Positions 1 through 37,506 of a DNA stretch of 37,506 bases are shown piece by piece. This DNA is from a virus. How positions within the stretch are numbered: position 1 is the first letter of the stretch; the number at the start of each line of letters is the position of its first letter. Made by a program: the position numbers and the translations under genes. Where the stretch lies: positions 1-37,506 of IMG/VR virus record IMGVR_UViG_3300032236_001327. One strand, written 5' to 3'. A model generated the notes under the pieces. It worked only from the letters and a program-made list of their open reading frames with translations, did no database searches and was not told where the DNA came from.

Positions 1-123
1 ACCGTTGCAAGTTCCAAAGACTCGCGGTGGAAACTTGAAACTAGGTCCGGCTGTTCAGATTCCTGTGCTGCGACCCGGTGAGATTAGCTGGATGCAACCG
101 CCTGCTCGCGATCCGAATGTGGC
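1..123. repeat. Terminal overlap, copy 1 (circular closure)
   Basis: Bases 1-123 are identical to 37384-37506. Joining them keeps the portal reading frame open across the junction. The simplest reading is an assembly overlap from a circular or circularly permuted genome; a genuine short direct terminal repeat cannot be excluded from sequence alone. Confidence 0.95.
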
Positions 124-823
124 ATTTACGCTGATCAAGGAGATTGAAGCCCAGACGGACAGGTACTTTGGAAGACCGACTGAAAAGGTTCCTCCTGCGC
201 TTACACAGGCACGACAACAGCGCAATGTGAACAACTGGCTTCATGGTTGGACTGAGGCGTTCCGCCAGGTCATGTCGATCACGTTGCAGTACATGGGACC
301 AGAAGAGATCACCCGGATCACCCGTGGACAGCTTAGTGTTGTGGGTGATGACACTGAGTTTGATGTGACTCTCAAGTTTGACGTGCGCGAGCTGAGTACG
401 GATCTGGTGACTGAGAAATTGAAGAGCATTGCTCAGTTGGTGTTGCCGCTGGATTCGGCCGGTGTTGTGGACCATGCGAAGTTGGTGGCAATGCTGATGC
501 GGGCTATTGATCCGACACTTGCCCAGGAGCTTGTGATGCCTGCTGGCCCCGCAAGTCAGAAGATGTTTGATGAGACCAACAACGACATGGCTCTGATTGC
601 ATTGGGTAATCCGCCCAAGTTGCGCGAGAATGACCCGGCTGCGGCTACTCGATTGCAGTTCACACAGCAGATTCTTCAGAGCAATCCTAAGTACATTCAG
701 CAGGCGCAGCAGGATCAGACGTTCCAGCAGAACATGCAGAAATACGTTCAAAACCTGCAATTTAGCGTCCAACAACAACAGAATGCAGTGACTGGAAGAC
801 TCGGTGTTGACCCTAACAAGTGA
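1..823 (+). CDS. Portal protein, C-terminal part (continues from 36068)
   Basis: This is the C-terminal part of the portal protein that begins at 36068. After closing the circle the frame is continuous and gives 712 residues, close to P22-type portals. The methionine codon at base 5 is residue 441 and is not a start. The segment ends in a glutamine-rich tail of about 70 residues, often seen as a helical barrel in long podovirus portals. The stop codon overlaps the next gene (TGATG). The portal is the dodecameric ring at the capsid vertex through which DNA is packaged and ejected. The function rests mainly on the N-terminal part and on position after TerL. Confidence 0.9.
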   Translation, partial: PLQVPKTRGGNLKLGPAVQIPVLRPGEISWMQPPARDPNVAFTLIKEIEAQTDRYFGRPTEKVPPALTQARQQRNVNNWLHGWTEAFRQVMSITLQYMGPEEITRITRGQLSVVGDDTEFDVTLKFDVRELSTDLVTEKLKSIAQLVLPLDSAGVVDHAKLVAMLMRAIDPTLAQELVMPAGPASQKMFDETNNDMALIALGNPPKLRENDPAAATRLQFTQQILQSNPKYIQQAQQDQTFQQNMQKYVQNLQFSVQQQQNAVTGRLGVDPNK

Positions 824-1095
824 TGAAACTTAACGAAGAAAAGCTGAAGGAAGCGTTTACGTCAGCCAGTGGGATGGAGCCTGTATACAAGGCTTTCATG
901 CAGGTTGCTCTTCATCATCTTGAGATCAACAAACAGGCTGCTTTTTCTCCAAATCTGAGTGCTGAAGACCGTGCTTATAACTGCGGACGATGCGCTTCTT
1001 TGGAAGACCTTTTGTTTGCCATAGAATCCTATGATGCAAAAAATAATTTGACAGAAGCGGGCGAGGAACCCACCTCAGATCAAAGTCTTTCTTAG
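823..1095 (+). CDS. Small acidic protein downstream of portal
   Basis: A 90-residue soluble protein. Its ATG overlaps the portal stop (TGATG), so it is probably translated by reinitiation; a GTG one codon upstream is the alternative start. It is helix-rich, with a conserved-looking block around residues 48-66 (RAYNCGRCASLEDLLFAIES). Small proteins of this type often sit between portal and scaffold in environmental podoviruses, but I know of no assigned function. A role in head assembly is inferred from position only. Confidence 0.75.
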   Translation: MKLNEEKLKEAFTSASGMEPVYKAFMQVALHHLEINKQAAFSPNLSAEDRAYNCGRCASLEDLLFAIESYDAKNNLTEAGEEPTSDQSLS

Positions 1096-1146
1096 TTTGG
1101 ACTTCAAACTATGGCTCATATACCCGTCTTGCTGGGTTAAAACTGC

Positions 1147-2175
1147 ATGGCCACATCTATTAGTACCGGGGAAGCGTCACCCTCTCAAAACACGGAACCG
1201 ACCATAAATTCTGCCAATTTCGGTGAAGCAGAGTTGTCTGATGCCATTTCAAAGATGCTTCAGAAGTCATTGGAAACCGAAAAGCAGTCCGACACAACTG
1301 AGGAAGCCGCTGTTGCGGAAGCTCCTGAAAGTGTCGAATCGGATCAGCCCGATCAACAAGCTGAATCTCAGGACGAGTCTTCTGAGGATGTTCCTTCACA
1401 GGATGAAGAAGCAGAAACGCAAAAGCAGGACGATGTTGACGAAGAGCCCAAAGGCGTTCAAAAGCGAATCGACAAGTTGACCCGTGCTCGGAAAGAGGCG
1501 GCTGAACGTGCTGAAACGCTTGAACGTGAACTCAACGAAGCAAAGGCCAAGCTGGAGGAGTTGTCGAAACAGCCCAAGCAGGTTGTACAGGCTGACCCGG
1601 CAAATCCGTTTAGCGACGTGTGGGAAGAATCGAAACTGACCGAGGAATGGCAGAAGGCCAGGGAACTCAAGCGTTGGTGCGAGGACAACCAAGACGGCAC
1701 TGAACTCAATGGACAGGAGTATTCACGGGACGACATCAAGGCTATTCGCCGCAAGGTTGAAGATGCACTGGAAGTCCAAATCCCGCGACGTGCTCAGTTC
1801 TTGAACCAGTACAAACAGCTCAAGCCGATTGCAGAACAGATCTACCCTTGGTGGAAAGATCGTGCTGCTGTCGAATATACGCAGGCGCAGGAGGTTTTGA
1901 GGTCAATGCCTCAGATTGCCAATATGCCTGAGTACCAAGTGCTGATTGGTGACTTCGTTGAAGGTCGCAAGTTGCGATTGGCCAAGGAAGCTGATTCCAA
2001 AAAGGCAAAGACTTCCAAGCCATTGCCGAAACTGGCCCAAAAGCAGCCCGGGGTAACAACAACTGCGCCACGACGGGTTGAAAAGTCAGAGCAAGATACT
2101 GCTATTGCGAAATCTCGTTTCCTCAAAACTGGTGGACAATCCGAACTAGCCGAACTCCTGAAACGTAGTCTTTGA
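1147..2175 (+). CDS. Putative scaffolding protein
   Basis: A 342-residue, highly charged protein placed directly before the major capsid gene. Residues 40-110 are very acidic and rich in Glu, Asp, Gln and Ser. They are followed by a predicted coiled coil (about 105-145, Arg/Glu/Ala/Leu-rich), a middle domain with conserved-looking aromatic residues, and a basic Lys/Arg-rich C-terminus. Acidic and coiled-coil N-terminus, basic C-terminus and position are the usual marks of a podovirus scaffold that templates the procapsid and binds coat protein through its basic tail. There is no sequence signature that proves it. No Shine-Dalgarno precedes the ATG. Confidence 0.75.
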   Translation: MATSISTGEASPSQNTEPTINSANFGEAELSDAISKMLQKSLETEKQSDTTEEAAVAEAPESVESDQPDQQAESQDESSEDVPSQDEEAETQKQDDVDEEPKGVQKRIDKLTRARKEAAERAETLERELNEAKAKLEELSKQPKQVVQADPANPFSDVWEESKLTEEWQKARELKRWCEDNQDGTELNGQEYSRDDIKAIRRKVEDALEVQIPRRAQFLNQYKQLKPIAEQIYPWWKDRAAVEYTQAQEVLRSMPQIANMPEYQVLIGDFVEGRKLRLAKEADSKKAKTSKPLPKLAQKQPGVTTTAPRRVEKSEQDTAIAKSRFLKTGGQSELAELLKRSL

Positions 2176-2192
2176 CAAACTGAAATACTAAT

Positions 2193-3215
2193 ATGCCACT
2201 GCTCCAGCCATCCCAGATCGGTATCCGAGAGGAACTTGCCGATTACATCGCAATCGTTGACCAGAAGTCCACCCCGTTTGTGTCCATGTCCCCAAAGGGC
2301 AAGGATCTCGGGAACATGACGTTCTCCTGGCAGGTTGATAACTATGCCTCGCCTCAGCTCACTGGTGTTGTTGACGGTACTGACGTGACTGTCGCCTCCG
2401 CTGCAAACCCGGTTGCGAATCGTGCGCGTTTCTTGAACTACGCTCAGGCGTTCCGCCGTACCCTTCGCATCGGCTTCATCGCTCAGACCCAGAATGTCGC
2501 TGGTGTCACTGATGAAGTTGCCAACGGTATCAGCAAGAACCTGATTCAGCTCAAGCGTGACATGGAAGCCACCTTCCTTTGCACGAACCAGGCTGCTGTG
2601 GTTGATAACGGTACCAACGCTTACCTCACTGGTTCGCTTGGTAACTGGCTTACGACCACTGGTTCCTCTGTTGGTCAGCCTACCAGCGCGTTTGCTCCTG
2701 CTTCTGGTGCTGTTGATACCACTGCCACTGCGTCTCTGACTGAGACCACCGTGCAGAACGTGTTGACTGCCATCTATGGCGCGACTGGCGTGTTCCGCGA
2801 TTACGACGTTATTTGCGGCACCACCCTCAAGCGTGCGTTCTCTAACCTGAGTGCGGCCGCTACCACCACCACCGCCAACACCAACACTGTTGCTGCGACC
2901 TCGGTGCGCACGTTCAACAAGGAGCTTTCTGATGACATCTTCAAGTCTTCCATCGACATTTTCGAGGGTGACTTTGGACGTTTCATTCTTCACCCGGACG
3001 TGTTCATTGGCGGCAACAACGCTGGTGCTCTTTCGGCCCAGGCTTACAAGGGATATGTGATTCCTTTCGACATGACCGAAATCCGATATGCCAAGCTTCC
3101 TGAAGTCAAGGAACTGCCTGACGCTGGTGGCGGTCCTGCTCGTTTGGTTCAGACGATTGCTGGTCTGGTTGTGAAGAACCCGAACGGCTTTGGCATGTTC
3201 AACGCCACTTCGTAA
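2193..3215 (+). CDS. Major capsid protein (SU10/DUF5309-like)
   Basis: A 340-residue HK97-fold coat protein candidate. The N-terminus has the pattern of SU10-like coat proteins: IREELADYIAIVDQKSTPF, then a tryptophan strand (FSWQVD), a motif near residue 80 (RARFLNYAQAFRRTLRIGF), and a long helix with KRDMEATFL. The C-terminal third (FKSSIDIFEGDFGRFILHPD) fits the P-loop/A-domain region of this family. The middle is Thr/Ala-rich. Codon usage is strongly biased towards C-ending codons compared with neighbours, fitting high expression. A strong terminator follows immediately, which should make this the most abundant late transcript end. Confidence 0.9.
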   Translation: MPLLQPSQIGIREELADYIAIVDQKSTPFVSMSPKGKDLGNMTFSWQVDNYASPQLTGVVDGTDVTVASAANPVANRARFLNYAQAFRRTLRIGFIAQTQNVAGVTDEVANGISKNLIQLKRDMEATFLCTNQAAVVDNGTNAYLTGSLGNWLTTTGSSVGQPTSAFAPASGAVDTTATASLTETTVQNVLTAIYGATGVFRDYDVICGTTLKRAFSNLSAAATTTTANTNTVAATSVRTFNKELSDDIFKSSIDIFEGDFGRFILHPDVFIGGNNAGALSAQAYKGYVIPFDMTEIRYAKLPEVKELPDAGGGPARLVQTIAGLVVKNPNGFGMFNATS

Positions 3216-3229
3216 GTTTGTACTTGCAA

Positions 3230-3265
3230 GGGCGGGTTTGGCTTACAGGCTGAACCCGCCTTTTT
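3230..3265 (+). terminator. Rho-independent terminator after capsid gene
   Basis: Perfect 8-bp stem GGCGGGTT (3231-3238) / AACCCGCC (3253-3260), loop of 14 nt, then TTTTT. It separates the capsid gene from lower-abundance structural genes. The next start codon (3269) lies only nine bases after the hairpin. Confidence 0.9.
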
Positions 3266-3268
3266 GAT

Positions 3269-3649
3269 ATGTCTCAACACAGCCAAATCATTGCCAGCAT
3301 TGCTGAAGCTATTCCTTCGCATTTGAAGAAGGCGGTTCTCGATGAACTGAAGAACGGTTATCAGCGGGAATTGGTAAGTGCTGATGTGAATCGCAGGAAT
3401 ATCGCTAGGGACACTCACAGCAAAGATCACAAGTCGATTGATGGGCTTGGAAGGCTTCGCATGCGTGTTGACCCGACGCTCTATCATCACTGGGGAGCGA
3501 AATACGGATACGACTGCTGGCGAGACAATGGTTTTCTGAAGGAAGTGGAGCGAGACAACCCCGAAGTTCGAGTGAAATGCGGTGGAACTCGCTTGCAAAT
3601 TGGGTATTCCAGCCCCACAAAGTTCAGCAAGAATTACGGAGCAATTTGA
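3269..3649 (+). CDS. Conserved phage protein, unknown function
   Basis: A 126-residue protein with a block rich in aromatic residues and charges (about residues 57-100, including GRLRMRVDP, HHWGAKYGYDCW and VERDNPEVRVK). I have the impression of similar proteins next to capsid genes in other phages, but no known role. The ATG sits just beyond the T-tract of the capsid terminator, without a Shine-Dalgarno, so expression depends on read-through. It could be a minor virion protein; this is inferred from the neighbourhood. Confidence 0.75.
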   Translation: MSQHSQIIASIAEAIPSHLKKAVLDELKNGYQRELVSADVNRRNIARDTHSKDHKSIDGLGRLRMRVDPTLYHHWGAKYGYDCWRDNGFLKEVERDNPEVRVKCGGTRLQIGYSSPTKFSKNYGAI

Positions 3650-3652
3650 CCT

Positions 3653-3910
3653 ATGAATGTTGGAGCTGTACGCGGATCTAGCGGCGAATACGGCGGCGTA
3701 ATGAATACCAGCACTGCTGCCGTAACTGGTGCGTTTCAAGGTGTGTTGTGTGTGACTGACTGCGTGTTCAGCGCGGTTACCAGCAACATCACAAACTTCA
3801 GCACCTCTGCCACTTACAAAGCTGGAACGTATATCCCGGGAGCGTTTGCAAGCGTTGCAGCGTCCAGCGGATCATTCATTGCGTATTACCGCCGTTCTTC
3901 TCAGGTCTAA
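3653..3910 (+). CDS. Small virion-type protein, unknown
   Basis: An 85-residue protein rich in Ser, Thr, Ala and Gly with alternating polar and hydrophobic residues, as in all-beta decoration or base proteins. There is no signal peptide or clear membrane segment. The start is three bases after the previous stop and lacks a Shine-Dalgarno. A structural role is inferred from composition and from flanking virion genes. Confidence 0.65.
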   Translation: MNVGAVRGSSGEYGGVMNTSTAAVTGAFQGVLCVTDCVFSAVTSNITNFSTSATYKAGTYIPGAFASVAASSGSFIAYYRRSSQV

Positions 3911-3915
3911 GGTTT

Positions 3916-4086
3916 ATGGGACCGCTTGCTGTAACGTACAAGCTGGCGTTTGGTTTGGACCGTGCTGTCGTTTCTGGCGCGGTGGCGGTCATTTCGTATC
4001 TTTTGTGGGGAAGCACTTCTGTTGACTTCCTTGTGATTTCGACAACTGACATTGGAACTGGATCTGGAAGGATCAAACTCTCTTAA
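3916..4086 (+). CDS. Small hypothetical protein (56 aa)
   Basis: A short open frame filling the gap between two well-supported genes with the same tight spacing (5 and 3 bases). It is preceded by a weak AAGG. The product has a moderately hydrophobic centre (residues 18-30) and ends in a Gly/Ser/Thr-rich beta-like tail. It is probably a small virion component, but function is unknown. Support comes from packing and codon use rather than from recognised homology. Confidence 0.55.
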   Translation: MGPLAVTYKLAFGLDRAVVSGAVAVISYLLWGSTSVDFLVISTTDIGTGSGRIKLS

Positions 4087-4089
4087 TCT

Positions 4090-5994
4090 ATGGCTGATTC
4101 AACGATTAATGGTCTGACGGCGTTGGCAGCCGCATCGGTCACTCCAGGAACTGATGTCGCTCCAGTCTGGCAGGGATCTGCTTCCACGACCAAGAAAGTG
4201 ACGATTGCAGACTTGGTGACTGCTGGAAATACGTTTGGAACCATTGCAGCGTCCAGTCCAGCAACGATAACTCAGACTTGGAACAATGTTGCTGTCACGT
4301 TCACGGGCGAACTCATCAACATCACCGACACGGCATCTGCTGCTGCTTCGCTTATTCAGGACTGGCAGGTTGGTGGGGCGAGTAAGATGCAGCTTCGAAA
4401 AGACGGAGCTTTGCTGATTTCGGATGGATCTGCAACATCTCCGACTATTGCGGCGTTGAATCAACCCACCAAGGGCTTTCATCACGTTGTTTCAACTGAT
4501 TGGTGGTGCTTAGGTTCAGGAAACCGAGACATTGCTTTTGGTGGATCGTCATTCGGAGGATTTTACGTCCGAAAAGAAGTTGGAATCGGGTGGTCAACGA
4601 CTACGGATGCATATTCAGGAGCTGCTGGTGCTGCTTTTTGGCAAGATGCTAATTATATTGTTGCAATCCGAACTGGAATAAATGCCAGCGGTTTCCGCGT
4701 TTACAACACCTACACCGACGCGAGCAACTATCAAAGAGCATCTCTTGATTGGACCACAAATGCTGGTTCTTTCACAATTTCGACTGCTGCGGCAGGAACA
4801 GGAACTGCAACTGCAATTTACATCACCGCAGGTCTTGGGCTTGCTCTTTCAAGTGGAACTGGAACGGTTGCAACTTTAACTGGTGATGCGGGTCTAAACC
4901 TTGTTTCAACTCAAGCAAGCGTAATTAATGTTAAAACAGCAGCCACAACTAGGTGGACTTGGAACGGAACAGGTCATTATCAGCCAGCAACTGATAACAC
5001 TTACGACCTTGGAACATCTGTAAGCGCAGCCCGTGTCCGAAACGGGTATTTCAATGCGTCAGTCAAAGTTTCCAGTGCTGCGTCTGTGTTGGAAGTGTGG
5101 AACACTGACGCAGCTGTTTCAACGGTCAACTATGAAAAGGGCGTATTTGATTGGGTCACAACGGCAAACACGCTGACTATTGGTACTGCTGCGGCGGGTA
5201 CAGGAACAGTTCGTGCAATTAATTTTGTAACAGGTGGAACGACAGCGTTGTCGATTTCATCGGCTCAGGTTGTTTCAACTGCAAACGGTTTAACAATTAC
5301 CGGAGCAAGCGCATTAATTGATGCAACTGCTGGCGGACTTGGAATTCGAGCCACAAACGCTGCCGCTGGAATTTCGTTTTCTACAGGTGGAACTACTATT
5401 AGATGGGGAATCTCATCTGCTGGTGTTTTTGCTCCAAATGCTGATAACACTTATGATTTTGGATCATCTATAAATGCTGGACGTGTCCGCAACGGGTATT
5501 TCAATGCTTCTGTAAAGGTTTCCAGTGCTGCGTCTGTCATTGAAGCGTGGAACACGGATGCAGCGACCTCCACGGTCAATTACGAAAAGGGTGTATTTGA
5601 TTGGGCTACCACTGCTAACACGCTGACAATCGGAAGCGCAAAAGGAGGTACGGGGGTATCTCGTGCGGTAAATTTCATTGCAGGCGGCGTTACCGCAATG
5701 ACGCTAGGAACTGCTGGTGATGTTCAGATTCCAAAAACTGTTACCGCTACTGGTACAACTGGAGCGCAGACCATCAACAAACAGTCTGGAACTGTGAACT
5801 TCGCTGCTGCTGCTACTTCTCTTGTTGTTACCAATTCGTTTGTCACCACTAGCAGCGTAATTACTGCTACGGTTGGAACAGCCGATACCACCATGAAGAC
5901 TGTATCGGTTGTTGCTGCTGCTGGTTCGTTTACTCTGTTTGCAAACGCTGCCGCAACTGCTGAAACTCGCGTAAACTTCCACGTTCTGAACTGA
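4090..5994 (+). CDS. Tail fibre / virion appendage protein with 150-residue duplication
   Basis: A 634-residue, Ala/Thr/Ser/Gly-rich, all-beta protein. The N-terminus (INGLTALAAASVTPGTDVAP then TKKVTIADL) is the pattern common at the virion-attached end of environmental-phage fibres. The centre holds two copies of a module of about 150 residues, each with DNTYD(L/F)G, RVRNGYFNASVKVSSAASV and a conserved EKGVFDW segment. The C-terminus ends in a strand-rich trimer-like tip (about 545-634). It is probably a receptor-contacting fibre or head fibre. It lies upstream of the tail genes, so a head-attached appendage is possible. Confidence 0.75.
   Translation: MADSTINGLTALAAASVTPGTDVAPVWQGSASTTKKVTIADLVTAGNTFGTIAASSPATITQTWNNVAVTFTGELINITDTASAAASLIQDWQVGGASKMQLRKDGALLISDGSATSPTIAALNQPTKGFHHVVSTDWWCLGSGNRDIAFGGSSFGGFYVRKEVGIGWSTTTDAYSGAAGAAFWQDANYIVAIRTGINASGFRVYNTYTDASNYQRASLDWTTNAGSFTISTAAAGTGTATAIYITAGLGLALSSGTGTVATLTGDAGLNLVSTQASVINVKTAATTRWTWNGTGHYQPATDNTYDLGTSVSAARVRNGYFNASVKVSSAASVLEVWNTDAAVSTVNYEKGVFDWVTTANTLTIGTAAAGTGTVRAINFVTGGTTALSISSAQVVSTANGLTITGASALIDATAGGLGIRATNAAAGISFSTGGTTIRWGISSAGVFAPNADNTYDFGSSINAGRVRNGYFNASVKVSSAASVIEAWNTDAATSTVNYEKGVFDWATTANTLTIGSAKGGTGVSRAVNFIAGGVTAMTLGTAGDVQIPKTVTATGTTGAQTINKQSGTVNFAAAATSLVVTNSFVTTSSVITATVGTADTTMKTVSVVAAAGSFTLFANAAATAETRVNFHVLN
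4991..5249 (+). repeat. Internal fibre repeat, copy 1
   Basis: First copy of a segment repeated at exactly 450 bp offset within the fibre gene. Identity is high in the centre (aacgggtatttcaatgc is shared) and drifts at the edges. It is in frame, so it encodes a repeated 150-residue protein module. Confidence 0.85.
5441..5699 (+). repeat. Internal fibre repeat, copy 2
   Basis: Second copy of the 450-bp-period module. Many differences from copy 1 are at third codon positions, which suggests an older duplication kept under protein-level selection. Confidence 0.85.
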
Positions 5995-6003
5995 TTTTGA
6001 TTT

Positions 6004-6279
6004 ATGGACATCTCGCTAACTCTTACTGACGCCCAGCAGAAGGGCTTGGAATACGTCACCAATCTGTCCAACAAGGGCAAGGCTGACGCTGACAAGATTT
6101 CGCAAGAACAATACGCTACCAATGCGCTTGTTGCTGCGCTCAATTCGTATGCTGCACAGCGTTCTGACATTCGCACGCAGTACGGTCTGAGTCTGTACAA
6201 GAGTGCAGATCCTGCTCTCAAGGATGCGATTGATGCTGAACTCGGTTTTGATCCGAACTATCCTACTGGAAACGAATAA
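6004..6279 (+). CDS. Small hypothetical protein (91 aa)
   Basis: A soluble helical protein with many Ala, Lys, Asp and Gln residues (for example DADKISQEQYATNALVAALN) and a C-terminal acidic tail. It has no membrane segment. It starts nine bases after the fibre gene and is followed directly by other very small genes leading into the lysis block. Function unknown; it may be a fibre chaperone or a minor structural protein, inferred only from position. Confidence 0.6.
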   Translation: MDISLTLTDAQQKGLEYVTNLSNKGKADADKISQEQYATNALVAALNSYAAQRSDIRTQYGLSLYKSADPALKDAIDAELGFDPNYPTGNE

Positions 6280-6281
6280 AC

Positions 6282-6446
6282 ATGGAACAATACACCTGGA
6301 CGCTCACCAAAGAGCAGGCTGGAAATCTCGTTGCAATCATTGATCTCGCGGTCAAGGCAGGCGGTTTGAATGTCGCTGAAAAAGCACTTCCGCTTGTAAC
6401 TGATCTCACCAAACAGATCAACGAGCAGTCCAAGAAATCAGAGTAA
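6282..6446 (+). CDS. Small hypothetical protein (54 aa)
   Basis: A short helical protein packed two bases after the previous stop and two bases before the next ATG. It contains an aliphatic helix (LVAIIDLAVKAGGLNVAEKA) followed by a Lys/Gln-rich end. The helix is amphipathic rather than clearly transmembrane. The tight packing and codon use support a real gene. Function unknown. Confidence 0.6.
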   Translation: MEQYTWTLTKEQAGNLVAIIDLAVKAGGLNVAEKALPLVTDLTKQINEQSKKSE

Positions 6447-6448
6447 CC

Positions 6449-6637
6449 ATGAACAGCCAGAGCGATATGAACCCACAACACAACCATGCTGAGGCTGCGG
6501 CTGGTGCACTCTTCTCGCTGTCTGGTGCTGTGGTTTCAATGATCCCTCAAATCGAGGAGTGGATTCGTCTCGCTTCTCTCTCTGTCGGTCTGATTATCGG
6601 ACTCGTCACGCTCTATCGTATGTTCCGTAAACCTTGA
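6449..6637 (+). CDS. Putative holin (62 aa)
   Basis: A 62-residue membrane protein. A short polar His/Asn/Gln-rich N-terminus is followed by a hydrophobic stretch (residues 15-33), the loop QIEEWIR and a second hydrophobic helix (about 42-57), ending in positively charged residues. Two short membrane spans with a basic C-terminus are typical of class II holins. It lies beside a second small membrane protein and a lipoprotein, which suggests a lysis cassette. Holins have little sequence conservation, so the call rests on topology and context. Confidence 0.6.
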   Translation: MNSQSDMNPQHNHAEAAAGALFSLSGAVVSMIPQIEEWIRLASLSVGLIIGLVTLYRMFRKP

Positions 6638-6641
6638 ATCT

Positions 6642-6830
6642 ATGAAGAACTACAAGACTACCATTGCTGGAATTGGAGCCATCCTTATTGCGGTTGGTGC
6701 TGCTCTCAAGGCCCAGTTTGACGGTGATCCGACGACCAACATCGACATTGGTGCAACCATTGCTGCGATCACTGCCGGTATCGGACTGATTGTCGCCAAG
6801 GACGCCAGCACCACTGATGCTCCCAAGTGA
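6642..6830 (+). CDS. Small membrane protein, holin-like (62 aa)
   Basis: A 62-residue protein with a basic N-terminus, a first hydrophobic span (residues 7-24), a polar loop containing DGDPTTNID, a second hydrophobic span (about 36-52) and a polar tail. This two-span pattern is common in small phage holin-like proteins. Together with the preceding gene it may form a holin/antiholin or two-component pore. Its stop overlaps the next start (GTGA). Confidence 0.6.
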   Translation: MKNYKTTIAGIGAILIAVGAALKAQFDGDPTTNIDIGATIAAITAGIGLIVAKDASTTDAPK

Positions 6831-7003
6831 GCTGGATTGAACCAATCGTCAAAGCGTTTCTTGAATGGCTGACAAGTTTGGCTAGGCAAGATACCAGTTC
6901 CATTGATGCGAAACGAGATCCTCAACTTGCTGATCAGCTTCGCGCTCGCCTGCCTGATGACGGGATGCGGAACGACAAGAGTGGTTTACGTCCCGGCGGG
7001 TGA
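6827..7003 (+). CDS. Small protein partly overlapping a lipoprotein gene
   Basis: A GTG-start frame of 58 residues whose start overlaps the preceding stop (GTGA). Its last 98 bases overlap the lipoprotein gene at 6906 in another frame. The N-terminus (WIEPIVKAFLEWLTSLARQD) is an amphipathic helix; the rest is charged. The nested arrangement recalls Rz/Rz1 spanin pairs, but no N-terminal membrane anchor or long coiled coil is visible, so an inner-membrane spanin role is not supported. Confidence 0.5.
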   Translation: MSWIEPIVKAFLEWLTSLARQDTSSIDAKRDPQLADQLRARLPDDGMRNDKSGLRPGG

Positions 7004-7124
7004 ACCAATGCGATTGGCTGATCCGGTCAAGTCCAGGGTCTGGGTCAAAGATGACAGTGGCAAGTTCGTGCGGTCCAACAACAAGGTCACAATTCCAGAA
7101 GGCTGGTACACGCTGCCGAAATGA
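6906..7124 (+). CDS. Small outer-membrane-type lipoprotein (possible o-spanin)
   Basis: A 72-residue protein with a signal peptide and lipobox: a hydrophobic stretch at residues 6-19, then MTGC with the lipidated cysteine near residue 20. The mature part (TRVVYVPAGEPMRLADPV ending in IPEGWYTLP) recalls a family of small phage lipoproteins of unknown function. I chose ATG at 6906; a TTG sits one codon upstream. Nested in the gene before it and next to holin-like genes, it may help disrupt the outer membrane during lysis. The stop overlaps the adaptor start (ATGA). Confidence 0.7.
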   Translation: MRNEILNLLISFALACLMTGCGTTRVVYVPAGEPMRLADPVKSRVWVKDDSGKFVRSNNKVTIPEGWYTLPK

Positions 7125-8038
7125 AAACTGTCGATTTCGATTATGTTCTGCGGCAAGCCTGCGAGTTGACTGGGCGCGTGTATCCTCCAACGACCGAGGA
7201 AGCGTCTGCGTTCTCCACCTACATTGGAATGGCTCTGCGTCAGGCTTGGGAATCTTACGACTGGGGTGATTTCAAGTTGGTCAGCCAGGAGTTTTTTGCT
7301 CCCGATTACGATTCAACGCAGACCTACAACTCCGGTAATTTCATCTACTTCCCGACTGAACAAAAGTATTACCAGTGCGTTCAGAACACGACTGTTGGAA
7401 TCAGCCCGACTTCCAATGGCCCGAATGGTCAGTTGAACTCAGCCAACTGGTCTGAAGCATTGCCTGATTACGCTGGTGTTTCTGCTGGTACCTGGTCGTC
7501 TTCCACAAGCTACACGCAGGGACAGATTGTTCTGTGGGCTTACGATCAAAACTACTATCAGTGCATCGTTTCAAGCTCTGGAACGACTTCCCCGTCGAAT
7601 GCTGCTGTTTGGGGAATGCTGAATCCGTTCATTCGTACTATCAGCGAGACGGCTGACAACAACGGCACTGCGAGAACGAACATCATCGGAGAAGTGATGG
7701 CTGTTTACTCGGTCAATCCTGAAGTCGCTTGGAAGCAGCGGTTGCTCAACTTCTCGTTCTACAACGGAGACATTTTGATTGGAGATCAGCTACCATATGT
7801 CTGGGTGGAATACAGAATCGCTCCGACTAACTTTTCTTCTGGTGATCCTGGTGCAATTCCGTATCGCTTCCAGAACATCGTCGCTCTTCGTTCGGCTGGA
7901 ATGATGCTTAAAGTTGACGGCAAGAACGACCTCGGAAACGAGCTGATGGCAATGGGCGAAGCTGCTTTGACCGACGAGATCGACAAAGTTGCACGTCAGG
8001 AAATGCAAACTCGGCAGGTTGTTTATCAAGGACGCTAA
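7121..8038 (+). CDS. Head-to-tail adaptor with tandem carbohydrate-binding-like inserts
   Basis: A 305-residue protein. Residues 1-60 and 175-305 look like a podovirus head-tail adaptor: an N-terminal helical segment with [11 protein letters not shown] and a C-terminal helical end with [12 protein letters not shown]. Between them are two similar modules (about 64-113 and 125-167). Each has Tyr/Gly (YNSGN, YTQGQ), an aromatic strand and YYQC, then a tryptophan, the spacing of small chitin-binding/CBM5-12-like domains. The gene overlaps the nozzle gene (TAATG). The adaptor call rests on position and on its ends; sugar binding by the inserts is inferred. Confidence 0.65.
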
Positions 8039-11000
8039 TGCCTGACATTCAACAGATTACTGACAAGGATGAGACGTTCATTGGCGTTGTTTCGCGTCTT
8101 GATCCGCAGATGGTTGATCCGAACTACGTCAGTCAGGCTGTAAATCGCAAGTTTGAGTCGAAGCTCATCAGCAACCGATGGGGAATCATCCAGCCCAAGT
8201 GGGGGGGGAAGTGGAATACCAACCGGCAGTCGTTCAGCGTTTCAAAAGGTGGTACGTTGTGGACTAGGTCGTCTCCAGGCGCACAGATTCCGGCTGGTAC
8301 TGTTGTTTGTTCTGATCCTGATCCCTCTTACAACACGCTGATTGTCAAGAACGGTGCGCGAGTGGTGAGTGACGACAATACGAACTGCACGCTCAACACT
8401 GCGACGTATTCTTGGACAGGATCAAGCCCAAGCACTTGGGGACTCACTTACTACACTGCCACTACCAAGTTTACGGACATTCTCGGGATGATGCAGTACC
8501 GGGATCCGCAGACTGGAAACAGCGCACTGATTGTCGCCACAAATGAGGTCAGAACGTCCGACGGTGGGCAAGGAAAGGTCTATCTTGTCCGGCCTAACTC
8601 GTCGCACTTGGAGATACCGCTGAACGGTTGGGACATCTACGGTCCTGTTAAGATGATCCAGTGCGACAACGCAATCGCCATGCTGCGACCGTTCTCGGAT
8701 CGTTACTACTTCAAGGGAAGCGCGATCAACGCAACGAGCGACTACGTTACGCTGAACGTCATTCCTGATCTGGCGACTGGAAATCGTGTCATCATCGGTC
8801 AGGTTGATCCAGCTCCTCCAATCTACACGGCTGCATCGTTTTCCAGCGGTCAAGGATTCGGACTTTGGGTTAACGTTAACGGAAACAAGGTATCATTTTA
8901 CACGTCTGAAACGGCTGCAAGAACTGGAGGAGCAACTGGAAAGGTTGATCTTGCTGCTTCGTCGTCGTCTTACCGTTACTTTATCCAGCGACAGAACAAT
9001 ACGACTGGTAACAACATTGTTCAGCCTGAACTGGATTTTGAGAATGGCTCCTATCCGCTGTTGATGCAGTCGAATGGGACTTCCAAGATTGCAATCGTTG
9101 CTGGATTCAACCGTGTTGCGAGCAGTCTGTTCATTTCAAGCGCAGATTCGGTTGCGAACACGATCACGGTTTATAACCACGGGTTTGTTCCTGGAGACAA
9201 GGTTGTAATCTCGTCTGCAAGCGTTTCAGATTTTAACAAGACCTACTACGTCTACCCGGTTGATGCCAACACGCTTAAGTTGTTCTACGGAGCAACGGCT
9301 GAAACGGATTCGCTTGTAAATGCCAATCGCGCAACGGCAAAGGCTACTGTTGCAAAGGTTACTGCGACTCCTTCAGTTCCTCCTGTAGTTGGTGGAGTGT
9401 TTACTACTGGAACTTACCCGGTGCCATCTGCAAATGGTGGTGCTGGATACGATTCTGCTCCTGCTGTCACATTGTCTGGAGGCGGAACTCTTGCTACCGC
9501 GCACGCTGTTGTCAGTGGTGGACAAGTTACTGCAATCGTTGTTGATACTGGTGGAAATGGTTACACTGGAACTCCAGCCATTTCTGTTGCTGCTCCTGCT
9601 CAGTACGGAATCACGGCTGTCACAGTCACTGCAAACGGTGCTGGATACAACGTCACTCCTGCTGCCACTTGCGCATCTGTCACCGGAAGTGTTCTGACTG
9701 TTTCGCTTGGAACTGGAAACGAAAGTGATTCTGTCAGCAGCATTGCGGTATCAAGCCCAGGTTACATTGCGTCTTCTTCAGACGTTGATGTCTCGATTGA
9801 TTTCCCGTCCACTGCTGTAAACGTATACGCTTCGTTCACTGGGACGATTTCCAAGTTTGAGGCCAGTGGAATGCCAATTCCAGCAGGACGTGAAGGTTGC
9901 TATTTCCAGAACAGACTGTTGATGGTCTACGGCTTTGACATGCTGGCTGTGTCTGATGTTCTGGATCCGCTTCACTACTCGCCAATCATCAACGAGTTTA
10001 AGCTGAACTCAGGTTCAAATGACAAAGTCGTCGCAGTATACCCGTTCAATCAAACGACGCTTATCGTCTTCAAAACCAACTCGATTCTCGCGATTGAGAA
10101 CCTTTATGGGGATCTCTCATCTGTGCGACTTTCTGAGGTCACACGCGAGTTTGGTTGCATTGCTCCTCTTTCTATTGCTGGCACTGGGTCTGACGTTGTT
10201 TTCCTGACTCAACGCGGAGTCGCTTCACTTAAGCAGACAGAATACGGAATCAGTCAATCTGTTGTCGTTCCGATTTCCAACCCAATTCAGCCTGAGATTG
10301 ACGACATCGACAAGGCATTGGCGTACAAGGCCGTTGGAACGTACTTCGACAACCGCTACTTGCTTTCTGTTCCTTTGAACGAAGGGAATGGAACCAATCA
10401 GCGCACGTTGGTATTCAACTTCTTAAATCAGGCTTGGGAAGGTTACTGGGAAGGAAGTCTGCTTCTGCCTCGCTACTTTTCTCGCGTCAGTTTGTACGGA
10501 TCTGACTATCTCGCTTGGTCTGATGAGAGTGGATTCGTTCATTACTTCGACAAGCAGGCTTGGGCTGACCGAAAGATTGACGGCACTGAGTTGCAGGTCT
10601 CAACGCGCATCGAATTCAGAGGATACACTTTTGGAACTCCAGTCCACAAGCAATACACAGGAATTGAGATCGAACTGAATTACAGCAATCCGAGGTACTC
10701 GTTTGTTGTGAATCTGGATGGCGTGAACGAGGTAATGACGCTTGCGAGCAACCAGACTCAGTCTCGCACGACCTACTTCAATTACGGTGTTCCAGACTAC
10801 GTCACAACGAACGTGAACGACGATTTCTGGTCGCCATACCGCAAGGACTACTCTTGGCAGCCGGGCCTTCGTTGCGGGAACAATGGAGTTCGAGTGAACC
10901 AAAGGCAGGTGATTGTCTCCAAGTACCGACTTCGCAGACACGGCAATACGATTCAGCCTGTTTTGACTTCCGATCAGGGGAATGTGGAAGTCTCATCAAT

Positions 11001-11049
11001 GATGTTGTACGCAATTCCTTTCAGAATGTTTGGACGAACCGACGTTTGA
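8038..11049 (+). CDS. Tail nozzle / tail tubular protein B-like
   Basis: A 1,003-residue protein. The N-terminal segment ([20 protein letters not shown] followed by KLISNRWGI) is the recognisable start of T7 gp12/P22 gp10-like nozzle proteins that form the distal tube of short tails. Residues about 445-560 form a Gly/Val/Thr-rich insert with repeated GxGY-x-P strands ([31 protein letters not shown]), as in surface-exposed beta modules. The rest returns to nozzle-type sequence, with [12 protein letters not shown] near residue 800. An AAGGA lies upstream, and the start overlaps the adaptor stop. Confidence 0.8.
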
Positions 11050-11052
11050 CCT

Positions 11053-11973
11053 ATGCCTCTATTTGTAACTGTTACGCCTGGAACGACTGTGACTTCCAGT
11101 ACTACGCTGGACGCAGCCACTCTCAACCTGCTTGGTACGCCTTCTGTTGACATCACAGGAAGCGTTGATGGCGGTTCGCTTACGCTTGCACCAGGGTCCG
11201 TTGACAATACGAACCTGAAGGCAATGAATGCGACGACGATCAAGGCAAATCCTGCGTCTATTTCGGCCACTCCGACGGACGTTGTTGTGGATTCAAATAC
11301 GATGGCGATTGATTCCGTCAATGGTCTTCGAGTTAAGACAAATGGAGTTCAGTACGCAAACATTCAGCAGGTAGCCGCGTCTAACCTTCTTGGAAATCCA
11401 TACGGATCTGCTGCAAATGTTTCTGGGATTACGCTTGGAACAAATCTTTCGTTTGCTGGAACTGTTTTGAACGCAGCAGTGTCGGCTTCCAACATGAAGT
11501 TGGCTGGATACGCTGTTCTGAATTCAACTCAGAGTATTGCTGGAAGCTCTGGATGGACAGACATCACAAACCTCAGCATCACAACTCCAACCCCACAGAG
11601 TTCATCAAGCAAGTTTTTGCTATTTGCTGTCGTTTCTGGATCAACCAAATATTTTGAAGGTGGAGCATTCAGGTTTTTGCGTGGAGCCACTGCGATTGGA
11701 ACAGGATCAGCAGGAGCTTTGGCGGCAACATCTTCAGGAGTTGGTCTTACTTCTAATTTTCTCAGCCCTGCGAATTCAGCAACGCTTCTTTATGTTGATG
11801 CTCCAGCTTCTGCAACGGCAGTAACTTACAAGGTTCAAGGAAATTGTTTTACAGTTGCTGGAGCTTCTGGAACTGGGACTTTGGATATCAATCGAAACAC
11901 TACATACGGAAGCCCCGCTACCGCTATCGCTGTTTCAACAATTTCTTACTTTGTTGTTGTTGAGGTCATCTAG
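11053..11973 (+). CDS. Second tail fibre-like protein
   Basis: A 306-residue Ser/Thr/Ala/Asn-rich all-beta protein. The N-terminal half resembles a phage fibre shaft (SVDNTNLKAMNATTIKANP and ANVSGITLGTNLSF). The C-terminal 140 residues (beginning SGWTDITNLSITTP and ending AIAVSTISYFVVVEV) have the strand pattern of a compact jelly-roll receptor-binding tip. It follows the nozzle gene, the usual position for a tail-attached fibre. Its stop overlaps the GTG of the next gene (TAGTG). Confidence 0.7.
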   Translation: MPLFVTVTPGTTVTSSTTLDAATLNLLGTPSVDITGSVDGGSLTLAPGSVDNTNLKAMNATTIKANPASISATPTDVVVDSNTMAIDSVNGLRVKTNGVQYANIQQVAASNLLGNPYGSAANVSGITLGTNLSFAGTVLNAAVSASNMKLAGYAVLNSTQSIAGSSGWTDITNLSITTPTPQSSSSKFLLFAVVSGSTKYFEGGAFRFLRGATAIGTGSAGALAATSSGVGLTSNFLSPANSATLLYVDAPASATAVTYKVQGNCFTVAGASGTGTLDINRNTTYGSPATAIAVSTISYFVVVEVI

Positions 11974-12443
11974 TGATCTCAAAGGTTCTAGCGTACTTTA
12001 GAGCAAAACTATCAGACGCTTTTGACAAGTGGTCTGATGAGGAGTTGGAAGACTTTATCGAATTCCATCTAAAGCGCGGGACACTCAAGGTTCTCACCAG
12101 GTCAGGGCAAGTAGTCGCTGTTCTTTGCGGTTGGCAGCAGGTTGGACCAGATCGCATACCGTTTGCTTGGCAGGAAAGTGATCTGAATGGTGATCATTGG
12201 TATTGGTATCAATTCGCTGCTAACAGCCCAGAAGATGCCATGTCTGTAGCAGCTTCTTTTGTACTTGAAAGACCGCAGTCCGCGCTCCTTCCTTCTGTTG
12301 GATTTCGGAATGGAAAGTGGAGACGTTACAAGTTTGGAATCCTAGGTCTCTACAAGAAAGGGAACACGCTTTATGACGGTAGATGCTCCAGCACCACGCG
12401 ACTACGCACAGGAAACTCGGGACACGCTTCAAGCTCAGCTTGA
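11973..12443 (+). CDS. Hypothetical protein between fibre and internal virion genes
   Basis: A 156-residue protein starting at a GTG that overlaps the previous TAG. It is rich in aromatic residues and charge (for example HWYWYQFAA and GKWRRYKFGI). Its last 71 bases overlap the next gene. I do not recognise the family. The place between tail and ejection genes is where T7-like phages encode a small virion-assembly protein, so an assembly or acetyltransferase-like role can be considered but is not shown. The low-complexity Ser-rich end may be only a by-product of the overlap. Confidence 0.65.
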   Translation: MISKVLAYFRAKLSDAFDKWSDEELEDFIEFHLKRGTLKVLTRSGQVVAVLCGWQQVGPDRIPFAWQESDLNGDHWYWYQFAANSPEDAMSVAASFVLERPQSALLPSVGFRNGKWRRYKFGILGLYKKGNTLYDGRCSSTTRLRTGNSGHASSSA

Positions 12444-13413
12444 TCTTGCACCGCAGAAGTATGCTGCCGAGGCCCAATACGCTCCTCAGTACCAGGCTCT
12501 CCAGCTTGGAATGCTCAAGAGCGCAATGCCGCAGCTTCTTGACGTGTATGGTCAGGCTGCCCCTCGTCTTGGCCAGATTGAGTCCGCTGCTCGTTCTGCA
12601 AGCCGTGCTGGCGACATTGCCGACATTGCAAACCTAGGACCACAAGCTCGCGCTGCCATTCGGGCGTCCAACCCGGATCAGGCTGCGATGATTGACCGGA
12701 TGACTGCTCAGGCCAATTCCGGTCTGGCTGCTGGATCCAATCTGACTCCTGAACAGCAGAACATGGTCACTCAGCAGTTGCGTTCTGGGTTGGCTGCACG
12801 CGGTCTTGCAAATCAGCCGTCTGGCGCAATGCAGGAAGCTGTTCGCTCTCAGATGATGGGTGCCGGTCTTCAGCAGCAGCGTTCCCAACAGGCAATGCAG
12901 GCTCTTGGAGCGTCTCAGGGACTCTACGGCGACGTGTTCCAGCAGATCCTTGGAAGACCTTCTCAAGCGTTTGGAGCCACTGGTGCAATGACAAATCAGG
13001 CTCAAGGATTCAATCCCGGCCAGTTGTTCAATCCAGAATCTGCTTACGCCCAGAACATTTACGCCGGAAACCAGCAGTCTCAGTTGGCTGCCAATGCGGC
13101 TGGTGCAAGTGCAACTGGTTCAATGATTGGTGGTGGTCTCAGTGCGCTCGGAAGCATGGGGGGAGGAATGTTTCAAGCTGCTGGAAACGCAGGTGGCTTT
13201 GGAAATCTCTTTGGTTGCTACGTTGCCCGCGAGTGCATTCCTGACCAATGGGAAGCGTTCTTCTTCTGGAAGGAATTGGCTGGCCCTGAGTGGTTCCGCA
13301 ACCTGTACGACCAGAACGCCAAGGAATTTGCTCAGTTCATTTCTGACAAGCCTGCCATCAAGCGCGTCATTGCTTGGTGGATGAAGGCCAAGATCAACTC
13401 TATCTTCAACTAA
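12373..13413 (+). CDS. Internal virion / DNA-ejection protein (gp14-like position)
   Basis: A 346-residue Ala/Gln/Gly-rich protein. The N-terminus (AQYAPQYQALQLGMLKSA) and the Gln/Ala-rich helical middle match short-tailed phage ejection proteins of the T7 gp14 type. A glycine-rich hydrophobic stretch (about 235-275) could insert in a membrane. The end carries a cysteine-aromatic motif (CYVARECI then W..FRNLYDQ and a basic tail). I associate similar C-termini with other phage virion proteins. It is the first of three consecutive large internal-virion-protein candidates, which are expected to form a trans-envelope channel at infection. Confidence 0.7.
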   Translation: MTVDAPAPRDYAQETRDTLQAQLDLAPQKYAAEAQYAPQYQALQLGMLKSAMPQLLDVYGQAAPRLGQIESAARSASRAGDIADIANLGPQARAAIRASNPDQAAMIDRMTAQANSGLAAGSNLTPEQQNMVTQQLRSGLAARGLANQPSGAMQEAVRSQMMGAGLQQQRSQQAMQALGASQGLYGDVFQQILGRPSQAFGATGAMTNQAQGFNPGQLFNPESAYAQNIYAGNQQSQLAANAAGASATGSMIGGGLSALGSMGGGMFQAAGNAGGFGNLFGCYVARECIPDQWEAFFFWKELAGPEWFRNLYDQNAKEFAQFISDKPAIKRVIAWWMKAKINSIFN

Positions 13414-13414
13414 C

Positions 13415-15118
13415 ATGGCCCAATACGGATATAGCGCAGGCTACCAAGGTGGCGGACCAAGCCCTGTCCCTTCTGGGTACATTGAGGCGTACGCGAACGC
13501 TGGTCGTTCAATCGGCCAAGGAATTGCCAGCATTGGGAAGGACGTTCAGGACACGATCCGCGAGTACGCCAAGAACAAGGCTGAAGATCAGTACGCGACT
13601 TCCAAGATTGAGTCCATGCTGGCTCAGTACGCTGGTTCAACTCAGGGACAGCCCACTGCCGATGGAGCTACTGCTGGCATGGATCATCTTGCTGGAATCA
13701 TTGGCCAGAAGAACCTGGACGCTTTTGTCAGTGGCAAGGCCAACCGAATGCAGAAGCTGGCGATTGCAAACTCGCTGGAAACCTACGGAGCGCAGCAGCA
13801 TCAGCGTTTGCAGAACGAGTACCTGAACGAGCAGCTTAAGGGTATTCAGGAACAGCAGCGTCAGCAGAAGGCTTTGGTTGAAATTCAGAAAGCTGTTGCT
13901 GGACTTCCAACGACCACGTCAACCACTGGTGAAGTTACGACGACTGTTCCGGGTGAAACTGTTCCGGCGATGGAGACTCAGGGTCCGCCTGAAATCAACA
14001 AGTCCGCGTATGCTGAGGCGTTGAAGGCGTACGGAACTAAACCTGATCAGCAACAGAAAATCTCTGAACTCCAATCTCAGATTGCTGCGTTGCGTGGAAA
14101 CACGGAAATCACTCCAGCCACGTTTACCGTTCCTAACGCTTACGGGCCTTCGTTTGGTGGGCTTGCTCCTGCCGTCAAGATTACTGAAACTCCTCAGGCG
14201 GCAGCGTTGCGAGCGGCTGAAGCACTTAAAAATCAGCCCAAAATTCAGGAACTCCAATCTCAGGTTGATGCTCTTAAATCTGCTCCTGCTGGTGAAATGC
14301 CTAAGCCTGAGCAGTTCCTGAAGTATCCTGAGCCTACCAAGCCGTATCAACTTCCTCCGACGACCAAGACTACGTCTGAGACGGTTGTTAAACCTGTTGA
14401 CCCTGAGCAGTATCGGAAACAGATCGCTCAAGAGTTTGCCAATCGTGGAATTCCAGTGACTCCAGAATTACTGAATCAGACTGCTCAAATTGCTGGTGTT
14501 CAGCTTCCGATTCAGGCTCAGACGCTTTCAATTCCGGGTGTTGGAACTGCTGTCAAAGTCGATGGCAAGGAGCAGTTTGTTCCTGTCAATCCTGACATGC
14601 TTCGCCACATTGAAGCGTCTTCCATCAATATCCCGGGAGAAGTGAATGCTCAGTTCAGAACTACTCAGGACCGAGAAAAGTTCAGTGAAGATCTGACCAC
14701 TTACAAAGAGATCAACAACAGCGTCAACAAGCTCACTTCAATCGTTGACAAGTACCCTGGTGTGTCTGGCCAGGTTGTCAGGTCTCTCAGCCCCACCGTT
14801 AGTGCTGAGATTCAAAACAATTTGAATTCGCTTCGTTCGCATTTGAACAAGCAGATCACTGGAGGTGGAAATCTGTCTGAAACTGACTACAAGCGAATTG
14901 ACGCTGTCATCGCAGACCCTAGCAAGTTCTTCACAATGGACTCTGCAACCAAGACCAAACTGCTTGGGTTGTCTCAAACCGCGAAGAGCAACCTTCAGAA
15001 CAAGTTTAAGGCGACAACCGTTTCTGGATCGCTCAATCTTGGTGGACCTCAGCCGTACAATCAGGGCGGTGCAATGAAGACGTTGACCTACAACCCGGTG
15101 ACCAAGTCGATGGAATAA
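13415..15118 (+). CDS. Internal virion protein (gp15-like position)
   Basis: A 567-residue protein. Residues 1-150 are helical and Gln-rich. The middle (about 155-345) is Pro/Thr/Gln-rich and holds two similar helical segments (KISELQSQIAALRG and KIQELQSQVDALKS). The C-terminal 160 residues form a helical domain (INNSVNKLTSIVDKYPGVSG and later DYKRIDAVIADPSKFFTM). This resembles helical domains of phage ejection proteins. It starts one base after the previous stop without a Shine-Dalgarno and ends two bases before the next gene. Confidence 0.65.
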   Translation: MAQYGYSAGYQGGGPSPVPSGYIEAYANAGRSIGQGIASIGKDVQDTIREYAKNKAEDQYATSKIESMLAQYAGSTQGQPTADGATAGMDHLAGIIGQKNLDAFVSGKANRMQKLAIANSLETYGAQQHQRLQNEYLNEQLKGIQEQQRQQKALVEIQKAVAGLPTTTSTTGEVTTTVPGETVPAMETQGPPEINKSAYAEALKAYGTKPDQQQKISELQSQIAALRGNTEITPATFTVPNAYGPSFGGLAPAVKITETPQAAALRAAEALKNQPKIQELQSQVDALKSAPAGEMPKPEQFLKYPEPTKPYQLPPTTKTTSETVVKPVDPEQYRKQIAQEFANRGIPVTPELLNQTAQIAGVQLPIQAQTLSIPGVGTAVKVDGKEQFVPVNPDMLRHIEASSINIPGEVNAQFRTTQDREKFSEDLTTYKEINNSVNKLTSIVDKYPGVSGQVVRSLSPTVSAEIQNNLNSLRSHLNKQITGGGNLSETDYKRIDAVIADPSKFFTMDSATKTKLLGLSQTAKSNLQNKFKATTVSGSLNLGGPQPYNQGGAMKTLTYNPVTKSME

Positions 15119-15120
15119 AT

Positions 15121-18100
15121 ATGCCTTACCAAATTGAAGTTCCGGGCAAGGCTGTCGTTTCTTTTCCTGACTCAGTTTCTCACGAAGAGGCACAAGGCAT
15201 TCTTGCCAAACAGTTTCCTCCAACCGGGGAAGACATCGCCACGCAAATGGCGAAAGATCCTTCGTTCACTCCAACCAAGGATCAGTTTGTTCTGTTCAAG
15301 GACTTCAAGGATCAGCAGTCAACCGACTACATTGACGGTTTCATCAAGGCTATCCCGCAGGTTGCTGAGGACATCGGAAAAGGTATTCCAGGCATGGCTC
15401 GGGCTTTCCTGAGTGCTGACAAGAGCCTTGCTGCTACTGGAGTTGAAGCGTTCTCGCAGGGAACACGCAATTTGTACGGGATGCTTGCTGAATCAGAAAG
15501 CCCATCCAGCCCTCTGTTCAAGTTCAAGTCGCTTCTGACTGGTGACGGTTCAGTCGATGATCAGTACAAGCAGTTCCTTGAAGCGCGTGATTTTTCCAAG
15601 AAAACCCAGGAGCTTGAATCTGGAAACAACACTCTGATTGCCAAGCCAGGTGAGATTGATCCTGATGCGGTCAAGGCCCTGAGCTACGTTCTTGATCCGA
15701 CTCTGTTGTTTGGCCCAGTCAAAGGATTGGCTGCTGCTGGTCACCTTGGTGAAGCTGGTCTGCGTGCTGCTGAAGCTCTTGGGCGTGTTGAAGCTGTTGC
15801 CGGAAAAGCTGGGCTCAAGGCTGCTGAAGCTGCTGGAACTGGATCGCAGGCCGTTGGCGAGACGATTGGAAAAACTGGTGCAACCATTGGACGAGTTGTT
15901 GATGACGTTGCGGGGATGACTGGAATTCCAGCTCCTCAGGCTCGCACGGTTCTTGGGGCTGCGCTTGGTGCCGGTTTGCTTGGATCTCACGATGTTGTCG
16001 CTGGTCTGGCTGCAACTGCTGTGGCTGGTGGTGTTCTGAATCGTGGTGGAGAAGTGCTGTCTGAAGCTGCAAAGATTGCCCAGCAAGGCCCAAGCCGTCT
16101 TGGCGTGTTGGAACGTGTAGCGATGTCTCCAAACGTCTCTGCTGAGGCTAAAAAGCTGGCTGGAGTGCTGGCTCAGGCTTCTCCCGTGATTGGATTCGCT
16201 GGAGACGTTGCCAAGGGTGCAGCAGAAGGAACTGCAATCGGATCTGCGCTTGGCTACTTGTCCACTGGAACGGCTGAGGGTGCTGGTGCGGGCGGTGGAT
16301 CTGGTGCTGCGCTTGGTACGATTGGCGGGACCATCGGTAGCATGATCAACATGCCTGCTAAGTCTCAGGAAGGTGCGCTTGCTGACATCACTCGGTTCGC
16401 AAGTGGAATCCCAGATGAACAGACTCGCACTCGCCTGATTGACGGTCTTTCTCGCATTGCTGGTGAGGACAAAAACTGGCGACGAGCTGCGGCCACGATT
16501 GACGCTGTCACTTCAGCACAGGAACGAGGCATTGAAGTAAAATTTGGTGCTCCCGATTCTCCTGCTGCGTTCTTCGATCCAAAGTCGAACTCCATCAACC
16601 TGAACCCTGACAAGTTCAACTCCGAAAGTGCAGTTCACGAGCTGGATCATGCACTCAGAGCTGGTGCGATTGGAAAGGCTTACAGCGAGGGTCTCAGGGA
16701 GGTAATCCTTGGTGTCAAAGATCAGAACGGTAATACGCTCAAGCCTGGTATTACTGACTTGAATGGACTTGCTGATGTTGCTGACAAGATTGCCGAGCAG
16801 TACAAAACCAATCCTGAACAGGAAGCGTTGTTCAAGCAGTTTGCTGAGACGCTGAAGTCTGGAGTTCCTGAAGCTGACAAGGCCGAGGCGATTGGATCTG
16901 TCATTGACGAGCTGACTTCCATCTACACCGGAAAGCTGTTTGCTCGCAAAGGAATGGAAGACGCTTTGACCAAGCGTTTGCCGCTGTTCTACCGGAACCT
17001 CGTTGATTCAGTCACTCAACGCATTTACGACAAGTTCAGAACGACTCTCTACGAGCGCGGAACTGCAATCCCTGTTGGAAACTCGATCAAGTACGCTTTC
17101 ACCGACGACCAAGGACGGTTGATCCGAATTCCAGAACTGGATGCTCTAATTGAGAAGTCAATCAAGTCCAGAGAGATCAGTGCTTCTGGTGGCATCAAGC
17201 AGGACGTTCCGTTGCCAAGCGACATGGAGATGTCTCCGTTGCGGTTTGAAAAGCTGGCCGGTGGCGACTACAAGCTGCGTCCAAAGAAGGACATTGAGGA
17301 TTTTGGAAAACAGTTCAACAAGGAGGCACTTGAACGTGTTGCAGCTGTCAGCAAGCCGGGTGATCCTGTGATGAAGGAAGTCTCTGTCGGTGTTGGCAAG
17401 GGACTCAGCTTGCGCGATCTGAACGAGACGCAGATTCAGGCATTGATCAATACCGACAAGCTTCCTGATTACTCCAAGAAACAGATCTACAACGACTGGA
17501 AGAACCTTCGTGATCCGTCCAAGGGAACAATACAGGACACGGTAAACTATCGTGTTTACGAGGAAAAGCATGGTGGTTCAAAGACCATTTTGCAGCCCAA
17601 GGCACAAATGACTCGGGACGACCGACTTGTTCACGACATCGTGCTAACTCCAAAGCGTGGAATCCTTCAGCGCGGAGTGAACGCTACCCGGGTCAAAGAC
17701 GCTCTTGCTAGGTTGATTCACGAGGACCGATACAAAGGTCTGTACCACACTCCTGGAGAGGCTGTCGTTGATCTTCACAAGTACCTGAACAATTTGACTC
17801 TTGGAGAAGGCAAGGCGATTCCGAGCGCACAGTTGTTTGGAGGTGGAGTCCGTGGAGAAAAGACCCGCAACTTGTTCCATGAAGCTGTTGGATTTCCCGG
17901 TGAACATCCAGATCGTCCTGCTGGATACGACATTTCCACGGTACGCGAAAAGGGAGTCAAAGCGGGTCAGGGAATCAAACACGAGGATCTGAACTACTAC
18001 CACATTAGGTCTTCCACTCCCACTGGTGAACGCTGGTCGTTTAACAACGAGGCGACGTACAAGCTGGGCAAGGTTAATTTTCAGCCGGAAGACTTTACCA

Positions 18101-18423
18101 ATCAGAAGTTTGGTGACTCCAATGTTTCCGATCACAAACTGGGATACCGGATCATTGAGCGCGACGGACGCTTTTCAGCTTACGGAAAGAACGGTGAGAA
18201 GCTGGGAGTTTTCCGAGATTTCAATTCTGCAAACAACGCACTAATAGACCAAAGCAACAAAGAATATGCCACTCGTCAAAGGTTACTCGCAAAAGACTAT
18301 GTCCAAGAACATCAAAACCGAAATGATGTCGGGAAAGCCTCAGAAGCAGGCAATCGCAATCGCTTACAGAATGCAGAAGGAAGCCTGCATGAAATCGGAA
18401 AAGAAGTCAGGCCGTTGCGATAA
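15121..18423 (+). CDS. Large internal virion / ejection protein with HExxH motif
   Basis: A 1,100-residue protein in the place of T7 gp16. The N-terminus (YQIEVPGKAVVSFPDSVSHE) is a short beta module common at the start of ejected phage proteins. Residues about 195-430 are Ala/Gly-rich and hydrophobic, a candidate membrane-penetrating region. At 506-510 lies HELDH in the context ESAVHELDHAL, the HExxH zinc-metallopeptidase pattern. The C-terminal 400 residues resemble large polyvalent phage domains but I cannot assign them. The last 52 codons share DNA with a separate small gene (18266-18430) and may be a late extension. Confidence 0.75.
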   Translation: MPYQIEVPGKAVVSFPDSVSHEEAQGILAKQFPPTGEDIATQMAKDPSFTPTKDQFVLFKDFKDQQSTDYIDGFIKAIPQVAEDIGKGIPGMARAFLSADKSLAATGVEAFSQGTRNLYGMLAESESPSSPLFKFKSLLTGDGSVDDQYKQFLEARDFSKKTQELESGNNTLIAKPGEIDPDAVKALSYVLDPTLLFGPVKGLAAAGHLGEAGLRAAEALGRVEAVAGKAGLKAAEAAGTGSQAVGETIGKTGATIGRVVDDVAGMTGIPAPQARTVLGAALGAGLLGSHDVVAGLAATAVAGGVLNRGGEVLSEAAKIAQQGPSRLGVLERVAMSPNVSAEAKKLAGVLAQASPVIGFAGDVAKGAAEGTAIGSALGYLSTGTAEGAGAGGGSGAALGTIGGTIGSMINMPAKSQEGALADITRFASGIPDEQTRTRLIDGLSRIAGEDKNWRRAAATIDAVTSAQERGIEVKFGAPDSPAAFFDPKSNSINLNPDKFNSESAVHELDHALRAGAIGKAYSEGLREVILGVKDQNGNTLKPGITDLNGLADVADKIAEQYKTNPEQEALFKQFAETLKSGVPEADKAEAIGSVIDELTSIYTGKLFARKGMEDALTKRLPLFYRNLVDSVTQRIYDKFRTTLYERGTAIPVGNSIKYAFTDDQGRLIRIPELDALIEKSIKSREISASGGIKQDVPLPSDMEMSPLRFEKLAGGDYKLRPKKDIEDFGKQFNKEALERVAAVSKPGDPVMKEVSVGVGKGLSLRDLNETQIQALINTDKLPDYSKKQIYNDWKNLRDPSKGTIQDTVNYRVYEEKHGGSKTILQPKAQMTRDDRLVHDIVLTPKRGILQRGVNATRVKDALARLIHEDRYKGLYHTPGEAVVDLHKYLNNLTLGEGKAIPSAQLFGGGVRGEKTRNLFHEAVGFPGEHPDRPAGYDISTVREKGVKAGQGIKHEDLNYYHIRSSTPTGERWSFNNEATYKLGKVNFQPEDFTNQKFGDSNVSDHKLGYRIIERDGRFSAYGKNGEKLGVFRDFNSANNALIDQSNKEYATRQRLLAKDYVQEHQNRNDVGKASEAGNRNRLQNAEGSLHEIGKEVRPLR

Positions 18424-18430
18424 GATGTGA
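18266..18430 (+). CDS. Small overprinted phage protein (MPLVKGYSQ family type)
   Basis: A 54-residue basic protein in the +1 frame relative to the end of the large virion protein, which it overlaps by 158 bases. Its sequence pattern (MPLVKGYSQKTMSKNI, then SGKPQKQAIAIAYRMQKEA) matches a widespread family of tiny phage proteins usually starting MPLxKGxSxKxxSxNI and containing PxKQAxAIA. I know this family by its pattern only; its function is unknown. This match is why I regard the frame as a real gene. ATG at 18266; no Shine-Dalgarno is evident. Confidence 0.75.
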   Translation: MPLVKGYSQKTMSKNIKTEMMSGKPQKQAIAIAYRMQKEACMKSEKKSGRCDKM

Positions 18431-18462
18431 ACGCAATGATGCTTGCATCTACCAAGTAACTT

Positions 18463-20712
18463 ATGGGCTATTCACCGGAAGAGGCGACGATTCTAATCAA
18501 CAAGCTGAAGTCTCGCATCGAGGCTTTGGAAGTCGTCTACGATTACGACTCTTCTGAGGTAGCCAACATCCTTGACTATGGAGCGGATGGAACTGGATTG
18601 CTTAACGATACACAGGCACTTGTTGACGCTGTAGCTTCTGGCAAGCGTGTAATCTGGTTTCCTCCGAACAAGACGTTCCTGCTCAACACGCTCAACTCAG
18701 TATCGTCTGCGTACTACGTCAATATTCCTGCTGACACGATTCTCAGGATTGACGGTAAACTCACCAGCAACATTGCGAAGACCATCTCGTTCGTTTTCAA
18801 AGGATCCACTCAGATCTATGGGACTGGATCTGTTGAGTTCAATCAGGGAAGTGATTCGCAAGTTTTCCAATTCACGACTGGATCTCAAATCCGAGTTCAA
18901 GGGCTAACGTTCAAAGGTGGATCAGCCACAAGTCATCCAGACTATTTGTGTCAGACTGATCCTGGTTCCGGCGAAACTGCGCTTGTCTTCATCAACAACT
19001 GCCGGTTCATCAACTACTGTGGAAGTGGTTACTGGAGAAACAGCAACACAACGACTTCCACTCACAAGGTTTCCGAGACGATCATTTCCAACTGTTACTT
19101 TGATAACATCTACAACGGAAATGGGATCCTGATTAACAACATCGCAGGCAGTGATCGCAACATCTCCATTTATGGGAACGTGTTCAACGGGTGCAATGGA
19201 GACAACAACGGAGCTGCGTTCAACGGTTTCCCGATTGGCGTAGCCGGTTACGGTTCTCTTCCGTTCAGTGATTCTCAGACCACTGCTAACATTCTGATTG
19301 CGAACAATTTGATTACGACAGCTCGCACCGGAATTCACGTTGAGTATTGCCACAACATTGTCAGTACCGGCAACATGGTATCTGACATCAAAGCGTCAAC
19401 TTACCCTAATGGAACTGAAAGCACTGGAATCGTTTTCTACGGTTGTTCAAACTGGACCAGCTCTGGAGATACAGTCCGCAATGTGGATGGAGACACAATT
19501 TACGCTTGGGGATTCAGGGCCACTGGTGGACGCGCTTCAAGTATTTACCAGCAGTCCAACAAAGACTTTACGATAAAAGGTGGCAGCCTTCAGGACGCTT
19601 CCTTCCTGATTGAACAGCAGATTCCTATCAACACGATTGGTAGCGTTTCACCTTACGAGCTGACAACTTCCTCCGTTTGCAATTTTATCGACAACACGGC
19701 TATTCGTGGATGTGCCCATTTGCAAGTTGTTGGAACGGTCAACGTCAAAAACAACGACTTGGTGGCTCCTTTGTCTTCCAATCCTCTGACCGTTACCAGC
19801 TACTCCAGAAGTGGAAATGTGGCAACGCTTGTTGTGACGATGCAAAACAATGAGATGGGGATTAAACTGGAAGACGTTGTGAACATCACTGGCGTTGGTT
19901 CTGGATTTGACGCTCAGTATGCAACCGTTACCAGCGTGACCACTGGATCTGCCAGCTTCACCTACGCCAACACGGGCGCAAATGTAGGAACGACTTCTTG
20001 CAGTGGATACGTCCGAAACATGGTCAAGGCGTTGTCCATTGACTGCAATCCGACCTTTACTGGGAACGCTGACTATTACTCCTACTATCGGCTCAATCTG
20101 GAAGTCACTTCCAACACTGCAAAGACGGTTTACGGCGGAAGCTCGTTCAGTCTGAGGAATCTCACCCAGGTCATTCAGTCGAATGGAACCTACACGTCCA
20201 ATGGACGACTTCCGGCAAATCTGAACGTAAACTTCATTGGGAACAACTTTGGTGCTGACACTCAGGCGTCGTCCAGTTGGCCAGTGACCAGCACCAATCG
20301 ATTCTTTACAACCAGCCAAAGCTCTGTACCTAATGCGGTTGAATATTGCATTGGCGACGTTGCGACAGTGCTTGGTGGCCTGCATAGGAACTGGTTCTGT
20401 ACCACTCCTGGATACGTTGGTCCGACTGGAGACACGTTTACCATTGTGTCGGCTGCAAACGGTACGATCAAAAAAAACGGGGCGTACTCTTGGATCACCT
20501 ATCCTCCGATTTACTCGCTCGGTGAGGAGATTCAGGTGACCAACGGAACCAACACGCTTGTTGGAATATGCTCAAAGATCGAAGTGTCTGGTGCTAATCA
20601 GGTAATGACGCTGAAGGATCCGGCAACCGGGAACGCTTTGGACCTGACAACGATCACGGGTGGAGCACCGGCAATCCAGCCTTACCGGGTCGCTTCGTTC
20701 GTCCTGTTCTAA
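18463..20712 (+). CDS. Tailspike with pectate-lyase-type beta-helix
   Basis: A 749-residue protein. After a short N-terminal helical adaptor (about 1-35) comes DYGADGTGLLNDTQALVDAV (about 38-57), the hallmark of phage pectate-lyase-superfamily tailspikes. It is followed by regularly spaced strands rich in Asn, Ser, Val and Ile (for example ISNCYFDNI, ISIYGNVFNGC, ILIANNLITT), as expected for a right-handed parallel beta-helix. Residues after about 500 form a separate C-terminal beta domain. Such spikes bind and often depolymerise host surface polysaccharide. Catalytic residues cannot be assigned from sequence alone. Confidence 0.85.
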   Translation: MGYSPEEATILINKLKSRIEALEVVYDYDSSEVANILDYGADGTGLLNDTQALVDAVASGKRVIWFPPNKTFLLNTLNSVSSAYYVNIPADTILRIDGKLTSNIAKTISFVFKGSTQIYGTGSVEFNQGSDSQVFQFTTGSQIRVQGLTFKGGSATSHPDYLCQTDPGSGETALVFINNCRFINYCGSGYWRNSNTTTSTHKVSETIISNCYFDNIYNGNGILINNIAGSDRNISIYGNVFNGCNGDNNGAAFNGFPIGVAGYGSLPFSDSQTTANILIANNLITTARTGIHVEYCHNIVSTGNMVSDIKASTYPNGTESTGIVFYGCSNWTSSGDTVRNVDGDTIYAWGFRATGGRASSIYQQSNKDFTIKGGSLQDASFLIEQQIPINTIGSVSPYELTTSSVCNFIDNTAIRGCAHLQVVGTVNVKNNDLVAPLSSNPLTVTSYSRSGNVATLVVTMQNNEMGIKLEDVVNITGVGSGFDAQYATVTSVTTGSASFTYANTGANVGTTSCSGYVRNMVKALSIDCNPTFTGNADYYSYYRLNLEVTSNTAKTVYGGSSFSLRNLTQVIQSNGTYTSNGRLPANLNVNFIGNNFGADTQASSSWPVTSTNRFFTTSQSSVPNAVEYCIGDVATVLGGLHRNWFCTTPGYVGPTGDTFTIVSAANGTIKKNGAYSWITYPPIYSLGEEIQVTNGTNTLVGICSKIEVSGANQVMTLKDPATGNALDLTTITGGAPAIQPYRVASFVLF

Positions 20713-20776
20713 GGGTCGCTGTAAAAAAAGCTAAAAAATGGTTGCGCGGTTTTGTGCGGTCTGATTCTGTCTGGCC

Positions 20777-20926
20777 GTGAAACGAGACACTGCCAAGAAG
20801 CAAAAGACCAAAACGGTCCACATTAGTGAAGAACTCCATTCCCGCGCACGAAAGTACGTCGCTCAAAAAGGAATGAAGCTCGGATTCTGGGTGGAGGATC
20901 TCGTTACCAAAAACCTAGAAAAATGA
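20777..20926 (+). CDS. Small ribbon-helix-helix DNA-binding protein
   Basis: A 49-residue protein from a GTG start; its stop overlaps the next ATG (ATGA). The basic N-terminus is followed by a strand and two helices (KTVHISEELHSRARKYVAQ then GFWVEDLVTKNL), the pattern of the Arc/MetJ ribbon-helix-helix fold, where the alternating residues of KTVHIS would contact DNA. It is the first gene of the replication/recombination block, so it may regulate that block or another promoter. The target is unknown. The upstream 64 bases contain no clear terminator or strong promoter. Confidence 0.7.
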   Translation: MKRDTAKKQKTKTVHISEELHSRARKYVAQKGMKLGFWVEDLVTKNLEK

Positions 20927-21753
20927 ACGCACTTACCGTTGCCTCTCCATCCAGTTACGACCGCGTGGAGAATCCGATTGCAGCCGCTGAGATCCTTGGT
21001 AACTGGATTTCCAAGAGCGGTATGTTTGGAGCTGAACGTCCAGAGCAGGGCCAGATTTTGGCTCTCCAGTGTATTGTGGAGAAGATGCCGCCGTTGGAAC
21101 TTACCAAACACTTTCACCTGATTGGCGGAAAGCTGGCGCGGCGTTCTGATTCCATGCTTGCTGGCTACCGCGAGCGCGGGGGGCGCGTGAAGTGGATTCA
21201 GTTTGATTGTATTGCTGCCAAGGCTCGCTGGACTTACGACGGCAACGACATTGAGCTGGCCTATACCTTGGAAGACGCCAAACAGGCTGGTCTCTATCCT
21301 CCTGCCAAGCCTGGATCCGGTTGGGCGAAGAATCCTGCCGACATGCTTCGTGCTCGTCTGATTTCCAAGGCGATCCGAATGCTGGCTCCTGAAGTTTGTA
21401 CTGGTCAGTACACGCCGGAGGAGATTGAGGATTTCAACACGCCTGCAAAGGATGCTCCATTTCTGTATAAGGCCAAATCTGTGGTCGATCCAGCACCGGT
21501 TCCTGTGGAAGTCCAAGAGGCCGTTGTTATTGATCAGTCCGGCATTCCTTCCAAGCTGGATCTTCTGACTGACTTGCTTGTCCAGGAGGGAATCTACGAC
21601 TCTGCTGAGAAGTTCCTGCGTTCCAAGAAGTGGATTGGTGCTGAGGAATCTATCACTGACGGCACGCTCGCTCCCATTCGGACTGACAAGATCCTGTCAA
21701 AGCCAAGTGAGTTTGTTGCGGCTGTTAAGTCGTATATCTCCAGCGTTCAATAA
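20923..21753 (+). CDS. RecT-like single-strand annealing protein
   Basis: A 276-residue protein. The diagnostic core lies at residues 134-168: WAKNPADMLRARLISKAIRM followed by APEVCTGQYTPEEIE. This corresponds to the RecT/Bet-family pattern of Trp, 'mLraRa', a conserved arginine and the proline-glycine-tyrosine turn. The annealing protein coats single strands and pairs them during phage recombination and replication. The C-terminal 110 residues are more variable and acidic. The neighbouring Cas4/RecB-like nuclease fits the classical exonuclease plus annealing pair. The gene is coupled (ATGA) to the small DNA-binding protein upstream. Confidence 0.8.
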   Translation: MNALTVASPSSYDRVENPIAAAEILGNWISKSGMFGAERPEQGQILALQCIVEKMPPLELTKHFHLIGGKLARRSDSMLAGYRERGGRVKWIQFDCIAAKARWTYDGNDIELAYTLEDAKQAGLYPPAKPGSGWAKNPADMLRARLISKAIRMLAPEVCTGQYTPEEIEDFNTPAKDAPFLYKAKSVVDPAPVPVEVQEAVVIDQSGIPSKLDLLTDLLVQEGIYDSAEKFLRSKKWIGAEESITDGTLAPIRTDKILSKPSEFVAAVKSYISSVQ

Positions 21754-21760
21754 ATTTTAG

Positions 21761-21774
21761 CCAACGTGTGTTGG
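21761..21774 (+). promoter_or_regulatory. Small hairpin upstream of nuclease gene
   Basis: Perfect 5-bp stem CCAAC / GTTGG with a four-base loop, three bases before the larger terminator-like hairpin. Both lie in the 95-base gap between the annealing protein and the nuclease. A regulatory role is inferred from the tandem arrangement. Confidence 0.4.
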
Positions 21775-21777
21775 TGA

Positions 21778-21842
21778 ACCGGCGGTTGTTGTGGTGAGTT
21801 CATGGTCTGGACTTATTGGGTTTCAACCGCCGGTATTTTTTT
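21778..21842 (+). terminator. Terminator-like hairpin between annealing protein and nuclease genes
   Basis: Perfect 11-bp stem ACCGGCGGTTG (21778-21788) / CAACCGCCGGT (21824-21834) followed by A and seven T. The loop is long (35 nt). It ends just before the ATG at 21849, so the nuclease should be expressed only by read-through, by an internal start, or under conditional anti-termination. Confidence 0.75.
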
Positions 21843-21848
21843 CTCAAA

Positions 21849-22862
21849 ATGAGCGCATACATTACACGGCCAAGCAGTCTGCCTGCTCAGAGCCTATCTC
21901 CCAAGTGGACAAGTGCAGGACCGTCTGATGCTACGATTTCAGGCACAGATCGTCATGCCGCATTGGAGGCACTTCTCAAGACTGGCGACGAGTCACTTGC
22001 CAAGTTTCTGCCTTCCAACGAGCGAGACGCTGTATTTTGGGCGTACGACTACATCAAGCGAGTCGCACCGCTAGACGATCACGATCTGATTAGCGAAGAA
22101 CGGCTTGAGATCAAACGCGGTGGCGGAGTTGTTCTGGAAGGCACTCCTGACGTTGTCTGCGGTGACGTAATCTTTGATCTGAAGTGGCGGAAGTTCGATT
22201 ACTCGGCACAGATGGCAGCTTACGCGCTTGGTCTGATGCAGAAGCGTGGATCTGATCGTGTCACTGCTCACCTTCTGTTTGGTGACGGAATGATCTACGA
22301 GGTTCTTGAATTCTCTCGGGAATCAGCAGAGCGCATCATTTATTCCATTCTGGACCAAGTGGCTGATGAGTCTACCGAATGCAGAGCCAGCAAGTATTGC
22401 GACTGGTGCGCCAAGAAACTGTACTGCGAGATCCTGCGCCGTCACGTCAACGCTGTTGGCCAGGAGTGCGCTGTCGTCCCGCTGGAGAAGTTGGAAGTCG
22501 TTTCTCCTGTTGATATCTCCCGCGCTTTGAACATTGCCAATGCCGTGTTGATCTGGGCGGACGCGGTTAAGAGCAAAGCGAACGAGCTGGCCAAGTCTGG
22601 AATGCAGATTCCTGGCTACCGGATTGTGTCAAAGTCAGCAGGACGTGAAGTTGATTCTGCATACATTTCAAACGCATTTGAAGCCGTGGATCTCAGCAGT
22701 GACGATTTTCTGTCTTGCTGCAAGGTGTCGGTTTCCAAGCTCGAAAAAGTCTACGCTGAACGGCGCGGCATGAAGCCAAAGGAAGTGAAGGCCGAATTGA
22801 ACAGCAAATTGAGCGATTTCCTCGTAACCAAACCAAACATCACATACCTAGAAAAAGAATAG
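21849..22862 (+). CDS. Cas4/RecB-like PD-(D/E)XK nuclease with Fe-S-type cysteines
   Basis: A 337-residue nuclease. Visible motifs: H36 in SGTDRHAALE, E84 region, GTPD with D101, then D110-x-K112 in IFDLKW, and a QxxxY motif (Q121, Y125). These are the RecB-family catalytic set. Four cysteines at about 178, 184, 187 and 193 (C-x5-C-x2-C-x5-C) follow, as in Cas4/AddB-type nucleases that bind an iron-sulphur cluster. It probably resects DNA ends for the adjacent annealing protein. The longer TTG-start frame (21816) runs through the terminator hairpin, so ATG at 21849 is preferred. Confidence 0.85.
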   Translation: MSAYITRPSSLPAQSLSPKWTSAGPSDATISGTDRHAALEALLKTGDESLAKFLPSNERDAVFWAYDYIKRVAPLDDHDLISEERLEIKRGGGVVLEGTPDVVCGDVIFDLKWRKFDYSAQMAAYALGLMQKRGSDRVTAHLLFGDGMIYEVLEFSRESAERIIYSILDQVADESTECRASKYCDWCAKKLYCEILRRHVNAVGQECAVVPLEKLEVVSPVDISRALNIANAVLIWADAVKSKANELAKSGMQIPGYRIVSKSAGREVDSAYISNAFEAVDLSSDDFLSCCKVSVSKLEKVYAERRGMKPKEVKAELNSKLSDFLVTKPNITYLEKE

Positions 22863-22865
22863 CAT

Positions 22866-23255
22866 ATGGCAAAATGGACTGTCGGAGAACCCAAAGAACT
22901 GAATGAACTGTTGCCTGCTGGCGAGTATCCGGCGCACGTCGTGAAGGCTGAGTTGTCGATTCAACAGAACGGAAAGACATCTGGCTCTGAAAAGATCACG
23001 CTGACTTGGAACGTAGATGGACGCACTTTGATTCAGGATGCGCTCATCTTCCACGAGTCGATGGGATGGAAGCTGAACCAGTTTGTTGTCGCCACCGAAA
23101 TCGGAAAGGTGGGTGATGCAATCGAGATCGACGACCGCAACGTCATTGGAAAGGGGTGTAACGTGACTATTGTTCAGAAGGAAATTCCCAAGCGTGACGG
23201 AAGCGGGAACATGAAGGTGAACAACATCGTGAAGTACAGCGTTGGCGCATTCTGA
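22866..23255 (+). CDS. DUF669-like protein, probable single-strand DNA-binding partner
   Basis: A 129-residue protein with the pattern of DUF669-type phage proteins: LPAGEYPAHVVKAEL, then SGSEKITLTWNVDG, a helix (MGWKLNQFVVATEIGKVGD), a conserved 'GK' turn and a final VNNIVKYSV strand. These proteins sit in phage recombination clusters next to RecB-like nucleases and annealing proteins and are thought to bind single-stranded DNA; direct evidence is limited. The gene begins three bases after the nuclease stop. Confidence 0.75.
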   Translation: MAKWTVGEPKELNELLPAGEYPAHVVKAELSIQQNGKTSGSEKITLTWNVDGRTLIQDALIFHESMGWKLNQFVVATEIGKVGDAIEIDDRNVIGKGCNVTIVQKEIPKRDGSGNMKVNNIVKYSVGAF

Positions 23256-23307
23256 TTAGGTGAACCGCTCTGCTCGGCGGCGTAACAACAGACCGGGCAA
23301 TTTTTTC

Positions 23308-23736
23308 ATGAATCCAATTTCGTTCTGGTGTCTCGGAGTTCCAAAAGCTCAACCGCGTGCAAAGGCGTTTTCCCGTGGTGGACGAGCTGGAGTTTACGAT
23401 CCAGGCACTGCGAATGATTGGAAGACTGTGGTGCGTAATGCTGCGCTCAAAGTGTGGGACCAAAAGACGATTGACGAGCCTGTGTCAGTGGAATTGCACT
23501 TCAGTCTTCCAAGGCCTCAGTCGCACTACAAAAAAAACGGATTGCTGAAGCCGGATGCTGAAAGGTGGGTTACCAAAAAGCCAGACCTAGACAACCTTGA
23601 GAAAGCCATTCTTGACGCACTGACCGACATTGGACTTTGGCGTGATGACTCGCTTGTTGTTTATGTTACAAAGTCAAAGGTTTACGCAGCGGGTCCAGAA
23701 GCGCAGGGCTGCACGGTAACGATCTCTGGTGTGTGA
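23308..23736 (+). CDS. rusA: RusA-family Holliday junction resolvase
   Basis: A 142-residue protein. The RusA signature is clear: an N-terminal GVPKAQPRAK, a central PQSHYKKNG, and the catalytic block KPDLDNLEKAILDALTDIG followed by WRDDS, where the aspartates bind Mg2+. RusA dimers cut four-way junctions symmetrically, resolving branched intermediates before packaging. A longer frame starts at a GTG at 23260, but the first 16 residues are basic and unlike the family, so ATG 23308 is preferred. The stop overlaps the next start (GTGA). Confidence 0.9.
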   Translation: MNPISFWCLGVPKAQPRAKAFSRGGRAGVYDPGTANDWKTVVRNAALKVWDQKTIDEPVSVELHFSLPRPQSHYKKNGLLKPDAERWVTKKPDLDNLEKAILDALTDIGLWRDDSLVVYVTKSKVYAAGPEAQGCTVTISGV

Positions 23737-23972
23737 ATTCCACTTCAGTCACGTCGATTCCGTTGTGCTCTGGCCATACCGTCAAAGTCTGGGCCAAAGG
23801 GAAACAGGGCAAGAAGCTGGAAGTGCGGCTTGACGACAAGGACATCTTGGGAATCGTGGTTTGCAATTCTGAGAATCATTCTCGAATGCTGGAAACCCTG
23901 TTCAAGCTGGACAAGGTGACCCAAGTTGAAATCACAGACAGATCAAACTCAGGAGTCCTATTCACACGATGA
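23733..23972 (+). CDS. Small hypothetical protein (79 aa)
   Basis: A GTG-start gene overlapping the RusA stop (GTGA) and itself overlapping the next ATG (ATGA), which supports translation in the replication operon. The product is soluble, with beta-like segments (GHTVKVWAKG, KKLEVRLDDKDILGIVVC) and a helix (SRMLETLFKLDKV). I do not recognise it. Confidence 0.65.
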   Translation: MNSTSVTSIPLCSGHTVKVWAKGKQGKKLEVRLDDKDILGIVVCNSENHSRMLETLFKLDKVTQVEITDRSNSGVLFTR

Positions 23973-24187
23973 ATTACCGTTCTAAATTCAACCACAAGAA
24001 AGAGGTCCGAGTCATGGGCGAAGTCAAAGTCAGACTTGCAGAAATGCGAGACGTGCCGGGGATCCTCTACTACGACGCGGACAAGATGGAGGCGTTTGTG
24101 CGGTTGAAGTCTGAATTTTTAGCGAAGTTTGAACCAATCAAAAAACCCAAAAATGACCATACGAGACAGAGCACAAAAGTGGATTGA
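23969..24187 (+). CDS. Small basic hypothetical protein (72 aa)
   Basis: The ATG overlaps the previous stop (ATGA). A highly charged protein with a basic N-terminus (YRSKFNHKKEVRV) and the centre GEVKVRLAEMRDVPGILYYD. The last 35 bases overlap the primase-helicase start, so the extreme C-terminus may be functionally unimportant. Possibly an accessory replication or nucleic-acid-binding protein, inferred from place and charge only. Confidence 0.6.
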   Translation: MNYRSKFNHKKEVRVMGEVKVRLAEMRDVPGILYYDADKMEAFVRLKSEFLAKFEPIKKPKNDHTRQSTKVD

Positions 24188-26177
24188 GACAGTACCAGGA
24201 GCAATTAGCGGATCAGGCGGACACAACCATACTTGGTACGTTGTCTGTGAAATCTTGTGGGGATTCGGCCTTGAGATTAATGAGGCTTACCCACTGATTA
24301 GAGAATGGAATACTCGTTGCAGTCCGCCTTGGACTCAGCGCGAACTAGACCACAAGATGTCGGAGGTTCTTTCAAAGCCTGAGATCCACGACAAGCGCAG
24401 AGGGTGGAGGATTGACGACAACCGAGAGTTCCAGCCGAACTATCAGCCTGAGACCAAGTTCATTCTTCCATCCAGCAAGGTTGTTGTTGAACTGAAGCCG
24501 ATTGATCCACGGTCTGTTCCTCATGCGATTGAGAATGGCTGCGCTCAGTTGCTCAAGGCTGCGTTCAAAGATGGTGAAGGTGTTGCAATCTCGGAAGCGT
24601 TCCTGAACGACGAAGAGAAGTCTATTCCAGCAGGACAAGGGCTGGTTCTGTCACGTGAGGAATGGCTAAAGAAACTGGAGGAAAAGGGAGGAGATCCGAA
24701 CAACATTTGGAAGCTGTCAGATGCTCCTGGCGTGTTCATTCGGGTCAATCCAATGAAGCCTGGAGGATGTGGAGACAACGACGTTACTGCATTCCGGCAC
24801 GCACTGCTTGAGTTTGACGGTTTGTCGCTTGAAGAGCAGTGGGGGATCATCAAAGAGACCGAGATTCCTGCGACCGCTGTAGTCTACTCAGGAGGAAAAT
24901 CGCTTCATGCGTGGGTCAAGATTGATGCCAAGGATCGCGTGGAATACGGCACTCGTGTCAAAGAGCTATTTGCGACGTTTGAATCCTACGGGGCAGACAC
25001 AAAGAACAAGAACCCGTCTCGGTTTGCTCGGCTTGCTGGAGTTAAGCGTGGAATCAAGTGTCAGGATCTTGTTGCGCTGAATGTTGGTCACAAGTCTTGG
25101 AGTGCCTGGAAAGCTGCTCAGTCTTCCACAGGAACTCAGATTTACCGTTTGGTGGACTTGATGGATACAGACGTTGAAAATGATCCAAACACGCTCATTG
25201 GGCGTCGCTGGCTCTGCAAAGGTGGATCCTGTTTGCTGATTGGTCCAAGTGGCGTTGGAAAGTCCACGCTGACAATGCAGCTAGCGGTCTGGTGGAGTGT
25301 TGGCCTTGCTCCGTTTGGTCTCAAGCCTATCAAGCCATTGAAGTCGCTCATCATCCAGTCCGAGAATGACGCTGGGGATCTTTCTGAACAACTTCGCGGT
25401 GCAATCTCAGCAAATGCTGCGCTTCAGAATGGAGAGGCTGGAAAGACCATGCGAGACAACCTGATTTGGATCAGGGACACGGTACACACTGGCGTTGATT
25501 TCGTCAGCCGAATGCAAAGCCTGATTGACGAGCACAAGCCGGATTTAGTGTGGATTGATCCGCTTCTTGGATTTGTTGGTGACGATATTTCTGACCAGAA
25601 AGCAGCTTCGACTTTCCTTCGCAACTGGCTCGCTCCTGTCATCGAGTCCACTGGCGTGTGTTGCATGGTCGTTCATCACGTCCGCAAGCCTGGGCGAGAC
25701 GACGCAACCAAGTCTGCTGTAGATCTTCAGTATCTAGCCGCAGGTTCGTCTGAATTGGTAAACTGGTCGCGTGCAGTTGTGTATCTTGAGCCTGTTGGCG
25801 AGTCCGGGTTCAGGCTGCGAATGCTCAAGCGTGGAAAACGAGCTGAGGCTGTTGATCATCACGGTCAGAATTCCACGGCCTTGTGGGTCAGGCACTCAAT
25901 GAACGGTCTTGCTTGGGAAACGTGTGAGGAACCTGAAGGAGTGGACAAAGGTGAAAAGTCAAACGTGCGAATCAAAAAGCCAGAGGCATCCACATTTGAA
26001 CCAGATGTGTACCTAGCAAGTGTCAAAGGACAGTGGAAGACCTATCTGGAACACGTCTCAGGAATCAGAAAAGCAGGCGCAACCACTGACACGATTGCCA
26101 AAAAGTGTTTTACCGAGATCAAGCACAAGCTGTTTGTGGATGAGACAGGTCCAATTAAAAAATACTGTCCAAAGTGA
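24153..26177 (+). CDS. Primase-helicase fusion
   Basis: A 674-residue replication protein. An N-terminal helical module (about 1-85) contains NHTWYVVCEILWGFGL and resembles the helical domain found in phage primase-helicases. Residues 205-310 carry primase-polymerase-like motifs: LLEFD, SGGKSLHAW and NPSRFARLAGVKR, as in archaeo-eukaryotic-type primases. A RecA-fold ATPase follows: Walker A GPSGVGKST (364-372), Walker B LVWIDP (465-470) and a sensor-like VHHVRKP (507-513), as in RepA/AAA_25-type helicases. A variable C-terminus ends near the operon terminator. It probably primes and unwinds phage DNA; no DNA polymerase is encoded in the window. ATG 24153 is preferred over the TTG at 24129. 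Confidence 0.85.
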   Translation: MTIRDRAQKWIETVPGAISGSGGHNHTWYVVCEILWGFGLEINEAYPLIREWNTRCSPPWTQRELDHKMSEVLSKPEIHDKRRGWRIDDNREFQPNYQPETKFILPSSKVVVELKPIDPRSVPHAIENGCAQLLKAAFKDGEGVAISEAFLNDEEKSIPAGQGLVLSREEWLKKLEEKGGDPNNIWKLSDAPGVFIRVNPMKPGGCGDNDVTAFRHALLEFDGLSLEEQWGIIKETEIPATAVVYSGGKSLHAWVKIDAKDRVEYGTRVKELFATFESYGADTKNKNPSRFARLAGVKRGIKCQDLVALNVGHKSWSAWKAAQSSTGTQIYRLVDLMDTDVENDPNTLIGRRWLCKGGSCLLIGPSGVGKSTLTMQLAVWWSVGLAPFGLKPIKPLKSLIIQSENDAGDLSEQLRGAISANAALQNGEAGKTMRDNLIWIRDTVHTGVDFVSRMQSLIDEHKPDLVWIDPLLGFVGDDISDQKAASTFLRNWLAPVIESTGVCCMVVHHVRKPGRDDATKSAVDLQYLAAGSSELVNWSRAVVYLEPVGESGFRLRMLKRGKRAEAVDHHGQNSTALWVRHSMNGLAWETCEEPEGVDKGEKSNVRIKKPEASTFEPDVYLASVKGQWKTYLEHVSGIRKAGATTDTIAKKCFTEIKHKLFVDETGPIKKYCPK

Positions 26178-26195
26178 ACAGGTAAGAAACGAAAC

Positions 26196-26228
26196 AACCC
26201 GCTCCGGTTATCAGCCAGGGCGGGTTTT
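26196..26228 (+). terminator. Rho-independent terminator of the rightward unit
   Basis: Stem AACCCGC (26196-26202) / GCGGGTT (26220-26226) followed by TTCT. It lies 18 bases after the primase-helicase stop and is the only good terminator after the replication block. Confidence 0.8.
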
Positions 26229-26284
26229 CTGTTCTCCAGTTGACGCTGTTCTACTTGGCTGGAGATTAATGGCTCGGAAACAGC

Positions 26285-26317
26285 AAAAACGCCAAACAGC
26301 GGTGAAACTGTCTGGCG
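26285..26317 (-). terminator. Rho-independent terminator of the leftward unit
   Basis: On the minus strand a 10-bp stem (CGCCAGACAG with CTGTTTGGCG, one G-U pair) with an 8-nt loop is followed by TTTTT. It lies 15 bases after the stop of the last leftward gene. Together with the plus-strand hairpin at 26196 it insulates the converging units. Confidence 0.85.
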
Positions 26318-26331
26318 CGTGTGTTGCGGAG

Positions 26332-26649
26332 TCAAATTTTATTCATTTTCCTTCGTCTTTGGCCGACCGTTGAACGATCCAGTCCAAACTCGTCAGCAAT
26401 CACTTGGTCTTTGTACGCCCAGTTAGCACGTTCCCACCATGGTTTAGGTGCTGCTGGCTTGTTCCAAGGATCAATATCAGCGTCTTGACGTGTAAAAAAT
26501 GGAGTCAGCGTGAAACCCAGGCACGTTGGCTGGATTTTGAACGATGACTTGTTGTTTGGACTCCATAAAACCTTGTTACCAAGTCGTGTGACTGTTCCTC
26601 CGTAAGCTGCTTTGATGTCTTCCACTGAAGGAAAGTATGGGCAGTTCAT
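26332..26649 (-). CDS. Hypothetical protein with C-terminal HTH-like end (105 aa)
   Basis: Last gene of the leftward unit; its start overlaps the upstream stop (ATGA). A soluble protein with a Trp/Pro-rich middle (DIDPWNKPAAPKPWWERANW) and a C-terminal helix pair (YKDQVIADEFGLDRSTVGQR) resembling a helix-turn-helix recognition unit with basic residues after it. It may bind DNA, but one HTH-like match in a short protein is weak evidence. I do not recognise the family. Confidence 0.65.
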   Translation of the reverse strand: MNCPYFPSVEDIKAAYGGTVTRLGNKVLWSPNNKSSFKIQPTCLGFTLTPFFTRQDADIDPWNKPAAPKPWWERANWAYKDQVIADEFGLDRSTVGQRRRKMNKI

Positions 26650-26864
26650 GCTTTTCCTTTTCGCTTGTTGTATTTTGCAAGTTGTTGAGCCGATTTGCGT
26701 TCAATGTAGTCCGCTTCCTCGTGCAATCCTCTGCGTCTCAACCACTGCTTGTACTTCAGATTGAACTCGTCAGTAGAAAAACCTCTTAGGTCATAGCCAG
26801 GAGCAGTCTCATCATGCTTGAACCTTGTGCTGATTCCTTTTGGTTTGTATTGGGATTCACTCAT
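26646..26864 (-). CDS. Small basic hypothetical protein (72 aa)
   Basis: A very charged, Lys/Arg-rich soluble protein. The centre (FSTDEFNLKYKQWLRRRGLH) and the following helix (EEADYIERKSAQQLAKYNKR) suggest two amphipathic helices. It is coupled to the next gene by an ATGA overlap. Function unknown. Confidence 0.6.
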   Translation of the reverse strand: MSESQYKPKGISTRFKHDETAPGYDLRGFSTDEFNLKYKQWLRRRGLHEEADYIERKSAQQLAKYNKRKGKA

Positions 26865-26878
26865 AGTTCACTGCAGTT

Positions 26879-27022
26879 TTAATTGGGTGAACGATTAATC
26901 TCATCTCTTAGCTCGTCCATTGCTTGTTCAATGTCCGCAGCAGATTGGAATATCGACCAACAAATCGTCAGCGCAGACGCGACAATCACGCTCACGAAAA
27001 TTGCTACTTGGTAGAAGGTCAT
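26879..27022 (-). CDS. Small single-pass membrane protein (47 aa)
   Basis: A 47-residue protein whose ATG overlaps the pyrophosphohydrolase stop (ATGA). Residues 5-24 are strongly hydrophobic (QVAIFVSVIVASALTICW), followed by an acidic amphipathic helix (DIEQAMDELRDEIN). The topology is one membrane span with a charged tail. It could be an envelope-acting early protein or a lysis regulator; there is no direct evidence for either. Confidence 0.65.
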   Translation of the reverse strand: MTFYQVAIFVSVIVASALTICWSIFQSAADIEQAMDELRDEINRSPN

Positions 27023-27462
27023 CGGGCACCTCCATTGACAAGATACTGTTCAAGCTGAGCAGGCTGGTAACTGGGTGATTTGATCACTTTGCCAGTGGAA
27101 GACTTCACAACGTAGCTTCCTGATCCTTGTTTCACGATTAGACTTCCAACAGGAGCCTTTTGGATCTCACTTTCAGACCACAATTTGCTCATGTTAGAGC
27201 GGTGGACCTCCTCAAAAGCCAGGTCAATTGTTTCTGGGCTAAATCCTGCCGCTACCGCCGTGCCATAAGTGACATAGAGCAGGTCTACAATGCCATCCAG
27301 CAAGTCACGCATGCTTTGAGCGTCTGCAATCTCGCGTGATTCCTCGTTCTGAAGCTCGTAACGCAGGTAAATTGTCTCTGCGCTCGGCATTCGTTGACAG
27401 TTTGGAGTCGATTGACCCATGCACTGCATGAATCCTCTTACAAGTGATAGTTTGTCTGTCAT
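27019..27462 (-). CDS. MazG/PRA-PH-like nucleotide pyrophosphohydrolase
   Basis: A 147-residue protein. The first 95 residues match the all-alpha NTP pyrophosphohydrolase pattern: LRYELQNEESREI supplies the acidic ExxE-type metal ligands, and MRDLLDGIVDLLYVTYGTAV the second acidic helix (DxxxD). AFEEVHRSNMSKLW then gives the third helix. The C-terminal 45 residues (VVKSSTGKVIKSPSYQPAQL) resemble the tail seen in phage homologues. Such enzymes hydrolyse NTPs or (p)ppGpp-like nucleotides. The longer frame to 27552 adds unrelated sequence, and the ATG at 27462 overlaps the upstream zinc-ribbon gene by ATGA, which decides the start. Confidence 0.8.
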   Translation of the reverse strand: MTDKLSLVRGFMQCMGQSTPNCQRMPSAETIYLRYELQNEESREIADAQSMRDLLDGIVDLLYVTYGTAVAAGFSPETIDLAFEEVHRSNMSKLWSESEIQKAPVGSLIVKQGSGSYVVKSSTGKVIKSPSYQPAQLEQYLVNGGAR

Positions 27463-27572
27463 TTTGTCTTTTTTTGTTGTTTCGGAATTGGAAGAGAGCA
27501 CACCAGTCCGCCCCGTTTGGTGCGAAGCAAGAGTTGGCCACAGACTGGGCACTTTGGATTGGGTTTTTTCAT
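27459..27572 (-). CDS. Tiny zinc-ribbon protein (37 aa)
   Basis: A 37-residue basic protein: KCPVCGQLLLRTKRGGLVC gives CxxC and a later cysteine, ending in a Lys/Gln-rich tail. The stop overlaps the pyrophosphohydrolase ATG (ATGA), strong support for such a short frame. With only three cysteines the zinc site may be incomplete or shared in a dimer. It probably binds nucleic acid or a host protein; this is inferred. Confidence 0.6.
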   Translation of the reverse strand: MKKPNPKCPVCGQLLLRTKRGGLVCSLPIPKQQKKTK

Positions 27573-27665
27573 CTGTTGGAAAGTGAATCCCGTTTTTATG
27601 CGGTTACGGGAAAGGGTACATAAATGACCAGCCAATCTAGCCGCCGCAATTACCCTGAAATCAAA

Positions 27666-29570
27666 TCAGACCGCCAAAACTGGAGCCATGAGATCTGAAT
27701 CGTTCAATGCTTGCAAGTTTTTTAGCTTTTTTTCTAACGCATTGGCCACCTGGGCCTCGATTGTTCCGTCGGCGTACAGGATTTTCTGGATTGAATTCTT
27801 CCCTCCAGCTCTGTGAACACGGCCCAAGGTCTGAACGAGTTCGATTGCTGAGTAACTTGGAGAAACCAGAGCCAGTCTGGGCCGATCCTTGACGCAATGC
27901 AGGCTAACTCCAACGCCACCTGCTTGAATGTTGCACAGGATCAACGCAGAACGGTCAGCTTGGAACTCTTCAATGGCCTGCTGTCGTTCAAACGGCGTCT
28001 GACCACCTTCAATTCTTCCGATGCAACTCACGGTAGCCTTCAGAGCGTCGTTTAGTGCCTGGATTGTCTCGGTGAAACAGCAGAAAACAGCGACTGACAT
28101 GCCTTGTTCAACAGCGTCTTCCACCATCTCAACGATTGCAGGGATTTTGGCTGCTTCCGATAGCTGTCTGGCCCTCAAAAGGGCTACTAGCGGGCTGTCA
28201 GCGTCTGTTTTTTGCTTCTCGTTGACTCGTTGGATGACTTCTTGGGCTTCTTTGTATGCCTGATTGATCTCTTTTGTGGCTTTCAGGCCGACTGGGATGA
28301 GTTTTGTCTCGATATGGGTCTCGGGGAATGCAGATCCTAGCTCTTTGACCCTGATTCTAGTGCCTTTTGACCTAAAAATCTCTCTGGAAATCTGAGCCAG
28401 GTTATCTTGATTGCCTCGGAATTCCAATCCACCGAATCTTCCCTCCTTGCAGCCATGATTTTTTGACCATTGCCAGTGTTCCGAGGGATTCCGAAACAGT
28501 CCCAGAGCAAAACCGATGGCTTTCATCTCAACCGGGCTTGTTGCTGCCGTCGCTGACAACAACAGAAGCGGGATGTTTGCTCGTTTGGCTTCGATTAATA
28601 GCTTGGAATTCTGGCTTGAATTGCCTTTGCAACGATGCACTTCGTCGAAAACCAGCAACGTGCCGTTTGGGATTATCCAAACCCACTGCTTTTTACCTCG
28701 TGAATCAGTGATCCACTTTCCCCACTGAGTCGTGCCACGTCTAACTAGCTCGTAATTGATACAGTCTAGCCTGATTCCAAAATGAGACGCTGCTTTTCTC
28801 CAGGATGGAATCACAGCCAGTGGACAGACGACCAGAGCCGGACTTCCAAGGATCTGAATCGCCTTGCAGGCCTTGTACGTTTTGCCAGTTCCGACTTCAC
28901 TTGCATCCAGGCAGACCTTGTGACGACGAATTGAACCAACGATGCGGCTTGTGGACAGCGTTTGCCACGGGAGCAATCCGGTTGAGTCAATTTCAGGATC
29001 CGAAACGCCGGTTGCATCGTTTTGAATTGGCTTTTGGCAATCTGTTGGCTTCAGAGCAGTCCAGCGTTTTGCAATCCAGCGACAGGTTGTTGAGCATTTG
29101 CCGACTGTGATTCCAGCTTCAGCCAGTTTCGACTTGTGTGACTTGTAAACTGACCAAAAAGGGTGCCCTTCAGGGACCGAAGCGACTTCCAGATACTTAG
29201 GGCCGCTATGGGTTTCGACTCGTTTAGGAGCAGACCAGTCCAAGCCCAAATTCGGATCGTTTTGGACTTTGGCAGCTTCCTGTTCCCTGAGTTGACGCTC
29301 CAAAATATCTCCCTGGGGATCGTTGTAATGAGGAATTCCAAGATCCTTGAGCTGGGTAAGCCGATACCTAGAGCAATATTCCCACGCTTTTAGGATTTGA
29401 GCCGATCCCCAGGTTCCGATTGACCGACACAGATCCTGGCCGACTGCTTGGTGAACCTTGCCCCAGCCGACCCCGTTTAGGGTTTGTGCTTGGTCAGGAT
29501 TGGCTTCTGTCAACCGCCGAACTCCCGTTTCTAACCTGGGTAACAAGTCGTTAGCGTTCATTGTCGTCAT
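27666..29570 (-). CDS. SF2 (DEVH-box, SNF2-like) helicase
   Basis: A large helicase, 634 residues from the ATG at 29570; an in-frame ATG at 29603 and another at 29561 are alternatives. Counting from 29570, about 200 N-terminal residues precede the ATPase: motif I SEVGTGKT (about 224-231), motif II DEVH (about 309-312), motif III LLSATA, and in the second RecA domain LCNIQAGGVGVSLH and QTLGRVHRAGG (motifs V and VI). This is the Snf2/SSL2-like branch of SF2 often found in phages. It probably remodels DNA during replication or displaces proteins. It is the only large gene in the leftward unit. Confidence 0.85.
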   Translation of the reverse strand: MTTMNANDLLPRLETGVRRLTEANPDQAQTLNGVGWGKVHQAVGQDLCRSIGTWGSAQILKAWEYCSRYRLTQLKDLGIPHYNDPQGDILERQLREQEAAKVQNDPNLGLDWSAPKRVETHSGPKYLEVASVPEGHPFWSVYKSHKSKLAEAGITVGKCSTTCRWIAKRWTALKPTDCQKPIQNDATGVSDPEIDSTGLLPWQTLSTSRIVGSIRRHKVCLDASEVGTGKTYKACKAIQILGSPALVVCPLAVIPSWRKAASHFGIRLDCINYELVRRGTTQWGKWITDSRGKKQWVWIIPNGTLLVFDEVHRCKGNSSQNSKLLIEAKRANIPLLLLSATAATSPVEMKAIGFALGLFRNPSEHWQWSKNHGCKEGRFGGLEFRGNQDNLAQISREIFRSKGTRIRVKELGSAFPETHIETKLIPVGLKATKEINQAYKEAQEVIQRVNEKQKTDADSPLVALLRARQLSEAAKIPAIVEMVEDAVEQGMSVAVFCCFTETIQALNDALKATVSCIGRIEGGQTPFERQQAIEEFQADRSALILCNIQAGGVGVSLHCVKDRPRLALVSPSYSAIELVQTLGRVHRAGGKNSIQKILYADGTIEAQVANALEKKLKNLQALNDSDLMAPVLAV

Positions 29571-29739
29571 GGGAATCGGTGGGTTGGTGACACTGTTCAA
29601 CATGCTCGCATCTCATGCAGAATGGGTTCCACTTATTGTCAGTGGTGAACTCATGGCAAGGCGGACGGCAGTCTTCTATCGTTAGCTGATAGAACGAGGC
29701 CAAGTCACAGACACAGGGTGATTTTTTGGGTAAACTCAT
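29551..29739 (-). CDS. Small cysteine/histidine-rich protein (62 aa)
   Basis: A 62-residue protein whose ATG overlaps the endolysin stop (ATGA) and whose end overlaps the helicase start. It has eight cysteines arranged CxC, CRPPCH, and NPFCMRC with EQCH, enough for one or two zinc sites. It is likely a zinc-finger-like early protein. The frame extends upstream to 29769, but coupling and composition favour 29739. Confidence 0.65.
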   Translation of the reverse strand: MSLPKKSPCVCDLASFYQLTIEDCRPPCHEFTTDNKWNPFCMRCEHVEQCHQPTDSHDDNER

Positions 29740-30068
29740 TTGAGAATCAGGGTGATGTTTCGACGCCAATTCCGATTTCCAACAGGATCGGCTAAGGGTG
29801 GGCAGTATCTGTCAGCCAGGAACAAGAGGAACGAGCTAGGCTTGCCTGCTTTTATCCAGCGATTGTGGGTGTTTTGGATCGTCGTGATGCAGACCTTGCG
29901 TGGGTTTTGGGTTTGAACGCTGAGGATTCCGTATGGGTGACGTGTCTTGTGACCGCCTTCGACCCGGAATATGGCATCTGCAATCCGATTGGCCTCGGAG
30001 GCAGGCAATGCAGCCTGAATGCAGCGAATGGATGCGAACAAGGCTAGGGAGAACAAGAGGGGTTTCAT
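29736..30068 (-). CDS. Secreted lysozyme-like endolysin
   Basis: A 110-residue protein with a clear N-terminal signal peptide (basic start, hydrophobic residues 4-15, probable cleavage near residue 20 after QAA). The mature part reads IADAIFRVEGGHKTRHPYGI, with a glutamate in VEGG at the place of the catalytic acid of lysozyme/SLT-type folds, and ends with RYCPPLADPVGNRNWRRNI, as in small phage muramidase-like enzymes. Two cysteines may form a disulphide, fitting an exported protein. It would cut peptidoglycan from the periplasm. It is far from the holin-like genes and on the other strand. Family assignment is moderate. Confidence 0.65.
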   Translation of the reverse strand: MKPLLFSLALFASIRCIQAALPASEANRIADAIFRVEGGHKTRHPYGILSVQTQNPRKVCITTIQNTHNRWIKAGKPSSFLLFLADRYCPPLADPVGNRNWRRNITLILK

Positions 30069-30250
30069 TGGGTGTAAAACTTCGCCAGTCTAAATGCTTC
30101 ACTTAGTGGACCGAACCAATACCTATACACTCTTGGGTGTTTTGTAGGAATCTGAGCACGCCACAAGCCGCAAGGAAGCTGGCGGAAAATGATTCTGAGA
30201 CCGCGTTCCAACGCAATGGACGACAGGTGACGGGAAAGAGTGGAGTTCAT
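30065..30250 (-). CDS. Small basic hypothetical protein (61 aa)
   Basis: The stop overlaps the endolysin ATG (ATGA). A basic protein rich in Arg and aromatic residues (GLRIIFRQLPCGLWRAQIP, RVYRYWFGPLSEAFRLAK). The pattern of short strands then a helix suggests a small nucleic-acid-binding or host-targeting protein. I do not recognise it. Confidence 0.6.
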   Translation of the reverse strand: MNSTLSRHLSSIALERGLRIIFRQLPCGLWRAQIPTKHPRVYRYWFGPLSEAFRLAKFYTQ

Positions 30251-30256
30251 GGGGGT

Positions 30257-30487
30257 TTAGGAAGCCAACTGCTTGGCCAGATCGTAATCTCGGTGGAGAA
30301 TTCCAACAGAATATGTAAATGCTTTGAGCAAGTGACTTTTGGCGCAGTCGTATTCCTGTTTTGCAATGCAGTTCAAAGCATCATTTAAGCACAAGTCATA
30401 ACTGGACAGCATTTCGGAATTCTTGTTCCTGTTTCTAATAACAAGACCAAGCAGATAGGTGCAATTTTCCTGAGTTTTGGTTGTCAT
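30257..30487 (-). CDS. Small helical hypothetical protein (76 aa)
   Basis: A soluble, helix-rich protein with four cysteines (NCTYLLGLVIRNRNKN, LCLNDALNCIAKQEYDCAKS). The paired-helix pattern with Ala and Tyr around residues 37-56 is TPR-like in look only. It is spaced six bases from the next gene. Function unknown. Confidence 0.6.
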   Translation of the reverse strand: MTTKTQENCTYLLGLVIRNRNKNSEMLSSYDLCLNDALNCIAKQEYDCAKSHLLKAFTYSVGILHRDYDLAKQLAS

Positions 30488-30518
30488 ATTATGGGACTGG
30501 AATGGTTGTTGTCGGTGG

Positions 30519-30695
30519 TTACTTGTTCACGAGTTCAATTCGGATGGATCCGTCTTCCTCGGATACCCAAAGTTGGGCACCGTTTTCCATCATCTCATCA
30601 GTGATCCGTGATTCCAAAATGAAGTATGCTTTTTCAAGCGATTCGGCTTTGATTTTGCCGAATTCGGCGTCGGTAGCGTAGGAGTATTGGTTCAT
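30519..30695 (-). CDS. Small conserved-type phage protein (58 aa)
   Basis: An acidic protein: an N-terminal helix pair (EFGKIKAESLEKAYFILES) followed by a two-stranded end (GAQLWVSEEDGSIRIEL). This helix plus 'W-V-DGxR' strand layout seems common in small early phage proteins of unknown role. The frame is open to 30740, but the upstream part is basic and unlike the rest, so ATG 30695 is preferred. Confidence 0.65.
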   Translation of the reverse strand: MNQYSYATDAEFGKIKAESLEKAYFILESRITDEMMENGAQLWVSEEDGSIRIELVNK

Positions 30696-30778
30696 GGGAT
30701 GGGAATGGTTGGTGCTTTTGTTTTTCCGCTGACAGGGCATCCCAGTGATTCCAGGAGGCCGTGGTCAAGGGAATGGGC

Positions 30779-30967
30779 TTATTCGGTTTCTACATTTCCG
30801 CAGGGCGCGACAACTCGCACAGGATCCGATCCTGCAAACCATGTTTCGCAGTCGAAATCATTGGCCAGGGCATAGCCGTCATCGTCCCAAAAAATGTAAA
30901 CCCATTGGCATACCTTTCGGGCTTTGGCTTGTGCTGCGGACGTCGCGGAAGAGAGTGTGGAGTACAT
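30779..30967 (-). CDS. Small hypothetical protein (62 aa)
   Basis: A soluble protein with a short helical start and an aromatic, acidic centre (CQWVYIFWDDDGYALANDFD). Another frame on the same strand (30790-31059) overlaps it; this one is preferred because it reads like a folded domain and has an ATG at 30967 between well-packed neighbours. Function unknown. Confidence 0.5.
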   Translation of the reverse strand: MYSTLSSATSAAQAKARKVCQWVYIFWDDDGYALANDFDCETWFAGSDPVRVVAPCGNVETE

Positions 30968-30992
30968 AGAATGAATGGGTTGTGGGTGAAAA

Positions 30993-31265
30993 TCAGGAGA
31001 CGAAAACATGTGCCATGGTCCCATCCGAAAGCATGCCTGAAACGAACGCACGGCCCCAAGAGTTTTCAGACGCCGGAATGGAGTACTCTTTCTCGTCTTC
31101 CAAAAGGAACTTAGCCACGAGAGCGCGAACAGCTTGGCGATGAACCTCGTCTCCTGACATCTCGTGCGGATAGGGGATCGTGATACTACCGCGCTTGCAC
31201 ACGGCTTTGATTCTGGAGCATCGGAAGTAAGTGGCGGGCAGGTACTTTGTTCGGATAGCTTGCAT
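30993..31265 (-). CDS. Conserved phage protein of the QAIRTKYLPAT type (90 aa)
   Basis: A 90-residue protein starting MQAIRTKYLPATYFRCSRIK, then GSITIPYPHEMSGDEVHRQA and a C-terminal GxLxDGTxAHVF strand. This pattern recurs in many phages and phage-like islands, always with unknown function. The start at 31265 is well supported by an upstream AGGAG, one of few good Shine-Dalgarno sites here. The longer frame to 31358 is not needed. Confidence 0.75.
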   Translation of the reverse strand: MQAIRTKYLPATYFRCSRIKAVCKRGSITIPYPHEMSGDEVHRQAVRALVAKFLLEDEKEYSIPASENSWGRAFVSGMLSDGTMAHVFVS

Positions 31266-31330
31266 GGTATGGTTTCTCCTGTGGTTTGGTTTCTCTCCTG
31301 AATTCGCCCCCTCCGAAAAGGGAGCGCGGT

Positions 31331-31741
31331 TCAAGGGAGTGGAAGGGGCCTCATCCACAAGACACGAAACTGCTTGTAGGCCATCTTGGCCCAGCCGGGA
31401 TTTCCACGTTTATGGGTGGCGACGAAATATCCGCTCACCTCACTTGACTCAGTCCACCCAGCCCGCTCGCGAACGGTAGGCGCAGTTTTTCGCTTTGGGT
31501 GGTGAATCCACGCACCACTTCCACAAAACCTGACAGGGGCCGAGATCAGCTTGTGTGTGGTTGGGCGAAACCGAGCTGGATAAAGTTCGTTTGGTGTTCC
31601 AACCCACCATTGGCACTCAACAGGGTGATACTTTTCAAGTCCTTCGCCCAAATGGCGGGCAACGGTTGTGGGTGATTGAACCTGAATTGCGACTAGGTTT
31701 TTCATGGACTTGGAGGTGGATACGGTGGTGGTGTAGTTCAT
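31331..31741 (-). CDS. Hypothetical protein (136 aa)
   Basis: A basic protein with a Thr/Ser-rich N-terminus and then a domain rich in Trp, His and Pro (HPVECQWWVGTPNELYPARF, GYFVATHKRGNPGWAKMAYK). Alternative ATG at 31705 (MKNLVAIQVQ) would remove the low-complexity start and may be the true one. It could be a small nucleic-acid-binding early protein. I do not recognise it. Confidence 0.5.
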   Translation of the reverse strand: MNYTTTVSTSKSMKNLVAIQVQSPTTVARHLGEGLEKYHPVECQWWVGTPNELYPARFRPTTHKLISAPVRFCGSGAWIHHPKRKTAPTVRERAGWTESSEVSGYFVATHKRGNPGWAKMAYKQFRVLWMRPLPLP

Positions 31742-31771
31742 GGTCTGGATTTGTGTTAGGGGTTAAGGTGA

Positions 31772-32104
31772 TCAGGCGGGAATGATGTCGTGAAGCATCT
31801 TGGAGGGTACCGGATTGCCAGTGTCGGACCAATTGGCGTGGGCCTTGTATTTGTGCCCGCCGCCTTGCCAGCTGCGGCCCCAGCTTGAGTAGCTGAGTCG
31901 CACAGCGCGATCCCCGATGCGAGCAGGGACCACATCAAAGCAAAAACGGCTGGCATGGCGCACGGGAGCGTGAACATAGGTCTGCCCAAATTTCCGGGTG
32001 GATGTGACGTACCCAATCATGTAGCCGACGATTTGAGCAGGGGTAAGGGGAGCGGTGGTAGTGGTGGCGTTCATGGAAGTGGAGCTCATAGAAGTGGAGT
32101 TCAT
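31772..32104 (-). CDS. First leftward gene, hypothetical (110 aa)
   Basis: The first gene of the leftward unit. Three in-frame ATGs at 32104, 32089 and 32074 are 15 bases apart and lie in tandem repeats, giving a Met/Ser/Thr-rich N-terminus. The folded part begins near TPAQIVGYMIGYVTSTRKFG and continues with aromatic, basic sequence (SYSSWGRSWQGGGHKYKAHA). The ATG at 32104 overlaps the stop of a 21-codon upstream frame (32101-32166, minus strand), a possible leader peptide. Function unknown; position suggests very early expression. Confidence 0.55.
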   Translation of the reverse strand: MNSTSMSSTSMNATTTTAPLTPAQIVGYMIGYVTSTRKFGQTYVHAPVRHASRFCFDVVPARIGDRAVRLSYSSWGRSWQGGGHKYKAHANWSDTGNPVPSKMLHDIIPA

Positions 32105-32356
32105 GGAAGCAGATGTGGTGAGGGTGAGGGTGATGAGTTTCGCTTTCGACAGGAACAATTTGCCATGATTGCTCGCGAGAGTCTATAAATTTTTATCAAA
32201 TAGTGAATGGTGAACAGGTAACTTACTGGGAATGAACAAGTTGCGAGCGAAAGATTTTTTGTGCGCGGGGAGAAACTGGTGAGGGACTTCCAGTCAATCC
32301 CGTGTGTGTTGCGGGCAGGCACGCGATACCAGGTGAAGATTGTTGGAAGAAAGGTC

Positions 32357-32386
32357 TTGCTTTTTTTGAGTAAGTTGGCTTAAAAT
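32357..32386 (+). promoter_or_regulatory. Possible sigma70-type promoter for the structured RNA
   Basis: TTGCTT (32357-32362), an 18-base spacer and TAAAAT (32381-32386). The hexamers match the sigma70 consensus only in part. Transcription would start inside the first strong hairpin. Listed because it is suitably placed before the hairpin-rich segment. Confidence 0.25.
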
Positions 32387-32728
32387 CCGCGCACAGCGCG
32401 GAAATTCCAGTGGCACGGCTAGTGACACGTTAGCTCGTGAGAGCGTAGGAATTGGAAGTCAACTATTTTGACCGGGCGCTCTTGTATCGCTGCCCGGCGG
32501 AAAAATTGAAAGCCTGTAGCTAACGCCTGTTGCTCCACCGGGGAACAAAGGTGGATTGTGTTTAAAACCAACCACTTACTACGCTTGTTTCGGAGTCGCT
32601 ACGCTCCTTGGGACAGGCGTCCCCCCAGGCTCACTGCGTTCGCGGGAGATGTTATCTCCCCCCGCACGGGCTAAGGCCCTGCCGAATCGCTCATTTTGGG
32701 AAAGCGATCGGCCGCTAACGCGTGCGGG
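32386..32728 (+). ncRNA. Candidate structured noncoding RNA / hairpin-rich element
   Basis: At least seven perfect or near-perfect stems in about 340 bases. They are: 32386-32402 (7 bp, loop ACA); 32403-32453 closed by AATTCC/GGAATT and holding GCTC-GTGA-GAGC with a GNRA tetraloop; CCGGGC/GCCCGG (32472-32497); TCCACC/GGTGGA (32534-32555); a long stem at 32582-32619 (CGCTTGTTTC/GGGACAGGCG with G-U pairs around GGAG/CTCC); GGGAGAT/ATCTCCC (32644-32660); and CCCGCACG/CGTGCGGG (32661-32728) enclosing two smaller hairpins. The GNRA loop and G-U pairs favour an RNA acting on the plus strand. I cannot match it to a known RNA family. Confidence 0.4.
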
Positions 32729-32857
32729 CTTTGGGGCTAGAGTACAAGTATTCGCACGTTGGTGTTCCACCCTGGAGTATTAGTTACTAGTGGTCTGGAA
32801 ATTAGTAGTTTGAGATTTATCATTTTTTACTTGCGATTCTGGAAGAGTTCCTAGTGA

Positions 32858-33601
32858 TTGTTCCACGTGGAACACTTGCCAGCACAGGAATCTCAAAACC
32901 CGACGATTCACCTTACCTTGTACGGTTACGGGGATGTGCATCCGCTTAGTTTGATGAGTTGGGTTGGGCTAACGGCGGAACTGGCGAAAAGTACGGACTG
33001 GAAAGGTGACATGCGGCTCGTGCGCGAGGATGCGCTTATCTCTCGTTCGCGTTGTAGGGCTACTAAATGGTTTCTTGACTCTGGAGCGGACGTGTGGATC
33101 CAAATTGACCATGACATCGAGTTCCAGCCGGAGGATATTCTAGAAATTGCGCGAATTGCACACGCGAGGAATGCGGTTGTGTGTATTCCGTATAGTTGCC
33201 GTGCGCTTCCTCCAAAACCGGCTTTGAGAGTGAAAGTGGGTGCGAAGCCTTTGGAAGATGACCCTAGGCTAACACCAATAACTCTTTTTGCTTCCGGTTG
33301 TGTCGCGATTCCAGGCGAGTTGCTGGAACACTGTTTGGACGAGCTGAGTAAGGAGGAGATGGATCTTCCTTTGGGGATTCAGTGGTGCGACGACACGCTC
33401 ACGGGTGGACAAATCCCTACGTTGTGGATGCCGTTTGCTGCGGAGGTTCGGGATCGGCTGGAATACCTGTCGGAGGATTATGCGGCAAGTTATCGGTTAG
33501 CGGCTTGTGGTGCGGAACAGCTTGTTTTTGAACCTCGGACGCCTCTCAAACACTGGGGGGATTTTCCGTTTAGAATGGCAGGATTGGAGATAAAAAACTA
33601 G
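32858..33601 (+). CDS. Glycosyltransferase-like protein (GT-A type)
   Basis: A 247-residue protein. The first strand (IHLTLYGYGDVHP), the helix after LVREDALISRSRCRATKWF and the acidic motif IQIDHDIEF (DHD at 84-86) match the nucleotide-sugar-binding half of GT-A/GT2-type glycosyltransferases. The domain begins at residue 17, so the only suitable start is the TTG at 32858, preceded by GGAAGAG at ten bases; the next in-frame Met is inside the fold. Related-looking genes next to phage terminases are known. It may modify phage DNA, virion or host surface; the substrate is unknown. It is the first gene of the rightward unit and begins within the parS-like palindrome. Confidence 0.7.
   Translation: MFHVEHLPAQESQNPTIHLTLYGYGDVHPLSLMSWVGLTAELAKSTDWKGDMRLVREDALISRSRCRATKWFLDSGADVWIQIDHDIEFQPEDILEIARIAHARNAVVCIPYSCRALPPKPALRVKVGAKPLEDDPRLTPITLFASGCVAIPGELLEHCLDELSKEEMDLPLGIQWCDDTLTGGQIPTLWMPFAAEVRDRLEYLSEDYAASYRLAACGAEQLVFEPRTPLKHWGDFPFRMAGLEIKN
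32859..32874. promoter_or_regulatory. parS: parS-like centromere site (perfect palindrome)
   Basis: TGTTCCACGTGGAACA is a perfect 16-bp palindrome and fits the bacterial chromosomal parS consensus TGTTNCACGTGNAACA exactly. Host ParB proteins bind such sites. The site overlaps the TTG start codon of the next gene and encodes its N-terminus MFHVEH. No ParA or ParB gene is visible in the phage. Confidence 0.8.
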
Positions 33602-33604
33602 CTT

Positions 33605-34210
33605 ATGGCGAAGGCGAAGGCAGTTTCGCTCTACACAGTAGCCAAGGTACTGGGAATCTCGTCCGAAAAAGTTGGAAAAGCCCTAACGAATGACCCAAGG
33701 CTAACGCGGGAAGAGTGTGCCGAAATACAAGCCAAAGCACTAGAGCTGGGCTACAAGAAAGGCACACCTGGGCTTCATCATAATTCAGTATTGTCGCACG
33801 AGAAAGCCGCTATCGCAATCGAAGGCGAGTTCTTGGGCAAGCCAAAGGCCCAAATCTCACGCGAGATGGGAGTTAGCTCGGCAACCGGAACAAAGTATAT
33901 CAAAGGACTAGAGGTTCCCCTTGAATACCCCGAATCAGAGGAAGATTGGCGATCGCAAGTCACTCATTTCATGGAGGTTGCGTTGTGGAAAGGCACAAAG
34001 CGACTAGCCCAGTCAGGAATGGAAGAAATGCAAGCGCACCAAATTCCCATCTCTGCCGGAATCCTAACGGATAAATTGGCAATGATGAAGGGCCAGCCTA
34101 CCAGTTTTTCGGTACAAGTTCACCAGACGATTAATCACAGGGAGTTCCTGGACGAGCTAAAGGGTGCAAAGCAGGCACAGGTGATAAACGCGGACGGATC
34201 GGAAGCGTGA
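33605..34210 (+). CDS. Terminase small subunit with LacI-type helix-turn-helix
   Basis: A 201-residue protein directly upstream of TerL. Residues 9-52 (VAKVLGISSEKVGKALTNDP followed by ALELGY) match the LacI-family DNA-binding headpiece closely. A second HTH-like segment (about 80-101, KAQISREMGVSSATGTKYIK) is more like that of usual terminase small subunits, and the C-terminal region with AGILTDKLAMMKGQPTSF resembles TerS proteins that form the packaging ring. TerS recognises the packaging site and activates TerL. The LacI-like headpiece is unusual for TerS and could give extra sequence recognition or autoregulation. Confidence 0.7.
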   Translation: MAKAKAVSLYTVAKVLGISSEKVGKALTNDPRLTREECAEIQAKALELGYKKGTPGLHHNSVLSHEKAAIAIEGEFLGKPKAQISREMGVSSATGTKYIKGLEVPLEYPESEEDWRSQVTHFMEVALWKGTKRLAQSGMEEMQAHQIPISAGILTDKLAMMKGQPTSFSVQVHQTINHREFLDELKGAKQAQVINADGSEA

Positions 34211-34268
34211 CGCACATTCGCTATTATATTTAGTTGGCCAGCTCGATCCCACCATATACCTAGGAAAC

Positions 34269-36056
34269 ATGAAACAAGACACAACCAAAGGGGGGGAGGG
34301 GGTTGGCAAGCTGGATGACGACCGCGAGGCGACGAGTTCCCTAAACCAAAAAATTTCCACAAATGACTCGTATGCAAGGGTTTGTCCAACTTGTGGCAAG
34401 TCGTTTGAAGCGCAGCGCGAGCGTGGTGTTTTTTGTGGTGCGCCGTGTCAGTTGAAGTGGTGGGCTGACCAGCCTGAGCATCCGGTTATACCTAGGATTG
34501 ACCACAAGTTGACGAATGCGGCTGCTTTGAGGGAAAAGCGGATCCGGTTGTTGTTGTTGGAGAAGGGAGATCCGTACAGTTTTGGGTACATCCCGGATCA
34601 CTGGGAGGTGGCGAACAAGTATTGGCCGGACACATCTGAGATGTTGGTGTCTGGTGGAAATCGTGCAGGCAAGACGTTATTTGCGGCTCGGAAGGTTGTT
34701 GAGACGCTCTTAAGTGGCGAGAACAAGAACGTGTTGTGTTGCCATACGAGCAATGCGACGAGTGTAACTGTTCAGCAGCCAGCGATTTACAACTACTTGC
34801 CGGTGGCATTGAGAGCGACCAAGAAGGGCAAGATTCATTACCTGAACTATTCGAGGAAGAACGGGTTTACGGACGGGTCGTTTATTTTGCCGAATGGTTC
34901 ACGGTGTGACTTTCTGAACTACACGCAGAGTGAGAACACGATTGAAGGGCGTGAAGCGGATTTGATTTGGTGTGATGAGTTGGTGCCTCAGAGCTGGGTG
35001 GACACGTTGAGGTACCGTTTGGTTACACGAAGAGGCAAGTTTTTGGTGACTCAGACTCCGTTGGAAGGAGTGGCGTCGATATACAAGGAATTTGTAGCTG
35101 GCGCGTCTGTATTGGAGTGGGCACCAGGTCAGTTGTTGGAAGGCAAGTCAGGGGTAATTGGGTGGCCGGTTGGAAAGGCTCCAAGGGTGATGGACCGCAA
35201 GGAATTGGGCCGAAAGACGGTGTTCTTCTTTAGTGAAGACAATCCGTACAATCCTTGGGACGAGATGAAGTCGAAGTTGATTGGTGCTCCGATGGGCCAG
35301 GTTTTGACTCGGGCGTATGGCTGGGCGACTGACAATGTTGGTAAGGCGTTTGCGCGATTTCGGCCTGAGACTCACTGTGTGGATGTAAGCAAGATGGCTG
35401 ATGGTGGAACACTGTACATGGTATGTGACCCGGCTGGTGCTCGTAACTGGTACTGTTTGTGGATGGTGGTTTACGAGGACGGAAAGAAGGTTGTGGTCAG
35501 GGAATTTCCTGATTTTGCGGGGTATGGAGAGTGGGCTTTGCCGAGTGAAAAAGCGGATGGCAAGGCAGGTCCAGCGCAGACATTGAGTGCAGGACGTTCG
35601 ATTTCTGAGTATCGGGAGTTGTTTAGACAGATTGAAAATGAGATTGGACGTGGTGAACCGATCATGCGGCTGATTGATCCACGGGCAGGTGGAAGTCCGA
35701 CGATTAGTGCTGAGGGTGGAACGACGTTGATTGATCTGTTGGCTATTTCAACGGAGGAAGATGAAGGAATGGCGTTTGTTCCTGCGCCTGGAGTTCCAGT
35801 GGATCAACGAACAGCGACGATTAACTCGGAATTGAGCTATGACTCAACGAAACCTGTGAGCATGTTGAACGAGCCTAAGCTGTATATTTCAAAGGATTGC
35901 CATAACCTAATTTATTGCCTTTCTGAGCATACCGGAAAGGATGGCCAAAAGGGTGCGACAAAGGATGCCATTGATTGTCTTGGCATGTTGTTGGCGTCCA
36001 AGCTGGAGCATATCGGAGCTGGTGGCTTTGATACCATTGGCGGCGGTACTTATTGA
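34269..36056 (+). CDS. terL: Terminase large subunit with N-terminal zinc-finger-like extension
   Basis: A 595-residue packaging motor. Residues 39-60 contain CPTCGKSF and CGAPC (cysteines 39, 42, 56, 60), a zinc-ribbon-like extension. The ATPase follows: Walker A SGGNRAGKT (128-136), Walker B DLIWCDE (231-237) and a coupling motif near TQTPLEG. The nuclease half has VCDPAGARN, LIDPRAGG and KDAIDCLGML, the three acidic clusters of the RNase H-like headful or cos nuclease. An AGGA precedes the ATG. A G-rich run lies at 34290-34302 in codons 8-12. The portal gene follows after 11 bases. Confidence 0.95.
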   Translation: MKQDTTKGGEGVGKLDDDREATSSLNQKISTNDSYARVCPTCGKSFEAQRERGVFCGAPCQLKWWADQPEHPVIPRIDHKLTNAAALREKRIRLLLLEKGDPYSFGYIPDHWEVANKYWPDTSEMLVSGGNRAGKTLFAARKVVETLLSGENKNVLCCHTSNATSVTVQQPAIYNYLPVALRATKKGKIHYLNYSRKNGFTDGSFILPNGSRCDFLNYTQSENTIEGREADLIWCDELVPQSWVDTLRYRLVTRRGKFLVTQTPLEGVASIYKEFVAGASVLEWAPGQLLEGKSGVIGWPVGKAPRVMDRKELGRKTVFFFSEDNPYNPWDEMKSKLIGAPMGQVLTRAYGWATDNVGKAFARFRPETHCVDVSKMADGGTLYMVCDPAGARNWYCLWMVVYEDGKKVVVREFPDFAGYGEWALPSEKADGKAGPAQTLSAGRSISEYRELFRQIENEIGRGEPIMRLIDPRAGGSPTISAEGGTTLIDLLAISTEEDEGMAFVPAPGVPVDQRTATINSELSYDSTKPVSMLNEPKLYISKDCHNLIYCLSEHTGKDGQKGATKDAIDCLGMLLASKLEHIGAGGFDTIGGGTY

Positions 36057-36067
36057 GAAGGATCAAC

Positions 36068-37506
36068 ATGGAAGAGATGCCTGACATGCAGAATTTCAAG
36101 AGCGTTGCGTCGTTTCAGCGGCGTGATCTGGACCATGCGAACGATGCGATGTCGCGTGTTGGACCGGAGCCTGAGATTGGTGCGTTGATTGAAGAACTGC
36201 GACGTGCAGCGACGGACTACGGCATTGGTTCGCGTGTCCAGCGTGTTGAGAATACGAGGTACTGCCGGTGGACTGGACAGAGTGAAGACGGAAAGAAGTG
36301 GAATGAGAACGGGCCGAACAAGCCTGCGTTCCCTTGGGATGGAGCCAGTGACACTCGGATCCCGTTGGCGGACGAGGTGATCAACAACATGGTGGATCTG
36401 TCCACGACAGCGTTCTGGCGGTCCATGATTCATGTTGCTCCGGTGAATTTTGGGACGATGGACAATGCAGTCACGATGCACAGTCTGATGGACTTCGTGA
36501 TGTCGCAGAAAATGTACTATGGGATGACCCGCGAGGTAGAGTTGATTGCCCAGTACTTGTGGACGTATGGCTGGGCTGGATGCCATGTAACTTGGCAGCA
36601 GGAGATTTCGCAGAAAGAACAGCATGTCTCGATGGACCAGATCATCCAGATGGCCCAGCAGAGTCATCCTGGAAGTGTTTTGTCAGATCTACCGAACCTG
36701 ATTCAGAACCCGGAAGCAGACGATCAGGTTTCGGAGTTGTTGATTGGAGCGTTTCCTCATTTGAAGAAGCGACGTGCGCTGAAGGCTGTTAGGGATTTGC
36801 GGCGTGAAGGCGAATGTGAGTTCCCGGTGCCTTATGTGAGCAAGAATACGCCTCAGATTGCTGCATTGTGTCCTTGGGACGAGCTGGCTTTTCCTCCTGA
36901 AACTACGGACGTACAGAGTGCGCGAGTGATCTTCCGGCGTGTGTACATGACCGAGATTGAGGTCCGCCAGAAAGTTGCAACGGATGAATGGGACGAGGAA
37001 TGGGCGCAGGAAGCCATCAATGCGATGGGCCGGTTTTCCAACTACTCGGACTACACGTACACGATTGGCTTGACCAACAATGCACTGATCAATCGTCAGC
37101 ATTTGATTGAGATTTGCTACGCATACCAAAAGGCCATTGATGAAGATGGTGTTCCGGGTGTGTATTGCACGGTGTTCTGCCCTCAAGTTGGAGACAAGTG
37201 GGGCAAGTTTGAGCTGCTGGAATACAATCACGGTCAATATCCGTTTGTGGTCTGGCGAGCTGAGATGATCCACCGGAAGATTACGGAAAGCCGTGGTGTT
37301 CCTGACATTTGCTCGACTTGGCAGAATGAGGTCAAGGCACAGCGGGATTCGATCCAGGATTACACGTCGATTTCCACGCTTCCACCGTTGCAAGTTCCAA
37401 AGACTCGCGGTGGAAACTTGAAACTAGGTCCGGCTGTTCAGATTCCTGTGCTGCGACCCGGTGAGATTAGCTGGATGCAACCGCCTGCTCGCGATCCGAA
37501 TGTGGC
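36068..37506 (+). CDS. Portal protein, N-terminal part (continues at base 1)
   Basis: Starts at an ATG preceded by AAGGA, 11 bases after TerL, and runs open to the end of the window. It continues in frame at 1-823 for a total of 712 residues. The N-terminal region has the portal pattern seen in P22-type and related phages: a helical start, then FPWDGASDTRIPLADEVINN (about residues 88-107). Next come a long helical segment (YYGMTREVELIAQYLWTYGW) and the wing/clip region with KITESRGVPDICSTWQNEVK near the junction. The order TerS-TerL-portal-scaffold-capsid confirms the call. Confidence 0.9.
   Translation, partial: MEEMPDMQNFKSVASFQRRDLDHANDAMSRVGPEPEIGALIEELRRAATDYGIGSRVQRVENTRYCRWTGQSEDGKKWNENGPNKPAFPWDGASDTRIPLADEVINNMVDLSTTAFWRSMIHVAPVNFGTMDNAVTMHSLMDFVMSQKMYYGMTREVELIAQYLWTYGWAGCHVTWQQEISQKEQHVSMDQIIQMAQQSHPGSVLSDLPNLIQNPEADDQVSELLIGAFPHLKKRRALKAVRDLRREGECEFPVPYVSKNTPQIAALCPWDELAFPPETTDVQSARVIFRRVYMTEIEVRQKVATDEWDEEWAQEAINAMGRFSNYSDYTYTIGLTNNALINRQHLIEICYAYQKAIDEDGVPGVYCTVFCPQVGDKWGKFELLEYNHGQYPFVVWRAEMIHRKITESRGVPDICSTWQNEVKAQRDSIQDYTSISTLPPLQVPKTRGGNLKLGPAVQIPVLRPGEISWMQPPARDPNV
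37384..37506. repeat. Terminal overlap, copy 2 (circular closure)
   Basis: Exact copy of bases 1-123. The portal frame enters this copy and leaves it in phase, so only one of the two copies should be counted in the genome length (37,383 bp). Confidence 0.95.

Follow-up and report, generated by a model that had tools for sequence, protein, structure and literature searches.

A probable structured RNA of about 345 nt upstream of the packaging genes in a small clade of uncultured phages

The closest described systems and the genome setting

Large ornate RNAs of phages or bacteria such as GOLLD and ROOL are represented in Rfam, and the packaging RNA of phi29 is a phage RNA linked to packaging. 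Phage HK022 carries the put sites putL and putR, which are about 70 nt long with two stems, are present twice and lie in the early operons (PMC9378689). The non-RepA parABS mycobacteriophages RedRock, Alma and LadyBird carry parA, parB and repeated 8-bp parS motifs (PMC7157519).

The locus described here lies in the virus record IMGVR_UViG_3300032236_001327, the whole of which (37,506 nt) is the window analysed, and its product is very probably a structured RNA about 345 nt in length. By analogy with put, this would be a structured nascent RNA that opens a long phage operon and acts without coding; unlike put, it is some 345 nt long, is present in a single copy and heads a packaging unit, has no known sequence relation to put, and departs in both length and fold from the two-stem RNA of about 70 nt near a promoter by which put is recognised. 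It may resemble the RedRock-type noncoding-RNA origin, a noncoding region of about 400–500 nt beside a partition site, but the parA, parB and repeated 8-bp parS of that system were not found here (window ORFs scanned). With GOLLD and ROOL it shares the form of a long multibranched RNA without an ORF, and with the phi29 RNA a position tied to packaging genes; it differs from the former in that neither the region nor the homologues scanned match any Rfam 15 family above the gathering threshold, and from the latter in having no Rfam match, in being accompanied by an ordinary large terminase (TerL), and in being absent from most TerL relatives. The sequence-only reading had likewise recognised no family, and, judged against Rfam 15, the RNA is a new family. 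Weak sub-threshold Rfam matches were judged to be chance, and no tRNA or tmRNA was found.

The two ends of the window are identical over 123 bp (1–123 and 37384–37506), from which the genome is taken to be complete and circular, with a length of about 37,383 bp (37.38 kb); the record ends cut inside the gene after terL. Genes for a scaffold, major head protein, large terminase, RecT, RusA, exonuclease and primase-helicase were found. No TerL relative was present in the GTDB genomes searched for a host, and among annotated phages there are no DNA-level relatives and only remote protein relatives. The RNA region is housed in the sole intergenic gap of more than 210 nt in the gene map used (32159–32857, 699 nt). 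From this gap the chosen genes run rightward across the record ends to 26177, a same-direction run of about 31 kb, or about 83% of the complete genome, with the RNA at its head; a leftward gene block occupies 26332–32158. Where the rightward and leftward units converge, the gap holds a match to the Rfam CyVA-1 RNA that is barely over threshold (26226–26302, minus strand). Features of the region and of the genes that follow it are given in Table 1; the product of the GT-A-like gene has no Pfam, PHROG or PDB match.

Table 1. Coordinates of the RNA region, its elements and the downstream genes in the window
Feature	Coordinates	Strand	Remarks
Promoter-like sequence TTGCTT-18 nt-TAAAAT	32357–32386	+	Predicted; aligned upstream of all complete homologues
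5′ palindrome TCCGCGC-ACA-GCGCGGA	32386–32402	+	From fold; seen across homologues
Three-way junction	32403–32453	+	Holds 5 of 6 double-change pairs
P2 of junction	32403–32408/32448–32453	+	Stem covaries
P2a of junction	32410–32416/32422–32428	+	Stem covaries
P2b of junction, GUGA loop	32433–32436/32441–32444	+	Stem covaries
Variable domain	32456–32533	+	About 56–70% identity to relatives, which have another fold
Hairpin UCCACC/GGUGGA (32534–32555), then conserved UUGUGUUUAAAACCAACC segment	32534–32573	+
Long stem CGCTTGTTTC/GGGACAGGCG, three G-U pairs	32582–32619	+	Invariant except one mismatch in L082
Hairpin GGGAGAU-GUU-AUCUCCC	32644–32660	+	Invariant across the close group (n = 4)
3′ closing stem	32661–32728	+	Compensatory change in inner stem
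parS consensus TGTTCCACGTGGAACA, chromosomal type	32859–32874		Perfect; at start of downstream gene
Putative GT-A-like gene	32858–33601	+	DHDIEF motif; conserved; directly downstream of RNA
Putative small terminase subunit (terS)	33605–34210	+	Assigned by position; no family match
Large terminase subunit (terL)	34269–36056	+	PHROG match, E 2.5e-11; 185 IMG/VR relatives

Homologues, fold and covariation

From the IMG/VR stretches related through TerL (185, of which 80 were kept), together with pattern scans and context that added L006, L007, L008, L087, L020, L043, L044 and L098, eleven distinct sequences were found to carry the RNA region, namely the window and ten others (L008 does not differ from L007 over the RNA part shown, and L044 is cut at its 5′ end). 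In all of them it has the same position and orientation, directly before the GT-A-like gene, then terS and terL. The close relatives that have the region are L002, L082 (the same as L005) and L083 (the same as L004), with 81–83% identity; the seven divergent members form the groups L006/L007/L087 and L020/L043/L044/L098. Homology of the divergent groups is based on the common promoter-like sequence, palindrome, motif and synteny, together with weak nhmmer matches (E about 0.001–0.002 for L006–L008). These members retain the promoter-like sequence, the 5′ palindrome and a hairpin with UGUGUYUA after it, the middle domain being largely replaced. The region had been described as lying between divergent units. 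This holds for the window, but the upstream helicase of L006, L020, L043 and L087 is co-directional with the RNA; relative to these the helicase block is inverted in the window group, with the place and direction of the RNA unchanged. Other TerL relatives inspected have no such RNA, and replication genes or small ORFs occupy the position; so far the RNA is confined to one small group of related uncultured phages.

The sequence-only reading had placed a dense cluster of stems at 32386–32728, including a long stem with G-U pairs, a multibranch unit and a GNRA-capped stem. The stems are present there, and the region folds better than its shuffled versions (MFE −141.4 kcal/mol against a shuffled mean of −123.2, z = −3.9, none of 100 shuffles being as good). 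In the window's copy both strands beat dinucleotide shuffles and the complementary strand folds equally well; over all copies the better z-score belongs to the plus strand in 8 of 11 sequences, a majority that fits the rightward promoter-like sequence and is not by itself strong evidence of strand. The multibranch unit is the three-way junction, whose stems covary, and the long G-U stem was also located, with a hairpin GGGAC-AGGC-GTCCC that could compete with it. The GNRA-capped stem, GCTC-GTGA-GAGC, covaries as well, but its loop is not conserved, being GGA in L082 and shortened in L083.

Compensatory changes in aligned relatives, the check that had been proposed for a structured RNA, are present. 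Across the 64-pair structure of the close group (n = 4 sequences), 98.8% of pair cells are kept and six pairs are changed on both sides, three in P2 and one each in P2a, P2b and the 3′ inner stem (32681–32685/32708–32712, A-U to G-C), so that a structured RNA is not refuted. Slid controls gave no such pairs and shuffles reached at least six once in 500, although the shuffle figures are not probabilities, since some helices were picked after viewing the sequences and there are only four of these; more weight is given to the slid controls. Helices that never vary, of which there are several, are left untested by the count, and for the invariant hairpin at 32644–32660 the pairing is neither supported nor tested. 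The hairpin at 32534–32555, whose right arm is Shine-Dalgarno-like, covaries across all three homologue groups (its third pair is A-U, G-C, U-A or C-G), and the segment after it is common to all homologues. Hand-picked stems, this hairpin and the 8-bp stem of L020/L043/L098 among them, covary strongly in the divergent groups, which is supporting evidence only because the arms were chosen for their pairing. The compensatory changes of the close group and the covarying stems of the seven divergent relatives both favour the large structured RNA that had been suggested.

Sequence conservation within the close group is uneven. Positions 32551–32700 are 88–100% identical to the close relatives, whereas the downstream gene is about 80% identical (about 64–94% when taken in steps of 50 nt) and, for L082 and L083, the leftward gene only 12–52%. 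Positions 32456–32533 fold differently in the relatives, as though by exchange of a peripheral domain. Ahead of the promoter-like sequence, a block at 32251–32300 is 94–98% conserved in the close group and was not seen in the divergent groups; it contains ACTGG-N10-CCAGT and 13 nt that are complementary to 32655–32667, and is possibly a regulator site or a leftward control region.

Reading frames in the region are broken by indels and it is therefore treated as non-coding, in keeping with the earlier remark that it has no good frame. A 75-aa ORF (32556–32783) starts after the Shine-Dalgarno-like arm, but it is interrupted by a frame-breaking deletion in L002, and its frame is lost in other homologues despite well-conserved nucleotides among L006, L007 and L087. 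Its start, (U/G)UG-UGU-YUA, is retained across homologue groups. This retention, with the AAGGNG in the right arm, speaks for a translational switch in which the hairpin would mask a Shine-Dalgarno sequence before the GUG or UUG start (UUG/GUG-UGU-UUA/CUA, M-C-L...) of a short leader peptide; such a switch is nonetheless very unlikely, given that several homologues lose the frame within a few codons and that indels occur between near-identical sequences.

The 5′ end and possible roles of the RNA

The sequence TTG-N-TARAAT, with a spacer of 18–19 nt, immediately precedes the palindrome in every complete copy (in the divergent groups the spacer is 19 nt and the hexamer TAAAAT or TAGAAT); the consensus promoter scanner did not list the window's version. 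The window has a single copy of the palindrome, as do the relatives' records save for one match with two mismatches, and the window's copy is one base pair longer than the TCCGGC-ACA-GCCGGA of the divergent relatives. The palindrome is abutted by the −10-like hexamer, and a start 6–7 nt past it would lie within the ACA loop. The palindrome may thus straddle the transcription start and be either a 5′ hairpin or an operator, and the start at 32386 given earlier may be some 7–10 nt too early for the RNA itself.

The sequence-only reading had offered a long 5′ leader, an origin or a pac site; the first is the one that we favour, and the other two have no direct support. We put it at a little short of an even chance that the region encodes a cis-acting structured 5′ leader of the late rightward transcript. 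The RNA would be transcribed as part of the late mRNA (late, packaging and structural genes), and would act in cis on the elongating polymerase or on transcript stability and translation; in its likeliest form, suggested by put, it would modify the elongation complex so as to cross about 31 kb. The conserved fold, the compensatory changes, the loss of frames, the conserved promoter-like sequence and the fixed linkage to GT-terS-terL are directly seen. There are several further considerations. First, the RNA is fixed before GT-terS-terL despite the inverted helicase block, which argues for cis action over an origin or a free RNA. Second, no terminator-like site was found downstream of the RNA, and with the long same-direction run this makes an effect on elongation seem the most likely, on the HK022 put analogy. 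Third, the RNA fills the only large gap, at the head of that run, and 32551–32700 is more conserved in the close group than the flanking genes. Against a leader, most TerL relatives have no RNA, so that operons of this kind can generally do without it; the palindrome is single-copy, as against two put sites in HK022; with the hexamer abutting the palindrome, transcription may miss part of the 5′ hairpin; and the C-over-G bias, a sign of Rho sites, is not exceptional. A Rho site was rejected for the same lack of bias, though the 3′ half is A-poor.

The strong ends with a rapidly replaced middle domain, and the drop in close-group conservation past the 3′ stem, would also suit a free RNA of about 345 nt whose end is made by processing or termination at the 3′ stem and which acts in trans on phage or host factors. 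This seems unlikely: there is no terminator-like site downstream, the linkage to one operon is fixed, and the conserved single-stranded segment has no complementarity beyond 7–9 nt in the sequences examined.

The parS consensus (PMC4368675, PMC7022226) lies 130 nt downstream of the RNA and is also present in L002 and L082, with one mismatch in L083; the L087 contig has a one-mismatch copy inside a gene (record position 8939). Non-integrating mycobacteriophages replicate via a parABS-proximal noncoding RNA (PMC7157519), and with this precedent an RNA-primed replication origin, or a region for extrachromosomal maintenance, that has the parS as its partition site is counted as a real alternative, albeit an improbable one. 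No ParA, ParB, repressor or integrase is present among the window ORFs scanned, the phage encodes its own primase-helicase, a skew switch is absent at the site, and the divergent groups have no parS beside the RNA. With neither ParA nor ParB among those ORFs, host ParB may be the reader of the parS. We see only a small chance that the RNA is a new autonomous class with exchangeable middle domains, by which host polymerase would read nearly the whole 31-kb late unit in one pass, with possible use of host ParB via the captured parS.

The location upstream of terS and terL, and the clusters of CTAG repeats that in several relatives lie past the RNA and before the next gene, could instead point to a DNA element such as a pac or cos site with inverted repeats that terminase reads. 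This is quite improbable, as the window-group stems retain G-U pairs, which are A-C mismatches on the other strand, the plus strand folds better in most homologues, and the element is missing from relatives with 70–75% identical TerL. The CTAG clusters of the divergent relatives include L098:1412–1470 and L007:4098–4175.

Significance and other noncoding elements

A fold backed by covariation, together with a fixed place in the genome, is available for few structured RNAs of phages. As the RNA heads a single long gene run, one deletion can test a role in late expression, and an antiterminator or origin RNA would add to very short lists.

Other noncoding elements were seen in these searches. 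In L010, L011, L014, L022, L031, L045 and L105, phages without the RNA studied here, an ssb-like ORF and a small ORF flank a different conserved hairpin, CCCCTAGGAG...AAAACGCCTCCTAGGGG, some 400 nt upstream of the GT-like gene. The wider pattern scans brought in L089, L091, L092, L094–L097, L099, L180–L182 and L184–L186, which are unrelated sequences and were rejected as homologues. L185:12400–13101 is long and purine-rich, shows numerous apparent stems, matches nothing in Rfam and resembles another large ornate RNA; L180, L181, L182, L184 and L186 have in common a block starting CTTGCATAAAATCCGAGACACAG, several hundred bases long, conserved and apparently non-coding.
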